DNA of 64,000 nucleotides from Sporomusaceae bacterium. GTDB taxonomy: Bacteria; Bacillota; Negativicutes; UBA1444. A model generated the notes under the pieces. That model saw nothing but the letters and a program-made list of their open reading frames with translations. It had not been told where the DNA came from and ran no database searches. The translations under genes were made by a program, and so were the position numbers. Location: NCBI GenBank assembly GCA_018434355.1, contig JAHDPL010000029.1, positions 1 to 64,000 of the forward strand, in the 5' to 3' direction. This document shows positions 1-64,000 of the stretch, piece after piece (the stretch's first letter is position 1; every line of letters begins with the position of its first letter).

Positions 1-149
1 CGCGGTTTATTTCCCGTACCCCAAATCCACATCGCGACCAGTAGACATAGTCTTTCCGAAGAAATGGCCCAACGTGATTAATGTGAAAAACTGCGATAGA
101 ACGAGGAAAACGAAGAAAAACGTTTGATTATTAAGGGAGGGATGACAAA

Positions 150-1298
150 ATGCGTGATAGCACCGACATGTTGCGCTTTATCCAACGCGCGATCCAGACC
201 CGCAGCTTTTCTGATCAGGAAGGTGAGATGGCGGAACTGTTAAAGGCTGAAATGCTTCGTATCGGCTTTGATGAGGCGTTCATTGACTCGACTGGCAATG
301 TTGTGGGGCGTATCGGCAGTGGCGGCAAGATCATTCATTTTGACTCGCACCTGGATACGGTGCAGGTCAATGACCCTGACGAATGGCAGGTTGCGCCGTT
401 TTCCGGCGACATTGTCGACGGCTATGTCTGGGGCCGTGGCAGCGTGGACATGAAGGCGGCGCTCGGCGCCAGCGTTTATGCGGCGGCGCTTGCCAAAGAA
501 CGGGGCTACACTGAAGGCAAGACAATCTATGTCACCGGCACGGTTTGCGAGGAATACTGCGATGGCGAAAATCTGAAGTATCTCTATCAGGAGCTGTCTT
601 TGTGGCCGGATTATTGCATTATCTGCGAGCCGAGCGACAATGTCATCACGCTGGGCCACAAAGGAAAGGCGCAGATTCGCGTCAAAACGCACGGGGTCTC
701 AGCCCACGGTTCGGCGCCGGAGAAGGGCATCAATGCCGTATACGAAATGGCGGAAATCATCACTCGCGTCGATGCGCTGAACAAGTCGCTTTTTAAAGCC
801 GGTGAAAAACATGGCACAATCGTGTTGTCCGACATTTCCTGCGTCAGCGCGTCGCTGAATGCGGTGCCCAGCGAATGCGCGATTTATCTCGACCGCCGGC
901 TGGTTTTGGGCGAAACGCTGGGACAAGTGAAAAAAGAAATGGATGGACTGATTGCCGGCAAAAATGCCAACTGGGAAATCGGCACGTTGCACCATACGAG
1001 CTGGAAAGGGAAGGCGTTGGACTACCAACCGATGCATAACCCCTGGCGCATCGAGATGGGCCATGAATTGTCGCAGGCGCTGCAGGCAGCCTACCAAACC
1101 GTTTATCAGCGAGAAGCAACCGCTTTTGATTTTTGGGATTTCGGCACCAATGCGATCACGCCGGTAGCGATGGGAATTCCCACGATTGGCTTCGGACCGG
1201 GCGAATACAAGCTGGCGCACATGAAGGATGAGCGATGCGCGGTGAGCAAGATCAAAGAAGCCTGTGAGGTATACTGCCATTTGATCAAATTGCTTTAG
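150..1298 (+). CDS. YgeY-type M20 metallohydrolase
   Basis: A 382-residue M20 metallopeptidase-fold hydrolase of the YgeY type, a family linked in other bacteria with selenium-dependent purine/amino-acid catabolism genes; the exact substrate is not known. Zinc-site motifs are visible: HFDSHLDT (H67, D69), GRGSVDMK (D100), the CEE pair at E134/E135, ICEP (E160) and a late His in KLAHMKDE. The RBS GGGAGGG sits 8 bases before the ATG. The protein is cytoplasmic, with no signal peptide. No selenium genes are seen beside it, so the link to that pathway is by family only. An M20 peptidase of another subfamily (ArgE/DapE-like) is the alternative. Confidence 0.85.
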   Translation: MRDSTDMLRFIQRAIQTRSFSDQEGEMAELLKAEMLRIGFDEAFIDSTGNVVGRIGSGGKIIHFDSHLDTVQVNDPDEWQVAPFSGDIVDGYVWGRGSVDMKAALGASVYAAALAKERGYTEGKTIYVTGTVCEEYCDGENLKYLYQELSLWPDYCIICEPSDNVITLGHKGKAQIRVKTHGVSAHGSAPEKGINAVYEMAEIITRVDALNKSLFKAGEKHGTIVLSDISCVSASLNAVPSECAIYLDRRLVLGETLGQVKKEMDGLIAGKNANWEIGTLHHTSWKGKALDYQPMHNPWRIEMGHELSQALQAAYQTVYQREATAFDFWDFGTNAITPVAMGIPTIGFGPGEYKLAHMKDERCAVSKIKEACEVYCHLIKLL

Positions 1299-1316
1299 GC
1301 AACGAGTTTCTGCCAC

Positions 1317-1345
1317 TCGACCAATCGTCATTTGCCCTTTATAAT
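1317..1345 (+). promoter_or_regulatory. Putative sigma-70 promoter of the carboxypeptidase gene
   Basis: TCGACC (1317-1322), a 17-base spacer and a perfect TATAAT (1340-1345) lie about 48 bases before the chosen ATG. The -35 matches the consensus in four of six positions. Confidence 0.5.
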
Positions 1346-1392
1346 GGTGTTTGGCAAACTATCATTTTGATCTGTATGGAAAGGCGTTGTCC

Positions 1393-2526
1393 ATGAGAAA
1401 AACCATCTTTGCGTGTCTGTCGTTCGCTTTCATCCTGTTTTCCGCTCCCGTGTTCGCAGCGCCGGCGCCCTTAAATCTTTCGGCGAAATCGGCGATTTTG
1501 TTGGTGGCGTCGACCGGCGAAGTCCTGTACGAAAAAAATGCCCATGCGCAGCAATACCCTGCCAGCACGACCAAAATGATGACGATCATTACAGCATTGG
1601 AAGACGGAAATCTGAACGACATCGTGACGACCAGCGCCAATGCCGCCAATACCGAAGGGTCTTCGATGTATTTGCGACCGCAGGAACGGTTGCGGCTGCT
1701 GGACATGCTGTACGGGGTGGCGCTAGTATCCGGCAACGATGCGGCGGTCGCCATTGCCGAGCATTTGGACGGCTCTGTGGAACGTTTTGCTAAACGAATG
1801 ACGGATAAAGCGCAGGCGATCGGCGCCGTGCGGACCAATTTCCGAAACCCGTCAGGCCTGCCGGACCCCCGCCATTACTCCACTGCGTTCGACCTGGCCC
1901 GCATTGCGGCCTATGGCTACAAGAATCCACGTTTTGCCGAAATCGTCGGTGCAACGCACAAAAAGATCGTGACCAGCCAAAAACAGGAAACCTATTATAA
2001 TGAAAATAAGTTGCTGAATCTTTATGACGGAGCCAACGGCGTCAAAACCGGTTACACCGATGCCGCCGGCCTGTGCCTGGTTTCGGCGGCCAAACGCGGC
2101 AACACCCAGCTGATTGCGGTGGTGCTGGATGCCGATTTCATGTGGCAGGATTCAATGGCGCTGCTCGATTACGGCTTTAACCATCTCGGTGAAAAAACAC
2201 TGGTGAAAGCGGGCGAAGTGGTTGATGCCGTTCAGGTCCGGTACGGACTGTCAGGGGCTGCGAAGGCGGTGGTGCGCAATAACATCATTGTTCCCGTGAG
2301 TCGCAGCAGCAAAGACTCGCTTCAGATCGTCGTGGACATCGCCAGGGACATTCATGCGCCGGTCGTTGCCGGTCAAAGCATCGGCGTGGTCAAGGTGCTA
2401 TATCGTAACCAGGAAGTCGCTTCGAGCGAAGTCGTCCTGACTGAATCAATCAGCGAGAAGTCCTGGTGGGGGCGGATCAGGGAGTACTTTGCCCAGTTGT
2501 TCAGTGTCGGAAGGGCGTCTGCATGA
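1393..2526 (+). CDS. D-alanyl-D-alanine carboxypeptidase (DacF/PBP5 type)
   Basis: Serine DD-carboxypeptidase (peptidase S11) that trims the terminal D-Ala from peptidoglycan stem peptides outside the cytoplasmic membrane. Counting from the ATG at 1393, residues 1-22 form a signal peptide ending VFA, and the three penicillin-binding motifs are complete: S58-T-T-K61, S113-G-N115 and K219-T-G221. The C-terminal part matches the usual beta-rich PBP5_C domain and ends in a weakly amphipathic segment that could anchor it to the membrane. An in-frame TTG at 1351 extends the frame, but the GGAAAGG RBS and the signal peptide favour 1393. It converges with the LysE gene, and the two coding regions overlap by 26 bases. 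Confidence 0.93.
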   Translation: MRKTIFACLSFAFILFSAPVFAAPAPLNLSAKSAILLVASTGEVLYEKNAHAQQYPASTTKMMTIITALEDGNLNDIVTTSANAANTEGSSMYLRPQERLRLLDMLYGVALVSGNDAAVAIAEHLDGSVERFAKRMTDKAQAIGAVRTNFRNPSGLPDPRHYSTAFDLARIAAYGYKNPRFAEIVGATHKKIVTSQKQETYYNENKLLNLYDGANGVKTGYTDAAGLCLVSAAKRGNTQLIAVVLDADFMWQDSMALLDYGFNHLGEKTLVKAGEVVDAVQVRYGLSGAAKAVVRNNIIVPVSRSSKDSLQIVVDIARDIHAPVVAGQSIGVVKVLYRNQEVASSEVVLTESISEKSWWGRIREYFAQLFSVGRASA

Positions 2527-3124
2527 GCCACAGGCAGTAGAGGCCAAAGCCGGCGATGAGCAGACCGGAGAGCTGGTTGACCCTCTTCAGCTGGTGCTTC
2601 CCAACGCGTTGCCGGAAGAAATGTACCGCACCGCTCAGTAGCAACCACCACAGCATGGAACCGAAAAAGACGCCGGCAATCAGCGCAACTGCCGCCATGA
2701 AGTTGCTGTCGGCGGTTCCTAGCCCCAGCCCGGCGAAAACGGCGGCAAACGACAAAATCGTCATCGGATTGGTTATCGTCAGTATCAAGGTCGAAACATA
2801 AGCGCCCAACAGACCTTGCCCAGTCGCGGCGGCAGCCGTTTCGGCCGGCAGCGACCGAAAGGTCGTAACGCCCAAGTATAACAGAAATAGCCCGCCGCCG
2901 GCTTGCAGGAAGCGCTGGTGATCCAGCAGGAAATTGGTGACGACGGACAGACCAAACGCAGCCATCGCGCCGTAGAGTGCATCGGCGGTAGCGGCGCCAA
3001 GACCCGATACGAAGCCGCTCCCGATTCCGCCGGTTAGCGTGCGCCGGATGCACAGCAGTCCGATCGGTCCGACCGGCGCGGCGATGGAAAACCCTAAAAA
3101 GATTCCTTTCAACAAAAACGGCAT
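2501..3124 (-). CDS. LysE/RhtB-family amino-acid exporter
   Basis: A 207-residue integral membrane protein with about six hydrophobic segments. The N-terminal FSIAAPVGPIGLLCIRRTL stretch is the hallmark of LysE/RhtB amino-acid efflux proteins, which export basic or neutral amino acids. It starts three bases after the stop of the Lrp-type regulator on the same strand, so the two are almost certainly cotranscribed and the regulator is the likely sensor of the exported amino acid. The substrate cannot be read from the sequence. Its 3' end overlaps the convergent carboxypeptidase gene by 26 bases. Confidence 0.9.
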   Translation of the reverse strand: MPFLLKGIFLGFSIAAPVGPIGLLCIRRTLTGGIGSGFVSGLGAATADALYGAMAAFGLSVVTNFLLDHQRFLQAGGGLFLLYLGVTTFRSLPAETAAAATGQGLLGAYVSTLILTITNPMTILSFAAVFAGLGLGTADSNFMAAVALIAGVFFGSMLWWLLLSGAVHFFRQRVGKHQLKRVNQLSGLLIAGFGLYCLWLMQTPFRH

Positions 3125-3127
3125 CGT

Positions 3128-3598
3128 TTATTCAACTCCCCTGCTAAGCGGCAGTACGGGAGTTTCTTTGATTGTGGACAGGATGACGGTGGTTTTGGTT
3201 CTGACACCGGGAAACGCCTTGAGTTCGCTGCTGATCAGTCGCTCGAGGTCGCGGGTGCCGGAACAACGGACCTTAAGGATATAATCGACGTCTCCAGCCA
3301 CGTGATGGCATTCCAAGATTTCGGCCAATTCGCCGATTTTTTTTATGATGGCCGGGCGAGATTCGGGATTTTCAATCGTCAGCGATATGAGCGCCGCAAG
3401 ACCGCGCCCGATGGCCTCGGGGTCGATCAGCGCCGCATATCCCTTGATTACGCCGGATTCCTCCAGTTTTCGCACCCGCTCGGCCGCCGCAGGCGCCGAC
3501 AAGCCGATCAAGGCGCCGAGCTCCGCCCAGGTTGTGCGTGCGTTGGACATGAGTTGGCCAATTATTTTCGAATCGTTAATATTCACCGAAGTATTCAT
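3128..3598 (-). CDS. Lrp/AsnC-family transcriptional regulator
   Basis: About 157 residues: an N-terminal winged helix-turn-helix (TWAELGALIGLSAPAAAERVRKLEESGVIKGY) followed by a RAM ligand-binding domain whose conserved ECHHVAGDVDYILKV stretch is visible. Lrp/AsnC proteins bind amino acids as octamers and regulate transport or metabolism. It is the first gene of a two-gene unit with the LysE-type exporter, which points to amino-acid-induced export. The start is uncertain: ATG 3598 follows AAAGGA with almost no spacing, so a GTG 12 bases further in, or an upstream non-ATG codon, could also be used. Confidence 0.88.
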   Translation of the reverse strand: MNTSVNINDSKIIGQLMSNARTTWAELGALIGLSAPAAAERVRKLEESGVIKGYAALIDPEAIGRGLAALISLTIENPESRPAIIKKIGELAEILECHHVAGDVDYILKVRCSGTRDLERLISSELKAFPGVRTKTTVILSTIKETPVLPLSRGVE

Positions 3599-3714
3599 TC
3601 CTTTCGAAACTATTACGCCAATTATATTTTGTAATAAAAATAAATGCAAGGGAATCTACAGGAAGAGCGTTGATGCTTGCTCGGCGGCGCTGTGCAGAAA
3701 ACGTCATAAGGCAC

Positions 3715-3743
3715 TTGACGGCGTGATATAACGGTGTTATATT
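3715..3743 (+). promoter_or_regulatory. Promoter of the flavoprotein-tetR operon
   Basis: TTGACG (3715-3720), exactly 17 bases, then TATATT (3738-3743). The first TetR-type palindrome covers the spacer and the -10 box, so a bound repressor would exclude RNA polymerase. Confidence 0.75.
3726..3742 (+). promoter_or_regulatory. Palindromic operator 1 (probable TetR site)
   Basis: ATATAAC-GGT-GTTATAT, a perfect 7+3+7 palindrome overlapping the -10 box of the operon promoter. The same arms recur 28 bases downstream. The tetR gene in this operon is the obvious candidate to bind it. Confidence 0.72.
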
Positions 3744-3753
3744 TGCGGAGGTG

Positions 3754-3770
3754 ATATAACATTGTTATAA
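3754..3770 (+). promoter_or_regulatory. Palindromic operator 2 (probable TetR site)
   Basis: ATATAAC-ATT-GTTATAA, the second copy of the palindrome, six of seven arm positions paired and with a different central triplet. It lies just after the expected transcription start. The centre-to-centre distance to operator 1 is 28 bases. Confidence 0.68.
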
Positions 3771-3785
3771 AGTGGGGTTGTTGCC

Positions 3786-5195
3786 ATGAAAATTGTTGTC
3801 CTGAACGGAAGCCCCAAGGGAGATCTCAGCGTTACCATGCAATTCGTCGCGTTCCTGGCAAAAATGAATCCGCAGCATAACCTGAAAATAATCAACATTG
3901 CCCAACAGATCAGGCACATCGAGAATGACGGTCGCAAGTTCGATGAAGTCATGGCTGACATTGAAACCGCCGACGGAGTGATTTGGGCGTTTCCGCTTTA
4001 TGTCTTTTTGGTTCATTCGCATTACAAACGCTTCATTGAACTGATTTTTGCAAGAAACAAGACGGAGGTGTTCCGTGACAAATACACGGCGGTATTTTCC
4101 ACGTCGATTCATTTTTTTGACCACACCGCGCACCAATATATGCGGGGAATCTGCGATGACCTGAACATGCGTTTTTGCGACGCCTTTTCAGCCGGGATGC
4201 GCGATTTATTCAAGTCGGTAGAACGAGAGAACCTGCTGAAATTTTTCCGTGGATTTCTTGCCGCGATACAGAGAAAAGCGCCTTGTGCCAGACAGGTTAA
4301 GCCGTTGGAACTCAATAATCCGGAGTACGTTCCGGGGGAAGCTGTCGCGCCGACGTTTGTTCATTCGCGAAGCATTATTATTGTCACCGATGCAGAGGAG
4401 ACGCAAGTCAACCTGCTTCGCATGATCGACCGGTTTGCCGCCCAGTTTGCCGAACGACCGCAAGTGGTCAATTTGCGCCAGGTAGAAATTAATGGCGGCT
4501 GTCTTGGCTGTATCCGCTGCGGTTATGACAACCATTGCGCCTATACGGGACGAGATGAATTCATCGATATGTTCAACCGGCTAAAAACCGCAGATATTCT
4601 GGTTTTTGCCGGAGCTATTCAAGACCGTTACCTGTCATCGTTGTGGAAAACATTTTTTGACCGGGCCTTTTTCAACACCCACATGCCGAACTTTGTCGGC
4701 AAACAGCTGGCATTCCTGGTGAGCGGACCGTTGCAGCAACTGCCGAATCTGCGGCAGATCCTGGAGGCTTACACCGAACATCAGCAAGCAAATTTGGCGG
4801 GAATCGTCACCGACGAGCAGAGTCATGTCGGTGAAACCGACTCCGCGCTGCGGGAGTTGGCCCTACGCAGTTTGGACTATGCGGACCGCGGTTATAAAAG
4901 GCCGAACAGCTTCTTTGGCGTTGGCGGATTAAAAATATTCCGCGATGAAATCTGGGGGCCGCTGCGTTTCCCGTTTGTCGCCGACCACCAGTATTACAAG
5001 CAGCATGGAGTTTATGACTTTCCGCAATATGATTACGCTTCGCGGATCCGCAACGCTTTCCTTGGCTTGCTGGCGAAGATTCCGGCGGTTCGCAAGGAGC
5101 TTTATGGACCCAAGATGACTGAATACATGGTTCGCGACTACAAGCGGTTCGTTGAAAAGGGGGAGCATCATGCAGGATTGGACGGATCAGACTGA
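3786..5195 (+). CDS. Tandem flavodoxin-like NAD(P)H-dependent oxidoreductase
   Basis: A 469-residue soluble protein with two flavodoxin-like halves. The first (1-170) begins MKIVVLNGSPKGDLS, the FMN-phosphate loop of NADPH-dependent FMN reductases, and has the WAFPLYV segment. The second (about 195-350) begins SIIIVTDAEETQ and carries a Cys-rich GGCLGCIRCGYDNHC stretch as in COG0655 iron-sulfur flavoproteins; its FMN loop is less canonical. About 110 further residues form an uncharacterised C-terminal tail. It is encoded first in a two-gene operon with a TetR regulator that overlaps its 3' end, so it is probably induced by a small hydrophobic or electrophilic compound. Substrate unknown; quinone or nitro/azo reduction is only a family-based guess. 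Confidence 0.8.
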   Translation: MKIVVLNGSPKGDLSVTMQFVAFLAKMNPQHNLKIINIAQQIRHIENDGRKFDEVMADIETADGVIWAFPLYVFLVHSHYKRFIELIFARNKTEVFRDKYTAVFSTSIHFFDHTAHQYMRGICDDLNMRFCDAFSAGMRDLFKSVERENLLKFFRGFLAAIQRKAPCARQVKPLELNNPEYVPGEAVAPTFVHSRSIIIVTDAEETQVNLLRMIDRFAAQFAERPQVVNLRQVEINGGCLGCIRCGYDNHCAYTGRDEFIDMFNRLKTADILVFAGAIQDRYLSSLWKTFFDRAFFNTHMPNFVGKQLAFLVSGPLQQLPNLRQILEAYTEHQQANLAGIVTDEQSHVGETDSALRELALRSLDYADRGYKRPNSFFGVGGLKIFRDEIWGPLRFPFVADHQYYKQHGVYDFPQYDYASRIRNAFLGLLAKIPAVRKELYGPKMTEYMVRDYKRFVEKGEHHAGLDGSD

Positions 5196-5805
5196 TACGC
5201 GCGGCGTGATTCTGACCAAGGCGCGGCAGCTCTTTTTGACCCTCGGCTATCATAAGACCACGATGCGAAACATTGCCGAAACAGCGGGGATTTCGACCGG
5301 GCCGCTCTACTTTCATTTTCGTGATAAGGCGGAAGTTTTCTATCATATCTGCAATGAGGCGTTCGAACGACTGGAAGCTGATTTTTCCCGTGTCTCCCAA
5401 GCGGAAAAAACTGCCGGCGAGCGGCTGCGCGACATATTCTTGGCCTATAAGGCCTTTTATTACCGTGAACCGCAGTTGTTTGCGATGATGCATATGGCGA
5501 CAGACCCGCTGTCAGGAATCGGATTGCCTGCGCCGCTTGCCGAGTCGTTATTGAAAAAAGGGCTGAGTCTGGTCAAGAATATGGAAATGCTGATTCGTGA
5601 CGGGATTGCCCGCCAGGAGCTGCGACCGGTGGATCCGGCCAAGCTGGCTGTATATCTGTTTTCGGTCGCCGAAGGGATTTTTGTTTCCAATCGTATGGGG
5701 ATTCTACGGCAACAGGATATCGGCGTGGATGAAATGATTGGCGCTGCGATCGAATTGATCGAAGTCGGCATGATCGGTGCGGGGCAAGCCCTTGAAAAGC
5801 CATAA
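5170..5805 (+). CDS. TetR/AcrR-family transcriptional regulator
   Basis: About 211 residues. The N-terminal helix-turn-helix is typical: ILTKARQLFLTLGYHKTTMRNIAETAGISTGPLYFHFRDKAEVF. The remainder is an all-helical ligand-binding domain. ATG 5170 is preceded by GGGGGA at 5-6 bases; a TTG at 5152 in frame lacks a comparable RBS. Its start lies inside the end of the flavoprotein gene (26-base overlap), so translation is likely coupled. The two ATATAAC-N3-GTTATA palindromes at the operon promoter are its probable binding sites, giving autorepression. Confidence 0.92.
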   Translation: MQDWTDQTDTRGVILTKARQLFLTLGYHKTTMRNIAETAGISTGPLYFHFRDKAEVFYHICNEAFERLEADFSRVSQAEKTAGERLRDIFLAYKAFYYREPQLFAMMHMATDPLSGIGLPAPLAESLLKKGLSLVKNMEMLIRDGIARQELRPVDPAKLAVYLFSVAEGIFVSNRMGILRQQDIGVDEMIGAAIELIEVGMIGAGQALEKP

Positions 5806-5818
5806 CCTGCTTGTCCTG

Positions 5819-5857
5819 AAAAGTTCTTTCGCTGTTATCGGCGAGAGAACTTTTTTC
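5819..5857 (+). terminator. Intrinsic terminator after tetR
   Basis: The arm AAAGTTCTTTCGC pairs with GCGAGAGAACTTT with one mismatch, and the hairpin is followed by a T-rich tract. Confidence 0.8.
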
Positions 5858-5974
5858 CTTTATTGCAACATTTTTCACAAACAAAGTGGTAAAATGAGAC
5901 GTTGGCAAAAATAGCCATGGTAGATATCGGAAGGTGTCTGCAAAAAATGTGATCGTGTTTTTGGAGGGGTATTC

Positions 5975-6496
5975 ATGAAAAAATCGGTATTGTTCTCACT
6001 AGTGGCCATCTTGTTGGTATCCATGCTGGTGGCCGGTTGCGGCGACGAGCCGACGGCGGAGCAAAAACAGAAAGACATGGATAAGGTTTTTACCCAGTTG
6101 GCTGAACAACTTACCCGTTTCGCCAAAGCATCACCGCAGCTGCTTAAGATTTCAAGCGACTATAAAAACAAGAGCGTTGACGCTGCCCAGGCAAGAAAAA
6201 ACATGCTGGCGATGGGCGATGAGTATGGCGATATCGCAGCCAATTTCAAGAAAATTGCTGCCCCACAGTGGTTTTCTTCTGACAACAAGACCAAGTTTGA
6301 AGAAATGAAAAAGCAGTACGTGGAAGCCAATGAAACGATGAAAGCGTTTGTGCCGCTATACGTAAAAATCATCATAGATAACAAAGGGACCAAGGACGAT
6401 CTGGCAAAATTAAAAGAATATGAAGCCATTAGAGGCGACCGTGCAAAGAAAGGGGCCGAGCTATTCGCCCATTTTGAAAAAGGTGGCTGGAAATAA
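5975..6496 (+). CDS. Small lipoprotein, function unknown
   Basis: A 173-residue protein with a lipoprotein signal peptide: positive MKK start, hydrophobic stretch and the lipobox LVAGC at about residue 22-26. The mature part is charged, Lys-rich and predicted mostly helical, without recognisable domains. RBS GGAGGGG precedes the ATG. It is the first of three small genes for exported proteins in the same orientation, with 19 and 22 bases between them, closed by a terminator. No function can be assigned; a helical-bundle envelope lipoprotein is the most that can be said. Confidence 0.8.
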   Translation: MKKSVLFSLVAILLVSMLVAGCGDEPTAEQKQKDMDKVFTQLAEQLTRFAKASPQLLKISSDYKNKSVDAAQARKNMLAMGDEYGDIAANFKKIAAPQWFSSDNKTKFEEMKKQYVEANETMKAFVPLYVKIIIDNKGTKDDLAKLKEYEAIRGDRAKKGAELFAHFEKGGWK

Positions 6497-6515
6497 ATCT
6501 GAGGAGTGAAGGGAT

Positions 6516-6992
6516 ATGCTGAAAAAATATCTGCTGTGCCTGTTGCTAACGATTGGTCTGCTCATTTCGGGAACAGTTTGTGCCAAGCCGGGTGATGCCG
6601 ACTACAGCGGATTGTTGAAGATTTCGGAAGTGGAAAGCGTTGCCGGCAAAAGCAAATTGAGTCTGAAGTCGATGGACTCCAAGAAAAGCGGGGAGGCTTA
6701 TGACCTGCAGTACTTCACCGTCGATGGACACGCTATCCTGATGATTCAGGTGCTGCGCGGCAGCGATTATGAGATGTATTACAGGGACTATCGTTGCCAA
6801 GACTACCGCCCCATGGAATACGCGTTTTGGGGTCCGAAAAACGCCACACCGGAGAACCCGCCCAGCCAGCTGTGGTTTCGCAAGGGTGATGCGCTGATTT
6901 TTATCGAGAGCGGCTATGATAAGTCCGGCAAGACCGACTTAAACGCCGAGATGATGGAGCGGATCGCCGCGATTATTGCATCGCGGTTATAA
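6516..6992 (+). CDS. Exported protein, function unknown
   Basis: 158 residues with a signal peptide (MLKKYLLCLLLTIGLLISG, cleavage near VCA-KP). The mature part mixes acidic and aromatic residues (SDYEMYYRDYRCQDYRPMEYAFWG) and contains one cysteine; no known domain is recognised. It is the middle gene of the three-gene exported-protein group and has its own RBS (GAGGAGTGAAGG). It probably acts in the envelope or periplasm together with its neighbours. Confidence 0.75.
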   Translation: MLKKYLLCLLLTIGLLISGTVCAKPGDADYSGLLKISEVESVAGKSKLSLKSMDSKKSGEAYDLQYFTVDGHAILMIQVLRGSDYEMYYRDYRCQDYRPMEYAFWGPKNATPENPPSQLWFRKGDALIFIESGYDKSGKTDLNAEMMERIAAIIASRL

Positions 6993-7014
6993 AAAAGAAG
7001 GATGGTGTTTGGGA

Positions 7015-7389
7015 ATGAAGTGGACAAAGCAACTGGTGGTCGTGGTGTTGGCCTGCGTCGTGGTGATGTCGCTGCAGGGCGTCGTATCGGCCGGAAAACA
7101 GGACTTTACGCTGGTCAACAAATCTCCGTTCAAAATCGTCGGCTTCTGGGTAGCGCCAGCGGACAGCGACAATTGGGAGGAGAACATTTTGGAAGGGATG
7201 GCGGTTGGCAGCAACGAAAGCATCGACATCACATTTGACAATTCCAATAATGTTACTTGGTGGAACTTCCGGATCAAGGACAGCAGCGGCAAGACTTGGA
7301 ACTGGGAAAAGAAAAAGTACAATCTGACACAGATTTCGGAGCTGACCTATTACTATAACGGGTCGTTGGGCAGTATCCGATACAAATAA
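7015..7389 (+). CDS. Exported beta-rich protein, function unknown
   Basis: 125 residues from ATG 7015: a signal peptide ending VVSA, then about 100 residues in the pattern FTLVNKSPFKIVGFWVAPADSDNW...SIDITF...WNFRIKDSSGKTW. This looks like a family of small periplasmic beta-sandwich proteins seen in many diderm genomes; I do not know a function for it. An in-frame TTG at 6976 would overlap the previous gene, but AAGAAGGA and the signal peptide support 7015. It is the last gene of the group and is followed by a strong terminator. Confidence 0.75.
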   Translation: MKWTKQLVVVVLACVVVMSLQGVVSAGKQDFTLVNKSPFKIVGFWVAPADSDNWEENILEGMAVGSNESIDITFDNSNNVTWWNFRIKDSSGKTWNWEKKKYNLTQISELTYYYNGSLGSIRYK

Positions 7390-7405
7390 GGCAAGTTAAA
7401 AATCG

Positions 7406-7441
7406 AAGGGGTTGCGGATGATTCCGCAGCCCCTTTGTTTT
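7406..7441 (+). terminator. Intrinsic terminator after the exported-protein operon
   Basis: AAGGGG-T-TGCGG pairs with CCGCA-GCCCCTT around a six-base loop, followed by TTGTTTTTG. Confidence 0.85.
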
Positions 7442-7527
7442 TGATTATGACTATTGGCGATGAAGATATATTTTTAGCCGCAATAAGCAGGAATATTTAA
7501 AAGTCTGAAGAATAAATAAAATAATAA

Positions 7528-7536
7528 TGATATAAT
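7528..7536 (+). promoter_or_regulatory. Extended -10 promoter before the c-di-GMP riboswitch
   Basis: TGATATAAT is an extended -10 element (TGN plus TATAAT at 7531-7536) about 17 bases before the conserved riboswitch start. No good -35 is seen, which extended -10 promoters tolerate. Confidence 0.6.
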
Positions 7537-7551
7537 GTATACAACTTAATA

Positions 7552-7626
7552 ATGGGCAAACTTATCGAAAGGTAAGGGCGCAAAGCCATTGGGTCTAAGG
7601 GGAACACCTATGACAGCCAGGTTGCA
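7552..7626 (+). ncRNA. c-di-GMP-I (GEMM) riboswitch
   Basis: All conserved GEMM blocks are in order: GGGCAAAC, a CTTATC-GAAA-GGTAAG stem with a GNRA tetraloop, the GCGCAAAGCC ligand-binding core, the GGGTCTAAGG and CCTATGACAGCC tetraloop-receptor side, and the closing CAGGTTGC. The aptamer ends about 24 bases before the first in-frame ATG of a diguanylate cyclase. No clear terminator follows. The closing strand GTTGC could alternatively pair with GCAAC at 7707-7711 next to a GGGAGG sequence, which would mean translational control, but this is speculative. Confidence 0.93.
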
Positions 7627-7648
7627 GCAGGCAGTGATGTCATAGTTC

Positions 7649-8851
7649 ATGAACCGGAGATTTTTATCTTTGGTTTTTTTGTTTGCGATTTGGCTTGAGA
7701 AGGGAGGCAACGCGAGAACGAAGATGATTGAAGTTCAAGTTAACGTATTTATGGTCATATTGTTGCTTAGTATTGCAGTTCATGCATATTTAAATTTCAA
7801 TCGCAGAGAAAGAGCCCAACAATCTTTCTTTGGCTTGTTGTTATTGGCCATTTTGGTACTGGTGCTGGAAATTTTGAGCGTATTATTAAACTCCCCAGCC
7901 CATCAAAATCTTCTTATGCTGCATAAAATCGTGAATACCGCCGGCTTTGCCATTGCTCCAATGGTTTCCGCCGCTGCGGCCCTGTTCGTTTACCATAGGA
8001 TCAAGCGGCATGCGATGATCAGGCCCGGCAAAACCTATTGGCTGCTTGCACCGTTGCTTGTCAATGCCGTGTTTGCATTGGGCAGTTATCACTATAACTG
8101 GATTTTTCACATCACCAGCGAGAATTTGTACGTACGGGGGCCGCTGTTCTTTGTGTCGCCCATGTCCGTATTCTTCTTTTACGGATTGGCCCTGTGGATT
8201 TTGCATGTTAATCGACGCAAAATCGTCACGGCAGAATTATTTTCCTTGACGTTACTGGCCGTGATGCCTTTGCTGCTGTCGTTATTTCAATTATATTATT
8301 TTGTCTACCTGACGATCTGGAACAGTTTGGCGATTGCAATAACAATCAATTATATGTTCCTTTTGCACAGCCAGACTAGGATCGATCCATTGACGGGCCT
8401 AGGCAACCGGTTGGCGCATGACGAATATCTGGCAAGCATGAGCCGGAAAAGCCAGCTTGTTTTGTCAGTAGTGAACATTGATCTGGACAACTTCAAAAAC
8501 ATCAACAATGCTTATGGACATCACGAAGGAGACCGGGTTTTGCGGGCATTTGCCCAGGAATTGAAGGCCGTGTTCGAAGGTTTTGGCGAGCCAATCAGGG
8601 TCGGCGGCGATGAGTTTATCGTCTGGGTTCACACGAATGACCGGACGCTTATCGAAGGCTATCTCAAGACGCTTACCGCAAAACTTAACGCCGGCAAATC
8701 CAAGCGACGATTGCCGTACCCTGTCAGTTTCAGTTATGGGATAACCGTGTTCAACGATGGTTATAAAGACTTGCAGGAGTTTATCCAGCACAGCGATCGG
8801 TTGATGTATGAGGCCAAACACAGGAAACGCCTCCGTTCGCTGTGGGCATAA
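7649..8851 (+). CDS. Membrane-bound diguanylate cyclase (GGDEF)
   Basis: Makes c-di-GMP from two GTP. Residues 30-230 hold about seven hydrophobic segments (a 7TM sensor-like module of a type also found in histidine kinases), then a complete GGDEF domain: DPLTGLGNRLAHDEYL, NIDLDNFKNINNAYGHHEGD (metal Asp) and RVGGDEFIVW at about residue 318. The inhibitory I-site RxxD that normally lies five residues before GGDEF is absent (the stretch reads EGFGEPIRV). A c-di-GMP-I riboswitch precedes it, so feedback is likely transcriptional or translational. The start is unclear: ATG 7649 has no RBS, and ATG 7724 has GGGAGG but at a long 16-base spacing. Confidence 0.88.
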   Translation: MNRRFLSLVFLFAIWLEKGGNARTKMIEVQVNVFMVILLLSIAVHAYLNFNRRERAQQSFFGLLLLAILVLVLEILSVLLNSPAHQNLLMLHKIVNTAGFAIAPMVSAAAALFVYHRIKRHAMIRPGKTYWLLAPLLVNAVFALGSYHYNWIFHITSENLYVRGPLFFVSPMSVFFFYGLALWILHVNRRKIVTAELFSLTLLAVMPLLLSLFQLYYFVYLTIWNSLAIAITINYMFLLHSQTRIDPLTGLGNRLAHDEYLASMSRKSQLVLSVVNIDLDNFKNINNAYGHHEGDRVLRAFAQELKAVFEGFGEPIRVGGDEFIVWVHTNDRTLIEGYLKTLTAKLNAGKSKRRLPYPVSFSYGITVFNDGYKDLQEFIQHSDRLMYEAKHRKRLRSLWA

Positions 8852-8878
8852 GCCGACAGACAAAGGAGGCGCTTCGGG

Positions 8879-9427
8879 CTAATTGCAGACGGCGGTGCCG
8901 CGGCGCATATAATCGATCAGTTCCTTCATGCGGCCCTCGCGACCTTCGATTTCTAGCATCTTGATGACCAACATGCCGCGTCCGAGTTTTTCATAATATA
9001 CGCCATCATATTTGTCGGGGCTTGGTTTGCCGATCATGGCATCAGGTGGCGGCTGACGCTTGACGATGAACAGGGTGCCGCCAAAAAACTCGAATCGTCC
9101 CTGATAGTTCGGATTGCTCTGCAGACGTTTTTCTTCGTTGCGGATGTCTTTGGCAATCGTTTCTTCGTAGCCTTGATCGACCATCGGCGCCGGTTGTGTC
9201 ATACCGACATAGGAATAGGTGACCGACGATTCGATATAGCCGTTCGCATTCTTTTTCACTGCAGTAAATGAATGTTGGCGGAGGGGATCCTGATCGATCT
9301 GGGTCGGAGTAGAACTGGCCGAATACATCGGCGGAATCGGCAGTTCTCTGCTGGACGCCGCGGCGACGGTGAATACGGAGAAAAGCAAACCGAGGGCCAG
9401 CAAACAGGAGACGATGCGCAGTTTCAT
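8879..9427 (-). CDS. Exported protein, function unknown
   Basis: 182 residues with a signal peptide (hydrophobic residues 5-22, probable cleavage after VAAASS or nearby). The mature region contains FTAVKKNANGYIESSVTYSYVGMTQPA and a C-terminal IEGREGRMKELIDYMRRGTAVCN; no known domain is recognised. AGGAGG lies just before its ATG. It is encoded 12 bases downstream of the LamG protein on the same strand and is probably cotranscribed with it. It converges with the diguanylate cyclase gene. Confidence 0.72.
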   Translation of the reverse strand: MKLRIVSCLLALGLLFSVFTVAAASSRELPIPPMYSASSTPTQIDQDPLRQHSFTAVKKNANGYIESSVTYSYVGMTQPAPMVDQGYEETIAKDIRNEEKRLQSNPNYQGRFEFFGGTLFIVKRQPPPDAMIGKPSPDKYDGVYYEKLGRGMLVIKMLEIEGREGRMKELIDYMRRGTAVCN

Positions 9428-9439
9428 AAGATAACCTCC

Positions 9440-10189
9440 TCAGCGTTGATTGAATAGCAGACTGACTTCAGCGGCGGACAAGGCGCGTTTGTAGATCCGC
9501 AGATCGTCGATTGCGCCGTCCAGCGGGTTTTTCCCTCCCGGCAGACCTCCTACATATAAGCGACCGGCAGTATCGTCGCGAAACTTTTTGCCGTCGCGAT
9601 CTTTGGCGGTGACAGAGATTTCTTTGTTTCCGTTAATATATATAGCAATCGCATCGCCGTCAAAAACCAGCGTGACCAAAGACCAAGCCGAATGCAGCTC
9701 ATAACTGCCAACGCCGCTGGTTCCGCCGATCGGCTCAAAGCCGTTCGTCATCTGGGCGGCGGAAAAAATAATGTCATGGGTTCCCTGAGCTTTCAGGCGA
9801 AATTGATAGTCTCCCCAGTTTTTCTGTTGGTCGGTGTTTTCTTTGGCGACCAGGGTGGCGTCCGGGTTGCGGCCGGCATCGTCGGATGCCAGTTTCAGCC
9901 ACAATGAAATACTGAACTGGCCGCCTAGGTTCAAAGATGGTGAAGCAGGAATCTGGACATAGCCTCCGCTAAACATCGCGTAACGCCCGATGGCGCCGCC
10001 GTCGACAAAAGAAATGTTGCCATTGGCTGTTCCGTGATTGTTGTTGCCGGAAATGTCGCGAAAATCACCGTCGAGTTTCCAGTGCAGGACGAGTGACGGG
10101 TCTGGCGCCGCCGCAGCGCCGCCTGTACTCAGCAGTACGAACAAACAAGTCAATACACAGAAAAAGCGCAGTTGACGGTAACGGTTCAT
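9440..10189 (-). CDS. Exported LamG (concanavalin-like) domain protein
   Basis: About 250 residues. A signal peptide ends at STGGAAAA; the rest is one LamG/Laminin_G_3 jellyroll beginning LVLHWKLDGDFRDISGNNNHGTANG and ending LDGAIDDLRIYKRALSAAEVSLLF, the classic LamG signature. Such domains bind carbohydrates or proteins at the cell surface. The ATG at 10189 has GAAGGG before it; the frame continues upstream to 10255 without an RBS. The pair with the exported protein downstream suggests an envelope or surface role. Confidence 0.85.
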   Translation of the reverse strand: MNRYRQLRFFCVLTCLFVLLSTGGAAAAPDPSLVLHWKLDGDFRDISGNNNHGTANGNISFVDGGAIGRYAMFSGGYVQIPASPSLNLGGQFSISLWLKLASDDAGRNPDATLVAKENTDQQKNWGDYQFRLKAQGTHDIIFSAAQMTNGFEPIGGTSGVGSYELHSAWSLVTLVFDGDAIAIYINGNKEISVTAKDRDGKKFRDDTAGRLYVGGLPGGKNPLDGAIDDLRIYKRALSAAEVSLLFNQR

Positions 10190-10327
10190 AAAATCCCTTC
10201 TTTCCCTTAGAATGCTAGACGTGTGTAAATGGCGATCATCATATAGTTGAAGCATAGCGAACAGCCGATTCTTCTGTCAAGAAAAAACTGAAAAAAGTGA
10301 ACGCTTCAGCAAAAGGGAGTGACGATA

Positions 10328-10516
10328 GTGAAAAAGACGACGAAGGTTATGGAATTGACTCCTGGAATGGTAGTGGCGCGTTGCGTAACGGACATCAATG
10401 GGAAAGTGGTTTTATCGGAAGGGGCAGTGATTTCGGAACGGACCATCAAACGTCTGCAATCGTGGGACATTGCCGAGGTATGCATCAAGTGCTCACGAGA
10501 CGACTTCGAGGCATAA
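10328..10516 (+). CDS. Small protein with an HD-GYP-associated GMVxA motif
   Basis: About 62 residues: MELTPGMVVARCVTDINGKVVLSEGAVISERTIKRLQSWDIAEV. The pattern LTPGM-hh-A-x2-V-x-D-x2-G-x-hh-x3-G matches the accessory segment that precedes or follows HD-GYP domains, and it closely resembles the C-terminal tail of the degenerate HD-GYP regulator at 41.4 kb in this window. Here it stands alone. The GTG at 10328 has AGGGAG eight bases upstream; a GTG at 10319 overlaps that RBS. The function is unknown. Confidence 0.65.
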   Translation: MKKTTKVMELTPGMVVARCVTDINGKVVLSEGAVISERTIKRLQSWDIAEVCIKCSRDDFEA

Positions 10517-10530
10517 GCAAAAATAGCGCG

Positions 10531-10557
10531 TTGACAGGAAAACAAAATTGATATAAT
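10531..10557 (+). promoter_or_regulatory. Promoter of the universal stress protein gene
   Basis: TTGACA (10531-10536) and TATAAT (10552-10557), both perfect but spaced by 15 bases. The TG one base before TATAAT makes it an extended -10, which can compensate for the short spacer. Confidence 0.7.
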
Positions 10558-10608
10558 GTTTAATTGAGAGGCAATTCGGATAATATTTTATTGGGGAGGT
10601 GTATTGAA

Positions 10609-11070
10609 ATGGCACGACCCAAGAAAATCCTGGTGGCATTCGATGGTTCGCCTCACAGTAAACATGCGCTTGACTGGGCAATCGAACTGAGCCAATTGGC
10701 CAGGGGAACCATCACCGTGGTTTATGTTTCCGAACCGATGATCTTCACATCGATGTATGGTGGAGAAGGCGGCGGCGAGATCGGCAAGACCAAGATCGTT
10801 CAGGAAATGCTTGCTGAAATCGCGGACAAGGAAAAGAAAATGCTCGAAGAAGCCAAGGTGTATTGCGAAAACCGCGCGGTTAACGTCAAAGTGGAACTCT
10901 TGCACGGCAATATTGCGCAAACGATTATCAATTATGCAAAAGAACACCAGATGGAACTGATCATTGCCGGAACCAAGGGACATGGCGCACTGGAAGAACT
11001 GCTGATGGGCAGTGTGACCAGAAACCTTGTCAGTTTGGCGCACATTCCGGTATTGGTTGTCAAAGAGTAG
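10609..11070 (+). CDS. Universal stress protein (UspA family)
   Basis: A 153-residue single-domain USP. The N-terminal KKILVAFDGSPHSKHALDWAIEL and the ATP-binding C-terminal motif IIAGTKGHGALEELLMGSVTRNLVSLAHIPVLVV (G-x2-G-x9-G-S/T) are intact, so it is of the ATP-binding class. ATG 10609 follows GGGGAGGT. It is monocistronic, between its own strong promoter and a terminator. Its role is general stress or starvation survival; partner unknown. Confidence 0.93.
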   Translation: MARPKKILVAFDGSPHSKHALDWAIELSQLARGTITVVYVSEPMIFTSMYGGEGGGEIGKTKIVQEMLAEIADKEKKMLEEAKVYCENRAVNVKVELLHGNIAQTIINYAKEHQMELIIAGTKGHGALEELLMGSVTRNLVSLAHIPVLVVKE

Positions 11071-11078
11071 CAACAATC

Positions 11079-11120
11079 AAAGAAAGACTCCCGGCCGCAT
11101 GGTCGGGAGTCTTTCTTTTT
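11079..11120 (+). terminator. Intrinsic terminator after usp
   Basis: A perfect 15-base inverted repeat (AAAGAAAGACTCCCG and its complement) around a ten-base loop, ending in a T tract. Confidence 0.9.
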
Positions 11121-11136
11121 CGATTGGCAAACAGGC

Positions 11137-11164
11137 TTGCGCAATCTCAATGAAGATGTATAAT
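11137..11164 (+). promoter_or_regulatory. Promoter of the class III aminotransferase gene
   Basis: TTGCGC (11137-11142), 16 bases, TATAAT (11159-11164), 43 bases before the ATG. Confidence 0.6.
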
Positions 11165-11207
11165 TATTAACAATGGATAAAATAAAACTCGCGAACGGAG
11201 GCGGAAC

Positions 11208-12416
11208 ATGAACAAGAAGTCACTAAGCAATACCCAGGAACTGCTGGCGGAAGCAAAGCGGTCGATCCTGTTCACCACGGTGCGGCCGGAAGTGGTGATG
11301 GAAAAAGGCGAAGGCTTGTATCTGTGGGATACTGACGGGAAAAAATATCTCGATTTTGTCGGCGGGTGGGCAGTGACGTCATTGGGGCACAGTCCGGCGG
11401 TCATCGCAAAGGCGTTGACGCGGCAGAGCGAAGTTCTCGTGAATGCCAGTCCGAGTTTTTTTAACATACCAATGATTGAATATGCACGGCTGCTTGTAGA
11501 CCATACTTGTTTTGATCGGGTGTTTTTTGCCAGTAGTGGCGCCGAAGCCAACGAAGGCGCGATAAAACTGGCGCGAAAATATGGCTCGTTGTATCGTGAC
11601 GGCGCTTTTGAAATCATTACCACCGTCAATAGCTTTCACGGGCGGACACTGGCCACGATGTCGGCAACAGGCAAAAAGAAATGGGAAAATCTTTTTGAAC
11701 CGAAAGTGCCGGGGTTCACCCATGTACCGCTGAATGACTTTGCGGCGCTAAAGGCGGCGGTCAATGACAGGACCTGCGCCGTGATGCTGGAACCGATTCA
11801 GGGCGAAGGCGGCGTGTTCGAGGTAGCTTCCGACTATATCCGGCAGCTGCGCAAGCTTTGCGACGAGCAGGGTATCCTGCTGATCTTCGATGAAGTTCAG
11901 ACCGGGTTGGCGCGCACAGGAAAATTGTTTGCTTATGAACATTACGGCGTGGAGCCGGATGTGATGACGCTGGCAAAAGGAATTGGCGGCGGCTTTCCGC
12001 TGGCTGCGCTGCTGGTCAAGGAACGGTTCAACATCTTCGAGGCAGGCGACCAGGGCGGAACTTACTCCGGACAACCGCTTGCGATGGCGGTCGGGTTGGC
12101 GGTGATGCAGGAGGTTTTGGCGAAAAAACTGGCGGACAATGCAGCAATGCAGGGTGAGTACATCCAGAAAAAACTTCACGAATTGGCCGCGCGTTTCCAG
12201 CTGACTAACATCCGAGGCAAAGGCTTGTTGATCGCGTTTGATTTGCCGACGGAGCAAGGCGCTGCAGTGGTGGCTGCCTGTCTGCGTCAGGGTCTGCTTG
12301 TCAATTCGCCGCAACCGGCCATGATCCGGCTGATGCCGGCGTTGATAGTCACTACTGCAGAAATCGATGCGATGACGCAAATCCTGGCAAATGTTCTGCA
12401 GGAAGTCCTGGGCTGA
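11208..12416 (+). CDS. Class III PLP aminotransferase (acetylornithine aminotransferase-like)
   Basis: 402 residues, fold-type I PLP enzyme. Visible: YLDFVGGWAVTSLGH, the SSGAEANEGAIKLAR cofactor-phosphate loop, the FHGRTLATMSATGK substrate region, EPIQGEGG, the IFDEVQTGLARTGK Asp, and the Schiff-base lysine in TLAKGIGGGFP. The closest family is ArgD/succinylornithine transaminase, which moves the amino group of N-acetylornithine to 2-oxoglutarate. No arginine genes are nearby, so 4-aminobutyrate, ornithine or another omega-amino acid are alternative substrates. The RBS is GGAGGCGG. Confidence 0.87.
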   Translation: MNKKSLSNTQELLAEAKRSILFTTVRPEVVMEKGEGLYLWDTDGKKYLDFVGGWAVTSLGHSPAVIAKALTRQSEVLVNASPSFFNIPMIEYARLLVDHTCFDRVFFASSGAEANEGAIKLARKYGSLYRDGAFEIITTVNSFHGRTLATMSATGKKKWENLFEPKVPGFTHVPLNDFAALKAAVNDRTCAVMLEPIQGEGGVFEVASDYIRQLRKLCDEQGILLIFDEVQTGLARTGKLFAYEHYGVEPDVMTLAKGIGGGFPLAALLVKERFNIFEAGDQGGTYSGQPLAMAVGLAVMQEVLAKKLADNAAMQGEYIQKKLHELAARFQLTNIRGKGLLIAFDLPTEQGAAVVAACLRQGLLVNSPQPAMIRLMPALIVTTAEIDAMTQILANVLQEVLG

Positions 12417-12509
12417 TTATTTGGCAGATTTTTTCGGTGCGGCGCAGCAGCGCGTGATATACTTAGCATAGCTTTCATACGAAATGTTTTGAGGTTTGCG
12501 ATAAGAAAA

Positions 12510-13358
12510 ATGACGAACGAATCGGTAAAATACTGGCGGTTGGCTCATCTGGCGGGAGTGGAACTGTTGCGGGCGAAATACACGACACAGGTATTTTCCC
12601 GACACATTCATGAAGGGTATGCCTTGGGCGTGATCGAGCAAGGGGCGTTGGCGTTTTCCTATCGCGGTGGACGGCTGATTGCGCCTGCAGGATCGGTAAA
12701 CCTGGTGATTCCCGGCGAAGCCCATGATGGGCAGGCGGCAACGACGGCCGGATGGTCTTACCGGATGTTTTACCTGAATTCGGATTTATTGGAGCAAGCG
12801 ACCTATGAGCTGTTTGGTAAAGAACGCCGTCCGTACTTTTCGGCCGGCGTTCTTTATGACTCTGAATTGGCCCGGCAAATCCTGCTGACTCACCGTTGCA
12901 TGGAGACGTCCGAAAATACAGCATTGGAGCAGAATTCACGATTGGTTTCGTTACTTGCCGCGTTTATTTCCAGACACTCCGAGCAAAGCGCCGAGCAGGG
13001 TGAACCGCGAAAAGATGCGCGTGCGGTGGAGCTGGTGCGACAATACATTGAGGAACATTACGCCGAAAACATCATGCTGCAAAATCTTGTCCAGACATCT
13101 CATCTGAGCGGTTTTCATTTGATTCGCCTATTTAGGAGCACGGTCGGCGTACCGCCGCATGTTTTCCTGAAACAAGTTCGTATTCGCCGGGCCAGCCAGT
13201 TTATCGCTCAGGGAATGACACTGGCGGAGGCGGCGCAGACTGCGGGATTTGTCGATCAGAGCCATTTTACCCGCCAATTCAAGCAGATTACCGGAATCAC
13301 TCCCCGGCAATATAGCAATTCCATACAATACGGGGTCGCTTCACATACGATAATATGA
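12510..13358 (+). CDS. AraC-family transcriptional regulator
   Basis: About 282 residues: an N-terminal cupin-type sensing domain (HIHEGYALGVIEQGALAFSYRGGRLIAPAGSVNLVIPGEAHDG) and a C-terminal double helix-turn-helix (LVQTSHLSGFHLIRLFRSTVGVPPHVFLKQVRIRRASQFIAQGMTLAEAAQTAGFVDQSHFTRQFKQITGITPRQY). This arrangement is common in AraC regulators that control exporters and metabolic genes. ATG 12510 is chosen; a TTG at 12489 in frame is possible and neither has a strong RBS. The adjacent B3/B4 protein gene, 40 bases downstream, may be cotranscribed. Confidence 0.9.
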   Translation: MTNESVKYWRLAHLAGVELLRAKYTTQVFSRHIHEGYALGVIEQGALAFSYRGGRLIAPAGSVNLVIPGEAHDGQAATTAGWSYRMFYLNSDLLEQATYELFGKERRPYFSAGVLYDSELARQILLTHRCMETSENTALEQNSRLVSLLAAFISRHSEQSAEQGEPRKDARAVELVRQYIEEHYAENIMLQNLVQTSHLSGFHLIRLFRSTVGVPPHVFLKQVRIRRASQFIAQGMTLAEAAQTAGFVDQSHFTRQFKQITGITPRQYSNSIQYGVASHTII

Positions 13359-13398
13359 CAGCGGATAAAAAATCGTATAGGCAAGGAGATGAGCCCTA

Positions 13399-14067
13399 AT
13401 GTTACAAGTGAGCGAAATGTGGCGGCAGTCATTCCCCGGCGCAAGCGTCGGCTTGCTGGTTCTCGACCAGGTGAGCAATCCGGCCTTCAGTGAGGCGCTG
13501 GAGGAACAGAAGCGCGCCGTGGAGCAGGGGCTGCGCGAGAGATTCGTTGACCGGCAAAGTTTAATCAACGATCCGGTCATGTGCGCTTATGCCGGCTATT
13601 ACAAGAAGTTTGGCAAGACCTATCATGTGCAGCAACAACTGGACTCGGTCATTTTCAAAGGGAAGAGCATCCCGGCGGTGGCGGGGTTGGTCGAGGCGAT
13701 GTTCATGGCCGAACTGAACAGCGGTCTGTTGACGGCGGGACATGATTGGCAGGCGTTGCAACATCCGTTGACGCTAGATGTGACTGGCCCGGATGAGCAG
13801 TATGTGCTGATGAACGGAAACCTGCAGGTTGTAAAGCAAAACGACATGAGAATCAGCGATGCTGCCGGCATCATTTCAAGTATCATTTGCGGTCCGGATC
13901 AACGTACTTGCATCTTGCCGAGCACACAAAAGGTCGCCTATGTTGTCTACGCACCGGCGGGGATTGGGCAAGAGGCGGTTTTTCAACACCTGTCGGAAAT
14001 TCATAGCTATGTGAACTTGTTTTGCAAGCATGCAGCGGTGGCATTGCAACAGGTTTATATCGCCTGA
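13399..14067 (+). CDS. B3/B4 tRNA-binding-domain protein (PheT-like)
   Basis: A 222-residue protein of the COG3382 type, a free-standing B3/B4 domain like the one in the beta subunit of phenylalanyl-tRNA synthetase. Diagnostic segments: NDPVMCAYAGYYKKFGKTYHVQQQLDSVIFKGKSIPAVAGLVEAMFMAELNSGLLTAGHD and CGPDQRTCILPSTQKVAYVVYAPAGI. B3/B4 domains in synthetases take part in tRNA or editing-site interactions, but the free-standing family has no settled role. RBS AAGGAGATG precedes the ATG. It lies behind an AraC regulator gene. Confidence 0.85.
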   Translation: MLQVSEMWRQSFPGASVGLLVLDQVSNPAFSEALEEQKRAVEQGLRERFVDRQSLINDPVMCAYAGYYKKFGKTYHVQQQLDSVIFKGKSIPAVAGLVEAMFMAELNSGLLTAGHDWQALQHPLTLDVTGPDEQYVLMNGNLQVVKQNDMRISDAAGIISSIICGPDQRTCILPSTQKVAYVVYAPAGIGQEAVFQHLSEIHSYVNLFCKHAAVALQQVYIA

Positions 14068-14104
14068 TTTATGCTGCAATTGCCCAAGGTTCAGCAAAAA
14101 ATAT

Positions 14105-14148
14105 ACTGAAACAGAAAAGGCTTCCGGCCAGTGATGGCAGGGAAGCCT
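14105..14148 (-). terminator. Terminator of the MBL-fold gene, probably bidirectional
   Basis: AGGCTTCC...GGAAGCCT with an inner GCCA/TGGC helix. On the minus strand it is followed by TTTTCTGTTT, so it mainly serves the MBL gene; it may also stop the plus-strand B3/B4 transcript. Confidence 0.7.
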
Positions 14149-14248
14149 CTTCATTCGTTCAGGGTAAAGAATTTTTCCGGCGACAAATTCGTCTAAGTGT
14201 TTTCGCAGAGGATGGCGATAATTTGTGGAATGCACAGGGAGAAGCTGC

Positions 14249-15007
14249 TTACTTTCCGAATGAAAGCGTTTCGCCATCGGCAGGAATCGACAGGCGGTCT
14301 CGCAATGGGTGGTTGGCAAAATAGCGCTGGAAATCTTCGCGGGTTTCCAGGCAGTGATTGATTGAATCCAGATGGACGATGACGACGTGGCTGGTGGGGG
14401 AAAAACGCAGGACGCTTTCCGCATCCGCCGCTGTCATGGTGATTGGGTCGCCAACCACAAAGCGGGCACCGCCGCCATTGACGACGATGACGTCCGGTTG
14501 GCAGCGGTCGAGTGCAGTTTCCACCTCGTTACAATAAATGGTATCGCCGGCGATATATAAACTCGGTTCAGTAGCAGTGGACAGCACAAAGCCGGAAACC
14601 GGCGCCATTTTTTCGCCGATTTCTCCTGTGCCGTGCCGACCGCCGGTTCGTTTCAGTTGGATGCCTTCCCAGACAAAAATATCGTCTATCGGCAGTACGA
14701 CAGAAAAGCCGAGTTCTTTCAGTTTCGCTTCATCAGCCGGTTGACAGAGCAACGGTTTATGCTTGGGCAGTAGCTGCGCAGCGGCATCATCAAAGTGGTC
14801 GCGGTGCGTGTGGGTCAATAGGACGGTATCCAGGAGTTCCAGATAATTGGTTGGGGCGGTTAGCGGCGTCAATGGGTTGCGTCGGTCGTTCGCCGAGTTG
14901 ATGATCGGCGGCATGGCTGCCTGCTCGCTGAGCATCGGGTCGACCAGCAAGGTTTTGCCGCCGTATTCGATTAACAGAGTCGCATGGCGCAATAACTGGA
15001 TTTTCAT
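14249..15007 (-). CDS. MBL-fold metallo-hydrolase
   Basis: About 253 residues of a cytoplasmic metallo-beta-lactamase fold: LLVDPML, the metal motif THTHRDHFDD (HxHxDH variant), AGDTIYCNE and the late His in VVIVHLDSINHC. It most resembles the UlaG/UPF0173-like L-ascorbate-6-P lactonase-type branch, but the substrate is not known. ATG 15007 (not the TTG just before) has AGAGGGG ten bases upstream. It is followed by a hairpin terminator on its strand. The TauE-type permease gene lies upstream on the same strand. Confidence 0.87.
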   Translation of the reverse strand: MKIQLLRHATLLIEYGGKTLLVDPMLSEQAAMPPIINSANDRRNPLTPLTAPTNYLELLDTVLLTHTHRDHFDDAAAQLLPKHKPLLCQPADEAKLKELGFSVVLPIDDIFVWEGIQLKRTGGRHGTGEIGEKMAPVSGFVLSTATEPSLYIAGDTIYCNEVETALDRCQPDVIVVNGGGARFVVGDPITMTAADAESVLRFSPTSHVVIVHLDSINHCLETREDFQRYFANHPLRDRLSIPADGETLSFGK

Positions 15008-15049
15008 CAATGATGCACCCCTCTTTTTTATAATTTAAATTTTTGCTGA

Positions 15050-15793
15050 TTATGATTTGGACAGGACGGACCAGATCATTGCCAAACTGCTCAACAAGAC
15101 CATGATCAGTGAGCACTTGCGCAGGGTCGTCGCACTGATTCGGGCAAACATCCGCTCGCCGGCGTAGAATCCGATAGCCAGGGCTGGCACGGCAAGCAGT
15201 GTGTAGAGCCACAGGTCGCCAAAACGCAGGGTTCCGGCGATATAAGAAAATACAATCGAGGCCAGGTTGATCAACAAAAAATAACGGGTCAGGTTTGCCC
15301 GAAACTCCACTCGGTTGTTTTCGGCATTGGCGTTCAGGTAATACAATACGATCGGCGGACCATTGATGCCGGTGGTGGTCGACAAAAAGCCGCTGAACAG
15401 TCCAATCAGGCTTTCGGCGAATTTGTTGTGACGCAGCGGCAGAGAAAAGTTTTTCCAGAGCAGGCCGGTAAACAGCAGAAGCAGAACAGCGATGAATAAT
15501 TTCAAGCCGTCATTGCTGATTCGGGTCATTACATAAGCGCCGGGGATGGCGCCGATGATGCTGGCGGCGGCGATGAAAAAAATCGCCCGAAAGTCGCCTT
15601 GATTGCGGGTGGCACGGAATAAAAACAGGCGGATAATCAGGCCGGTCAACATCACCAGCATGACCGTTTCTTTGGCGCCAAGCACCAGGGCCAACAGCGG
15701 CGCTGTAATGATAGCGTAGCCAAAGCCGGTGACCGTCTGCAAAAAACTCGACAGTATGAAGACACAAAAAATATAGGTTTCGGTGATGGCCAA
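15050..15793 (-). CDS. TauE/SafE-family anion permease
   Basis: About 248 residues with eight hydrophobic segments. TVTGFGYAIITAPLLALVLG and FSGFLSTTTGINGPPIVLYYL are the two repeats characteristic of TauE/SafE (COG0730) permeases, which move sulfite, sulfoacetate or other organosulfur anions. TTG 15793 is the likely start because GGGAGG lies five bases upstream; the frame extends to 15850 without an RBS. No sulfur genes flank it, so the substrate stays open. Confidence 0.87.
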   Translation of the reverse strand: MAITETYIFCVFILSSFLQTVTGFGYAIITAPLLALVLGAKETVMLVMLTGLIIRLFLFRATRNQGDFRAIFFIAAASIIGAIPGAYVMTRISNDGLKLFIAVLLLLFTGLLWKNFSLPLRHNKFAESLIGLFSGFLSTTTGINGPPIVLYYLNANAENNRVEFRANLTRYFLLINLASIVFSYIAGTLRFGDLWLYTLLAVPALAIGFYAGERMFARISATTLRKCSLIMVLLSSLAMIWSVLSKS

Positions 15794-15897
15794 GCGGGCC
15801 TCCCTGTTTCCTGAAAATCGGCGACAACCGGGTTTGCAGGAAAAAATCATGCATTGCGAGAAACTATCCTTATCCGATAGGGCAAAGGAGAATGTTC

Positions 15898-16320
15898 ATG
15901 TTTTATTTTCAATGGAAAGACTCTTATCTGACCCATATCGACGAGTTGGACGCCCAACACCAGAAACTGGTCGCTTTGATCAACAACTTTTACACCGATT
16001 TGCTCAATTGCCCGGAGAATGCAGAAAAGCAGGCATGCATAGGAAAAACTCTGGAAGAGCTAGTTGCCTATAGCAACTACCATTTTGCGGCGGAAGAAAA
16101 ACTTATGCTCGAGCATCAGTACCCTGCTTATCAGCAGCACAAACAGGAACACGAGAGCTTCAAACGGAAAGTGGCTGCACTGATGCAGACGCAAAATGAG
16201 GCCGCAAACGCCCTGCCCTTCCCGGTCGTGGTTTTTTTGCGAGACTGGCTGACAACGCACGTTATTCACACAGACAAAGAGTATGGACCATATCTGAAAG
16301 AGAGGCTGCAAAAATCATGA
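15898..16320 (+). CDS. Bacteriohemerythrin 1
   Basis: About 140 residues, a four-helix-bundle O2-binding di-iron protein. All hemerythrin ligands can be seen: DAQH21, HFAAE, KQHKQEH, and HVIHTDKEY (H...D). These proteins bind or carry O2 or protect anaerobes from it. ATG 15898 has AAGGAG at seven bases; the ATG at 15892 is too close. Its stop overlaps the start of the second hemerythrin gene (ATGA), so both are translated together. Confidence 0.92.
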   Translation: MFYFQWKDSYLTHIDELDAQHQKLVALINNFYTDLLNCPENAEKQACIGKTLEELVAYSNYHFAAEEKLMLEHQYPAYQQHKQEHESFKRKVAALMQTQNEAANALPFPVVVFLRDWLTTHVIHTDKEYGPYLKERLQKS

Positions 16321-16712
16321 GCGGCATGCTGTTTATTCAGTGGACGTCCGATTCGGAACTGGGGATTCCAATTATTGACGAACAGCACAGAGGGATTGTC
16401 ACGACCATCAATACGCTGCACTTCTTTTCTGCTCAGGGTCAGGGAGTCGAAGTGCTGATGCCGACTTTCAAGATTATGGAACAATACTCGATCCTGCACT
16501 TCAAACTGGAAGAGGCAATGATGCAACAGGCTGGTTTTCCCAACTTTGCGAAACATCGACAGACTCATCGGGAACTAATCGAGAAGACAATCGCTGTGCG
16601 AACCCGGTCAACACTGGAAAACAATCCGACGTTGGCGCTGTCTTTTTTAAAGGAATGGTGGGTAGGTCACATCAAAGGTGAGGACAGGGAATATGTGCAT
16701 TGGCTGAAATAG
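16317..16712 (+). CDS. Bacteriohemerythrin 2
   Basis: 131 residues. The ligand set is again complete: IIDEQH24, HFKLEE, KHRQTH, and GHIKGEDREY. The sequence is clearly diverged from hemerythrin 1, so this is not a recent duplication. It is translationally coupled to hemerythrin 1 through an ATGA overlap. Its final 41 bases overlap the convergent Nudix gene, leaving no room for a terminator between them. Confidence 0.92.
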   Translation: MSGMLFIQWTSDSELGIPIIDEQHRGIVTTINTLHFFSAQGQGVEVLMPTFKIMEQYSILHFKLEEAMMQQAGFPNFAKHRQTHRELIEKTIAVRTRSTLENNPTLALSFLKEWWVGHIKGEDREYVHWLK

Positions 16713-17112
16713 TTTGTTCCTGCAGTAATTTTGCTACGGCCAAGTCGGCGCCGGCAAACTCATAGTGCGCTAATTCCGCCGGTTCAACCCAGGCGATGGC
16801 CTGGTGTTCCGACAACCGGAGGGCGGTCGGAGGAGTGAGGAGACTGGCCCAATAGGTGTATTGTCGAATTTCTCCCTGCTCATGGCAATACAGCGTTTCG
16901 CTGAACACATTGCCGATCGTCGCCGTCAAGCCCAGTTCCTCCTCAAGTTCGCGCTGAAGACATTCTTGCGGTGTTTCGCCGGGATCGATTTTACCGCCGG
17001 GAAATTCCCACTTGTTTGCAAAGCGACCGGTATTGTTGCGTTGCGCAATCAGGATCTTTTGGTTGTGCACCAGCAGTGCGGCGGTTACCCGCAATGGATT
17101 ATCCGACATCAT
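16672..17112 (-). CDS. Nudix hydrolase (MutT/8-oxo-dGTP diphosphatase type)
   Basis: About 146 residues. The Nudix box is complete: GGKIDPGETPQECLQRELEEEL (G-x5-E-x7-R-E-x2-E-E). The N-terminal VTAALLVHNQKILIAQRNN and WEFPGG patterns match MutT-type enzymes that clear oxidised nucleoside triphosphates. A GGAGGG RBS precedes two consecutive ATG codons (17112 and 17109). Its 3' end overlaps the convergent hemerythrin gene by 41 bases. Confidence 0.9.
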   Translation of the reverse strand: MMSDNPLRVTAALLVHNQKILIAQRNNTGRFANKWEFPGGKIDPGETPQECLQRELEEELGLTATIGNVFSETLYCHEQGEIRQYTYWASLLTPPTALRLSEHQAIAWVEPAELAHYEFAGADLAVAKLLQEQTISANAHIPCPHL

Positions 17113-17207
17113 CAAGCCCTCCGTCTGGAAAATGTATTACTCTTTGCTCATTATAGCACTTTGTTGGGTTGAAACGGCAACAGAACAAAAAGATGAGGAG
17201 GATGTTC

Positions 17208-17978
17208 ATGTTGAAAAAATTGGCTCTATTTGCGGTTGTCCTTTGTCTGACATTGGGAGTCTCGTTGGCGCAGGCGGCGCCGGATCCTTTGTTCAACTGG
17301 GCCAAGACACCAACAACCCTCACTTTCTACGGACAATCAACTTTTGTTCTGACACATGGCGAAACCCGGCTGATCATCGATCCCTGGTTGACAGGAAACC
17401 CTTGGAAAGTCGCCAGTGCCGATGATATCGATGTACAATACATTCTGGTTTCGCATGCCCACGGCGATCACATCGGCGATGCCGCAGGCATTGCCAAACG
17501 AACCGGCGCCAAGGTGATTTCGACATCCGAAATCACCAGGATGCTTGCTGGACAGGGAGTGACCAACCTACATCCGATGAGTATCGGCGGCAAATGGAAC
17601 TTTGAATTCGGCTGGGTCAAAATGACCAATGCGATTCATGGCTCAGGCGTTGCCGGCGGGCAGGCAGCCGGCTTCATCATCAATTTCTACGGCAAGGTGA
17701 TTTATTTTGCCGGTGATACCGCACTGTTCGGCGACATGGCTTATATCGGCAAGGCGAATCTGGACTATGCACTATTGCCGATTGGCGACAACTATACGAT
17801 GGGGCCGGAGGATGCTACCGAAGCGGTGGGATTGCTGAAACCGAAAAAAGTGATTCCGATTCACTACAACACTAATCCGTTGACCAAGCAAAACCCGCAG
17901 GATTTCAAGAAAATGGTCGAGTCTCGCTATAATATTCCGGTGCTGATCATGAATCCCGGAGCGTCGATTACTCTGTAA
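17208..17978 (+). CDS. Exported UPF0173-type MBL-fold hydrolase
   Basis: About 256 residues from ATG 17208. A signal peptide (MLKKLALFAVVLCLTLGVSLAQA) precedes an MBL domain of the UPF0173/YtkL type: TFYGQSTFVLTHGETRLIIDPWLTGNP, SHAHGDHIGD metal motif, NAIHGSG, YFAGDTALFGDM, LPIGDNYTMGPEDA and PIHYNT. UPF0173 proteins are usually cytoplasmic, so the signal peptide places this copy in the periplasm. GAGGAGG lies at about seven bases. The substrate is unknown; a lactone or phosphodiester is possible. Confidence 0.88.
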   Translation: MLKKLALFAVVLCLTLGVSLAQAAPDPLFNWAKTPTTLTFYGQSTFVLTHGETRLIIDPWLTGNPWKVASADDIDVQYILVSHAHGDHIGDAAGIAKRTGAKVISTSEITRMLAGQGVTNLHPMSIGGKWNFEFGWVKMTNAIHGSGVAGGQAAGFIINFYGKVIYFAGDTALFGDMAYIGKANLDYALLPIGDNYTMGPEDATEAVGLLKPKKVIPIHYNTNPLTKQNPQDFKKMVESRYNIPVLIMNPGASITL

Positions 17979-18008
17979 CATCGCTTCCGGCAAAGCTTGA
18001 GGAGAGGG

Positions 18009-18040
18009 ATGGGCTCTGTGGCGGCTGCTGCGGAGCCCAT
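18009..18040 (+). terminator. Possible hairpin terminator after the exported MBL gene
   Basis: ATGGGCTC and GAGCCCAT form an eight-base stem around a GC-rich 16-base loop. There is no T tract, so efficiency is doubtful. Confidence 0.4.
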
Positions 18041-18072
18041 GATAATGTATACAAAACACCGGTGAAAAGGCA

Positions 18073-18101
18073 TTGGCAGAATGTGTGTAAATTTGTATAA
18101 T
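18073..18101 (+). promoter_or_regulatory. Promoter of the M20D-abgT operon
   Basis: TTGGCA (18073-18078), 17 bases, TATAAT (18096-18101). It implies a leader of about 160 bases before the M20D start. I see no recognised riboswitch or attenuator in that leader. Confidence 0.7.
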
Positions 18102-18270
18102 TTAATAGGCGTTGCATAAAACTTGATGTTGCGGGAAAATCGCCGCGGCGAAGCGTAGCTGGAAATGCCTGAATAAATTGACAGAGCGGCTACGGGATGA
18201 TATGTTGTAAACAAAGTCCGTGGGTGGGATACAGCGGGCTGATAATTAAATTAATCATTAGGAGATGATG

Positions 18271-19458
18271 ATGATTTCGAACCGATTTATGCAAAAAGCA
18301 GAAGAAATTCAGGAAGAACTGGTCCGTATCCGACGCGACATCCATTCCCATCCTGAGATTGGCTTTCAGGAAACGCGGACAGCGGCGTTGGTCGCAGATT
18401 ATCTGCGGCAGCTCGGTATCGAAGTGAAAGAAAACCTCTGCGTGACAGGCGTTGTTGGCACGTTGCGGGGCAAGCACCCCGGCAAAACGGTCCTGTTACG
18501 TTCAGACATGGACTGTCTGGAAATGCAGGAACAAAACGATGTCCCCTATAAGTCGAAGTTTGACGGACGGATGCATGCCTGCGGCCACGACGCCCATACG
18601 ACATGGTTGCTTGGCGCTGCCAAAATATTGGCCGGAATGCGGGAAGAGCTGCATGGCAATGTTAAGTTTTTATTCCAACCTGCCGAAGAAACAGACGGCG
18701 GGGCCAAACAGATGATTGCCGAAGGCGCGATGGAAGACCCCAAAGTCGATGCCGCCATCGGCGCCCATGTCTGGCCGACGGTGGAAGCCGGCAAGATTGC
18801 TGTGAAATACGGACCGATGATGGCTTCGCCGGATATGATCAAGATTACGATCTTTGGCAAGGGCGGGCACGGAGCAGAGCCGCACAACTGTGTCGATCCT
18901 ATTTCGGTGGCCTGCCAGGTTTATTTTGGTTTCCAAACGATCATCAGCCGTCGGATCAGCCCGGTAGAGCCGGCAGTCCTCACCATTAGCCAGTTCAATG
19001 CAGGCACTGCGCACAACATCATTCCCGACAAAGTGGAACTGGTCGGCACGGTCAGGACATTTTCTTTCGAGATGAAAGACAAGATGCGCACCATGATGGA
19101 CGGGGTGCTTCGTTCAATTACCGAGGCGAACGGCGCCACTTATAAATTTGAATATCTGCCGCACTATCCGCCGGTCATAAATGATGAAGTGATGACTGCG
19201 TTGGTCGAGTCGACAGCTAAAACCGTGCTTGGCGACGAAAATGTCCTTCGGCAGGATAAACCGACGATGGGCGCGGAAGACTTCTCCTATTTCCAACAAC
19301 ATGTTCCCGGTTCATATTTCACTGTCGGCACCTTGAATACTGAACAGGGAATTGTGAAACCGTTGCACAACCCACAATTCAACATTGACGAGACAATTCT
19401 TCACAAAACTGCAGCAGTGTTGGCGGCCAGCGCCGTGGCGTTTCTGAACGGAAAATAG
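18271..19458 (+). CDS. M20D amidohydrolase (aminoacylase / AbgB-like)
   Basis: About 395 residues, M20D metallopeptidase that removes an acyl group from an amino acid or related amide. Motifs: LRSDMDCLEMQEQ, the MHACGHDAHT zinc motif, QPAEETDGGAKQMI and MGAEDFSYFQQHVPG. Three ATGs in a row follow TAGGAG; 18271 has the best spacing. The next gene, 91 bases downstream, is an AbgT-type transporter, as in p-aminobenzoyl-glutamate use systems, so release of p-aminobenzoate or of an N-acylated amino acid is the likely job. A second M20D enzyme is encoded at 22.6-23.7 kb. Confidence 0.87.
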   Translation: MISNRFMQKAEEIQEELVRIRRDIHSHPEIGFQETRTAALVADYLRQLGIEVKENLCVTGVVGTLRGKHPGKTVLLRSDMDCLEMQEQNDVPYKSKFDGRMHACGHDAHTTWLLGAAKILAGMREELHGNVKFLFQPAEETDGGAKQMIAEGAMEDPKVDAAIGAHVWPTVEAGKIAVKYGPMMASPDMIKITIFGKGGHGAEPHNCVDPISVACQVYFGFQTIISRRISPVEPAVLTISQFNAGTAHNIIPDKVELVGTVRTFSFEMKDKMRTMMDGVLRSITEANGATYKFEYLPHYPPVINDEVMTALVESTAKTVLGDENVLRQDKPTMGAEDFSYFQQHVPGSYFTVGTLNTEQGIVKPLHNPQFNIDETILHKTAAVLAASAVAFLNGK

Positions 19459-19549
19459 ATACCACCCCGGGCTTTATGTTGATCTGCACTATGCTTGCGG
19501 CATGGCGGAGTCAATGTTGAGTTAATAAAATTTTTATGGAGGTGTTTTC

Positions 19550-21094
19550 GTGTCCCCTGTTGAACAAAAGCCCAACAACAAGCCGGACGGCATGTTCGAA
19601 AAGTTCCTGCTCTGGCTGGAACGAACCGGCAACAAGCTGCCAGACCCATTGACCATTTTCGCATCCCTGGCCGTTATTGTACTCGTTTTATCTTTTCTCG
19701 GTTCCATAGCAAACTTCTCAGCAGTCCATCCGCTGACTAAGAAAGTGATTTCCACAGTGAATCTGCTATCAGTTCCTGGATTGCAACAGATGATTTCCAA
19801 TGCAGTCACCAACTTTACCGGATTCCCGCCTCTCGGTATCGTGCTGGTCGCGATCCTCGGCGTCGGCCTGGCGGAAAAAACCGGCCTGTTCTCGGCGCTG
19901 CTGCGCAAGACGCTGGTCGGCAAAAAAGGCAGCGGAACTACAGTTGTCGCGATTGTCATCTTTGTGGCGATCAATGCGAACGCCGCTGGCGATACCGGAT
20001 TCATCGTCATGCCGCCAATCGCGGCGATGGTGTTCGGTGCTATCGGCAAAAACCCCTTGGCTGGTATGTTGGCAGCTTATGCTGCAGTAGCCGGCGGTTT
20101 CAGCGCCAATATGGTCGTCAATTCGCTTGACGTACTGGTGGTCGGCTTCACGCAAGCCGCCGTTAACCTGCTTGACAAGAGCGTTATCGTCAATCCAGCC
20201 TCCAACTGGTATTTCCTGATGGTCTCCTGCGTCATCCTGACAGTGGTTGCCACCTGGGTTACCGTAAAAATCGTCGAACCGCGCATGGGTGTGTTCAAAG
20301 GTGAAATCGAAGCGGTGGAAGCAGTCACCGAACAGGAAACCAAAGCGCTGAAAGCGGCTGGCGTTGGCCTGGCGATTTTCCTCTTGATCATTGCTGCCTT
20401 GGCGGTGCCTGAAAGCGGCTTGTTGCGTGAACCAAAGACCCAGTCGCTGATTAGTTACAGCTCTCCTTTTATGAAAGGTCTGATCGCTTTATTAGCATTG
20501 GCTTTCTTCATTCCGGCCTATATCTATGGCAAAGTTTCCGGCAAAATCAAGAGCGACAAAGATGTAGCGTCGCTGCTCGGACAATCGATGTCCGAAATGG
20601 GTCCTTACATCGTATTGTCCTTCGTTATTGCCCAGTTCATCAGTTATTTCAACTGGTCCAACCTTGGCTTGATCCTAGCGATCAAAGGCGCGGAAATCAT
20701 CAAAGCCTCCGGCGCGCCGGCGCCAGTGTTGTTGGTTCTGTTCATTACCCTGTCGGCGATTATCAACATGTTTATCGGTAGCTGCTCGGCCAAATGGGCG
20801 ATTTTGGCGCCGATCTTCGTGCCGATGTTCATGCTGCTCGGCTTCCACCCGGCGCTGACCCAGATGGCTTACCGGATCGGCGATTCGATCACCAACGTGA
20901 TCACGCCGCTGCTGCCATACTTTGTCATCCTGCTTGCCTTTGTGAAGAAATATGACAAGGATATCGGCATGGGTACCCTGATGGCGAACATGCTTCCGTA
21001 TACTCTGGTGTTCTTTGTTGTCTGGACGATCCAATTGCTGATCTGGTTCGCTCTGAACCTGCCGCTCGGACCGGGAGCTCCCGTGCTGATGTAA
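19550..21094 (+). CDS. abgT: AbgT-family transporter
   Basis: 514 residues with about 12 membrane segments and conserved AbgT stretches: ERTGNKLPDPLTIF, NFTGFPPLGIVLVAILGVGLAEKTGLF, NANAAGDTGFIVMPP, and INMFIGSCSAKWAILAPIFVPM. E. coli AbgT imports p-aminobenzoyl-glutamate; other members export sulfonamides. The GTG start has a perfect GGAGGT RBS. It follows the M20D hydrolase gene and shares its promoter, and a strong terminator closes the unit. Uptake of an N-acyl amino acid for cleavage by its neighbour is the simplest reading. Confidence 0.92.
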   Translation: MSPVEQKPNNKPDGMFEKFLLWLERTGNKLPDPLTIFASLAVIVLVLSFLGSIANFSAVHPLTKKVISTVNLLSVPGLQQMISNAVTNFTGFPPLGIVLVAILGVGLAEKTGLFSALLRKTLVGKKGSGTTVVAIVIFVAINANAAGDTGFIVMPPIAAMVFGAIGKNPLAGMLAAYAAVAGGFSANMVVNSLDVLVVGFTQAAVNLLDKSVIVNPASNWYFLMVSCVILTVVATWVTVKIVEPRMGVFKGEIEAVEAVTEQETKALKAAGVGLAIFLLIIAALAVPESGLLREPKTQSLISYSSPFMKGLIALLALAFFIPAYIYGKVSGKIKSDKDVASLLGQSMSEMGPYIVLSFVIAQFISYFNWSNLGLILAIKGAEIIKASGAPAPVLLVLFITLSAIINMFIGSCSAKWAILAPIFVPMFMLLGFHPALTQMAYRIGDSITNVITPLLPYFVILLAFVKKYDKDIGMGTLMANMLPYTLVFFVVWTIQLLIWFALNLPLGPGAPVLM

Positions 21095-21114
21095 GGCGTT
21101 TCGTCAATGAGTGA

Positions 21115-21167
21115 AGCAGGGCAGCGCGAGAACTTGGCAAAAAGTTTTCCGCTGCCCTGCTTTTTTA
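21115..21167 (+). terminator. Intrinsic terminator after abgT
   Basis: AGCAGGGCAGCG and its complement CGCTGCCCTGCT, followed by TTTTTTATC. The loop is long but itself partly paired. Confidence 0.88.
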
Positions 21168-21217
21168 TCACAGGTCGTTGATGGCTGGTGAGACAGAGTG
21201 CTGAGGAGGGAATGACG

Positions 21218-22459
21218 ATGTGGACCAACCAAGCGCGGATTCAGCGCGATATTGAAGAATTGGCCAAATTCAATGCCACACCGGGGCAGGGATTGACCCG
21301 GTTTTCGCTGACTGCTGAAGATCGGGCCGCCCGCGGATATCTGCGTCAAGAGATGCATAATTGCGGCTTGCGTGTATATGAAGACGCCGCAGGCAATCTG
21401 GTCGGTAGACGGGAAGGCGAACAGGCGGATGCACCGGTCGTAATGATCGGTTCGCATTTTGATTCCGTCAAAGGTGGCGGCAATTTTGACGGGCCGGCCG
21501 GCGTGTCGGCGGCGCTGGAGACCGCGCGGGTATTGCATGAACGTGACATCAAAACCCGTTTCCCGATCGAAGTGGTGGCGATGATCGAAGAAGAAGGCGC
21601 CCGGTTCAGCGCCAGTTTATATGGCAGTCGGGCGATGGCCGGACTGATCGATACGGCACAATTGCAGGAACGTAAAGATGCAGCCGGGATATCTATGTAT
21701 GAAGCGTTGCGTCAGTTTGGTTTCAACCCGGATGAAATCGCGGCGGCTCGTCGAATGCCAGGCAGCGTGAAGGCTTTTTTGGAACTGCATATCGAACAGG
21801 GACCGATTCTGGAGGCTGAAGGCCTGGAAGTCGGCATCGTTCAGGAAATTGTCGGCATTCATGATATGAAAATAAAAATAAACGGGCGGCAGGGGCATGC
21901 GGGAACGATTCCGATGCATTTACGGGCAGACGCACTAAACGCGGCAGCGAAAATGATCGTCAGAATTGCCGAACTAGCGGTAGAAGAAGGCGAAGGCACG
22001 GTTGCTACAGTAGGCTGGTTGTCTGTCAAACCGGGAGGCTTCAATATCATCCCCGGCGAAGTGGAATTCAGTGTGGATATCCGCTCCGGCAAACGGCAGC
22101 ATGTTGACAATGTAAGCCGTCGAATCGGCGAAGCATTGCAGGAAATCAGCTCCAGCACCGGAGTTGTCGCCGAATTGTCTAGCCTGATGAATGTGCCGCC
22201 GGTGCGGATGGCGGAAAGCATCGTGGATCGCCAGTTGTCAATCTGTGAACGGCTGGGACTGAAACATCGACTGATGCAGAGCGGCGCCGGACATGATGCG
22301 ATGGTGATGGCGGGAGTTGCCGAGGTTGGGCTGGTTTTTGTGCCGAGTCTTGACGGACGCAGCCACTGTCCGGAAGAATGGACCGACTACGCACAGCTGC
22401 AAAAAGGCGTTGAAGTTTATTTGCACACGGTGCTGGAACTGGCGGAAGCAGAAAGCTAG
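21218..22459 (+). CDS. M20-type N-carbamoyl-amino-acid hydrolase / allantoate amidohydrolase family
   Basis: About 414 residues of the hydantoinase/carbamoylase branch of M20. Diagnostic motifs: MIGSHFDSVKGGGNFDGPAGV, IEEEGARF, ELHIEQGPILEAEG, GHAGTIPM, GAGHDAMVMA and SLDGRSHCPEEW. Enzymes of this type split N-carbamoyl-L-amino acids, ureidoglycine/allantoate or beta-ureidopropionate to amino acid, CO2 and ammonia. GAGGAGGG precedes ATGs at 21212 and 21218; the second has better spacing. No hydantoinase or purine genes are nearby, so the natural substrate is open. Confidence 0.87.
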   Translation: MWTNQARIQRDIEELAKFNATPGQGLTRFSLTAEDRAARGYLRQEMHNCGLRVYEDAAGNLVGRREGEQADAPVVMIGSHFDSVKGGGNFDGPAGVSAALETARVLHERDIKTRFPIEVVAMIEEEGARFSASLYGSRAMAGLIDTAQLQERKDAAGISMYEALRQFGFNPDEIAAARRMPGSVKAFLELHIEQGPILEAEGLEVGIVQEIVGIHDMKIKINGRQGHAGTIPMHLRADALNAAAKMIVRIAELAVEEGEGTVATVGWLSVKPGGFNIIPGEVEFSVDIRSGKRQHVDNVSRRIGEALQEISSSTGVVAELSSLMNVPPVRMAESIVDRQLSICERLGLKHRLMQSGAGHDAMVMAGVAEVGLVFVPSLDGRSHCPEEWTDYAQLQKGVEVYLHTVLELAEAES

Positions 22460-22477
22460 GGGACCGCTGAAGTATAG

Positions 22478-22522
22478 AAGGGGGCTGCAAAAACTGGTTA
22501 GGTTTTTGCAGCCCCCTTTAAC
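22478..22522 (+). terminator. Terminator, likely bidirectional, between two M20 genes
   Basis: A perfect 17-base stem (AAGGGGGCTGCAAAAAC and its complement) with a seven-base loop lies between the convergent carbamoylase and M20D genes, followed by TTTA. Confidence 0.85.
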
Positions 22523-22560
22523 GGTTGTTTAATTGTCAATTCGTGTCGTGCAAATTTTTA

Positions 22561-23730
22561 TCAGCGCGCCAGCAGCTTGAAGGTGGCGCGGGCGAAGGTT
22601 TCAACGCCGATCGGCAGTACCGAGTCGTCAATATCGAATTTGGGATGGTGATGCGGATAGATGGCATCCGTGGCAGGATTGCCTCCGCCAAGCATCAGGA
22701 ACATTCCGGGGGCTTTCTGCATGAAATAGGAGAAGTCTTCCCCGCCCATCGATGGGCCGATTTCGATGACTGCTTCCGCACCGGCCGCCTCGCGGCCCGC
22801 TTCTGCCACGACTGCTGCGATTTCCGGATTGTTGATGACGGCGGGATAACCAAAGACCTTGTCTACAGTATATGTCGCTCCCATGGCCGAGCAGACGCCG
22901 GCGCAAATCTCATCGAACCGGTCCCAGACCAATTTGCGGACCGAATCGTCGAAGGTGCGGACCGTTCCCTTGATTTCAGCCGTGTCAGGAATGATGTTGA
23001 ATACTTCGCCGGAGTGGAAGCTACCGAGCGATACCACCGCTGATTCCAGCGGATTGACATTGCGGCCGAGGATTGAGTTGAGCATGCTGACGATTTCGGC
23101 GCCAGTAGAAAGCGCGCAGACGGTTCCCTGCGGCATCGAGCCGTGGCCGCCCTTGCCTTGGACGAAAATTGTGAACTGGTCGGGCGCTGCCATGGTGCGG
23201 CCATAAGAAATGCCGATTTTTCCAGCCGGTAGCGGTTGCCAGACGTGAGCGCCCAGCACATAATCGACGCCTTCCATGCAACCTTCGGCAACCATGCGTT
23301 CTGCGCCGCCGGGGAATCGTTCCTCGCTGGGCTGGAACATCAGGCGGATAGTGCCATGTATTTCGTCTTTCAGATCGGTGAATACCCGGGCCAGTGTGAG
23401 CAACATCGCCGTATGGGCGTCGTGGCCACAGGCGTGACATTTGCCGGGAATCGTCGATTTGTAGGGCTTGTCAATTTCATCCTGGATCGGCAGGGCGTCG
23501 ATGTCAGCGCGTAACGCGACCATTTTGCCGGGATGGGCGCCCTTGAGATCGGCAATCACGCCGGTATCGGCGATCTTTTTCGGCGATAGGCCGAGCGCTG
23601 TCAACTCTTCGATGATGCGAGCCTGGGTGGCGAACTCTTCGCCGCCTACTTCCGGATGTTGGTGAAAATGGCGTCGCAGTGCGACAACGGTTTCCTTGTG
23701 GCGTAAGACGGATTCCTTGATTTTGTCCAT
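22561..23730 (-). CDS. M20D amidohydrolase, second copy
   Basis: 389 residues, M20D aminoacylase/hippurate-hydrolase type. Motifs: LRADIDALPIQDE, CHACGHDAHT, QPSEERFPGGAERMVAEG, MGGEDFSYFMQKAPG and HHPKFDIDD. It is clearly homologous to the product of the 18.3 kb gene but diverged throughout. AAAGGGG lies eight bases before the ATG. It is convergent with the carbamoylase gene and separated from it by a shared hairpin. The substrate is probably an N-acyl or other blocked amino acid. Confidence 0.88.
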   Translation of the reverse strand: MDKIKESVLRHKETVVALRRHFHQHPEVGGEEFATQARIIEELTALGLSPKKIADTGVIADLKGAHPGKMVALRADIDALPIQDEIDKPYKSTIPGKCHACGHDAHTAMLLTLARVFTDLKDEIHGTIRLMFQPSEERFPGGAERMVAEGCMEGVDYVLGAHVWQPLPAGKIGISYGRTMAAPDQFTIFVQGKGGHGSMPQGTVCALSTGAEIVSMLNSILGRNVNPLESAVVSLGSFHSGEVFNIIPDTAEIKGTVRTFDDSVRKLVWDRFDEICAGVCSAMGATYTVDKVFGYPAVINNPEIAAVVAEAGREAAGAEAVIEIGPSMGGEDFSYFMQKAPGMFLMLGGGNPATDAIYPHHHPKFDIDDSVLPIGVETFARATFKLLAR

Positions 23731-23887
23731 GTTACTAACCCCTTTGTTATTCAGATATTAAACTCTATTCGCCTTTTATCCCGCATATCCTGCGCGAGAA
23801 ACAATGACTGATATTTCTGACGAAACCTTGACAATGGCAGGCGGTTTGATATCGTAATGGTAGAGAGTTCGCAAAACAGGGAGGTAA

Positions 23888-24388
23888 ATGCAGTTGGAAT
23901 TTACGATTCGGACGCGGCGCCCCGGTGATGCCGGCTATATAGCGTATCGGCATGCCGTTTTGTATGAGCGCGAATATGGGCTGGACAAGGTGTTTGAAAA
24001 ATATGTGTTGGCCGGTTTGCTGGACTTTCTCGACAAACCGGAAGGCGGCGAAATCTGGCTGGCGGAATGCGCAGGAAAAATTGCCGGATTTATCGCGATT
24101 GTGAGAAACAATCCGACGACGGCGCAATTGCGCTGGTTTTTGCTGGAACCGGAATTTCGCGGCACAGGCTTGGGCCGACGATTGATGGAAACGGTGATGG
24201 AATTTTGCCGGCAGCAGAACTATCAGCAAGTATTTCTCTGGACGTTCAAAGGCTTGGATGCCGCAAGGCACTTGTACGAACGACATGGATTTTTCCTGAC
24301 TGAGGAAAAGCCGAACAATACCTGGAAGCACGAACTGCTTGAACAGCGATGGGAGTGCAGTCTCGTCAGCGAGTCGCGGCCCGTTTGA
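23888..24388 (+). CDS. GNAT-family N-acetyltransferase
   Basis: A 166-residue single GNAT domain. The acetyl-CoA loop reads FRGTGLGRRLMETVMEFCRQ (Q/RxxGxG/A pattern) after the beta-strand LRWFLLEPE; the C-terminal LYERHGFFLTEE is typical. The N-terminal HAVLYEREYGLDKVFEKYV resembles the GNAT half of MarR-GNAT fusions. RBS GGGAGGT precedes the ATG. It overlaps the convergent EamA gene by 23 bases. The acceptor substrate is unknown. Confidence 0.9.
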   Translation: MQLEFTIRTRRPGDAGYIAYRHAVLYEREYGLDKVFEKYVLAGLLDFLDKPEGGEIWLAECAGKIAGFIAIVRNNPTTAQLRWFLLEPEFRGTGLGRRLMETVMEFCRQQNYQQVFLWTFKGLDAARHLYERHGFFLTEEKPNNTWKHELLEQRWECSLVSESRPV

Positions 24389-25259
24389 CCAGATATAGCC
24401 CGAGCATTGCCACTGCGCCGCCAACCAGCTGCAACAGGCTGATTTGCTCCCCAATGGTGAAGTAGGCGATCGCGATGCTGGCCGGCGGTACCAGGTACAT
24501 GTAAACCATGACCTGGTTGGCGCCGATGCGTTCGACACCCAGATACCACATCAGCAAGGAAAAGACAGTGACCGGAATCGCGGCGAACAGCACAGCAAAC
24601 CAGGCCAGGCCGCTGAAGTCCTGCCAGGCAAGCGACCACATCTCGGCGCCGCTGAACAGCAGCAAACCCAAAGTTCCTGGTACTGCCGACCAGGCAGTGA
24701 CCCACAGTCCGGAGTGTTTTTTTAGTAACGGCGTGACCATGATCGGGTAAAAGCCCCATAAAAAACTGGCGGCCATCGCCAGGCCATCGCCAACGAGGCT
24801 GGATGCGGCTGCACCGGCCTGATTCGGACCGTAGCGCAGTACCAGCACCAGGCCGCCAAAAGCGACCAGACAGCCGCTGATTACTGCGCTGCGGATTTTT
24901 TCCTGACCGGTGGCAGCGCCGAGCAGAACGGTGAAAATCGGCGAAATGCCCATCATCAGCGCCAGATTGGTGACAGAAGTGTATTTCAGCGCAGAAATGA
25001 AAATCGTCTGATACACCGCGACGCCAACCAACCCGATGATTAGGAGTCGCGGCAGCTCGCTTCGGTCAAACGCACAACTGCCCTCCCGCCATTTCAGGAC
25101 AAGCAGCATCAGCGGCGCAGCCAGCAGGAAGCGCAAGCTGGTGTAAACCGCAGGGGACATTTCCCGCATCGCCAGTTTGCCGATCGTCTGATTGGCGGCC
25201 CAGATTAGTACCACCAACAACAACATCAATTCGAGCCAAAGTCGATCTTTACGAAACAT
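24366..25259 (-). CDS. EamA/DMT-superfamily transporter
   Basis: 297 residues with ten hydrophobic segments in two EamA repeats (LLLVVLIWAANQTIGKLAMREMSPAVYTSLRF and FLWGFYPIMVTPLLKKHSGLWVTAWSAVPG). Members export amino acids, nucleosides or other metabolites. The start is 27 bases after the stop of the P-type ATPase on the same strand, so it may lie in the same Mn-riboswitch-controlled transcript, although no strong RBS is seen. The substrate cannot be inferred. Confidence 0.87.
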   Translation of the reverse strand: MFRKDRLWLELMLLLVVLIWAANQTIGKLAMREMSPAVYTSLRFLLAAPLMLLVLKWREGSCAFDRSELPRLLIIGLVGVAVYQTIFISALKYTSVTNLALMMGISPIFTVLLGAATGQEKIRSAVISGCLVAFGGLVLVLRYGPNQAGAAASSLVGDGLAMAASFLWGFYPIMVTPLLKKHSGLWVTAWSAVPGTLGLLLFSGAEMWSLAWQDFSGLAWFAVLFAAIPVTVFSLLMWYLGVERIGANQVMVYMYLVPPASIAIAYFTIGEQISLLQLVGGAVAMLGLYLVKRAATR

Positions 25260-25286
25260 AATAATAGTTTACCACTTGCGGCAGGA

Positions 25287-27947
25287 TTATGCCGCTTTTT
25301 CTTTCAGTCGCAGTCCAACTTTGATTAGTTCGTTAACTACCAGCGGGATCAGCGCGAAGCCGAATACCAGCCCCCAATCTTGCAGGCTCAGGTTTTGCAC
25401 CTTAAAAGCACTGGCAAGAAACGGAATCGAGATGACGCCGAGCTGCAAGGAAAAGCCAACCAGGATCGCCCCAATCAGAGGCTTGTTTGTAAACAGGCCG
25501 ACCTGGAAAATCGATTTGGTGGCGCTACGCATGGACAGCGAGTAGAACAGCTGGGATGCAGCCAGGACAACAAAGGCCATGGTGCGGGCATAAGTCAGCA
25601 CTGTGTCGGGAATTTCCTGCGAACCCATGCTGTAGCCGTGCTCATACAGGCCAAAGTAGAATGCCGCCAAGGTTAATAGTCCGATCAGCGTTCCGCCGAT
25701 CAGCGCCCGGACGCCTGCGCCGCCGGCGAAGAAGCTTTCTTTGGGATTGCGCGGTTTTGCTTTCATTACGTCTTTGTCGCCGGGATCGATGCCGAGCGCG
25801 ATGGCCGGCAGTGTATCGGTGACCAGGTTGATCCAGAGAATCTGTGTCGGCAACAGAGGCACCGGCCAGTAGAATAGGATTGAGGCGAAGATGGCGACGA
25901 CTTCGCCGAGATTGCAGGATAGCAGGAAAATCACCGATTTCTTGATGTTGTTATAAATGTTGCGGCCCTCTTCGATGGCACGAACAATCGTGGTAAAGTT
26001 GTCGTCCGTCAGGATCATGTCGCTGGCGCCTTTAGACACGTCGGTCCCGGTGATTCCCATCGCCACCCCAATGTCGGCGTATTTTAGCGAAGGTGCGTCA
26101 TTCACGCCGTCGCCGGTCATCGATACGATATTGCCGTGTGATTTGAATGCCCGGACGATTTTCACCTTGTGTTCCGGCGATACCCGGGCAAAGACGCGAT
26201 AGTCGCCGATTCGTCGGGCAAATTCCTCGTCGGACAGCGCGTCGATTTCATCACCGGTCAAGCTTTCGTCGATGGAGGAGGCAATGCCCAACTCTTTGGC
26301 GATGGCGACAGCGGTGTTCTTGTGATCGCCGGTAATCATGACCGGCGTGATGCCGGCCAATTTGGCGGTTTGGATCGAGTCGCGGACCTCTAGCCGCGGC
26401 GGGTCGATCATTCCCACCAGGCCGATGATCGTCAGATCATGTTCCATCTCAGCCGGTTCGATTGATTGGGGAATATCCTTGAATGCAACGCCTAAGACCC
26501 GCAGCGCTGCGTCGGACATTGTTTCGGCGACTTGTTGGTAAATTTCTTTCATCGCCGGAGTCAGCGGCACTGCCTTGCCGTCGACCAGCGCATGGCTGGC
26601 GATTTTCAGCAACTGGTCGAGCGCGCCTTTGGTATGGACCCGATAGGCTTCGCCCTGACGGGTCAGGGTCGACATCAGTTTGCGTTCCGAATCAAACGGC
26701 TTTTCGTCGACACGCGGCTGTTCGGCGACAAGCTGGGCTTTGGCCAGACCGTATTTGCCGCCCCAGGCGACCAGTGCGATTTCGGTGGGGTCGCCGGTTC
26801 CCTGGCCATTTTCGTATGTGGCATCCGAACAGAGAATGAAGGACTTGATCAGCTGCAGCTCATCGCCAATAGCCGCCGGCGTCTCTGTTGTCGCCGGAAC
26901 ATCGCGAAGTTTGCCGTAGGTATAACTTTTGACCACGGTCATTTTGTTCTGGGTCAGGGTACCGGTTTTATCAGAGCAGATGATGTTGACCGAACCTAGT
27001 GTTTCCACCGCCGGCAATTTTTTGATGATCGCATTGTTGCGCGACATCCGGGTGACGCCGAGTGCCAGCACGATCGCCACGATGGCGGCCAATCCCTCGG
27101 GAATCGCCGCTACAGCCAGACTGATCGAAGTCAGGAACATCTCGAACATATCGCGTTTTTGCCAAAATGCCAGCAGGAAAATCAGCGTGCAGATTCCGAT
27201 GGCAACAAAACCAAGCACTTTTCCCAATTCTTCCAGACGCTTTTGTAGCGGAGTCATTTCTTCATGTTCTTCGTCCAAGATATTGGCAATCCGTCCGATT
27301 TCCGTGTCCATCGCCGTCGCGACGACTACGCCTTCGCCGCGGCCGTAAGTGACCAACGTCGACATGAAGGCCATGTTGGTCTGGTCGCCGAGCGAGATTT
27401 TCGGTGCATCAAACACATTTTTTGCATTTTTATCGACCGGTACCGATTCGCCGGTCAGCGCCGATTCCTCGATCTGCAGATTGGCGCTTTCGATCAGTCG
27501 CAAATCTGCCGGGATGGTGCGACCTGCTTCTAGTAACACGATGTCGCCGGGAACGATTTCGGCCGAGTTGACTTCGCTGACTTCGCCGCCCCTGCGTAGC
27601 AACGCCTTTGGGGTTGTCATCTTCTGTAAAGCTTCCATCGCTTTTTCCGCCTTGTATTCCTGGGCGACGCCGATGGCTGCGTTGAGCAGCACCACGCACA
27701 GAATGATCACTGCGTCGACGTAGTGGCCGATAAACAATGTAATGGCAGCGGCCCCGAGCAGAACGTAAATCAACATGTCTTGTAGTTGCGCCAAAAACAG
27801 GGCCAATAGACTTTTTTTCGGCTTTCCTTTCAACTCATTGCGTCCGTGACGCTCCAACCGGGTCAGGACTTCTTCTTTACTTAGCCCGGTTGCCGGATTT
27901 ACGGCCTGGGCCTGTAATACTTCTTCGGTTGACTTGGTAAACCACAT
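25287..27947 (-). CDS. P2A-type Ca2+/Mn2+-transporting ATPase
   Basis: 886 residues with full SERCA-like architecture: cation ATPase N domain (1-70), TM1-2, actuator TGES (165-168), TM4 PEGL (283-286), phosphorylation site D326 in SDKTGT, the hinge GDGVNDAPSLKYADIGVAMG, TM5 SCNLGEVVAIF, TM6 NLVTDTLPAIALG, and four further C-terminal segments. The TM4-TM6 polar residues match SERCA site II, so it exports one divalent ion per cycle. A yybP-ykoY riboswitch upstream argues for Mn2+ (or Ca2+ with Mn2+) as the physiological substrate. RBS AGAGGTGA precedes the ATG. Confidence 0.93.
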   Translation of the reverse strand: MWFTKSTEEVLQAQAVNPATGLSKEEVLTRLERHGRNELKGKPKKSLLALFLAQLQDMLIYVLLGAAAITLFIGHYVDAVIILCVVLLNAAIGVAQEYKAEKAMEALQKMTTPKALLRRGGEVSEVNSAEIVPGDIVLLEAGRTIPADLRLIESANLQIEESALTGESVPVDKNAKNVFDAPKISLGDQTNMAFMSTLVTYGRGEGVVVATAMDTEIGRIANILDEEHEEMTPLQKRLEELGKVLGFVAIGICTLIFLLAFWQKRDMFEMFLTSISLAVAAIPEGLAAIVAIVLALGVTRMSRNNAIIKKLPAVETLGSVNIICSDKTGTLTQNKMTVVKSYTYGKLRDVPATTETPAAIGDELQLIKSFILCSDATYENGQGTGDPTEIALVAWGGKYGLAKAQLVAEQPRVDEKPFDSERKLMSTLTRQGEAYRVHTKGALDQLLKIASHALVDGKAVPLTPAMKEIYQQVAETMSDAALRVLGVAFKDIPQSIEPAEMEHDLTIIGLVGMIDPPRLEVRDSIQTAKLAGITPVMITGDHKNTAVAIAKELGIASSIDESLTGDEIDALSDEEFARRIGDYRVFARVSPEHKVKIVRAFKSHGNIVSMTGDGVNDAPSLKYADIGVAMGITGTDVSKGASDMILTDDNFTTIVRAIEEGRNIYNNIKKSVIFLLSCNLGEVVAIFASILFYWPVPLLPTQILWINLVTDTLPAIALGIDPGDKDVMKAKPRNPKESFFAGGAGVRALIGGTLIGLLTLAAFYFGLYEHGYSMGSQEIPDTVLTYARTMAFVVLAASQLFYSLSMRSATKSIFQVGLFTNKPLIGAILVGFSLQLGVISIPFLASAFKVQNLSLQDWGLVFGFALIPLVVNELIKVGLRLKEKAA

Positions 27948-28044
27948 TGATCTTCACCTCTTGTTTTCATTTTCGCTTTTCAATACTTTCCCGCAAGCAC
28001 TTGCAGCGGGAAAAAAATAAAACTTTCAACACCCCTCCCCGTAA

Positions 28045-28064
28045 AATCCCGGAATTCCAAGATT
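28045..28064 (-). promoter_or_regulatory. Candidate expression-platform hairpin of the Mn2+ riboswitch
   Basis: On the minus strand AATCTTGG-AATT-CCGGGATT forms an eight-pair stem with two G-U pairs, then TTTTA. It could act as a weak terminator between the aptamer and the ATPase gene. The T tract is short and the link with the aptamer is not proven. Confidence 0.35.
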
Positions 28065-28076
28065 CGCAAAGATGAT

Positions 28077-28170
28077 GCTAAAAGTCTCGTTACCAAAAGT
28101 TGGTTACAAAGCCAGGTGAATCGCTCAACCCGTATTGTTGACTTTGTAATGCAAACTACTCCCTCTTAAC
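28077..28170 (-). ncRNA. yybP-ykoY Mn2+ riboswitch
   Basis: Read on the minus strand, the sequence follows the yybP-ykoY layout: an outer helix pairing GTTAAGAG with CTTTTAGC (two G-U pairs), the AGAGGGAGTAG metal-binding loop, ACAAAGTCAACA facing GGCTTTGT with the stem-loop GGGTTGA-GCGA-TTCACC between them, a small CCAACTTTTGG hairpin, and the ACGAGACTTTT closing side. This parallels the Lactococcus riboswitch that controls a P-type ATPase. The downstream gene here is also a P-type ATPase. The rest of the roughly 130-base leader before the gene holds one weak and one strong hairpin. Confidence 0.87.
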
Positions 28171-28176
28171 AATTCT

Positions 28177-28205
28177 ATTTTATATTTCTTGTCTGCATCT
28201 GTCAA
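28177..28205 (-). promoter_or_regulatory. Promoter of the riboswitch-ATPase transcript
   Basis: On the minus strand TTGACA (28205-28200), 17 bases, TAAAAT (28182-28177). The predicted transcription start falls right at the first base of the riboswitch outer helix, which supports both calls. Confidence 0.8.
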
Positions 28206-28305
28206 ATTTAGGATTGCCGCCGAATTTTTCTGCCAATACGAGAAAAACACAAGGAAAAAACAATTTTCCGTGGAAATAAAAGATATAACAGAAGGAGCTT
28301 AAACT

Positions 28306-30243
28306 ATGGATGTCTTGCAGATTTATGAGCTGATCTATTATTTCATGCTGGCAGTCTGTATCGCGATTTTTATCAGCGGTCTGGATGACGCGTTTATTGA
28401 TGTGGTTTACTGGCTGCGCACGACTTATCGTGCTGCCTATCGGCGTTCTTTCATTCCGCGCAGTCTGCGCAAGCCGATCAATGTGCATGAACTGCGGGAA
28501 AAACCGCAAAGCCCGATTGCGATCATGGTGCCGGCTTGGGACGAATCCAATGTGATTGCTTCCATGCTGACTACGACAATCGATTTTTTCGATTACGACA
28601 ATTATCAGATTTTTGTTGGTGCTTATCGCAACGATGTTCAAACGATGAACGAAGTGAAACGAATGGCGCGACGCTTTCCGCAGGTGCAGCTGGTGGTCGT
28701 GCCACACGACGGACCGACCAATAAAGCGGATTGCCTGAACTGGATCATCCAGGCGGTATTTTTGTATGAGGAAGAAAACAAACAAAAATTTGCCGGAATT
28801 GTCATGCATGACAGTGAGGATGTCGTCCATCCTTTGGAACTTAGACTTTACAACTGGTTGCTTGACAGGGTCGGGTTGATTCAGATCCCGGTGCGGACGT
28901 TGGAACCGGTTTGGCATCAGTTTGTCGCGGGAACCTATCTCGATGAATTTGCCGAATGGCACTGTAAAGACCTGATCGTGCGGGAAGTGCTGGGAAATAT
29001 CGTTCCCAGCGCCGGAGTGGCGACTTGTTTTAGCCGCGACGCCATCGAATTTCTTGCTCGCGAAAACCGTAACCAACCATTTAATACCGCCAGTCTGACC
29101 GAAGATTACGATATCAGTTTCCGGCTAAGCAAAGCCGGCGTAAAGCAGATTTTCGTCAATTATCCGGTCGACTTCGAATTTACCCAACGCAATTTTAAAG
29201 GAGAACTGATTCAGGTCACCAGAAGAATCCCAATTGCCGTATCGGAGTTTTTTCCCGATAAATTCTGGCCGGCTGTGCGGCAAAAATCGCGTTGGGTGAT
29301 TGGGATTGCCCTGCAGGGCTGGACCAATCTGGCCTGGGAAGGTAATTTGTTCCGAAAATACTTCTTTTTGCGGGATCGCAAAGGACTGGTCGTTCATTTT
29401 GTCAGCTTGATGGCTTATTTATTGGTAATTATCTATTTCCTGATCTGGTTCGGCGCCGAATTTCTCGGCGGACCGTTATTCCCTTTCGCATTGCCAACTT
29501 GGCTGCTGTTGGCCAATTCAGTATTGTTGCTTAACCGGTTGTTGCAGCGGATGATTTTTGTCGCTTACCTATATAGCTGGCGGCAGGCATTGTTGGCGAT
29601 TCCCCGCGTGGTAGTGTGCAATTTCATCAATTTTTTTGCCACGGTGCGTGCTGTCAGCCGTTATAGCGCGTCATTGTTCCGCGGGAAACCACTGACCTGG
29701 GAAAAGACCGACCACCAGTATCCCAGCATGGACCAATTGGCGCAAAAACGCAAGTACCTTGGCGAATTGCTGCTGGAGCAGCAGGCGATCGACGCAGAAC
29801 TGCTGGAACGGGCACTGGCTATCAATGAAGCGACCGGTAGATCGCTCGGACGTATTCTGGTTGAGGGTGACTGTATCGACGAAGATGCGCTGGCAGATGC
29901 GATCTGCCGCCAGACAGGCTACCCGCGGGCGCATCTGGCAACCGAAACGATTACTTTGCCGCCGGATTATTTTCCTCAGGCCATGACGAAGCAATATCGC
30001 GTATTTCCTCTGACGATCGACCATTTGGGCAAACTGAGGCTGGCAGTGACCGGACCGCTGTTGCCGGCGGCGCAGGCCGAAATCAAAAAAAACAGTGAAC
30101 TGCCCCTGTCACCGGTCATAGTGACCGATGGTGAGATGCGTCAACTGCTGGGACAGAGTGGCGTATTGGTAGAAGATCACATTGAGTTGGTGGAGGAAAA
30201 GCTGTGCGCAACCAGATTTACGCCAAACGATCCGATAAATTGA
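28306..30243 (+). CDS. nfrB: NfrB-type exopolysaccharide glycosyltransferase with MshEN domain
   Basis: 645 residues: an N-terminal TM segment, a GT2 domain (MVPAWDESNVI at about 77, HDSED DxD-like motif, TEDYD, QKSRW), several TM segments (about 365-465) and, from about 485, an MshEN domain with two YLGELLLEQQAIDAELLERAL / SLGRILVEGDCIDEDALADAI repeats. In E. coli NfrB makes a mannosaminuronic/ManNAc-type exopolysaccharide when c-di-GMP binds this domain, and phage N4 uses the system for entry. RBS AAGGAG. The end overlaps nfrA by 40 bases. Neither a UDP-sugar epimerase gene nor a diguanylate cyclase gene is directly adjacent. Confidence 0.9.
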   Translation: MDVLQIYELIYYFMLAVCIAIFISGLDDAFIDVVYWLRTTYRAAYRRSFIPRSLRKPINVHELREKPQSPIAIMVPAWDESNVIASMLTTTIDFFDYDNYQIFVGAYRNDVQTMNEVKRMARRFPQVQLVVVPHDGPTNKADCLNWIIQAVFLYEEENKQKFAGIVMHDSEDVVHPLELRLYNWLLDRVGLIQIPVRTLEPVWHQFVAGTYLDEFAEWHCKDLIVREVLGNIVPSAGVATCFSRDAIEFLARENRNQPFNTASLTEDYDISFRLSKAGVKQIFVNYPVDFEFTQRNFKGELIQVTRRIPIAVSEFFPDKFWPAVRQKSRWVIGIALQGWTNLAWEGNLFRKYFFLRDRKGLVVHFVSLMAYLLVIIYFLIWFGAEFLGGPLFPFALPTWLLLANSVLLLNRLLQRMIFVAYLYSWRQALLAIPRVVVCNFINFFATVRAVSRYSASLFRGKPLTWEKTDHQYPSMDQLAQKRKYLGELLLEQQAIDAELLERALAINEATGRSLGRILVEGDCIDEDALADAICRQTGYPRAHLATETITLPPDYFPQAMTKQYRVFPLTIDHLGKLRLAVTGPLLPAAQAEIKKNSELPLSPVIVTDGEMRQLLGQSGVLVEDHIELVEEKLCATRFTPNDPIN

Positions 30244-32102
30244 ACAAAATAGCTCTTGGCGGTTTCGTCTGCCTTTGCCTGTTCGGCCTCGCGCCAGTGC
30301 AACCGGCAAGGGCTTATCAGACAGAGCCACTCTATGGAGAAGGCTTTTTGCATGCCGACCAAGCGTACGCGTATTTTGCCAAGGGGCAATTTGCTGCGAC
30401 GCAGCGTGAACTTGAGACGGCGTTGCGTTTTTACCCGCAACATCCCCGCCTGTTGTTGCTATTGGCGCAGGCACAGGAACAACAGGGCGATTTCGCATCG
30501 GCAACGCAAACCCTGGGCGAACTGATCCGCCAACACCCAGGCTTTGCCCAAGCTCTGGCGGTACGGGGATATCTCCACGCCCGGATGGCTGAACATTCGG
30601 CGGCAGTGGAATGGTTCAAACAGGCGCTGGCATCCGATGATCATGAAAATGTCGATCGACGTAGCCTGCGGATTAATTTGATTGATTCGGCGCTTCGTTC
30701 TAACCAACCGAGAATCGCCGCCGAATATCTCGAACCGGAAGATTCGGCTACGCTGAGGATTCAGCTGGTGCGAAAACTCATTGAAGCGGCAGACAATACA
30801 ACGGCCCTGAAAGTGTTGGATACGGTTCCGACAAACGGCATGGACAAAGTTGCACAGGCGGAACTCCTGTTTCTGCGCGGTTCGATTCTGGAGCAAACCG
30901 GTCGGGAGGTAGAGGCAAAGACGGCTTATTTTTCGGTATTGTCGTTGGTGCAGTCCGGCGAGTCGTCGTTTTTGAAGTCGGAAGCCCTGTGGAAGCTGGC
31001 TGAAGCTGCAGAACGCAGCGGAGACATCATACAGGCGCTGAAGCTGGGCGAGGAGGCGGCGCAGGCGCTGCCGGAAAGCAACGTCCGCCGCCTGCAGTAT
31101 GCCTACATGGCCAAACGGCACAAACAGGAGCGGATTGCTGCAGTGCATCTGGAGGCCGCGATCAGGCAAGATCCCAATATTCCGGTTGCTGTTCTGCAGG
31201 ATGCCGCCTATAGCCTGAAACGGCTCGGTGAAAACAGGAAAGCTATGACATACTTCAAACGCAGCCTTGACCGAGAGACTCCGCCCGATACCTTGCCGCC
31301 CGGGCAGCGGCAAAAAGCCATCGAACTGAATTACGATCTGCGGCGTGAACACGAAACGTTGGAGAAAACCTGGGGCATGTATACCGCATTCACGTATTGG
31401 CGGCCTACTGTCGGCGACGCTGTTTTGCAGGGGTCGCAGGAATTTTTTTGGCAGCCCTATAATAAAAATGGGCGTAAATTGTTAGTGTTCAATCGTTACT
31501 ACGGCAATATCTGGAGTCAGGCGCCTGATGCGCGCGGTCCCTACGACTGGTCGCCAACGGTTGCCAGTTCCGGCTGGAGCACGGCGCAAGGTGGGTTGGG
31601 CATAAGCTGGAAGCCGTTGACTGACGCCAACCTGGTACTGACGGTGGAGAAACTGTTTCCCGCTGGACAGCAGGGAATCAATGACTGGTTGTACAGGGGC
31701 GGTTATAGTTGGGACCGCGGCTATGAATTCAAACCCTATGTAAAGAGCTGGCCGTATGTGACGTTTTACGGTGAGTATGACCAGTGGGCTTCCAGTGGGC
31801 GACAGATTTTCGGTATGGAGACCCGTTGGGGTCGCAGTACCCGGCTGGGCGACCTCAGTTCTCGCTCGGTGTTTACGCCGCATCTGTTCTTTACGGCCAG
31901 CTATGATTCAGGTTATGATGACAATGTCGGCCAAACAAGACTGGCGATGGCGGCAGGACCGGGAATTGTCTACCGTCGCTGGTATCGGGAGGACAAATAC
32001 AATGCACCTCGTTCGTACTGGGATCTGACGGTTCAGTACCGTTTCAACATTGGTGTGCGCAGGATCGACGGTTTGTTGGTCCAATGGTTCAACTCCTTCT
32101 GA
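30204..32102 (+). CDS. nfrA: NfrA-type outer-membrane export protein
   Basis: 632 residues. After a signal peptide (residues 15-37, PARA-YQ) come about 10 TPR-like helical repeats (50-370), then a C-terminal NfrA_C beta-rich domain beginning LEKTWGMYTAFTYWRPTV and ending in alternating strands (DLTVQYRFNIGVRRIDGLLVQWFNSF) with a terminal Phe, as in outer-membrane barrels. It should carry the NfrB polymer across the outer membrane. The GTG start with GGAGG lies inside nfrB, so the two are coupled. Its presence implies a diderm envelope. Confidence 0.88.
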   Translation: MRNQIYAKRSDKLNKIALGGFVCLCLFGLAPVQPARAYQTEPLYGEGFLHADQAYAYFAKGQFAATQRELETALRFYPQHPRLLLLLAQAQEQQGDFASATQTLGELIRQHPGFAQALAVRGYLHARMAEHSAAVEWFKQALASDDHENVDRRSLRINLIDSALRSNQPRIAAEYLEPEDSATLRIQLVRKLIEAADNTTALKVLDTVPTNGMDKVAQAELLFLRGSILEQTGREVEAKTAYFSVLSLVQSGESSFLKSEALWKLAEAAERSGDIIQALKLGEEAAQALPESNVRRLQYAYMAKRHKQERIAAVHLEAAIRQDPNIPVAVLQDAAYSLKRLGENRKAMTYFKRSLDRETPPDTLPPGQRQKAIELNYDLRREHETLEKTWGMYTAFTYWRPTVGDAVLQGSQEFFWQPYNKNGRKLLVFNRYYGNIWSQAPDARGPYDWSPTVASSGWSTAQGGLGISWKPLTDANLVLTVEKLFPAGQQGINDWLYRGGYSWDRGYEFKPYVKSWPYVTFYGEYDQWASSGRQIFGMETRWGRSTRLGDLSSRSVFTPHLFFTASYDSGYDDNVGQTRLAMAAGPGIVYRRWYREDKYNAPRSYWDLTVQYRFNIGVRRIDGLLVQWFNSF

Positions 32103-32126
32103 GCAGAAGAAAAATGCGTTATGAAA

Positions 32127-32169
32127 AATCAAGGCCCTGCGGATGCAGCTCATCCGCAGGGCCTTGATT
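32127..32169. terminator. Bidirectional terminator between nfrA and the MORN gene
   Basis: A perfect 19-base inverted repeat (begins AATCAAGGCC) with a five-base loop lies between two convergent genes. On the minus strand it runs into GATTTTTC, a usable T tract. Confidence 0.85.
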
Positions 32170-32199
32170 ATGTAACAACCCATTATACTGATCGATCAA

Positions 32200-33285
32200 T
32201 TAGGGTCCGAGATATTCGTTGTTTTCAAATCGGCCGCGTAACTCCCGGCCGTCAGGGAAACGATAAACGCCATAACCGGTGCGGACTTCGTTGAGAAAGT
32301 CGCCGACGTAACTGGCGCCACTGGGCCAAGTATAGACTCCTTTGCCGGTGCGTTTGCCGTCGACAAAGTCGCCTTCGTAGCGGGACCCGCTGGGCCAGGT
32401 ATAGACGCCTTTGCCATTGCGCATATCGTTGGCATAGCCGCCTTCATAGCGTTCCCCGTTGGACCAGGTCATGACGCCCTTGCCGGCAAAGACATTATCA
32501 AGAAAGTCGCCTTCATAGCGGTATTTGATGCCTTCATTGTTTTTGCCGTGATAAATCCCTGTGCCGGTGCGACTATCATTGACAAAATCACCGTCATAGC
32601 GGTCGCCGTTAGACCAGGTCATCAGACCCTTGCCGTGAAATTTTCCGTCGACAAACGGGCCTTCATAACGATAAGTTTCGCCGCTCTTGTTTTTGCCGAT
32701 ATATATACCCCGGCCATTGCGTTTGTTATCTGCCCAGTCGCCTTCGTAGCGACCGCCGCTACCCCAGGTGTAAACGCCCTTGCCATGACGGTTGCCGGCG
32801 CGCCAATCGCCGTCGTAGCGATCACCGTTGGACCAAGTGATCAGACCTTTGCCATGATACTTATTGTCAAGAAAATCCCCTTCATAGCGGAACACAATAC
32901 CAGATGAATTTTTGCCGGAGTAGACGCCTTTGCCGGTACGTTTGTCATCAACAAAATTACCTTCGTAACGGGTGCCGGATGCCCATTCATATACACCTTT
33001 GCCACTGCGTTTGCCGCCCGCCATAGTTCCTTCGAATCTTTCGGCCATCTTTCCGTCGACTAGCCATTCAAAAGTGCCGGGCCCACTTAGATAGCCCTCT
33101 TTGCATGATCCTGTCCAGGTGAAGGTTTCGTTGGGTTGGGGATTGGGATTCCACACTTTGCAGCCGGTCGCCGGGTCCGCCTGGAATTTGCCTTCGGCCG
33201 CAGCAGGAACTGCCGGCAGGAATAACAGCAATAATAAGGCGATCGCAAAAACAGTTCCGTTTCTGGCTATTACACTTCCGTACAT
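32200..33285 (-). CDS. Exported MORN-repeat protein
   Basis: About 361 residues: a signal peptide (hydrophobic to about residue 30, VPAAA), a short Cys-containing region (two Cys, likely disulfide: TGCKVWNP and GSCKEGY), then about twelve MORN repeats of the form YEGDF-x3-K-R-x-GKGVYTW to the C-terminus. MORN repeats form elongated beta-hairpin rods that bind lipids or proteins. ATG 33285 has AAGGAG at eight bases. It is convergent with nfrA, and its location outside the cytoplasm next to an exopolysaccharide export system makes an envelope or matrix role plausible. Confidence 0.9.
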   Translation of the reverse strand: MYGSVIARNGTVFAIALLLLLFLPAVPAAAEGKFQADPATGCKVWNPNPQPNETFTWTGSCKEGYLSGPGTFEWLVDGKMAERFEGTMAGGKRSGKGVYEWASGTRYEGNFVDDKRTGKGVYSGKNSSGIVFRYEGDFLDNKYHGKGLITWSNGDRYDGDWRAGNRHGKGVYTWGSGGRYEGDWADNKRNGRGIYIGKNKSGETYRYEGPFVDGKFHGKGLMTWSNGDRYDGDFVNDSRTGTGIYHGKNNEGIKYRYEGDFLDNVFAGKGVMTWSNGERYEGGYANDMRNGKGVYTWPSGSRYEGDFVDGKRTGKGVYTWPSGASYVGDFLNEVRTGYGVYRFPDGRELRGRFENNEYLGP

Positions 33286-33486
33286 CCCGATCACTCCTTT
33301 TTTTCTGTTTAGATTGCTGAAAAGAATTGTTGAGAACTATGCTACCATTTCGCCAACCATAATCAAGGTTCCTGCAATATTTCCCGGGAAATAAAATCGC
33401 CGCTGAAGCGCCGGGCCAAAGAGGAAAAAGCCAAGGCTTTGTGGAAGCATAAGTTGATAGCAGCAATCGCTTTGGGATGGTGAGCT

Positions 33487-34731
33487 ATGCATTCGATACT
33501 CGTGGTCGATGATCTGGAAATGAATCGTATTCTGATCCGTAAAAATTTGTCGGCATTGCCGGATATCGATTTTCTGGAAGCGGCGGACGGCCGGCAAGCG
33601 CTGGATATCCTTCAGAGGAAAGAAATTGACTTGGTATTGCTGGACCTCGTAATGCCGGTCATGGACGGCTACGCCGTGCTGGAAATGATGCGCCGGGATG
33701 AACGGATGCGTCATATTCCGGTGGTTGTGCAGTCTCTGCTCGATGATGATGCCAGCATCATCAAGGCGCTGGAACTTGGAGCTTACGACTATTTTGTCCG
33801 TACCCCGGCCGGCAATGTTTTCCGCCGGGACCTGATGCTGAAATCCCGCAATGCGATTGCCGCCTATGCCGCTTTTAAGGCGGCGGAGCAAGAGCTGCAA
33901 GAACGAAAACAGGCCGAACAACGGTTGGCGCTCAGTCGCCGACGCGGCCAACTGGCCGACTTGTTCGGCGGTTTGATGACAGGCAGGACTGCTTACCCGC
34001 AGTTTTTCCGCCAATTGAGTTTTCAAAGCATAGAAATCACTTTTCCACTCAGAGTGTATCTGATTTCTGTCACGTCGTATGCAGGACGGGCAAAACGAGA
34101 GCTATTGGAACGACCGGCTGAGTGGCAGTCAATTGAAGATTCGTTGCTTGAATTGCTGGAAAAATGCGGGATACGTTCAGTTTGGGCGATGGAAGATTGC
34201 ATCGTCGTTCTGGGTTCCTCGCTGGAGCCGCAGAAAATGATGGCAAGTTGGCAAAGCCGATTGCTTGACGAGTTGCCGCAAATCTCGTTGGCAATGTCGG
34301 CTTCCGATCCTTGCGGCAAAGCGGCGGATTTGGCAACGGCCTATCGTCATGCCAGCGAAGCGCTTCGCTCGGCGATTCGCGTCGGTAATAACGCAGGCAT
34401 GGGATTATATGAACAGATCGGCATCGATCAGTTGCTGGCGCCGCTGGCGGACCGTCAGGACAGCGAGCAATATGTGACAAGGGCGCTGGCGCCGTTGCTC
34501 GACTATGACCGCGAACATGGCGGCGATCTGACGAGAACGCTTGAAGTATTGCTGTTTGCCGCTGATTTCAATGAAGCGGCGGAACAACTGAACATTCACC
34601 TGAAAACCTTGCAGTTTCGGCGCAAACGAATCCAGGTGATTCTGGGGTTAAATCCCGCCGACATCGAAAGTCGTCTTTATTTAGCGACAGCGTTGCGACT
34701 CAGACGATTGCGCGGTGAAATGGTTCAATGA
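33487..34731 (+). CDS. Response regulator with PucR-type DNA-binding domain
   Basis: 414 residues: REC domain (1-120; DD at 8-9, phospho-acceptor in LLDLVMPVMDG), a short coiled coil, a central region like the PucR/CdaR GGDEF-like domain, and a C-terminal PucR helix-turn-helix (NEAAEQLNIHLKTLQFRRKRIQVILGL). The conserved REC lysine is replaced by Arg (DYFVRTP). PucR-type output is unusual behind REC. Its last seven bases overlap the convergent Hpt gene. It is probably the transcriptional end of a phosphorelay fed by nearby kinases. Confidence 0.85.
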   Translation: MHSILVVDDLEMNRILIRKNLSALPDIDFLEAADGRQALDILQRKEIDLVLLDLVMPVMDGYAVLEMMRRDERMRHIPVVVQSLLDDDASIIKALELGAYDYFVRTPAGNVFRRDLMLKSRNAIAAYAAFKAAEQELQERKQAEQRLALSRRRGQLADLFGGLMTGRTAYPQFFRQLSFQSIEITFPLRVYLISVTSYAGRAKRELLERPAEWQSIEDSLLELLEKCGIRSVWAMEDCIVVLGSSLEPQKMMASWQSRLLDELPQISLAMSASDPCGKAADLATAYRHASEALRSAIRVGNNAGMGLYEQIGIDQLLAPLADRQDSEQYVTRALAPLLDYDREHGGDLTRTLEVLLFAADFNEAAEQLNIHLKTLQFRRKRIQVILGLNPADIESRLYLATALRLRRLRGEMVQ

Positions 34732-35075
34732 AGCCTCGCCAGCAGCTTGGACAATTCGTCAAACTCCTGAGCGAGAGCGTCAGTAAGCGATAACAACGTT
34801 GAAGGGGAGGCGCCTTCTTTGGCCAGCTTTTCGATTCCGGCCGCTATTTTGCGCAGATTTGCCGCGCCTAGCTGCGTGGCCATTCCTTTTAGCGAATGCG
34901 CGGCAAAAAGCACCTGCGGCGAATTTGCGGATAGGCAGGCATTACGCAGGTTTTCAAGGTGTTCGGGATACTGTGACAGAAACGCGGAAACCACCACGGT
35001 CATGATTTCCTGGTCGCCGCTGGTAAGCTGTCGTAATACTTCGGGGTCAAAGCGTTCGATTTTTTCGTCGTGCAT
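34725..35075 (-). CDS. Histidine phosphotransfer (Hpt) protein
   Basis: 116 residues, one Hpt four-helix bundle. The phosphorylated histidine is in AAHSLKGMATQLGA, with the usual preceding FLSQYPEHLENLRNA helix. It has no kinase domain of its own and should relay phosphate between a hybrid kinase and a REC protein, most simply from the hybrid kinases encoded just downstream to the REC-PucR regulator. It is transcribed opposite to its neighbours. Confidence 0.9.
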   Translation of the reverse strand: MHDEKIERFDPEVLRQLTSGDQEIMTVVVSAFLSQYPEHLENLRNACLSANSPQVLFAAHSLKGMATQLGAANLRKIAAGIEKLAKEGASPSTLLSLTDALAQEFDELSKLLARLH

Positions 35076-35118
35076 GGAATCAACCTCCTGCAGTACTACA
35101 CTACATCCAATTGGATAT

Positions 35119-35161
35119 CCCCGTCAACTTGCCTGTCGCAGATAAGTTGACGGGGTTTTTT
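35119..35161 (+). terminator. Intrinsic terminator on the plus strand, upstream of the kinase operon
   Basis: CCCCGTCAACTT and AAGTTGACGGGG form a perfect 12-base stem followed by six T. No plus-strand gene lies between it and the REC-PucR gene, so it seems to end that gene's transcript after it has run antisense through the hpt gene. Confidence 0.85.
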
Positions 35162-35256
35162 GCTTGGTTTATTTGTCTATGACAGGAAATCGACAAGCCT
35201 GCAAATGAGACGATAGTATATAATAAGAATTTTCTTTTTAAAAAGGAGCGCTGTCG

Positions 35257-38200
35257 GTGCAATCTTTGCTGCATCCGTTGTTGGCGGGAGAATCCTTGTT
35301 ACGCAACCTGAATAAACTCATCGTGGTATTTAGCGTGTCCTTGCTCTGCCTGATATGGACAGGAGTTTATTATCAGCTCGACAATGAACGGCAGGCGGAA
35401 CTGCGAAGCGCAATCCGCGACACTGCCAACATGGCCCGAGCGTTTGAAGAGCACACCCTGCGTACGATCAACAGCGCCGATCAGGCTGCTCTGTTCCTAA
35501 AATACCAATATGAGCAGGAAGGCCGGGAAATGGACATCCCACGCTATGTGCGCGAGGGCCGGTTTGCCAATCTGCCTTTCGTATTGCTGGGGGTCATTGA
35601 CGAACATGGTCAATTCGCAGTCAGCAACCAAGTTCCCTTTGTTCCCTCGAACCTGAAGGATCGTGAACACTTCCAGGTTCATCTGGGAGTGGACAAGGGT
35701 GATTTGTTCATCAGTAAACCAGTACTTGGGCGTTCTTCGGGCAAGTGGTCGATTCAGATGACCCGGCGGGCCAATAAACCGGACGGATCGCTGGCTGGCG
35801 TTGTAGTCGTTTCGGTCGACCCATTCTATTTTACGGAATTTTACCGCCAGGTTGACATGGGGAAAAACTCGATTGTGACCTTGGTGGGGCTTGACGGCAT
35901 TGTGCGGGCCCGTCAGGCAGGCGAAAATTCGGCGGTCGGGCAGGACCTGCGAACTGCTTCCCTGATGCGGGACATCGCCGCAGGTAGACGTGCCGGCAGT
36001 TTTACTGAAGTCAGCATGGTGGATGGAGTCAAGCGGATTCACAGTTATCGCGCGATGGCCAAATACCCGCTGGCGGTCGTGGTGGGAGTCGATGAGGCGG
36101 AAGTTCTGGGACGACTGAACGAGCGAGCGGAAGATTATTTTTGGGCTGCCGGGCTGGTATCGCTGGTCATTTGCATTTTTAGCGCCTGGTTGCTGCGCTT
36201 GACAAGGCAACAGCAAAGAGTCGCCGAGGAAAGAAAACAGCAGAACCGGTTCCAAAAGATGATCGCCGATATTTCACTGGATTTTATCAATACCTCGGCC
36301 GAAACGGTCGATGAAAAAATCAACCGAACCTTGCAGGCGGTCAGTGAGTTTTTTAAAGTCGAACGCAGTTATTTCCTGTCATCGATGCCCGAGCAAGCCC
36401 GAGCCAGTATGACTCATGAATGGTGCGCCGCCGGGATTGCATCCCGCTTGGCGGAAACCCAGAATTGCCGAATCGATTACCAGATCATCGGCGAAGAGCG
36501 CCTGGCTGCGATCCGGGACGGCGAGATCGTTCATCTACGGGATGAGGAAAATCCGTTGACGCAATGCGATGCCGCCGTATGCCAAATGCAACCCGATCCG
36601 AAAATCAATCATCTGTTGATACCGATACGTGTCAACAACCGGATTGCCGGGCTGTGGGGCTTTCAGTCGACGAAGCAGCCGATCCAATGGCAAGAAGAGC
36701 AGCTGGCCCTGCTACGTATTGTTGCCAATACTTTGTCCGAAGTGCTGGCAAAGCGAGGATTGGAAAGTGAAATCATCCAGGCCAAGGAAAAGGCGGAAAT
36801 GGCGAATATGGCAAAAAGCCAATTTCTGGCGAACATGAGCCATGAAATCCGCACGCCGATGAATGGTATCCTCGGATTTCTGCAATTGCTGGAAACTACG
36901 CCGCTGGCTGCGGACCAAGCCGAATTTGTCCATCACATCAAACTGTCTTCCAATATCTTGCGCAACCTGATCAATGATGTGTTGGACCTGTCGAAAATTG
37001 AGGCAAAAAAGATGGAACTGGAACAGCGACCGTTTCAGCTGCACAGTGTTGTTGAGGACATTTTGGCGCCGTTTACGCTCAGTGCATATGAGAAAAAGTT
37101 GGGACTTCATTTATTCATTGCGGCGAATACGCCGGAGCAGGTTGTCGGCGATTCGGTTCGATTACAGCAGGCATTGTCAAACCTGCTCAGCAATGCATTG
37201 AAGTTTACCAGCGAGGGCGAGGTTCAGCTTGAGGTGTCGCTGGTTGGCGAAACAGAAAGCGAGTATCAGGTAGGCTTTGTTGTCAAAGACAGCGGGATCG
37301 GGATGTCCGAGGCCTCATTGGCGGGTGTTTTCAAACCATTTACTCAGGCCGATAACAGCACGACCCGCAAATATGGCGGTACCGGGCTGGGATTATCGAT
37401 TACCAAGTCGATTATTGAAATGATGCGCGGCGAAATAATGGCGGAAAGCTGCGAAGGCGGCGGTAGCGTTTTTCGCTTCACTATATTTCTTGGCAAGACT
37501 TCCGTGTCAACTCCGGCAACAACGGTTGCAGCGCAAGCCTTGCTTGGGCAACGCATTTTGGTTGTCGAACCAAATCCGGTTTGTCGCAATATCATCAAAG
37601 CATATCTGGCGGAAATAGGAATTGAAGTTGATTTTCTTGCCGATGGCGCGCAAACGATCGCTTTGTTCATGAACAGCCCGTCTATGCCAAAATATGCTGC
37701 AGTGCTGGTTGACTATACCTTGCCGGATATGAAGGCCTGGGATCTGGTGTCGGTGATCCGGTTGGCCGGGTTGGATCCAACAGTGCCATTGCTGTTGCTG
37801 GTTCCCGGTGTATTGAAACTGCAGGAGAAACAAGAGTCCCATCTTGGCGAGGTCAGTGGATTTATCGACACTCCCCTGCACAAACGTGAACTGTGGATGG
37901 CGCTGGAACAAGCGTTGGCCCACGCGGTCCATAGCGGCGGCGTTAGCCCAATGCCGGTTGAACAAAATGCTGATGACCGGAGGACCTTGGCAGCAACAAA
38001 GAACAAAGTGCTGGTTGTCGAAGATAATGAAATCAATTATAAGTACCTGAACAACGTGCTGAAACGCAATGGGCTGGTGAGCGACTGGGCGATCAACGGA
38101 ATCGAAGCGCTGCAGTTGGTCGGACAGAATGACTATTCACTGATCTGGATGGACTGTCAAATGCCGGTGATGGACGGTTTCGAGGCGACGCGCCGGATCC

Positions 38201-39282
38201 GTCAACTTGAAGCAGGCAGGCAGAATACGCCGATTATCGCCTTGACGGCCTATTCGCTGGCCGGCGATGAGGAAAAGTGTCTGAAAGCCGGCATGGACGG
38301 GTATATCCGGAAACCTTTCGAGGTTAGCCAAATCCTTGATATTCTGCGGAAATACGCATTGCTTGACGCAGACGCTGCTGCCGAAAATCAGGAGACTAGA
38401 CCGCGTTATAAGTTGCTGGTTGTCGACGACACGCAGATGAACACCCTGCTGCTATGTAAAGCACTGGAAACGGAATACCTGGTGCGTGTCGCCCATAGCG
38501 GGCGTGAGGCTTTGGAACTGCTGCAGACGGAATCGTTGCCGGACCTGATTATCCTGGACATCATGATGCCGGAAATGAATGGCTATGAAGTCTGCAACGC
38601 ACTGAAGGGCAATCCGGAAACCAGCGCCATTCCAGTAATTTTCCTTTCGGCGATGGAGAGCGAACAGGAGCAGATCCATGGCATGCAGCTCGGTGCGGTC
38701 GATTTCATCGCCAAACCTTTTAGCCTGCCGGGGATCAAAGCCACGATCAAGCATCATTTGCCTGCACAGCCAGGGGCGACCAACAATCTTGCCGACATCT
38801 GGCAGGATGAACTCACTCGCATAATAAACCGCAGGCGTTTCACCGAACTGTTGGAAGTGGAACTCGTGGGTGCTAAAGCGGCAGAACGACCTTTGTCAGT
38901 CCTGTTTTTCGACATCGACTGTTTCAAAAACTATAATGCTGCCTACGGAAATCTGGCCGGCGACAACTGCCTTTGGAAAATCGCCCAGGTTTTGCAAAAG
39001 AATCTGCCGCGGCAACGCGATGCACTTGCCCGTTGGGGCGGTGACAAATTTGCCTGCTTGTTGCCGGATACCGACCGGCGGCACGCGGTACTGATCGGCG
39101 AACAATTGTGCAAATCGGTTGAAATGATGGCGATAACGCATGAATCATCTTCGGTGGCGGAAGTGGTCACCGTGTCGGTCGGGGTGGCGACCTGGCAATC
39201 AGGCGACGCGTCAACCGGCGAAGCATTGATGGAGGCTGCCGCAAAAGCGCTGGCGGACTCGCGGGGAGGTTGTTATGGATAA
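35257..39282 (+). CDS. Hybrid sensor kinase: dCache-GAF-HisKA-HATPase-REC3-degenerate GGDEF
   Basis: 1341 residues. TM about 20-40 and 292-312 flank an extracellular dCache sensor; then a GAF-like domain (330-490), HisKA (SHEIRTPMNGI, His about 528), HATPase (NALKFT, DSGIGM, GGTGLGLSI), a REC-like domain with DYTLPDM, a REC with WMDCQMPVMDG and KPF, a REC with LDIMMPEMNG and KPF, and a C-terminal GGDEF domain reading RWGGDKF. The E-to-K change should impair cyclase activity, but the I-site RQRD five residues upstream is kept, so this end may sense c-di-GMP. GTG start with AAGGAG. First gene of a five-gene operon. Confidence 0.88.
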   Translation: MQSLLHPLLAGESLLRNLNKLIVVFSVSLLCLIWTGVYYQLDNERQAELRSAIRDTANMARAFEEHTLRTINSADQAALFLKYQYEQEGREMDIPRYVREGRFANLPFVLLGVIDEHGQFAVSNQVPFVPSNLKDREHFQVHLGVDKGDLFISKPVLGRSSGKWSIQMTRRANKPDGSLAGVVVVSVDPFYFTEFYRQVDMGKNSIVTLVGLDGIVRARQAGENSAVGQDLRTASLMRDIAAGRRAGSFTEVSMVDGVKRIHSYRAMAKYPLAVVVGVDEAEVLGRLNERAEDYFWAAGLVSLVICIFSAWLLRLTRQQQRVAEERKQQNRFQKMIADISLDFINTSAETVDEKINRTLQAVSEFFKVERSYFLSSMPEQARASMTHEWCAAGIASRLAETQNCRIDYQIIGEERLAAIRDGEIVHLRDEENPLTQCDAAVCQMQPDPKINHLLIPIRVNNRIAGLWGFQSTKQPIQWQEEQLALLRIVANTLSEVLAKRGLESEIIQAKEKAEMANMAKSQFLANMSHEIRTPMNGILGFLQLLETTPLAADQAEFVHHIKLSSNILRNLINDVLDLSKIEAKKMELEQRPFQLHSVVEDILAPFTLSAYEKKLGLHLFIAANTPEQVVGDSVRLQQALSNLLSNALKFTSEGEVQLEVSLVGETESEYQVGFVVKDSGIGMSEASLAGVFKPFTQADNSTTRKYGGTGLGLSITKSIIEMMRGEIMAESCEGGGSVFRFTIFLGKTSVSTPATTVAAQALLGQRILVVEPNPVCRNIIKAYLAEIGIEVDFLADGAQTIALFMNSPSMPKYAAVLVDYTLPDMKAWDLVSVIRLAGLDPTVPLLLLVPGVLKLQEKQESHLGEVSGFIDTPLHKRELWMALEQALAHAVHSGGVSPMPVEQNADDRRTLAATKNKVLVVEDNEINYKYLNNVLKRNGLVSDWAINGIEALQLVGQNDYSLIWMDCQMPVMDGFEATRRIRQLEAGRQNTPIIALTAYSLAGDEEKCLKAGMDGYIRKPFEVSQILDILRKYALLDADAAAENQETRPRYKLLVVDDTQMNTLLLCKALETEYLVRVAHSGREALELLQTESLPDLIILDIMMPEMNGYEVCNALKGNPETSAIPVIFLSAMESEQEQIHGMQLGAVDFIAKPFSLPGIKATIKHHLPAQPGATNNLADIWQDELTRIINRRRFTELLEVELVGAKAAERPLSVLFFDIDCFKNYNAAYGNLAGDNCLWKIAQVLQKNLPRQRDALARWGGDKFACLLPDTDRRHAVLIGEQLCKSVEMMAITHESSSVAEVVTVSVGVATWQSGDASTGEALMEAAAKALADSRGGCYG

Positions 39283-40396
39283 ACCAACGATTTTAATCGT
39301 CGATGATGAACCGATCAATCTTTCCATGCTGAAGAACCTGTTGGCGGACCGATATCAGGTCAGAGCCTGCAAACGAGGCGAAGACGCCGTACGTGCGGTC
39401 AATGTCGAGCCGCGCCCCGATCTGGTGCTGCTCGATATCATGATGCCGGACATAGACGGATTTGAGGTGCTGGCGCGAATCAAACAGGAGCCGAAGAATC
39501 GGGCGATTCCGGTCATCTTCGTGTCGGCTCTCGATGGAACGATCGATGAGGAAAAAGGCTTTCAACTGGGGGCGGTGGATTATATTACGAAGCCATTCCG
39601 TTCAGCCATTGTGTTGGAACGGGTTCGGGTTCACCTGGAACTCAAACGGGCACGGGACATTCTAAAAGACCAGAACGAATGGCTGGAGGCCGAGGTTGGC
39701 CGCAGGCTCAAGGAAAATCAGCTGATTCAGGATCTTACGCTGACTGTGATTACCGAACTGGCAGACACGCGCGATGCGGAAACGGCCCATCACATCCTGC
39801 GAACCCGTAGCTATGTGGAGATACTGGGCCGATGTTTGCAACTGCAGTCGCCGTATGCAAACGAGTTGACCGAAGCATACCTGAACAATATTGTCAAAGC
39901 ATCGCCATTGCATGATATTGGCAAGATCGGCATTCCCGACTCGATTCTGCTGAAACCGGGCAGACTCACCGAGGCGGAATTCGAAATCATGAAGCGCCAT
40001 TGCAGCATAGGTGGACAAGCGATCCGCAGCGCGATCGACAAGGCTTTGGCGATGAACCGCAGCAATCTGGAAGCAGAAAAACCAATGTCGTTGCAGTTTC
40101 TCGAAGTCGCCAAAACGATTGCCGACCATCATCATGAAAAATGGGATGGCAGCGGATATCCGCAAGGGCTCAAAGGGTCGGCAATACCGCTGCCGGCCAG
40201 GTTGATGGCGCTGGCCGATGTATTTGACGCGTTGACGACACCGCGGGTTTACAAACGAGCTTGGTCTATGCTAGAGACCGTTGACTATGTGAGACAGCAA
40301 AGCGGTTTGCATTTCGACCCGGATGTGGTAGAGGCGTTTGTAAGCGAGCAGGCGGCATTTGCCGAAGTGATGGCGCGGATGGCGGACCGGCGGTAG
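39275..40396 (+). CDS. REC-HD-GYP c-di-GMP phosphodiesterase (RpfG type)
   Basis: 373 residues: REC (1-120; LLDIMMPDIDG, KPF), a linker helix and an intact HD-GYP domain (HDIGKIGIPDSILLKPGRLTEAE, HHHEKWDGSGYPQGL, ALADVFDALTTPRVYK). HD-GYP enzymes hydrolyse c-di-GMP to pGpG or GMP, and here activity should respond to REC phosphorylation. The ATG lies eight bases inside the end of the kinase gene with a GGGAGG RBS, so kinase and phosphodiesterase are made together and likely form a pair, as RpfC-RpfG do. Confidence 0.93.
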   Translation: MDKPTILIVDDEPINLSMLKNLLADRYQVRACKRGEDAVRAVNVEPRPDLVLLDIMMPDIDGFEVLARIKQEPKNRAIPVIFVSALDGTIDEEKGFQLGAVDYITKPFRSAIVLERVRVHLELKRARDILKDQNEWLEAEVGRRLKENQLIQDLTLTVITELADTRDAETAHHILRTRSYVEILGRCLQLQSPYANELTEAYLNNIVKASPLHDIGKIGIPDSILLKPGRLTEAEFEIMKRHCSIGGQAIRSAIDKALAMNRSNLEAEKPMSLQFLEVAKTIADHHHEKWDGSGYPQGLKGSAIPLPARLMALADVFDALTTPRVYKRAWSMLETVDYVRQQSGLHFDPDVVEAFVSEQAAFAEVMARMADRR

Positions 40397-40444
40397 TCGG
40401 TTTGCCTTGAGGGTACATTGCGTGCTGAAAGGATGGATTTAGCC

Positions 40445-41632
40445 ATGGAGCCACTTGTGATGATCGTCGATGATGAACCGATCAACATCAGGGTTTTTTC
40501 CCGGATGTTGACAGAACATGGCATTCACTGCATGACAGCTCTTAGCGGTGCGGAGTGTTTGCAAAAAATTGCCGAGCGCAAGCCCGATGTGATTTTGCTT
40601 GATGCGATGATGCCGGTGATGAACGGATTTGAACTGGCCCGTCATCTTAAGGAAAATCCCGAAACCAATTTCATTCCGCTGGTGATGGTGACGGCGCTTA
40701 CCGACCTGGAGGCGCGAATTCGTGCACTGGATGCCGGTGTGGATGATTTTCTGAGCAAGCCGGTGGATTATGCGGAACTATTGGCACGAGTCAACGCTTC
40801 CTTCAAAGTGAAGCAGTATCACGACGAAATCATACGCCAGAAACGGGAAAAAGAAGAATTACTGAACAAAACCCTCAAAGGAACGATCCGATTGTTGGTG
40901 GAAATTCTGGCCTTGACCAATCCGGCCGGGTTCAGTCAGTGTTCGCGACTGGTGCCGCTCACTAGGAAACTGGCGCAATATATGATGGCGGAAGACGCCT
41001 GGCAGGCGGAGATGGCAATGATGTTGTCGCCGATTGTCGAAATCATGATTCCGCCAGCCTTGGTCGATAAAATGCGGCGAGGCGATCAGTTGGAACCTGA
41101 CGAACAAAAAATGTATGGCTCCCGAACAAAACAGGGGATCAAGCTGCTGGGTGACATTCCGCATCTGCAGGACATCGCCCGGGCGCTGGCGTATCGGCAC
41201 AAAAACTTTGACGGCAGCGGCATGCCGACAGACCGTGTCAGCGGCAACGAGATTCCGGTCGCAGCCCGGATTGCCAAGGCGGTTTTTGATTATGACCGGT
41301 TGTCGGTTCAATATCCAAGCGCCGATGTCGTGGCAATGATGAGACAGAGCGAGGGAAAATACGACTTGAACATCTTGGCGCTGATCGAAGACCTGCGGCG
41401 TGTGGTTGTGCCGGATTCCTTGATTAGGGAGGTGGCGGTCGCCAGTCTGACGCCGGGAATGATTCTGGCCCAGGATGTGACCGATAGTGGCGGGCGACTG
41501 TTGATCGGCAAGGGAGTGGAAGTGACCGAACTGCTGAAACTACGGCTGCATTATCTGGCGGCGGCAGGCACGATCCGCAGCGGGGTCCGCGCTTATGAAG
41601 GCGGATTCGTCATGGAAAAGTCGTCGGGATAA
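40445..41632 (+). CDS. Response regulator with degenerate HD-GYP domain
   Basis: About 395 residues: REC (1-120; LLDAMMPVMNG, SKPVDY), a linker, then an HD-GYP-like domain in which the metal-binding HD is missing: where HDIGKIGIPD is expected the sequence reads SPIVEIMIPPALVDK. The later YRHKNFDGSGMP stretch is kept. A C-terminal tail has the LTPGMILAQDVTDSGGRLLIGKG motif, like the 62-residue protein at 10.3 kb. It should not hydrolyse c-di-GMP and may be a binding or regulatory partner. ATG 40445 is chosen; 40433 overlaps the RBS. Confidence 0.82.
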   Translation: MEPLVMIVDDEPINIRVFSRMLTEHGIHCMTALSGAECLQKIAERKPDVILLDAMMPVMNGFELARHLKENPETNFIPLVMVTALTDLEARIRALDAGVDDFLSKPVDYAELLARVNASFKVKQYHDEIIRQKREKEELLNKTLKGTIRLLVEILALTNPAGFSQCSRLVPLTRKLAQYMMAEDAWQAEMAMMLSPIVEIMIPPALVDKMRRGDQLEPDEQKMYGSRTKQGIKLLGDIPHLQDIARALAYRHKNFDGSGMPTDRVSGNEIPVAARIAKAVFDYDRLSVQYPSADVVAMMRQSEGKYDLNILALIEDLRRVVVPDSLIREVAVASLTPGMILAQDVTDSGGRLLIGKGVEVTELLKLRLHYLAAAGTIRSGVRAYEGGFVMEKSSG

Positions 41633-41681
41633 GCACAGTTGCTATTAGTATTGAAATAAAAGTCGTCTTGGAGGAATCGTG

Positions 41682-44600
41682 ATGGAGAACTTGGCAGAAA
41701 GCACTCGGATGGCTTTCCGGTTGGCCAAGGTGGGCAGCTGGAGTTTTGATCCGAACACCATGCAGGGATGTTGGAGCGAAGAGGCGGCTGCCATTCATGG
41801 TCTTGCTCCCGGCCCAGTGCCTCCGCTGGCGCAGTATGCGTCGCTGTTTGAAAATCTTAGCCTCGAAACGCTGGAACAACATATAAAACTGGCCGTAGAG
41901 GCAAAACGGCCTTTTGCGTTTGAGGCAAAACTGAAGTTGCCGGATGGCAAAGAAAAGTGGGTGCGTTGGAACGGGCAGCCTGTAACAGAGCAGGGCCGTG
42001 TCGTACGGATCGATGGTGCGGTGCAGGACATCAGCGAAATGAGAGCGGCTCAGCAACAATCGCAAAAAGATAGCTTGTTGCTGGAAGCCTTTTTTACGGT
42101 ACTACCAGACCTGCTGTTTTTGTTTGACGGCGATGGGGTAATCCTGGAATATCGGGCTAGGACCGACGCCGATTTGTATATCCCTCCGGAAGTGTTTCTG
42201 GGCAAGGCGTTCCGCGAGGTTTTGCCTGCAGAGGTTGCCGGCTTGTTTCACTACGCAATGCAACAGGCAAAGGAAACCGGCGACTATTGCCGGTTTGAGT
42301 ATGAACTGCCGATGCCGGACGGACGGCAGATGCGGTTTGAGTGCCGGTTGAATTGTCTGCCAAATGGCGAACGGTATATTGCAATCGTTCGTGATATCAC
42401 GAAAACATTCAGGGTGATGCAGGAACTGGCGGAGAGCGAACAACGTTTTCGCAGTCTGCTGGAGAACGCTCCGTTTCCGGTAATCATTGCCCGGGCTCGC
42501 GACGGAGTCCTATTATACGGAAATGCTCAGGCCAAACTCCGTTTTGGGGGCTCCGGCAGCGAAGGCTTAGGGCTGGAAGCAAACAGGTTCTATCAGAACA
42601 ACGAAGACCGTCAGCTGTTTTTGACAACTCTGTGGCAGCAGGGGTGTGTTCAAGATTGGGAAATCCCAATGCTTGATTTGCAGGGAAAGATGTATTGGGC
42701 GTTGATGTCCGGTTCATTGGTCGAATATGGCGGTGAATCTGCCGTCATGGTGGCAATCAACGATATCAGCCGACGAAAAAGGGCGGAACAGGAACTGGAG
42801 CAGGAGCGACGACGGTTGCGGGAACGGGTCAAGGAACAGCAGTGCCTGCACTCTGTATTTGCGATTACCGAAGACGATGCCACCCCATTGCCACAACTGC
42901 TGCAATGCGTGGTGCAGGAAATCGCAACCGGCTGGCAATATCCCGACATCACAGCAGTTTGTCTGGAATATGACGGGCAACAATTCTTCACAGCCAATTT
43001 TATGAGAAATTCCTGGTTGCTGGAAACGTCGGCAATCCTGATTGATGGCGGTGAGCTCCGCTTGCAGGTTGCCTATATCGAAGAGCGACCGCCAGAGGAT
43101 GAAGGACCTTTTTTGCAGGAGGAGCGGCTGTTGGCGGAAACCATTGTGCAGCGGCTGAAGGAGATGCTGAATCGCCGGCGCAGCGTAGCAGCAATCCGGC
43201 AACATGAAGAATTGCTCCATGTAATGTATGACATGACGACGGACGCAATCGTTTTGACTGATCCGCTGCAGGGAGATTTCATCGAATTCAATCGGTCGGC
43301 CTATCAGGGACTCGGTTATACGGCAGCGGAGTTTGCCAAAATGAGTATCAGGGATATTCAGGCCGAATATTCGCCGGAAAAAATCGTCTCAGTTCTGCAG
43401 TCGGTGGCAAACGGGCATCCTGCTGAATGCGAGACGCGTCACCGCTGCAAGGATGGCAAGATCGAAGCGGCGTTAGTCCGGTTGGCGCGAGTCGAACATG
43501 GTGGAAGGACCTTGATTTGCAATTCATGGCGTCATATCACCGAACAAAAACAGCGGGAACACTTGCAACTGGTCGTGACAGAGCGATTAAAACTTCACAA
43601 CTGGCTGATTCGCAAAATCAGTCTGCATGAAGCGGGCTTTAATGGTGACGTGGAGAGTATGGCCCATGAAGTGACGGAACTGTTGGCGATGAATCTGGGG
43701 ATCGCCCGGGTAAGCGTCTGGTGTTATAGCGAAAATGAAACCCGGCTTGAATGTCTCGCGCAGTTCGACGCCTTGACAGGAACCCATTCCTCTGGGATGC
43801 TGCTGGAAGAAAGTCGCTATCGGTCCGAGTTTTCTTTTATCAAAGGCAGTCGTTACGTGGATGCGGATGATGTAATGACCGATCCTCGCACTGTTGGCTA
43901 TCGCGAGGATTATCTGATTCCGGCAGGTATCGTTTCGATGCTGGATTGCAGCATTGTATTCGGCGGTCGCAATCTGGGCGTGATCTGTTTTGAACAGGTA
44001 AAAACGCCGCACCATTGGGAAAACGATGAGATCATCTTTGGCTGCCAGGTGGCGGACCAATTCGGTATGGCCTTTTTGAACCGGGACCGCTGGAAAATCC
44101 TGCGTTCGCTGGTACAGAGCGAGGCATTTTTAAATCGGGCTCAGGCAGTGTCAAAAACCGGTCACTGGAATCTGGATATTCCACAAAACAACTTGCTCTG
44201 GTCCAATGAAACCTACCGGATCTTTGGCGTCGAAATCGGAACGCGCCTGATGTTGGAGGACTTTTTCAACCTGGTTCATCCTGATGATCGTGCCGGGGTC
44301 GCTGAGGCATGGAAAAAGGCGATGGTTGGAGAGCAGTATCAGGTGGTACATCGGATTGTTGTCGACGGCGAAACCTTCTGGGTGGAAGAACGATGCGAAA
44401 TCGAAACGGATTCGGCTGGCCGACCGCTGGTCGCCATGGGAACCGTGCAGGACATCAGCGAAAAAGTCAGGACGTTGCATGAACTGGAAAACTATCGGGC
44501 GCATCTGGAAGATCTGGTCGCGTCCCGCACCGCCGAGCTGGAAGCGGCCAAGACGGCGGCGGAAGCGGCCAGCTTGGCCAAAAGTTCATTCCTGTCCAAC

Positions 44601-46820
44601 ATGAGTCATGAAATCCGTACGCCGATGAATTCGATTATCGGCTACGCACACCTGGTCCGTCAGGAACCGTTGACGCTGAAACAGACCCACCAGATGGACC
44701 GGTTGGCTGGCGCGGCCCGCCATCTGATGCAGATCATCAATGATATTCTGGATCTGTCCAAAATCGAAGCCAACAAAATGACGCTGGAAATCGGCGACTT
44801 TGAGCCGGGGCAATTGATTGAAAGCGTTTGTAGTTTGGTGGAAGCAGACGTGGCGGAGAAAAAGCTCTATCTTTTGATTGACCTGCAGAACTACAAGCCG
44901 GTATTGCTGCGCGGCGACGGCGTACGGTTGCGGCAGATTCTGTTGAACATGGTCAGCAATGCCGTCAAATTTACTGAACATGGCGGAATTACCATCGCCG
45001 GACGCAGCTGGGCCAGTGGGTCCAACAGGATCACCCTGCGGATCGAAGTCAGGGATACCGGCATCGGTATTCCGCAAAATCAACTGCCCCGATTGTTCCA
45101 TGAATTTGAACAGATCGATGGATCATCAACCAGGCGCTACGGGGGAACCGGGCTGGGCTTGGCGATCTGTCGCAAACTGGCGAACTTGATGGGAGGAGAA
45201 ATCGGCGTCGAGAGCAGCGAAGGTAGTGGCAGTACCTTTTGGCTGGAAATCGGCTTTGACATTTCTGGCAACGCGCCGGTCCAGTCGCCGGAACTATCGA
45301 GTTTCGAAGGCATTCGCGCATTGGTTGTGGATGATGTCGAGGATGCCCGGCTGATTCTCTCGGCAATGTTAGGCGAGCTGGGGCTAAGGGCTGATACGGC
45401 GATCTCCGGGCAGGCAGGACTGGAAGCGATCCAGACAGCCGATAGCCAAGGCGACCCTTATAAACTATTGATTGTCGACCTGAACATGCCGCTTATGAAC
45501 GGGCTGGAGATGGTACAGTCGCTGCACTCGCTCAGCCTGCGACAACATCCGGCGATTGTCATGGCAACTGCCTTCAGCAACGAAGTCTCCTTTGAAGAAA
45601 CTGCTCGGGCAGGGATTGCCAGGGTACTGGCAAAACCTTTGACGATGTCACGATTGCGGACTGTTCTTGAGGAATTGTTGCGGCAATTGCCGTCCGTCGA
45701 ACCGGAGTATCAGGTTTCGGTCCAGCCGGATAACATTGCTGCGGATTTGAAATTGCGGCAAGGCTCGCATATCCTGGTGGTGGAAGATAATCCGATTAAT
45801 CAGGACGTCGCCGGGCAGCTGCTGACGTCGGTCGGGATGCAGGTCAGTTTTGCTGACAATGGACGGCAGGCTGTCGAGCTGGTTCGTCTCAATCCTTATG
45901 ATTTAGTCCTGATGGATGTGCAGATGCCTGTTATGGATGGATTGGCGGCCACTGCGGCGATTCGGCGACTGGCAGGCGGCGAGAAGATTCCGGTCTTGGC
46001 GATGACTGCCAATGCATTCGAGGAAGACCGATTGAAGGCGATTGCAGCAGGGATGAATGACCATCTGGGGAAACCGGTCGAACCTGATTTGCTTTACCGG
46101 GCGCTGGTGAAGTGGCTCCCGGTGAAAACGGCTCCAGGGCAGCCCGTTTCTGGTAGTCCCTCCGCCGTGGCATGCCTGTCTAGTCGGCCAATCGGAGCCG
46201 TTTCCCGTTCGGAAATGATAAATGCTTTGGCAAATATCGAGGGATTGGATGCGACGAGCGGACTCAACCGGATTTGTGGTGACGAAGGGTTCTATTTCAG
46301 CTTGCTCGAGCAATTTTGCCTGCAGCATGCCGCAGATGGCGGCGTGTTGACCGAAAAGCTGGCGGCAGGAGACCGGGCCGGAATGGCCCAGGTCGCGCAT
46401 GCGCTTAGGGGAGTCGCGGGAGCTCTCGGCGCCGAAAAAGTGCAACAACTGGCCCGCGTTCTGGAAGAGGCGATCAGAGTGGAAGCGACTGAAGATTCGT
46501 TGCAGCTGCTATTGCAGAAACTGGTGGAAGCATTGTCTGTCTTGGTGGCAAAGCTGCAAACTGTGTTCGGCAATGCGCAAACATCGTCGCCTATGACGAG
46601 AAACATCTCGGCGGCGCAGCCTGTACGGGAGACTTTGCTGACACTGGCCGAACTGCTGTCGCGCAATGATGTTGCCGCCGCGGATGTGTTTGATTCTTCA
46701 CGAACAATACTGGAACAGGCTTTGGGCGCCGACGTACAGCGACTGGGCCGGCAAATCGAGAACTACGATTACGCCGATGCGGCTAATATGGTGCGACTCT
46801 GGTTGGGCCGGGAAAGATGA
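41682..46820 (+). CDS. Large PAS/GAF hybrid sensor kinase with two REC and an Hpt domain
   Basis: 1713 residues, cytoplasmic, no TM segments. Order: PAS, PAS, PAS, a GAF-like region, PAS (MYDMTTDAIVLTD), GAF (about 630-800), PAS (AQAVSKTGHWNLDIP), coiled coil, HisKA (NMSHEIRTPMNSII, about 980), HATPase (NAVKFT, DTGIGIP, GGTGLGLAI), REC (IVDLNMPLMNG), REC (LMDVQMPVMDG, GKPVEP), Hpt (VAHALRGVAGALGA) and a C-terminal helical tail. The PAS domains suggest sensing of internal redox or small ligands. GGAGGA precedes ATG 41682. Third kinase-relay element of the operon; its Hpt could phosphorylate REC domains of neighbouring proteins. Confidence 0.88.
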   Translation: MENLAESTRMAFRLAKVGSWSFDPNTMQGCWSEEAAAIHGLAPGPVPPLAQYASLFENLSLETLEQHIKLAVEAKRPFAFEAKLKLPDGKEKWVRWNGQPVTEQGRVVRIDGAVQDISEMRAAQQQSQKDSLLLEAFFTVLPDLLFLFDGDGVILEYRARTDADLYIPPEVFLGKAFREVLPAEVAGLFHYAMQQAKETGDYCRFEYELPMPDGRQMRFECRLNCLPNGERYIAIVRDITKTFRVMQELAESEQRFRSLLENAPFPVIIARARDGVLLYGNAQAKLRFGGSGSEGLGLEANRFYQNNEDRQLFLTTLWQQGCVQDWEIPMLDLQGKMYWALMSGSLVEYGGESAVMVAINDISRRKRAEQELEQERRRLRERVKEQQCLHSVFAITEDDATPLPQLLQCVVQEIATGWQYPDITAVCLEYDGQQFFTANFMRNSWLLETSAILIDGGELRLQVAYIEERPPEDEGPFLQEERLLAETIVQRLKEMLNRRRSVAAIRQHEELLHVMYDMTTDAIVLTDPLQGDFIEFNRSAYQGLGYTAAEFAKMSIRDIQAEYSPEKIVSVLQSVANGHPAECETRHRCKDGKIEAALVRLARVEHGGRTLICNSWRHITEQKQREHLQLVVTERLKLHNWLIRKISLHEAGFNGDVESMAHEVTELLAMNLGIARVSVWCYSENETRLECLAQFDALTGTHSSGMLLEESRYRSEFSFIKGSRYVDADDVMTDPRTVGYREDYLIPAGIVSMLDCSIVFGGRNLGVICFEQVKTPHHWENDEIIFGCQVADQFGMAFLNRDRWKILRSLVQSEAFLNRAQAVSKTGHWNLDIPQNNLLWSNETYRIFGVEIGTRLMLEDFFNLVHPDDRAGVAEAWKKAMVGEQYQVVHRIVVDGETFWVEERCEIETDSAGRPLVAMGTVQDISEKVRTLHELENYRAHLEDLVASRTAELEAAKTAAEAASLAKSSFLSNMSHEIRTPMNSIIGYAHLVRQEPLTLKQTHQMDRLAGAARHLMQIINDILDLSKIEANKMTLEIGDFEPGQLIESVCSLVEADVAEKKLYLLIDLQNYKPVLLRGDGVRLRQILLNMVSNAVKFTEHGGITIAGRSWASGSNRITLRIEVRDTGIGIPQNQLPRLFHEFEQIDGSSTRRYGGTGLGLAICRKLANLMGGEIGVESSEGSGSTFWLEIGFDISGNAPVQSPELSSFEGIRALVVDDVEDARLILSAMLGELGLRADTAISGQAGLEAIQTADSQGDPYKLLIVDLNMPLMNGLEMVQSLHSLSLRQHPAIVMATAFSNEVSFEETARAGIARVLAKPLTMSRLRTVLEELLRQLPSVEPEYQVSVQPDNIAADLKLRQGSHILVVEDNPINQDVAGQLLTSVGMQVSFADNGRQAVELVRLNPYDLVLMDVQMPVMDGLAATAAIRRLAGGEKIPVLAMTANAFEEDRLKAIAAGMNDHLGKPVEPDLLYRALVKWLPVKTAPGQPVSGSPSAVACLSSRPIGAVSRSEMINALANIEGLDATSGLNRICGDEGFYFSLLEQFCLQHAADGGVLTEKLAAGDRAGMAQVAHALRGVAGALGAEKVQQLARVLEEAIRVEATEDSLQLLLQKLVEALSVLVAKLQTVFGNAQTSSPMTRNISAAQPVRETLLTLAELLSRNDVAAADVFDSSRTILEQALGADVQRLGRQIENYDYADAANMVRLWLGRER

Positions 46821-46830
46821 GGCTGCAGCG

Positions 46831-48066
46831 ATGAAAATTCTGGTAGTTGATGACGACAAGTTCAATCTGATGATTGCCAAGGATTCGCTGGAAGACCAGG
46901 TGGAACACAGCGGGATATTGTTATGCCGAAACCCATTGGAAGTGATGGGCCTGCTGGCGACAGAGGAAATCGGCGTGGTTTTGCTGGATATCGTGATGCC
47001 GCACCTGGACGGGATCAGTTTGCTGAAACAAATCCGCAGCAACCCTCAATATGATGACCTGCAGATCATCATGTTTTCAGCCGTTGCCGATCACGACAGC
47101 TTTCAGCGCTGCTTTGAAAGCGGCGCCAACGACTATGTGTCAAAACCGATCAATCCGCCGGAATTTATCGCACGGATGCGGGCTGCGGTAAAGATACGCA
47201 ATAACGTGAAGAATCTCAAGGCCACACAGGCATATCTGGCGCAGACGGAAAAACTAGTTTCCATTGGCGAACTGGCGGCAGGCGTCGCGCATGAAATCAA
47301 TAATCCGCTCGGGTTTGTCGGCAGCAACCTGGGAACAATCACTCGTTATCTGCAGACCATTGAGCAGTACATAAACAGCTGCAGGGAATTGGGACGACAA
47401 ATCGGTGATCTGCAGGTGACGCGTGAAGAACTGACCGTCCGGCAGCAACAGGTCGATGCGTTGGCAAAAAAACTGAACCTGGAATATGTGTTGTCCGATT
47501 TGAAACCGGTGATTGAGGAATCGCGCGAAGGCGTAGTCCGGATTGAGAAAATCGTCCGTAGCTTGCGCAATTTTGCCCGCAGCAGTTCGGATGAAGAAGT
47601 TTTGCCGAACAGTATGGAACAGATTTTGGATGAGGCGTTGCAAATTTTGCAGAACGAAATAAAATATGTCGCCACGGTGGAAAAAGAATGTCAACCTGCT
47701 GCACTGGTCGCTTGTGACAAAGGCCAGCTTGTTCAGGTCCTGGTCAATGTTTTGCACAACGCAGCTCAGGCGATCAAGGCGCAGGCCAAAGACCATCTGG
47801 GTACGATACGGATTGAAATATACAGTGAAGAAACGAGCACTGTATGCCGGATCACAGACGACGGGCCGGGAATCAAGCCGGAGCATTTGCGCCGCGTGTT
47901 TGACCCGTTCTTTACGACAAAGGACGTTGGCAGCGGTACCGGACTAGGGCTGAGCATCGCTTATGGAATTGTAAAGAAGTATGGCGGAGAAATGACGGTT
48001 AACAGCGAATGGGGGTCGGGCGCCAGCTTTTCGATCAAGTTGCCGGCAATCCGACATGCCAGTTGA
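46831..48066 (+). CDS. REC-histidine kinase
   Basis: About 411 residues: an N-terminal REC (LLDIVMPHLDG, SKPINPPEF), a long coiled coil and a C-terminal kinase of the HAMP-less NtrB-like class (LAAGVAHEINNPLGFV His, NVLHNAAQAIKA N-box, DDGPGIKPEHLRRVFDPFFTTK, GTGLGLSIAYGIV). A kinase that begins with a receiver is usually an intermediate in a relay and is probably phosphorylated by the preceding hybrid kinase. The frame extends upstream into the previous gene, but ATG 46831 begins the REC domain and has GAGG at nine bases. Last gene of the operon, followed by a terminator. Confidence 0.9.
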   Translation: MKILVVDDDKFNLMIAKDSLEDQVEHSGILLCRNPLEVMGLLATEEIGVVLLDIVMPHLDGISLLKQIRSNPQYDDLQIIMFSAVADHDSFQRCFESGANDYVSKPINPPEFIARMRAAVKIRNNVKNLKATQAYLAQTEKLVSIGELAAGVAHEINNPLGFVGSNLGTITRYLQTIEQYINSCRELGRQIGDLQVTREELTVRQQQVDALAKKLNLEYVLSDLKPVIEESREGVVRIEKIVRSLRNFARSSSDEEVLPNSMEQILDEALQILQNEIKYVATVEKECQPAALVACDKGQLVQVLVNVLHNAAQAIKAQAKDHLGTIRIEIYSEETSTVCRITDDGPGIKPEHLRRVFDPFFTTKDVGSGTGLGLSIAYGIVKKYGGEMTVNSEWGSGASFSIKLPAIRHAS

Positions 48067-48076
48067 GCGTTGCTGC

Positions 48077-48126
48077 AAAAAGAAACAGCGTCCAATCCTT
48101 ATTCGGGTTGAACGCTGTTTCTTTTT
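48077..48126 (+). terminator. Terminator after the kinase operon, probably bidirectional
   Basis: AAAGAAACAGCGT...ACGCTGTTTCTTT followed by a T tract; also flanked by A residues so that it can serve the convergent chemoreceptor gene. Confidence 0.85.
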
Positions 48127-48139
48127 CGGCGCTTATCGG

Positions 48140-50182
48140 CTAGATGCGAAACCGTTCGACAGCGAGTTTAAGATTGTTCGCGATGGCTGATGTCTCATGG
48201 GCGCCGGCGGACACTTCCTGAGCCGTGGCCGATTGTTCTTCGGTAGCGGCTGACATTTCTTCGGCGCCGGCGGCAGATTGTTGGGCGACGGCCGAGATTT
48301 CCTCGACGCTAACCAGGGTATTGCGGGCATTGGACTGAATCGTTGCCAACTGATTTGACAGTTCCGTGACCAGCTTTTCGACTAAGGCGATTTCTTGAAC
48401 GATACCACCAATATAGCGACCACCGGTCTCGATTGCGCCAACTTGGGTGTCCACCCGTTCCAGGTTTGTTTCCATGGTGCGCACGGTGACGGAGGTTTCC
48501 TCCTGAATCGTATTGACTAGGCCGCGGATCGATTCGGCCGACTTATTCGAGTCCTCGGCCAGTTTGCGGACTTCTTCGGCAACTACGGCGAAGCCACGCC
48601 CTGCTTCACCGGCCCTGGCAGCCTCGATGGCCGCATTGAGAGCGAGCAGGTTCGTTTGGCCGGAGATATGCATGATAATCCCAACAATGTTGCCGATTTC
48701 GCTGGAACGTTTGCCCAGGTTCTGGATCGACTCGGTGGCGAACCGAACGGTTTCACGGACTTGCCCGAGCTGGTCGATCGCTTTTTGCAAAGCCTCCATA
48801 GCTTCCTTGACGTTTGTGCTGGTGTCGCCGACTTTCTTCTTCATTGTGGTTGCATCGCTGGTTCCGGCATCGACGGAAGCCTGGACCTCCTGCATACGCG
48901 ATAGCATATCAGTGGCAAGACCGGCCAGTTTGGACGATCCTACCGCAATCTCGCCGACGGTTTCGGCGACCTGGCCGGCGGTTTCGCCGCTTTGCCGGGC
49001 TGCTTCCGAGACCGTGGCGCTGGTGTCGCTGAGCTGGTTGGCATCGTTGCGCAATGCGCGTACGACATTGGCCAGTGATGCCCGCATATTCTGAAATGCC
49101 GCTGCCATTTGAGCAACTTCATCCTGTCCCTGAGCCAGCTTTTTGTCCACAGGCCGCTCCGTCAGATCGCCGGCGGCGATATCGCGGGCTCGAACCGATA
49201 GCTGGCCTAAAGGCGCCAGACGGCGGTTGATGAAGTAGCCTAAAAACGACAACGCCGCGAAAAGGACCAGCAGGCCGAGTCCGGCGCTATGCAGGGCGGC
49301 CTGGCGACCTTGCGCCAGCATGATCTCACTGTTCAACGTCACTGCCAGAGACCAACCGAAGCTTTCTGACGGCGTTCCCTTGCCGATCGGCTGGAAGCCT
49401 AGCATTTTATGTAGGCCGTTGTAATCGTATTCGCCTACGCCGGTTTCTCCCTTGGCCATCCGGGCGATCAGTCCTCCGAGCGCATCGGTTCTTTTGCCAA
49501 GGGCGTCTGAGCCTCGCTGCTTGAGGTCAGGGTGCCAGAGGATCACTTTTTTGTTGTCGACGATCATCGGGTAACTGTCAGTCAGTCCCCGGGCCACGAA
49601 GCCGTCAATCAGCGGCTTCATGAAAGCGTCAAAAGCGGAGAAGGGGATCCTGGCCATCACATAGCCGATGATGGACTGTCCGGAAAGATCCCTAAGCGGA
49701 ATGGCAAAAACGATCACTGGTTGTTTCAGATCGTTTGACATCCGATACTCCATATGTTTGGCCTGTTTGGTTTGAACTTGCTTGAACCATTCGGCGTTTC
49801 GGTAGTTCTGGCCAAGCACGCCGCTGCCGACGCCCGTGACCAGCGTTCCGTTGGGATCCACCAGCAACAGGTCCGAGTAGATTCCCTGATAAGCATTGAA
49901 TACTTCCTGCAACGCCAGTTTCTTGGTTTCGACCGTGGCGGCAGGATCTTTCAGCACCCTGCGGGTTGCCAGCACATCGACATCGCCGCTGCGTTGGTTG
50001 AGATAGTTGTTCAGACTCATGACCACCAGATTGGTGGCGGTGGTTGCTTCACGCTCGGCGCCGGCCAAGGTCGCCTGATTGGAGCGCCACAGAGAGAAGC
50101 CGAGCGTAGCGACAAGCAAAAAGATGATGATCAGGCTGGTGAATAAGATGATCCGGACCCGCAGGCTTTGCAAATTGAACAT
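48140..50182 (-). CDS. Methyl-accepting chemotaxis protein (dCache-HAMP-MCP)
   Basis: 680 residues: TM (about 10-32), a dCache ligand domain (35-300), TM (about 303-325), HAMP ([20 protein letters not shown]), and the MCP signalling coil with the hairpin tip [45 protein letters not shown]. It signals to CheA/CheW or to a kinase of similar type; no che genes are in the window. RBS AAGGAG precedes the ATG. It begins four bases after the stop of the REC-PP2C phosphatase gene, so it is the last gene of the partner-switching operon. Confidence 0.93.
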
Positions 50183-50185
50183 GTT

Positions 50186-51358
50186 TTACAGCTCCTTAGA
50201 CAAGATATCGATCGCTATGACGCAGGCGTCATCCATATCGCGGACAGGCAGTAGCGGACGCAAGGGCTTTTCCAGCGCTGCCAGAAAGGCGGCCGGTGAG
50301 TTGGCGGTAGTCGTTGCCAACAACTCGGACAGTGTCTCGATTCCAGCCCCAATCGACGCAAAATGGTTTTCCAGAATGCCGTCGGAAAACGCAATCAGGC
50401 GACAACCGACAGGCAAACCGACTGTCTGCGTTTTCAGGTTGTTGGCGGGGAACAGGCCGAGCGGCGGCGCGGTGCTTTCTAGTTTCAGAATCGTAGCGTC
50501 AGGCAAACGCAATAAGGCCGGCAAATGACCGGCATTGGCCCAGTGCAGTTTTTCGGCGGCCAAGTCGAAATCAAAGCAGATCGCTGAGAGAAAGCTCGGC
50601 AACACTCCGTTTTCCTCTTCTGCCGTCTGTCGCGGCAGACTGGCGATATCCCACATCTGTCGTCCAAGTGAATTGAGGAGGTCGCCAGGAGTGGTATTTT
50701 GTTGCATCAGCCGGCTGGCGGCAGACTGCAGGAAAACCGCAATGAACGCCGCAGATACGCCATGTCCCATCACGTCCATCAAAATGGCGGCGTAACGTTG
50801 GGGACCGGAGGGACAGACGAAGACCATATCGCCGGACAGGTTGCTGGCGGGGTGATACAACAGTTCCATCTCGAAATCAGGCCGTTGCAGTCGGCGGGTC
50901 AACAACCGGTCCTGGATTTCCTGGGCGATTCGGATGTCCTGTTGCAAACGTTGTTCGAACCTGCGCCTGCTTGCCCGCTCGCGGTCAAGTTGGATGGCGT
51001 TGCGCAAGCGGACCTGCAGGTTGTATTTCTGGATTGGCTTCAGGACATAATCGGTAGCGCCGGCTTCAAAGGCGCAATTCATCTGGATTTCATCATTGCT
51101 GGCGGTGACGACGAGAATCGGCGTGTCGGCATAGCCCGGCATCGACCGGATACGCAGGCAACAGGCGATGCCTTCCATGCCTTCCATTTGCAGGTCAAGC
51201 AGAATGGCTCGGACATTTCCAGGTTCGGCTTGCCGCAGTCGTTCCAGCACCGATTCGCCGCTGGCAAATTCTTCGGGAATTCCGAATCCAAGTTTGGTGA
51301 TGAAATTGCGGATGATTTTGCGATCGCTGGCCGAATCGTCGACGATGAAAATGCTCAA
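50186..51358 (-). CDS. REC-PP2C (RsbU/SpoIIE-type) serine phosphatase
   Basis: About 390 residues: REC (IFIVDDSASDRK, LLDLQMEGMEG phospho-site, KPI), coiled coil (RRRFEQRLQQDIRIAQEIQDRLL), and a SpoIIE/RsbU phosphatase domain (LSGDMVFV, LMDVMGHGVSAAF, NAGHLPALL, FSDGILE, DDACVIAI). When its REC is phosphorylated it should dephosphorylate the STAS antagonist encoded just upstream. The longer frame to 51610 overlaps the STAS gene; TTG 51358 (or 51367, overlapping the STAS stop) is the likely start, near GGAG. This start is not certain. Confidence 0.87.
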   Translation of the reverse strand: MSIFIVDDSASDRKIIRNFITKLGFGIPEEFASGESVLERLRQAEPGNVRAILLDLQMEGMEGIACCLRIRSMPGYADTPILVVTASNDEIQMNCAFEAGATDYVLKPIQKYNLQVRLRNAIQLDRERASRRRFEQRLQQDIRIAQEIQDRLLTRRLQRPDFEMELLYHPASNLSGDMVFVCPSGPQRYAAILMDVMGHGVSAAFIAVFLQSAASRLMQQNTTPGDLLNSLGRQMWDIASLPRQTAEEENGVLPSFLSAICFDFDLAAEKLHWANAGHLPALLRLPDATILKLESTAPPLGLFPANNLKTQTVGLPVGCRLIAFSDGILENHFASIGAGIETLSELLATTTANSPAAFLAALEKPLRPLLPVRDMDDACVIAIDILSKEL

Positions 51359-51363
51359 GACGA

Positions 51364-51750
51364 TCAATACTCCTGCGGCGTCAGAGGAAGCGGTCGTTCG
51401 TGCGTCAACGCCTGCAAGGCGCTGGCTTCGTCCGGTGCGACTGTCATGATTTGGTCGAACTTGGCGATGCGAAACAGGTCTAATATGAACGGATCGGATA
51501 CGACAACCGCCAATTTGATTTTGCGGCTGGCTGCTTGCCTGACAAAGTGGATCAGTACGCCAAACCCGGTGCTGTCGATCCGTTTGAGTTTGTCCATCAT
51601 GAACAGGCAACGGCTGCCCTCGGTCAACTTCTCGAAATATGGACGCACCTGTTCGCGCGCCTGGGTAGAGACTTCATACACCAACGATCCCGAGCATTCG
51701 AGCCGCAGCGATGTTTCATCCATTCTCCCCGTCACATTGAACTCAGCCAT
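51364..51750 (-). CDS. STAS-domain anti-sigma-factor antagonist
   Basis: 128 residues of one STAS domain, RsbV/SpoIIAA-like. The phosphorylation loop reads KRIDSTGFGVLIHF (Ser in DSTG). In partner switching the unphosphorylated form traps the anti-sigma kinase. It overlaps the RsbW-like gene by eight bases upstream and meets the phosphatase gene at its stop, so all three are coupled. The C-terminus is somewhat longer than classic RsbV. Confidence 0.9.
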   Translation of the reverse strand: MAEFNVTGRMDETSLRLECSGSLVYEVSTQAREQVRPYFEKLTEGSRCLFMMDKLKRIDSTGFGVLIHFVRQAASRKIKLAVVVSDPFILDLFRIAKFDQIMTVAPDEASALQALTHERPLPLTPQEY

Positions 51751-52171
51751 GTTTTTTGATCCCCGCTTTCAAAATCATTATATGTCTTCCTGTCCGGTCG
51801 GCGCCTGAATCGATTTCTTGGCACAAATTCTGCATGAACAGAATCCCGCGACCGCGTTCTTCCCATAATAAATCCTGCATCGTCTGATTTAGGCAGATTT
51901 CCCGCCAATTGGGCGGCAGTCCCGGTCCTCGGTCAGGAATTTCGGCAGTCAACTGTTCCTTGTCGAGGCGCAGTGTGGCGGATAGCGGCTCGTCAGCCTG
52001 GCCGCAGCGGCAATTTGCTTCGAAAGCATTGACTAGCGCCTCGTGCAGGGCGAACAAAAAAGCAGGATTCACAACGCCCCAGGCTAACAAGGCGTCTTCA
52101 CAAGCCTGCTCCAACCGTTCTAATCCGTCAATTCCAGAAACAGGTGCGCTCAATTGCAGTTCGTAAAGCAA
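51743..52171 (-). CDS. RsbW-like anti-sigma serine kinase (HATPase_c_2)
   Basis: 142 residues with a GHKL ATPase fold: HEALVNAFEANCRC (N box), DRGPGLPP (G1) and RGRGILFMQNL (G2). RsbW/SpoIIAB-type kinases phosphorylate a STAS antagonist and bind a sigma factor or another target. No sigma-factor gene is adjacent, so the target may be elsewhere or may not be a sigma factor. The TTG start has GGAG at eight bases. First gene of the four-gene minus-strand operon. Confidence 0.88.
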   Translation of the reverse strand: MLYELQLSAPVSGIDGLERLEQACEDALLAWGVVNPAFLFALHEALVNAFEANCRCGQADEPLSATLRLDKEQLTAEIPDRGPGLPPNWREICLNQTMQDLLWEERGRGILFMQNLCQEIDSGADRTGRHIMILKAGIKKHG

Positions 52172-52357
52172 ATTTGTATTCTCCGTTCAAATCATGACAC
52201 GAGCGGAATACAAGAAACTAAAGAAAAATTAATACAAATAATTAATTCGCAGCATAGACGAATTTTCCTGCACGACTTTTGCAAAGTTTAAAAATAATGC
52301 AGGAGTTTGCAGCAATGCGCTGAAATAAAACAAAATGTGCAGGAAGCTGAAAATCCA

Positions 52358-55339
52358 GTGAATACTTTATTAAGAAATAAAGGCGGAAAATCTGCCGCCA
52401 GCTTACGCAAGACGTTTAGTCTGGCGTTTGTTTTGGTGTCCGTATTGCCGTTGCTGTTTTCAATCATTGTGACATTCGAACAGACTGAAAAGACGACAAT
52501 TCAGGCGGTGTTCGAGGCTAACCGGAATCTGGCCGCCAATATCGCCGAAGACATTGACGCAATGTTTATCGAAAAAGTCCGACTGCTCAAAATCGTGGCG
52601 AATAATGCCGAAATCAAATCGGCAGACCCGCTAAGACAAACGGCGGTGCTGCGTGACCTATACTTTCATAGTGGCGATATCGGCATTGCCCTGCTTGCGG
52701 ACAGTCAGGGAAAGCTGATTGCCAGATCCGATGATCAACCGATTGCCGGGATCAGTTACTTCGACCGGGATTACTTCCAGCAAATGCTGCGTACACGTAC
52801 TACTGCGATTTCCGAGGTGATTCAATCCCGTAGCACCGGGCAGCAGGTCATAGGAATCGCTGAACCAGTCATTGGCAGTGGTGGCGAGCTATTAGGCGCT
52901 GTCATTATCAACGTCGAGCTGGAAAAGCTGGGGCAACGCATTGCCAAAACAAAAATCGGACAAACCGGTTATGCGATTCTGGTCAATGAGGCCGGCCACA
53001 TTCTGTTGCATCCCGATTCCGGCATCGTGGCGACTTCGGCCAATCTGTTCCGCATGGTTCCGGAGTTGGCGGCCTCTTTCAAACAGACCGGTGCGATGGA
53101 ATATGAATATGAAGGGCAGAAAAAATTGGCCGGCTACAGTTTTTCCCCCACGCCGGGCTGGGGCCTGATTGTCCAGCAACCTCTGGATGAGGCGCTGGCC
53201 GGAGTCAGAGCCACCCGCAGAGCCAACCTGTTTATCGTATTGCTTGCCGGTGCTGGTGCGATTGCGTTCGGATTGGTCCTGGCCGACAAATTGTCGCGGC
53301 CGATTACAGACATCAGCGTAGCCGCTGCGGGCTTGGCTGCCGGCGACCTGTCGGTGCGTCTGGATGTAGCGCGCCGGGATGAATTGGGCCGGCTGGCTGA
53401 TGCATTCAATGACATGGCGTTACAGCTGCAAAAACGCGAGGAAGCATTGAGAGATAGCGAGCACCGTTATCGGTCATTGGTTGACAACTTGAAAATCGGT
53501 GTGTATCGAAGTCAGGCAGAGCCGCCGGGAAGGTTTATTCAGGCGAACCCGGCCATGGCCTCGATTTTCGGTTATGATTCGGTCGAAGAATTTTTGCAGC
53601 AGGATGTTGAAACCCTGTTTCAAAAGACTGGCGATCGGGCTGCATTTTTAGCCAAACTGGCAAAGCAAGGGACGCTGACAGACGAGGAACTGGCCTTGCG
53701 CAAGAAGGATGGAACGCCGATCTGGTGCACTTACAATATCACGGCGCATTATGACGAGCAGGGACGTATCGAATGGATCGAAGGCGTCATGGAAAACATC
53801 ACGGAGCAAAAGATGCGCCAACGTTGGCAAGCGGCGCTGTATCAGTTGTCCGCTGAAATATCCCACGCCGATTCGTTGGAAGAATTGTTCAAAACCTTGC
53901 ATAAAGTAATCCGCGAGTTCATGCCGGCCAATCGTTTTTTTGTAGCCTTGCAGAATGAGGCCGGCAATTTGTCCATCGTATATGCTGCTTCAGCTGTCGG
54001 GGAATTTTCAATTTTTGAAGCGATTCCGGCCGGGTTGATGGAGGAGGTGTTCCGAAGTGGTGAACCGCGTTTTGGCGACGACACCGACTGGCGAGCGCAT
54101 GGCAGCGAACATCTGGCTGTGCCGCTCAGGACGGGAGATGGTCGGGTTCTAGGCGTAATGGGCTTGGCCGGCGGAGATGACGAAGTGTTGTTTGCCCAGC
54201 ACCATCTGGCGATGCTAGATTTTTGGTCCGGGCAGATTGCCGCCACGATTGAACGTAAAACCGCCGAAAATCATTTGCGATTTGTCAGCCTGCATGATGC
54301 ACTGACCAAGTTGTATAACCGCAATTATTTTGAAGAAGAAATGAAGCGTCTCGACAAACGGCGTTCCGGTGCGGTAGCCATCGTTGTGTTCGACCTGGAT
54401 GGGCTGAAAATGGTGAATGATACGTTGGGACATGAACAGGGCGACCGCATGCTGGTCGTTGCAGCCCGGATTTTGCAACGCGCATTTCGCGATGGCGATG
54501 TGGTGGCGCGAATCGGGGGCGATGAATTCGCCGCGCTGCTGGAAGATGCATCAGAAGAGTTGATGGGTCAGGTCCGTGAGCGGATTCGGCAGTCAACGGA
54601 GCTGGCTAACCGACAGCAACCCGATGAAGTGGCGTTGCCGATCAGCCTGTCGATGGGATATGCTTTGAGCGTTGGTTCGGGTACTCCCATGCGGGAACTG
54701 TTCCGGCAGGCGGACAACTCCATGTACCGGGAAAAACTGAATCGTGGACAAAGTGCCCGCAATAGCATCGTTCAGACGGTGATGAAGATGCTTAAGGCGC
54801 GTGATTTTATGACCGAGAATCATTCGGACCGACTGCAGTTCTTGGTGACTCAATTGGCTGAACGACGAGGTCTTTCGCCGGAGCGTATCGCCGACCTGTG
54901 TCTGTTGGCGCAGTTTCATGATATTGGCAAGGTGGGGATTCCCGACCGGATTCTGATGAAACCGGGACCGCTTAGTGCCGATGAAATGGCTGAAATGCAA
55001 AAACACTGCGAAATTGGTCATCGGATATCGTTGGCGTTACCGGAATTGGAAGCAATCAGCGAATGGATTTTGAAACATCACGAATGGTGGAACGGAGAAG
55101 GTTATCCGCTGGGGATCGCCGGCGCGAAGATTCCACTGGAGTGCCGGATTTTGGCGATTGCTGATGCCTACGACGCAATGACCAATGACCGGCCTTATCG
55201 TCCGGCGATGAGTCATCAAGCTGCGCTCGCCGAACTGCTCCATTGCGCAGGGACCCAATTCGATCCCGAACTTGTGAGGCTGTTTAACAGCATTGAAATG
55301 ACGGAGATAGGACTTGACAGCGGTCAGGCAAGTCGATAA
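52358..55339 (+). CDS. dCache-HAMP-PAS-GAF-GGDEF-HD-GYP bifunctional c-di-GMP enzyme
   Basis: About 993 residues: TM about 18-38, dCache sensor, TM about 290-312, HAMP (DKLSRPITDISVAAAGLAAGDLSVRL), PAS (SLVDNLKIGVYRS), GAF-like region, an intact GGDEF (HDALTKLYNRNYF, FDLDGLKMVNDTLGHEQGD, RIGGDEF, with I-site RDGD) and an intact HD-GYP (HDIGKVGIPDRILMKPG, HHEWWNGEGYP, IADAYDAMTNDRPYR). It should make and break c-di-GMP depending on an external ligand. The start is uncertain: GTG 52358 has AGGAAG, TTG 52307 overlaps AGGAG. Divergent from the partner-switching operon and followed by a c-di-GMP riboswitch. Confidence 0.9.
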   Translation: MNTLLRNKGGKSAASLRKTFSLAFVLVSVLPLLFSIIVTFEQTEKTTIQAVFEANRNLAANIAEDIDAMFIEKVRLLKIVANNAEIKSADPLRQTAVLRDLYFHSGDIGIALLADSQGKLIARSDDQPIAGISYFDRDYFQQMLRTRTTAISEVIQSRSTGQQVIGIAEPVIGSGGELLGAVIINVELEKLGQRIAKTKIGQTGYAILVNEAGHILLHPDSGIVATSANLFRMVPELAASFKQTGAMEYEYEGQKKLAGYSFSPTPGWGLIVQQPLDEALAGVRATRRANLFIVLLAGAGAIAFGLVLADKLSRPITDISVAAAGLAAGDLSVRLDVARRDELGRLADAFNDMALQLQKREEALRDSEHRYRSLVDNLKIGVYRSQAEPPGRFIQANPAMASIFGYDSVEEFLQQDVETLFQKTGDRAAFLAKLAKQGTLTDEELALRKKDGTPIWCTYNITAHYDEQGRIEWIEGVMENITEQKMRQRWQAALYQLSAEISHADSLEELFKTLHKVIREFMPANRFFVALQNEAGNLSIVYAASAVGEFSIFEAIPAGLMEEVFRSGEPRFGDDTDWRAHGSEHLAVPLRTGDGRVLGVMGLAGGDDEVLFAQHHLAMLDFWSGQIAATIERKTAENHLRFVSLHDALTKLYNRNYFEEEMKRLDKRRSGAVAIVVFDLDGLKMVNDTLGHEQGDRMLVVAARILQRAFRDGDVVARIGGDEFAALLEDASEELMGQVRERIRQSTELANRQQPDEVALPISLSMGYALSVGSGTPMRELFRQADNSMYREKLNRGQSARNSIVQTVMKMLKARDFMTENHSDRLQFLVTQLAERRGLSPERIADLCLLAQFHDIGKVGIPDRILMKPGPLSADEMAEMQKHCEIGHRISLALPELEAISEWILKHHEWWNGEGYPLGIAGAKIPLECRILAIADAYDAMTNDRPYRPAMSHQAALAELLHCAGTQFDPELVRLFNSIEMTEIGLDSGQASR

Positions 55340-55342
55340 TAT
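55314..55342 (+). promoter_or_regulatory. Promoter of the c-di-GMP riboswitch-STAS transcript
   Basis: TTGACA (55314-55319), 17 bases, TAATAT (55337-55342). It overlaps the 3' end of the GGDEF-HD-GYP gene and gives the riboswitch its own start about 25 bases before the aptamer. Confidence 0.78.
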
Positions 55343-55374
55343 TATGGTAGATTAAATAATGATTATCAAAAAGA

Positions 55375-55451
55375 ATATTGGCAAACTTGCTGAAAAGTAA
55401 GGACGCAAAGCCGTGGGTCTAAGGGTGCGAGCCTATGATTGCCAGGTTGCT
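55375..55451 (+). ncRNA. c-di-GMP-I (GEMM) riboswitch
   Basis: The conserved blocks are in order: TTGGCAAAC, a CTTGCT-GAAA-AGTAAG stem with a GNRA loop, GGACGCAAAGCC, GTGGGTCTAAGG, GCCTATGATTGCC and CAGGTTGC. GGTTGC at 55445-55450 can instead pair with GCAACC at 55489-55494, which overlaps the 5' arm of a strong terminator. Ligand binding should hold GGTTGC in the aptamer and let the terminator form, which predicts that c-di-GMP turns the downstream gene off. Confidence 0.93.
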
Positions 55452-55490
55452 TTTCTCCACAAGGAGAATGACGAGATCGTAGGATCAGGC

Positions 55491-55521
55491 AACCGGTGCA
55501 ATCGCGCCGGTTTATCTTTTT
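55491..55521 (+). terminator. Riboswitch-controlled intrinsic terminator
   Basis: AACCGGTGC-AATC-GCGCCGGTT (nine pairs, one G-U) followed by TATCTTTTT. Its 5' arm shares four bases with the GCAACC alternative partner of the riboswitch closing strand, so terminator and antiterminator exclude each other. A separate TTCTCC/GGAGAA hairpin lies between aptamer and terminator. Confidence 0.82.
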
Positions 55522-55622
55522 GCAATGAGGTTGCGATAATGTAGATAAGGGGTAATGTAGCAAGGATTGAGACAAGCTGACGTGCAGCGGAAAAATGAAC
55601 GAAGATGAGTAGGGGAGCAATT

Positions 55623-55925
55623 ATGATTCAGAGTGCGGAAATCATCGATAATCAGGTACAGGTAGTTCTTGCCGGCAGTATTTATATTGAGGAAGCAAAG
55701 CAGGTTCAGGCAAAGATTCAAGACTTTCTCGAACATGGTTACAAGAAATTTTCCTTTGATATGTCAGCCGTCGACTATATCGATAGCTCGGGCCTGGGGA
55801 TGCTGGTTGCGCTTCACAAGCAATCGCTGAAAAAGGGCGGTTGTATGAAAATCAGCGGAATCAATGGCATGGTAAGGGAGATATTTGAACTGACCCGCCT
55901 GACCAAGGTGTTTGGGATCGTGTGA
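55623..55925 (+). CDS. STAS-domain anti-sigma-factor antagonist behind a c-di-GMP riboswitch
   Basis: 100 residues from ATG 55623 (AGGGGAG at five bases; an in-frame ATG at 55605 lies before that RBS). A compact RsbV-like STAS domain with the phosphorylation loop SAVDYIDSSGLGMLVALHKQ intact and a usual C-terminus (EIFELTRLTKVFGIV). It stands alone, without its own kinase or phosphatase, and is preceded by a c-di-GMP-I riboswitch with a terminator. The RsbW-like kinase and REC-PP2C phosphatase at 50-52 kb are the nearest possible partners. Confidence 0.92.
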   Translation: MIQSAEIIDNQVQVVLAGSIYIEEAKQVQAKIQDFLEHGYKKFSFDMSAVDYIDSSGLGMLVALHKQSLKKGGCMKISGINGMVREIFELTRLTKVFGIV

Positions 55926-55956
55926 TATCCGGTTCGTTACCTGCCAAAAACAAATC

Positions 55957-56007
55957 AAGGACTGTCTCGAGCGTCTTGGCGTCGCTGCGAGACGGTCCTT
56001 TCATTTT
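55957..56007 (+). terminator. Intrinsic terminator after the STAS gene
   Basis: AAGGACTGTCTCG pairs with CGAGACGGTCCTT (one G-U pair), then TTCATTTT. Confidence 0.78.
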
Positions 56008-56021
56008 AACTATGGTTTCGT

Positions 56022-56678
56022 TTATATCGGTACTATTTTACATTTGCCGACAGAAATCTGATTTTGCCTTAGATGCTGCTCAAATGTTGCAGTTGCTGCA
56101 TCTAGGCTGCCGGAAAACTGGAACGGGATGACCAAGCTTGCCGGTTGAGTGATCTGTACGCCGCTGCCAAATCCGAGCGGCAGTAGACTGGCCAGATAGG
56201 GCGGCAGATTTTCGGCGGGATCGAGCGACAAAGTCGCCTGATAATATTGCAAGGGTAGCGTAGCGGCCTCATTTTCATCAACGGCCGATTTTTCTGGGAC
56301 AAGGCCCGAATTTAGCAGGCTTGTTATCCGATTCAACAAGGTTTCAGCCAGGAAAGGCTTGCGGATGTAATCGACAATACCGGCTTGAATCGCCCGTTTT
56401 ACGACATCGGGGTCGGCCAGACTGGTCAACATGATGATCGGAACGCCGGTCCACTTAGGATCTTCCTTTATTTTTATCAATGCGGTCATTCCGTTCATGC
56501 CCGGAAGGTCGATATCGAGAAAGATCAGATCCAGATTGAGATAACGCCAGGAAGACTCGAACAGATCCTCCGCGTTTGCCAATTCAAGAACTTCAGCATC
56601 AATTTTTTCGAGCAGGCTCTTTAGACTAAGCCGGATGACGCGGGTATCATCAATCACCAACACTCGATACCTTGCCAT
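56022..56678 (-). CDS. Response regulator with uncharacterised C-terminal domain
   Basis: 218 residues: a complete REC domain (VLVIDDTRVIR, FLDIDLPGMNG phospho-Asp, TSLAD, RKPF) and a C-terminal region of about 90 residues (ATLPLQYYQATLSLDPAENLPPYLASLLPLGFGSGVQITQPASLVIPFQFSG...) that matches no output domain I know. GGGGGAA precedes the ATG. It is divergent from the sugar-binding lipoprotein-kinase operon, which may be its phosphate source. Confidence 0.85.
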   Translation of the reverse strand: MARYRVLVIDDTRVIRLSLKSLLEKIDAEVLELANAEDLFESSWRYLNLDLIFLDIDLPGMNGMTALIKIKEDPKWTGVPIIMLTSLADPDVVKRAIQAGIVDYIRKPFLAETLLNRITSLLNSGLVPEKSAVDENEAATLPLQYYQATLSLDPAENLPPYLASLLPLGFGSGVQITQPASLVIPFQFSGSLDAATATFEQHLRQNQISVGKCKIVPI

Positions 56679-56725
56679 AATCGTTCCCCCAATCCATAGG
56701 ATGCTTATTTACGCAATAATATTGT

Positions 56726-56765
56726 TTATTCTCCGGCAGGGAAAGAAACCCCTGTCGGAGAATAA
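56726..56765. promoter_or_regulatory. Inverted repeat between divergent genes
   Basis: TTATTCTCCGGCAGG faces CCTGTCGGAGAATAA (14 of 15 positions, ten-base spacer) in the gap between the divergent response regulator and sugar-binding lipoprotein genes. It could be an operator or a terminator-like hairpin; neither strand has a strong T tract after it. Confidence 0.45.
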
Positions 56766-56815
56766 TTGTTTATAAGTGGCAAAATATAGATTGATAAATA
56801 TCGGAGGGGTTTTCG

Positions 56816-57808
56816 ATGCGGTGCAAAAGCCTGGTCTGGATGTGTCTGACCGCCGCCTTATTCATATTGGCCGGCTGTGGTGCGCCCAAAGACTCCAAGC
56901 CGTTGGTCGTGCCCGGAAAAACGGCGCAAACTGAAATTGCAAAGTCGACAGCAGGCCAGAAAAATATCGCCTTGGTGATGAAAACGCTGACAAATCCGTT
57001 TTTTGTCGAAATGGAACGCGGCGCTCGCCGGGCAGAAAAAGAACTGGGCGTAAATTTGATTGTGAAAACCGGAGCGCAAGAGACTTCGGTCGATCAACAA
57101 ATTGCGATTGTTGAGGAACTGATAAAGCGGAAAGTGGATGCGATTGTCATTGCTCCAGCCAGTTCCATCGATTTGATTCCTGTATTGAAAAAAGCGCAGG
57201 ATGTCGGGATTTCACTAATCAATATCGATAACCGGCTGGATCGGGATGTTGCGAAAAAAGTTGGTTTGCTGGATATTCCTTTTATCAGTGTCGATAATGA
57301 AAAAGGAGCGTATTTGGCTGCTCAAGTCATCAGCGAAAGGCTGACGAATGCGGCGGATGTTTTGGTTATTGAGGGAATCCGTTCTGCGAAAAATGCGCAG
57401 GAGCGTTCTGCGGGAACCCTGAGGGCATTGAAAGAAAAACCGAACATTCGCGTGATTGCAGTGGATACGGCCAACTGGAAAATTGATGAAGCCTATGAGG
57501 TGACTAAGCGCCGGTTTGTCCAGAATCCTTCGATTGCAGCGGTCGTTTGCGGAAACGATATGATGGCGCTTGGCGCATTACGCTATCTGCGGGAAGCAAA
57601 CCGCAGCGATGTGGTGGTGGGAGGATTTGACGCGCTGGAAGAAGCCCGCAAAGCAGTGAATGAAGGGCGTATGCTGGTGACTGTCGACCAGCAGGCAGAG
57701 ATGCAAGGATACCAAGGCGTGAAGATGGCCTGGCAAAAAATATCCGCGGAACCTGTCAGTGCTGAAACGCTGATCGATGTGAAACTAGTTCAAAAAAGCA
57801 GGAATTAG
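56816..57808 (+). CDS. Sugar-binding (RbsB-like) periplasmic lipoprotein
   Basis: 330 residues: lipoprotein signal with lipobox LAGC at about residue 20, then a type I periplasmic binding fold (IALVMKTLTNPFFVEMERGARRAEKELGVNL, QQIAIVEELIKRKVDAIVIAPASS, FDALEEARKAV, VTVDQQAEMQGYQGVKMA), closest to ribose-type Peripla_BP_4 receptors. There are no ABC permease or ATPase genes nearby. The next gene, six bases downstream, is a sensor kinase, so this is probably a sensory receptor that presents a bound sugar or autoinducer-like ligand to the kinase, as LuxP does for LuxQ. Confidence 0.9.
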   Translation: MRCKSLVWMCLTAALFILAGCGAPKDSKPLVVPGKTAQTEIAKSTAGQKNIALVMKTLTNPFFVEMERGARRAEKELGVNLIVKTGAQETSVDQQIAIVEELIKRKVDAIVIAPASSIDLIPVLKKAQDVGISLINIDNRLDRDVAKKVGLLDIPFISVDNEKGAYLAAQVISERLTNAADVLVIEGIRSAKNAQERSAGTLRALKEKPNIRVIAVDTANWKIDEAYEVTKRRFVQNPSIAAVVCGNDMMALGALRYLREANRSDVVVGGFDALEEARKAVNEGRMLVTVDQQAEMQGYQGVKMAWQKISAEPVSAETLIDVKLVQKSRN

Positions 57809-57814
57809 ACCGAA

Positions 57815-60532
57815 ATGAAGCTGAAACTGTGTCAGGCGAGATTAACACGGCAACTGCTGGCTTTTTTGCTCGGAGTCAGTATTATTCCGTTGCTGGTCTT
57901 GGGTTATACATCGACGGAGACATCCAAGACCATACTGCAGGAACAGGTGCGGCGAAATACCGTTGAATTAATGGTAAAACAAAAGGATTATCTTGAGCTG
58001 TTGTTGGATGGGATAGAAAGTTTGATCGCCAACATTTCAAGCGTTGATGACGTGAAAAAAGCCATGCTGGAAAGCAGCAGCTCCGATGACTATGCCAGCC
58101 TCTATACCCAGGCCAAGATTGGATACATTCTAAGCGGGTACAGCAACATCCGCGGTTTAGTATCGATTGATGTTTTTTCGCTTAGCGGAGTGCATTATCA
58201 TGTTGGTGACACACTCAACGTAAACGTATTGCGGCGGGAAGTTAAGGAAAAACTTTTTGACGCGGCATTTGCCGCCAAGGGCGCTATTCTCTGGACAGGT
58301 ATCGAAGACAATGTTAATGCGAATTCGGCGCAAGCAAAGGTGATCACCGCTGCAAAAGCTTTCTACCGGTTTGATGTTCCCAGTCTGACGGAAAAGCCGG
58401 TAGGTTTGTTGTTGGTAAACTACAGCGTGGAAAATTTTTATCAACATTTTAACCAGCATGACTCAGATCCCTTGTCACCGATGATTATTGTCGATGCCCG
58501 TAATCGAATTCTATTCCATCCAGATCGCACCTTAGCCGGTAGCATAGTTAATGAGGGATTGATGGCTCGCATGCATGGGAATGTCGGCTCATTTGTCGAT
58601 CGTGTTAATGGACAGGACATGTTTGTCGCTTACAGTCGCTCAGAAAAAAGCGGCTGGACGCTGATTAGAATGGTGCCTCTCCAGACGCTCAATGAAAAGG
58701 CGGATTCTATCCGCAATACGACGTTACTGGTTATGGGCATTTGTTTTTTGGTGGTGCTGATTCTGACGCGAGTGTTTTCCCGGCGGGTTGTTGAGCCGCT
58801 GATTCAAATCACCAATTCTTTTAAGGAGTTGCAGTCAGGAACTTTGGACGCAAAAATGCGGTTGCCGGCGCCGGACCTGCATAATGAAATCAGCGAGTTG
58901 GTAAATTGGTTCAATGCTTTTCTTGATAGTCAGGCCAAACGGCGCGTGATGGAAGAACAACTGACAGAGAGCAGGGAAAAGTATCTATCAGTAATTAACA
59001 GCATTTCGGAAGTGATTTTCCAGACGGATGCGGCTGGAAACTGGACACTGCTCAATCCGGCCTGGACCAAGATCACCGGATATGATTGGAAACAGAGCCT
59101 GGGACTTCACTTTGTCGATTTGGTTTATGTGGAGGATTTAAAGGCTGCCCAGGACTTATTGAACAGCGTGTTGAACCAGCAGGCAGGATTGCGCACTACC
59201 TTACGCTTTGTAACCCAGGCTGGCGGAATTTGTCATGTCGATGTCTATGCCAGCGCCATTTTTGACAAGTCCGGGGTTGTCACTGGCATGACTGGAGCTC
59301 TCAGCGATGTTACGGAACGCGTATTGCAAGATCAGGAACTGCGTAGAGCGCAGGCGGCATCTGAAGCTGCCAACAGAGCAAAAAGCGAATTTCTCGCCAA
59401 CATGAGTCACGAGATCCGCACACCGCTCAATCCGATTATCGGCATGACACAATTGTTGCAAAACACGGCATTGGATGAGGAGCAACGGGAACTGGTGAAC
59501 ACGGTTCACTATGCAGGCGAAGCGCTATTGGCGGTTATTAACGATATCTTGGATTTTTCCAAAATTGAAGCCGGCATGATGGACATTGAAAACCTTGATT
59601 TTCAAATTCATCCTTTAATTGAGGAACTGACCGGTTTGATGGTTTGGAAAGCCCGTGAAAAAGCAATATCGTTAAAAAGCTTTATCGAGACCGAAATGCC
59701 GCCGATCCTGCATGGAGACGCCAAGCGAATCCGCCAGGTATTGCTGAATTTGGCCGGCAATGCCGTCAAATTCACTCACGAAGGAGAAGTGTCTATTCGG
59801 GTGGCGGTGAAGGAAAATAGCGCTGCCGGCTGTATTGTGCGGTTTGAAGTCCAAGATACCGGGATTGGTTTGTCGCCGGCTGCTCAGGCGCGTCTGTTTC
59901 AACCATTCGTTCAGGCTGACGGATCGACGACCCGAAAATACGGCGGTACCGGTTTGGGTCTTTCCATCTGCAAACGACTGGTGACCTTGATGGGAGGGAA
60001 AATCGGCGTCGAGAGCGTTGTTGGCAGTGGATCTCTATTTTGGTTTGAGTTGCCGCTGTTGCACGGACAGGACCTAGCAGCGCCGCAAGAGGCTTCCATT
60101 CTCCGTCGGTCGGCTGCTTTGCCTGCATCTGCGCAGGAGAGTAGCCTGATGACTGGGCGTTCCTGCCGCAAAATCCTGCTTGCCGAAGACAACGTGGCAA
60201 ACAGGAAATTAGCGCTAATCTTGCTGAAAAAGCTGGGTTATGAGACGCAAGTAGCCGTGAATGGACGTGAAGCGGTTCAGGCGGTTGTCGAAGGAGAGTT
60301 CGCAGCAGTGTTGATGGACTGCCAGATGCCAGAGATGGATGGATTTGAAGCAACGCAGGAAATACGGATGTGGGAGAATGATAAAGACCGTCATGTGGTG
60401 ATCATCGCGATGACGGCCAATGCGTTGCTTGATGATAGGCAACGATGTTTGCAGGTGGGGATGGATGACTATATCAGCAAACCGATTCATCCGCATGAAC
60501 TTAAGGAAACGTTGGAACGTTGGATAAAATGA
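57815..60532 (+). CDS. Hybrid sensor kinase (dCache-HAMP-PAS-HisKA-HATPase-REC)
   Basis: 905 residues: TM about 12-32, dCache domain to about 290, TM about 303-323, HAMP, PAS (VINSISEVIFQTDAAGNW), HisKA (NMSHEIRTPLNPII), HATPase (NAVKFT, DTGIGL, GGTGLGLSI) and REC (LMDCQMPEMDG, SKPIHP). It is encoded directly behind the sugar-binding lipoprotein gene and followed 16 bases later by an Hpt gene, which makes a complete ligand-receptor-kinase-Hpt unit. The divergent response regulator is the likely terminal receiver. Confidence 0.92.
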   Translation: MKLKLCQARLTRQLLAFLLGVSIIPLLVLGYTSTETSKTILQEQVRRNTVELMVKQKDYLELLLDGIESLIANISSVDDVKKAMLESSSSDDYASLYTQAKIGYILSGYSNIRGLVSIDVFSLSGVHYHVGDTLNVNVLRREVKEKLFDAAFAAKGAILWTGIEDNVNANSAQAKVITAAKAFYRFDVPSLTEKPVGLLLVNYSVENFYQHFNQHDSDPLSPMIIVDARNRILFHPDRTLAGSIVNEGLMARMHGNVGSFVDRVNGQDMFVAYSRSEKSGWTLIRMVPLQTLNEKADSIRNTTLLVMGICFLVVLILTRVFSRRVVEPLIQITNSFKELQSGTLDAKMRLPAPDLHNEISELVNWFNAFLDSQAKRRVMEEQLTESREKYLSVINSISEVIFQTDAAGNWTLLNPAWTKITGYDWKQSLGLHFVDLVYVEDLKAAQDLLNSVLNQQAGLRTTLRFVTQAGGICHVDVYASAIFDKSGVVTGMTGALSDVTERVLQDQELRRAQAASEAANRAKSEFLANMSHEIRTPLNPIIGMTQLLQNTALDEEQRELVNTVHYAGEALLAVINDILDFSKIEAGMMDIENLDFQIHPLIEELTGLMVWKAREKAISLKSFIETEMPPILHGDAKRIRQVLLNLAGNAVKFTHEGEVSIRVAVKENSAAGCIVRFEVQDTGIGLSPAAQARLFQPFVQADGSTTRKYGGTGLGLSICKRLVTLMGGKIGVESVVGSGSLFWFELPLLHGQDLAAPQEASILRRSAALPASAQESSLMTGRSCRKILLAEDNVANRKLALILLKKLGYETQVAVNGREAVQAVVEGEFAAVLMDCQMPEMDGFEATQEIRMWENDKDRHVVIIAMTANALLDDRQRCLQVGMDDYISKPIHPHELKETLERWIK

Positions 60533-60548
60533 TGGAGAGTGATCGGAA

Positions 60549-60887
60549 ATGTCATTCCTAATTGAAAAGGCAGCCGAGGAATTAATGTTGGAACCGGAAG
60601 AATTACAGGAAATTTTGCAGGCTTATTTTGAAGATGCGCCGCAAATATTGGCGCAAGGACGACAGGCGGCAGATAGGCAAGATTGGCTCGGCCTGGCTAG
60701 AAGCATGCATGCTTTCAAAGGAGCATCCCTTAACCTGCGGCTTGATCGTCTGGGGGAACTGGCGAGTCGGGCCGAACAGGGAAATGCTTTGCTAATCGCG
60801 AATTTATTTGAAGTGTTGCAGGCGATGGAAGTTGAACTGCGTAAAACAGAAGCGGAAGTCGCCGATTTTTTTGCCCGGCGGGCATAA
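60549..60887 (+). CDS. Histidine phosphotransfer (Hpt) protein
   Basis: 112 residues of an Hpt helical bundle. The phospho-histidine lies in ARSMHAFKGASLNLRLDRLG, matching the AHxLKG motif. It lacks other domains. It is cotranscribed with the upstream hybrid kinase, whose REC should phosphorylate it. The following symporter gene is 23 bases away on the same strand and is probably in the same transcript. Confidence 0.88.
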   Translation: MSFLIEKAAEELMLEPEELQEILQAYFEDAPQILAQGRQAADRQDWLGLARSMHAFKGASLNLRLDRLGELASRAEQGNALLIANLFEVLQAMEVELRKTEAEVADFFARRA

Positions 60888-60910
60888 GATTTCTGACTGG
60901 AGGCAATGGG

Positions 60911-62311
60911 ATGTCACTTCTTAGCGCGGGTCATATAGGTGGAATCGTGGCTACTCTGGCATTGGTATCGGCAGTGGGTCTTTACGCTGGCAGCAAGGTC
61001 AAGACGGCCGCCGATTTCTCTACCGGCGGTCGCAGCGTTTCTTCTTCAGTTGTCGCCGGGGCAATCATGGGTACTTTGGTGGGCGGGGCCTCGACGATAG
61101 GGACGGCGCAATTGGCCTTCCAATATGGATTTGCGGCCTGGTGGTTTACCTTGGGGGCAGGAATCGCCTGTGCCATATTGGGAATCGGCATGGTGCGGCC
61201 GATGTGGGAAAGCAAGGTGGAAACCTTGCCGCAATATCTGGTGAAGACGTATGGAATAGCTATGGGCCCCATCTCCAGCATATTCACTTCCATGGGGATG
61301 TTTTTCAGCATGATAGCTCAGGTTCTATCGTTTTGCGCATTGGTCACCACGCTTTATCCAATGGACCCGACGCTTGCGGCTGGATTCGGGATTTTGCTGG
61401 TATTGGCCTATGTTTTGTTTGGCGGCGTCTGGGGAACCGGACTGACCGGTATCGTAAAACTGATACTGCTGTACGTGGCGATGTTGTCCTGTGGAATCGC
61501 GGCCTATAGTATGTCTGGCGGCTGGAGCGGACTGAGCGGCAGTTTCCCGTCTTTCCCTTGGTTTTCCTTATTCGGGCGGGGTGTTTCGCGCGATCTTGCA
61601 GCCGGCTTTTCGCTGGTTGTCGGGGTACTGTCTACCCAGATATATTTTCAGGCATTGTTGTCGGCCCGTAGCACAAGCGAAGCGAGAAAGAGCGCTTATA
61701 TTTCTGCGTTGCTTATTCCGCCGATCGGTATCGGCGGAATTTTGGTCGGGTTGTTCATGCGGGCCAACTTCCCACAGACGGTTTCCAGCGAAGTATTGCC
61801 GCTGTTCGTATTGAAATTTTTGCCACCGATTTTGGCGGGAGTTGTTCTGGCTACGCTGCTGATTTCTGTTGTGGGGACATGGGCGGGAGTGACACTGGGG
61901 ATTTCGACAATGTTGACCAAGGACCTCTATCAACGATTCCTGCGGCCCCAGGCTGGCAGCGGGGAGGCGCTACTGGTGCAGCGGGCGGTGATTGTCGGCT
62001 TATGTCTGATAGCGCTGGTGTTTGTCAGCGGCAATGCAGGCAGTCTGATTCTCAGCTGGAGCTTCATGGCGATGGGGTTGCGCGGTTGCACGGTACTGTT
62101 TCCGTTGCTGGGGGCGATGTTCTTCCCCGGACGGGTCACGCCACAAGCAGGTATTGCTTCGGCGCTACTGGGCCCGTTGGTCAATGTGGTTTGGAAGCTG
62201 GTTTATCCGAGTGGCCTGGATCCGTTGTATCCCGGATTGTTGGTCAGTTTGCTGGCGTTGGTCGGGCTGAGCTGGCTGGCGCCTAAACCGGTCGCGGAAT
62301 GTAAACAGTAA
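60911..62311 (+). CDS. Sodium:solute symporter (SSS family)
   Basis: 466 residues with about 13 membrane segments. N-terminal AGSKVKTAADFSTGGRSVSSSVVAGAIMGTLVGGASTIGTAQLAFQYG and the FGGVWGTGLTGIVKLILLY stretch are typical of SSS transporters such as PanF, PutP and the sialic-acid/sugar carriers. It uses Na+ to import a small organic solute. GGAGGC precedes the ATG. Its place behind a sugar-binding sensor, kinase and Hpt suggests that the sensed molecule and the transported one may be the same. Confidence 0.88.
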   Translation: MSLLSAGHIGGIVATLALVSAVGLYAGSKVKTAADFSTGGRSVSSSVVAGAIMGTLVGGASTIGTAQLAFQYGFAAWWFTLGAGIACAILGIGMVRPMWESKVETLPQYLVKTYGIAMGPISSIFTSMGMFFSMIAQVLSFCALVTTLYPMDPTLAAGFGILLVLAYVLFGGVWGTGLTGIVKLILLYVAMLSCGIAAYSMSGGWSGLSGSFPSFPWFSLFGRGVSRDLAAGFSLVVGVLSTQIYFQALLSARSTSEARKSAYISALLIPPIGIGGILVGLFMRANFPQTVSSEVLPLFVLKFLPPILAGVVLATLLISVVGTWAGVTLGISTMLTKDLYQRFLRPQAGSGEALLVQRAVIVGLCLIALVFVSGNAGSLILSWSFMAMGLRGCTVLFPLLGAMFFPGRVTPQAGIASALLGPLVNVVWKLVYPSGLDPLYPGLLVSLLALVGLSWLAPKPVAECKQ

Positions 62312-62322
62312 TGTTGAAAGAC

Positions 62323-62355
62323 TGAAGGGGCGCCGATGCTGTCGGCGCCCCTTCA
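62323..62355. terminator. Bidirectional terminator
   Basis: A perfect 14-base stem (TGAAGGGGCGCCGA and its complement) with a five-base loop between convergent genes; no long T tract on either side. Confidence 0.75.
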
Positions 62356-62385
62356 AAGTGATACGGTAAAAATATCTCGGTCGGA

Positions 62386-63267
62386 TTAGATTTCTAGACC
62401 AATCCGGCGCATCCAGGCCAGGATTTTCTCATCCTGTCCGGCGGCAAGGCTGAACGGAGCTGCAACCGTCGGACCGCAAACTCCCAGTTTATTCAGGCCG
62501 AACTTGACGACTGCCGCATTGGGGCCAAATCCGCCCATCATCGGAATCAGGGAAGTTTTTTTCTGCATTTCGACCGCGGCGGTCATGTTTCCATTGATAA
62601 ACGCGTTGTAGACAGCGGCGCACTGTTTGGGGAACAGGCTGCAACCGGCGTAAATACCGCCTTTGGCGCCTAGCTGATAAGCGGAGAGTCCTAATGCCGG
62701 ATTGCCGGACATTACGGCGAAATCAGCGCCGGCCGTGACATCGATAAAACGTTGCATGCCGAAGAAATCACCGGAACTGTCCTTGATGCCGATAATGTTC
62801 GGATGTTCCGCCAATTTGGCCACCGTATCGGCAGTGAAGGCCACCTTGGTCATCTGTGGAAAGTTATAAATGACCACAGGCAGGCTGGATGCGTCGGCTA
62901 CGGTTTGATAGTGACGGATTACTGCGGGCTGATCCATGTTGAAATAGTAGGGAACGGCGACCAATACGCCATCGGCCTTGCTCTGTCCGGCGATTTTTAC
63001 TTGTTCGACCGTCCGTTGGGTTCCTGGTTCGCCGCACCCGATCAATACCGGAACTTTGCCATTTACTTCTGCCAGGGTGGTTTCCATTACCTGTTGCCGC
63101 ATTGACTCGTTCATCGCCGGGAATTCGCCGGTGCTGCCGAGTGCGACGATGCCGTGCACGCCTCCGTCAAGCAGGTAGTGGACCAGTTTTTTCAGGGCGG
63201 CCTGGTCGATTTTTTCTTCCGGGGTCAGCGGGGTGGCCATTGCCGGGTAAACGCCTTTCAATTGCAT
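62386..63267 (-). CDS. DHDPS/N-acetylneuraminate-lyase-family aldolase
   Basis: 293 residues, TIM-barrel class I aldolase. Motifs: GSTGEFPAMNE, YNFPQMTK (catalytic Tyr), and IIGIKDSSGD with the Schiff-base Lys. It belongs to the DapA superfamily, which includes dihydrodipicolinate synthase, N-acetylneuraminate lyase and keto-deoxy-sugar-acid aldolases. Pairing with a hydroxyacid dehydrogenase and a nearby SSS carrier favours a catabolic aldolase over lysine synthesis. GGAGGG lies before the ATG. Confidence 0.85.
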   Translation of the reverse strand: MQLKGVYPAMATPLTPEEKIDQAALKKLVHYLLDGGVHGIVALGSTGEFPAMNESMRQQVMETTLAEVNGKVPVLIGCGEPGTQRTVEQVKIAGQSKADGVLVAVPYYFNMDQPAVIRHYQTVADASSLPVVIYNFPQMTKVAFTADTVAKLAEHPNIIGIKDSSGDFFGMQRFIDVTAGADFAVMSGNPALGLSAYQLGAKGGIYAGCSLFPKQCAAVYNAFINGNMTAAVEMQKKTSLIPMMGGFGPNAAVVKFGLNKLGVCGPTVAAPFSLAAGQDEKILAWMRRIGLEI

Positions 63268-63293
63268 GGGGAGCCCTCCTTGTTATTGTTTAA

Positions 63294-64000
63294 TTACCAG
63301 CAGTCGGCAATTTCCTGCCACTCACGTGGTTTTTTGCCTTGGAACCGTTGCTTGTAGTTTTTGGCTGCCAACCACTCAAGTCGGCGAGTTGTGCCTAGAG
63401 TCATGGTCGGTTCCACGCTGACTTCCTGCATCATCAGCATCACATCGTGCATTTCGTGGACTTGACGTTCCGCATGCACCGCGCTGGCAGTGACCAACCA
63501 ATCCAGTGTTTCTTTGAAACTGGCAGCGCTGAGCGTATCCTCGATGGAACGAAGCACTGCGTCTTCGACCCCCAGTTTGGTCGCGGCAGCCAAAGTTTCC
63601 ACTGCTAGTGAGGCCAGTCCCTTCATCGCGATACTTCGAACCAGTTTGATCGCAATCGCATCGCCGGCGTGATCGCTGACTTTGCTCAGGTTCATGCCAA
63701 ATGGCGACAGCCGCTCGATGAAGGCATCGCTGCCCCGACCGCTGAGTAGTGTCGGTACTTTGTGATGCTGCATGCTCAGTCCGCCCATCAGGGCGCCATC
63801 GACGAATAAAGCGCCGCCGGATTCGATGGCCTCGGCCATTTTCTTTTTGCTGGCAGCAGTCGAGGTGGAGACATCGGCATAGATTTGTCCCGGCCTAAGC
63901 GATGCAGCGATGTTCAGTGCAGCCGGCAGAGCTTTGCTGCCCGGAACCGCCGCGATGATAACGTCAGTTGCAGCAGTGATCTCGAGTGGACTGTTCACTA
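63294..64000 (-). CDS. NAD(P)-dependent 3-hydroxyisobutyrate dehydrogenase-like protein (5' end outside the window)
   Basis: The 3' 235 codons of a 6-phosphogluconate/3-hydroxyisobutyrate dehydrogenase-type protein. The Rossmann part lacks its first strand and glycine loop because the gene continues past the window edge. ADVSTSTAASKKKMAEAIE and the DUF1932-like C-terminal domain (GDAIAIKLVRSIAMKGLASLAVETLAAATKLGVED, with the conserved K) are visible. It is 26 bases upstream of the aldolase gene on the same strand. It probably oxidises a hydroxyacid in the same pathway. Confidence 0.82.
   Translation of the reverse strand, partial: VNSPLEITAATDVIIAAVPGSKALPAALNIAASLRPGQIYADVSTSTAASKKKMAEAIESGGALFVDGALMGGLSMQHHKVPTLLSGRGSDAFIERLSPFGMNLSKVSDHAGDAIAIKLVRSIAMKGLASLAVETLAAATKLGVEDAVLRSIEDTLSAASFKETLDWLVTASAVHAERQVHEMHDVMLMMQEVSVEPTMTLGTTRRLEWLAAKNYKQRFQGKKPREWQEIADCW

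Follow-up and report, generated by a model that had tools for sequence, protein, structure and literature searches.

A predicted c-di-GMP-I OFF riboswitch in front of a STAS-only antagonist gene

Among the described systems closest to the locus analysed here, Cd1 (Cdi1_3) of the Clostridioides difficile flgB operon is a proven OFF riboswitch of the c-di-GMP-I class (PMC9262584, PMC5386303, PMC3649979), and the dauA motif of Streptomyces is a riboswitch candidate that lies ahead of a STAS gene (PMC11109978). At the protein level, c-di-GMP is already known to be connected with STAS partner switching through HsbA-HsbD: in the HsbR-HsbA-HsbD system of Pseudomonas aeruginosa, HsbA binds the diguanylate cyclase HsbD (PMC5085249, PMC6482189). 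In the literature that we searched, the gene lists of Weinberg 2007 aside, we found no published link of a c-di-GMP riboswitch to partner switching, in agreement with the original prediction for this locus, which knew of no described case. As far as searched, a STAS gene is an undescribed target of a c-di-GMP riboswitch; the system is not of a new kind.

The window (the whole stretch of 64,000 nucleotides that was analysed) contains the following features at and upstream of the STAS gene:

52307..55339, plus strand: dCache-HAMP-PAS-GAF-GGDEF-HD-GYP protein (Pfam, ORF)
55314..55342, plus strand: sigma-70-type promoter, TTGACA-17-TAATAT (pattern scan, 10 of 12 consensus matches)
55370..55454, plus strand: c-di-GMP-I (GEMM-I) riboswitch aptamer (Rfam RF01051, 73.5 bits, E 1.5e-12)
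55437..55450, plus strand: 3' closing strand of the aptamer, GATTGCCAGGTTGC, which is also the 5' side of the antiterminator (RF01051 alignment, folding)
55489..55505, plus strand: 3' side of the antiterminator, GCAACC plus GGTGCAATC, overlapping the 5' arm and loop of the terminator (folding)
55491..55521, plus strand: intrinsic terminator, a 9-bp stem-loop (55491-55512) with the T-rich tail TATCTTTTT (terminator scan)
55623..55925, plus strand: STAS-only protein of 100 aa with an IDSSGLG phospho-acceptor motif, monocistronic (Pfam, TIGR00377, PDB matches)

The original prediction had placed a c-di-GMP riboswitch with a terminator ahead of the STAS gene, a promoter of its own in the tail of the GGDEF-HD-GYP gene, and a pairing of GGTTGC with GCAACC on the terminator arm through which c-di-GMP would stop transcription. 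All of these elements were recovered. The RF01051 match is full length (positions 1-87 of 87) and exceeds the gathering score of 35, the -10 element of the promoter shares bases with the TAA that ends the upstream gene (55337-55339), and GGTTGC at 55445-55450 is complementary to GCAACC at 55489-55494, the latter overlapping the 5' arm of the terminator. The stop signal itself is addressed by folding below. In the protein encoded upstream of the aptamer the GGDEF and HD...GYP motifs are intact; its coordinates are those of the longest version of the ORF, from a TTG at 52307, with a GTG at 52358 as an alternative start.

The riboswitch itself is of the ordinary c-di-GMP-I type. The predicted ligand-pocket bases are intact, a C ends the GGTTGC of the closing strand, and a G, within TTGGCAAAC, occupies what we take to be the equivalent of position G20 in Vc2. 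An A at this position marks cGAMP-type variants. The base there is a selectivity factor (PMC9262584). The G therefore speaks to selectivity and is not proof of the ligand, and binding of c-di-GMP is predicted. A second aptamer of the same class is found in the window:

7545..7629, plus strand: c-di-GMP-I aptamer (RF01051, 72.2 bits)

It precedes a membrane GGDEF gene (ORF 7649-8851; Pfam GGDEF, 112.3 bits). Apart from the aptamer ahead of the STAS gene, the genome has four, which precede genes for an MCP, a PAS-HD-GYP protein, a FliL-like protein and a GGDEF protein; their targets are a coherent motility and c-di-GMP set.

The duplex between the closing strand and the terminator arm has a predicted energy of -19.5 kcal/mol, the joint strongest among the 121 loci of the class examined. 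None of 200 mononucleotide shuffles matched the complementarity (z -4.1), and it was equalled in 45 of 5000 dinucleotide shuffles (0.9%) and by 22 of 5000 random 24-mers from the window; it exceeds chance, but not overwhelmingly. Unconstrained folding yields an antiterminator structure of -53.5 kcal/mol from which the terminator is absent, and at transcript lengths of 125-137 nt the ligand-free antiterminator has a probability of about 1.0. By equilibrium folding, with energies that leave out the tertiary contacts of the free aptamer, the probability of the terminator rises from about 0.5-0.55 in the full-length ligand-free leader to 0.94-0.96 when the closing helix of the aptamer is enforced. 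No orthologous leader was found among 380 genomes of the class, so the expression platform is without covariation support. Since antiterminator and terminator are mutually exclusive in these models, c-di-GMP most probably acts to turn the STAS gene off. At low c-di-GMP, as folding suggests, GATTGCCAGGTTGC would leave the aptamer and pair with GCAACC...GCAATC; the antiterminator would then cover the 5' arm and loop of the terminator, so that the STAS gene would be transcribed. At high c-di-GMP the aptamer would retain this strand, leaving the terminator free to form, and the STAS protein would consequently not be made.

The STAS gene starts with an ATG that has AGGGGAG 5 bases upstream. A Pfam STAS match of 68.6 bits (residues 11-103 of 106) takes in nearly the whole protein, TIGR00377 scores 64.1 bits, above its cut-off of 53.45, and the PDB matches are anti-sigma-B and anti-sigma-F antagonists (E 1e-8 to 1e-7). 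The IDSSGLG motif aligns with MDSTGLG of RsbV (PDB 6m36), and the phospho-acceptor serine is present. Given its family membership, the protein is predicted to work by partner switching. When unphosphorylated it would, judging from what is known of the family, titrate at least one HATPase kinase or other targets, so that falling c-di-GMP would raise the antagonist. The eventual output may be a sigma factor or a target in motility or adhesion. If this holds, an RNA would let the second messenger control how much of a STAS antagonist is present, a direct route that is easy to test. We consider it likely that this class I riboswitch switches off, at the level of transcription, the gene of a STAS-only antagonist of the anti-sigma type.

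The original prediction called the STAS gene lone and assigned it a matching kinase and phosphatase in the divergent operon, which contains:

51743..52171, minus strand: RsbW-like HATPase_c_2 serine kinase (Pfam HATPase_c_2, 45.9 bits)
51364..51750, minus strand: second STAS protein, STAS2, with IDSTGFG (Pfam STAS, 39.8 bits)
50186..51433, minus strand, start approximate: REC-PP2C (SpoIIE-type) phosphatase (Pfam SpoIIE, 120.8 bits; Response_reg, 77.6 bits)
48140..50182, minus strand: methyl-accepting chemotaxis protein, last in the operon (ORF, sequence features; as a tblastn query it finds MCP genes that adjoin STAS genes of relatives)

The riboswitch STAS gene is indeed monocistronic, with no kinase (anti-sigma) partner encoded alongside it, but the earlier account had left out STAS2. 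The kinase and phosphatase genes are likewise real, whereas their match to the riboswitch STAS was not supported. It could be argued that the switch feeds this local system, with the STAS protein as substrate of the RsbW-like kinase and of REC-PP2C: the operon is only 3.4 kb away and divergent, both enzymes are supported by Pfam, and relatives often carry this STAS type in kinase-STAS-PAS-PP2C-MCP operons. However, the operon holds a STAS gene of its own, which overlaps the kinase gene by 8 bases and encodes a phosphorylatable DSTG motif, and STAS2 is the likely partner of that kinase. Moreover, a model of the kinases that adjoin close relatives of the riboswitch STAS gives the local kinase 24.8 bits, and at least 20 matches from other kinase-domain loci of the genome score higher with the same model, the best being kinase domains of PP2C fusions (80 and 73 bits); with the local kinase as query, tblastn retrieved no kinase adjoining those relatives. 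Since a STAS gene is already present in the operon and its kinase is of a different subfamily, we rejected the operon as the default partner, and we regard the local reading as unlikely. The genome encodes about 23 SpoIIE phosphatases, its candidate kinase domains number about 20, and one or more PP2C-HATPase fusions elsewhere in it are more likely to be the partner than the divergent kinase.

The original prediction had also staked itself on the riboswitch-STAS pair occurring in relatives, and this was half borne out: no ortholog was found in 380 genomes of the class, while an independent pair exists in another family. Nothing nearer to the STAS protein than 55% identity was found in those 380 genomes, and likewise in a phylum-wide protein search, so the pair in the window looks lineage-specific. 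A contig search with the protein returned distant relatives alone. Among the nearest STAS loci, 29 from the class and seven from the phylum, and among eight paralogs in the same genome, none was found to have an aptamer within about 1.5 kb. Four genomes of the other family share the independent c-di-GMP-I-STAS pair, in which the STAS protein has an [MI]DAAG motif with no phospho-serine; a fifth genome has the order aptamer-MCP-STAS. A search of 398 genomes from the phylum gave no match to this second lineage, but that draw had no positive control. STAS genes behind aptamers amount to 2 independent cases among 149 aptamer loci against about 0.4 expected, an enrichment that is not significant and that assumes, as a rough estimate, about 10 STAS-only genes per 3700 in a genome.

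A further alternative is that the aptamer does sense c-di-GMP but mainly attenuates read-through from the GGDEF/HD-GYP gene, with the STAS gene a bystander under little regulatory effect, or that the leader is insensitive in vivo. The sequence and the terminator scan reveal no terminator between that gene and the aptamer, so read-through transcripts would also cross the switch; Bc1, a real c-di-GMP-I aptamer, binds its ligand without a change of expression in vivo (PMC11218506), and the pair in the window is not conserved. Yet a near-consensus promoter lies directly 5' of the aptamer, the well-formed switch is followed by a Shine-Dalgarno sequence and an intact STAS gene, and the pairing of aptamer and STAS recurs elsewhere, which makes this alternative improbable to us. 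That the ligand instead favours read-through is very unlikely: although leaders that can be typed unambiguously at the 121 class loci are most often ON-type (48 of them by the overlap of strands and 36 by folding, only clear cases being used because the automatic classifier left 51 of 121 undecided and mis-handled one locus by picking a long spurious hairpin) and the other aptamer-STAS lineage is ON-type, the terminator in the window does not use the aptamer strand, which pairs with its 5' arm, and enforcing the aptamer lifts the terminator as described above.

With the window leader read as an OFF switch, the two independent pairings within one class have opposite predicted signs and would allow a natural comparison of the same input to the same protein family. 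Tentatively, and with less than even confidence, we suggest that RNA wiring of c-di-GMP into partner switching is a recurrent design in the class (probably Negativicutes), in which high c-di-GMP silences a phosphorylatable STAS antagonist in one lineage and, in another, turns on a permanently dephospho-like STAS (Ala at the acceptor position), with chemoreceptor genes as common companions.

The riboswitch STAS shares with antagonists of the RsbV/SpoIIAA type the STAS fold family and the phospho-acceptor serine (IDSSGLG), but neither a sigma factor nor a kinase adjoins its gene on the same strand, and it is not an ortholog of SpoIIAA (TIGR02886, 50.1 bits against a cut-off of 114.75). Like the dauA motif, its leader is structured and predicted to turn off a STAS-domain gene; the dauA motif differs in having so far no assigned ligand, in acting by Shine-Dalgarno occlusion, in its unrelated fold and in its occurrence in Streptomyces. 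The mechanism is closest to that of Cd1, in which a ligand-free strand of a class I aptamer likewise serves as antiterminator on the 5' arm of the terminator and ligand leads to termination, but Cd1 has been proven by experiment and controls a flagellar operon, whereas the switch described here is predicted and faces a STAS antagonist. Like HsbR-HsbA-HsbD, which ties such an antagonist to c-di-GMP, motility and biofilm, the locus would connect a phospho-switched STAS antagonist with c-di-GMP; in the Pseudomonas system, however, the coupling is between proteins and information flows from STAS to c-di-GMP, whereas here it would flow from c-di-GMP through RNA to STAS.

The anatomy of the leader is as originally described, with an aptamer, a promoter in the tail of a GGDEF/HD-GYP gene, a terminator and a STAS gene; the Rfam match, the promoter and the hairpin were all located:

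52307 (or 52358)-55339, + strand: dCache-HAMP-PAS-GAF-GGDEF-HD-GYP gene, upstream of the aptamer
55314-55342, + strand: near-consensus sigma-70 promoter, TTGACA-17-TAATAT, overlapping the TAA that ends the upstream gene
55370-55454, + strand: full-length c-di-GMP-I aptamer (Rfam, 73.5 bits, E 1.5e-12)
55437-55450, + strand: aptamer closing strand, GATTGCCAGGTTGC
55489-55505: GCAACC and GCAATC, the 3' side of the antiterminator, covering the 5' arm and loop of the terminator
55491-55512: 9-bp terminator hairpin, followed by TATCTTTTT
55623-55925, + strand: riboswitch STAS gene, ATG start behind AGGGGAG

The GGDEF and HD...GYP motifs of the upstream gene are intact by eye, and its product may synthesize or degrade c-di-GMP. 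No terminator was found between this gene and the aptamer, so that read-through transcripts would meet the switch too.

Folding of 55370-55527 without constraint gives the antiterminator and no terminator (-53.5 kcal/mol), while enforcing the aptamer lets the terminator form (-49.2 kcal/mol), in an energy model ignorant of ligand and tertiary contacts. As the transcript grows from 125 to 137 nt, the antiterminator keeps a probability of ~1.0, and the terminator reaches 0.94-0.96 once the aptamer closing helix is enforced. At equilibrium the ligand-free full-length leader is mixed (terminator ~0.5), and the switch must therefore work co-transcriptionally, a mode known from Cd1, the riboswitch of the C. 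difficile flgB operon (PMC9262584). Once out of the aptamer, the closing strand can hybridize to GCAACC and GCAATC over the terminator 5' arm and loop. At -19.5 kcal/mol this duplex shares first place with that of L135 among the 121 class loci compared, and none of 200 shuffles was as strong; complementarity as good as that observed arose in 45/5000 dinucleotide shuffles and 22/5000 random 24-mers from the window, which makes it good without being extreme. Cd1, a proven OFF switch, follows the same strand logic. The original prediction, that c-di-GMP stops transcription of the STAS gene, is well founded. The pocket bases fit c-di-GMP over cGAMP, with a G, a selectivity factor, at the equivalent of G20 in what we take to be Vc2 numbering.

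An opposite-strand response-regulator gene comes next, so the STAS gene stands alone. Its 100-residue product is nearly all STAS domain (68.6 bits), exceeds the TIGR00377 anti-sigma factor antagonist cut-off and falls far under that of SpoIIAA; the closest solved structures are RsbV, TM1442 and SpoIIAA. Since its IDSSGLG aligns with MDSTGLG of RsbV, the protein is probably phosphorylatable on serine, and from its family we infer that it would act on an anti-sigma kinase. The kinase and phosphatase of the divergent operon (kinase, STAS2, REC-PP2C, chemoreceptor) had been proposed as its match:

52171-51743, - strand: divergent kinase
51750-51364, - strand: STAS2, IDSTGFG, overlapping the kinase gene by 8 bases

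That proposal fares poorly. The overlap makes STAS2 the obvious partner of this kinase, and in a model built from seven of the kinases accompanying the closest STAS proteins of relatives (45-55% identity; gene order kinase-STAS-PAS-PP2C-MCP or MCP-STAS-PP2C, or a solitary STAS gene) it scores 24.8 bits, against 80 and 73 bits for PP2C-HATPase fusions on two other contigs, C49 and C50. The divergent kinase is thus unlikely as first-choice partner. The C49 fusion is adjoined by its own STAS and MCP genes (L018), so the scores name no partner. The genome encodes 23 SpoIIE-type phosphatase domains, an unusually large set, and ~20 HATPase_c_2 matches that pass the cut-off, with phosphatase and kinase domains often joined in a single protein; some weaker kinase matches may be ordinary histidine kinases. 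It also has ~10 STAS-only proteins, several adjoining chemoreceptor genes.

The genome's five c-di-GMP-I aptamers precede genes for an MCP, a PAS-HD-GYP protein (L002, contig C42), a FliL-like protein, the riboswitch STAS and a GGDEF protein. The gene at L002 is phosphodiesterase-type, which places GGDEF and HD-GYP genes both under ligand control. No STAS gene was found behind the four aptamers of the sister genome (73% complete). The window holds a second aptamer:

7545-7629: c-di-GMP-I aptamer (72.2 bits), before a membrane GGDEF gene (7649-8851)

It is followed by AACCGGAGAT...ATCTTTGGTT and a T tract, by eye sharing the CC(A)GGUU:AACCGG antiterminator logic, which suggests negative feedback on a diguanylate cyclase.

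Judged by its gene content, the class is probably Negativicutes. Across 380 class genomes we found no STAS closer than 55% identity, and none of the 29 nearest STAS loci has an aptamer nearby. Two of 149 aptamer loci examined lead into a STAS gene (L004, the window locus, and L239), which is not a significant enrichment. L239 belongs to a second lineage of four genomes in one genus of another family (L251-L254), ordered aptamer, terminator, STAS-only gene; at L255 an MCP gene intervenes between aptamer and STAS, and at L256 the STAS lacks a nearby aptamer. These proteins read [MI]DAAG, and hence miss the acceptor serine. In their leaders the closing strand itself is the terminator 5' arm, and enforcing the aptamer lowers the terminator's folding probability from 0.86-0.97 to 0.07-0.25, as predicted for an ON design. 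The search for GEMM before STAS genes in relatives was negative for the nearest loci and positive for a separate lineage, whose four-genome conservation is a better argument for function of this second pairing than the count of two. Part of the aptamer 5' strand occurs twice at L252 (G146; GGCAAACCTCCTGCAAACCTCCTG), where the aptamer score falls to 65.8 bits. L135 (G039:C65:50844 and 51015) has two same-strand aptamers ~170 bases apart, a probable tandem riboswitch whose first aptamer has AACCGG-type OFF logic. One 3.3-Mb genome (G008) carries 25 aptamers, far above its relatives (1-17 listed).

The claim that no such case has been described stands as not found rather than proven: in a partial literature search, which left the original GEMM gene lists uncovered, no paper linked c-di-GMP riboswitches to partner switching, the sole paper with both topics was a whole-genome paper in which the words are merely present, and neither riboswitches nor c-di-GMP come up in a review devoted to STAS-only proteins. 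As a member of its class the riboswitch is ordinary; what appears new is the STAS antagonist as target, the wiring being otherwise of known type. Among the closest systems are the dauA motif of Streptomyces, a riboswitch candidate of unknown ligand before a STAS gene, and HsbA-HsbD, in which a STAS antagonist is tied to a diguanylate cyclase at the protein level.
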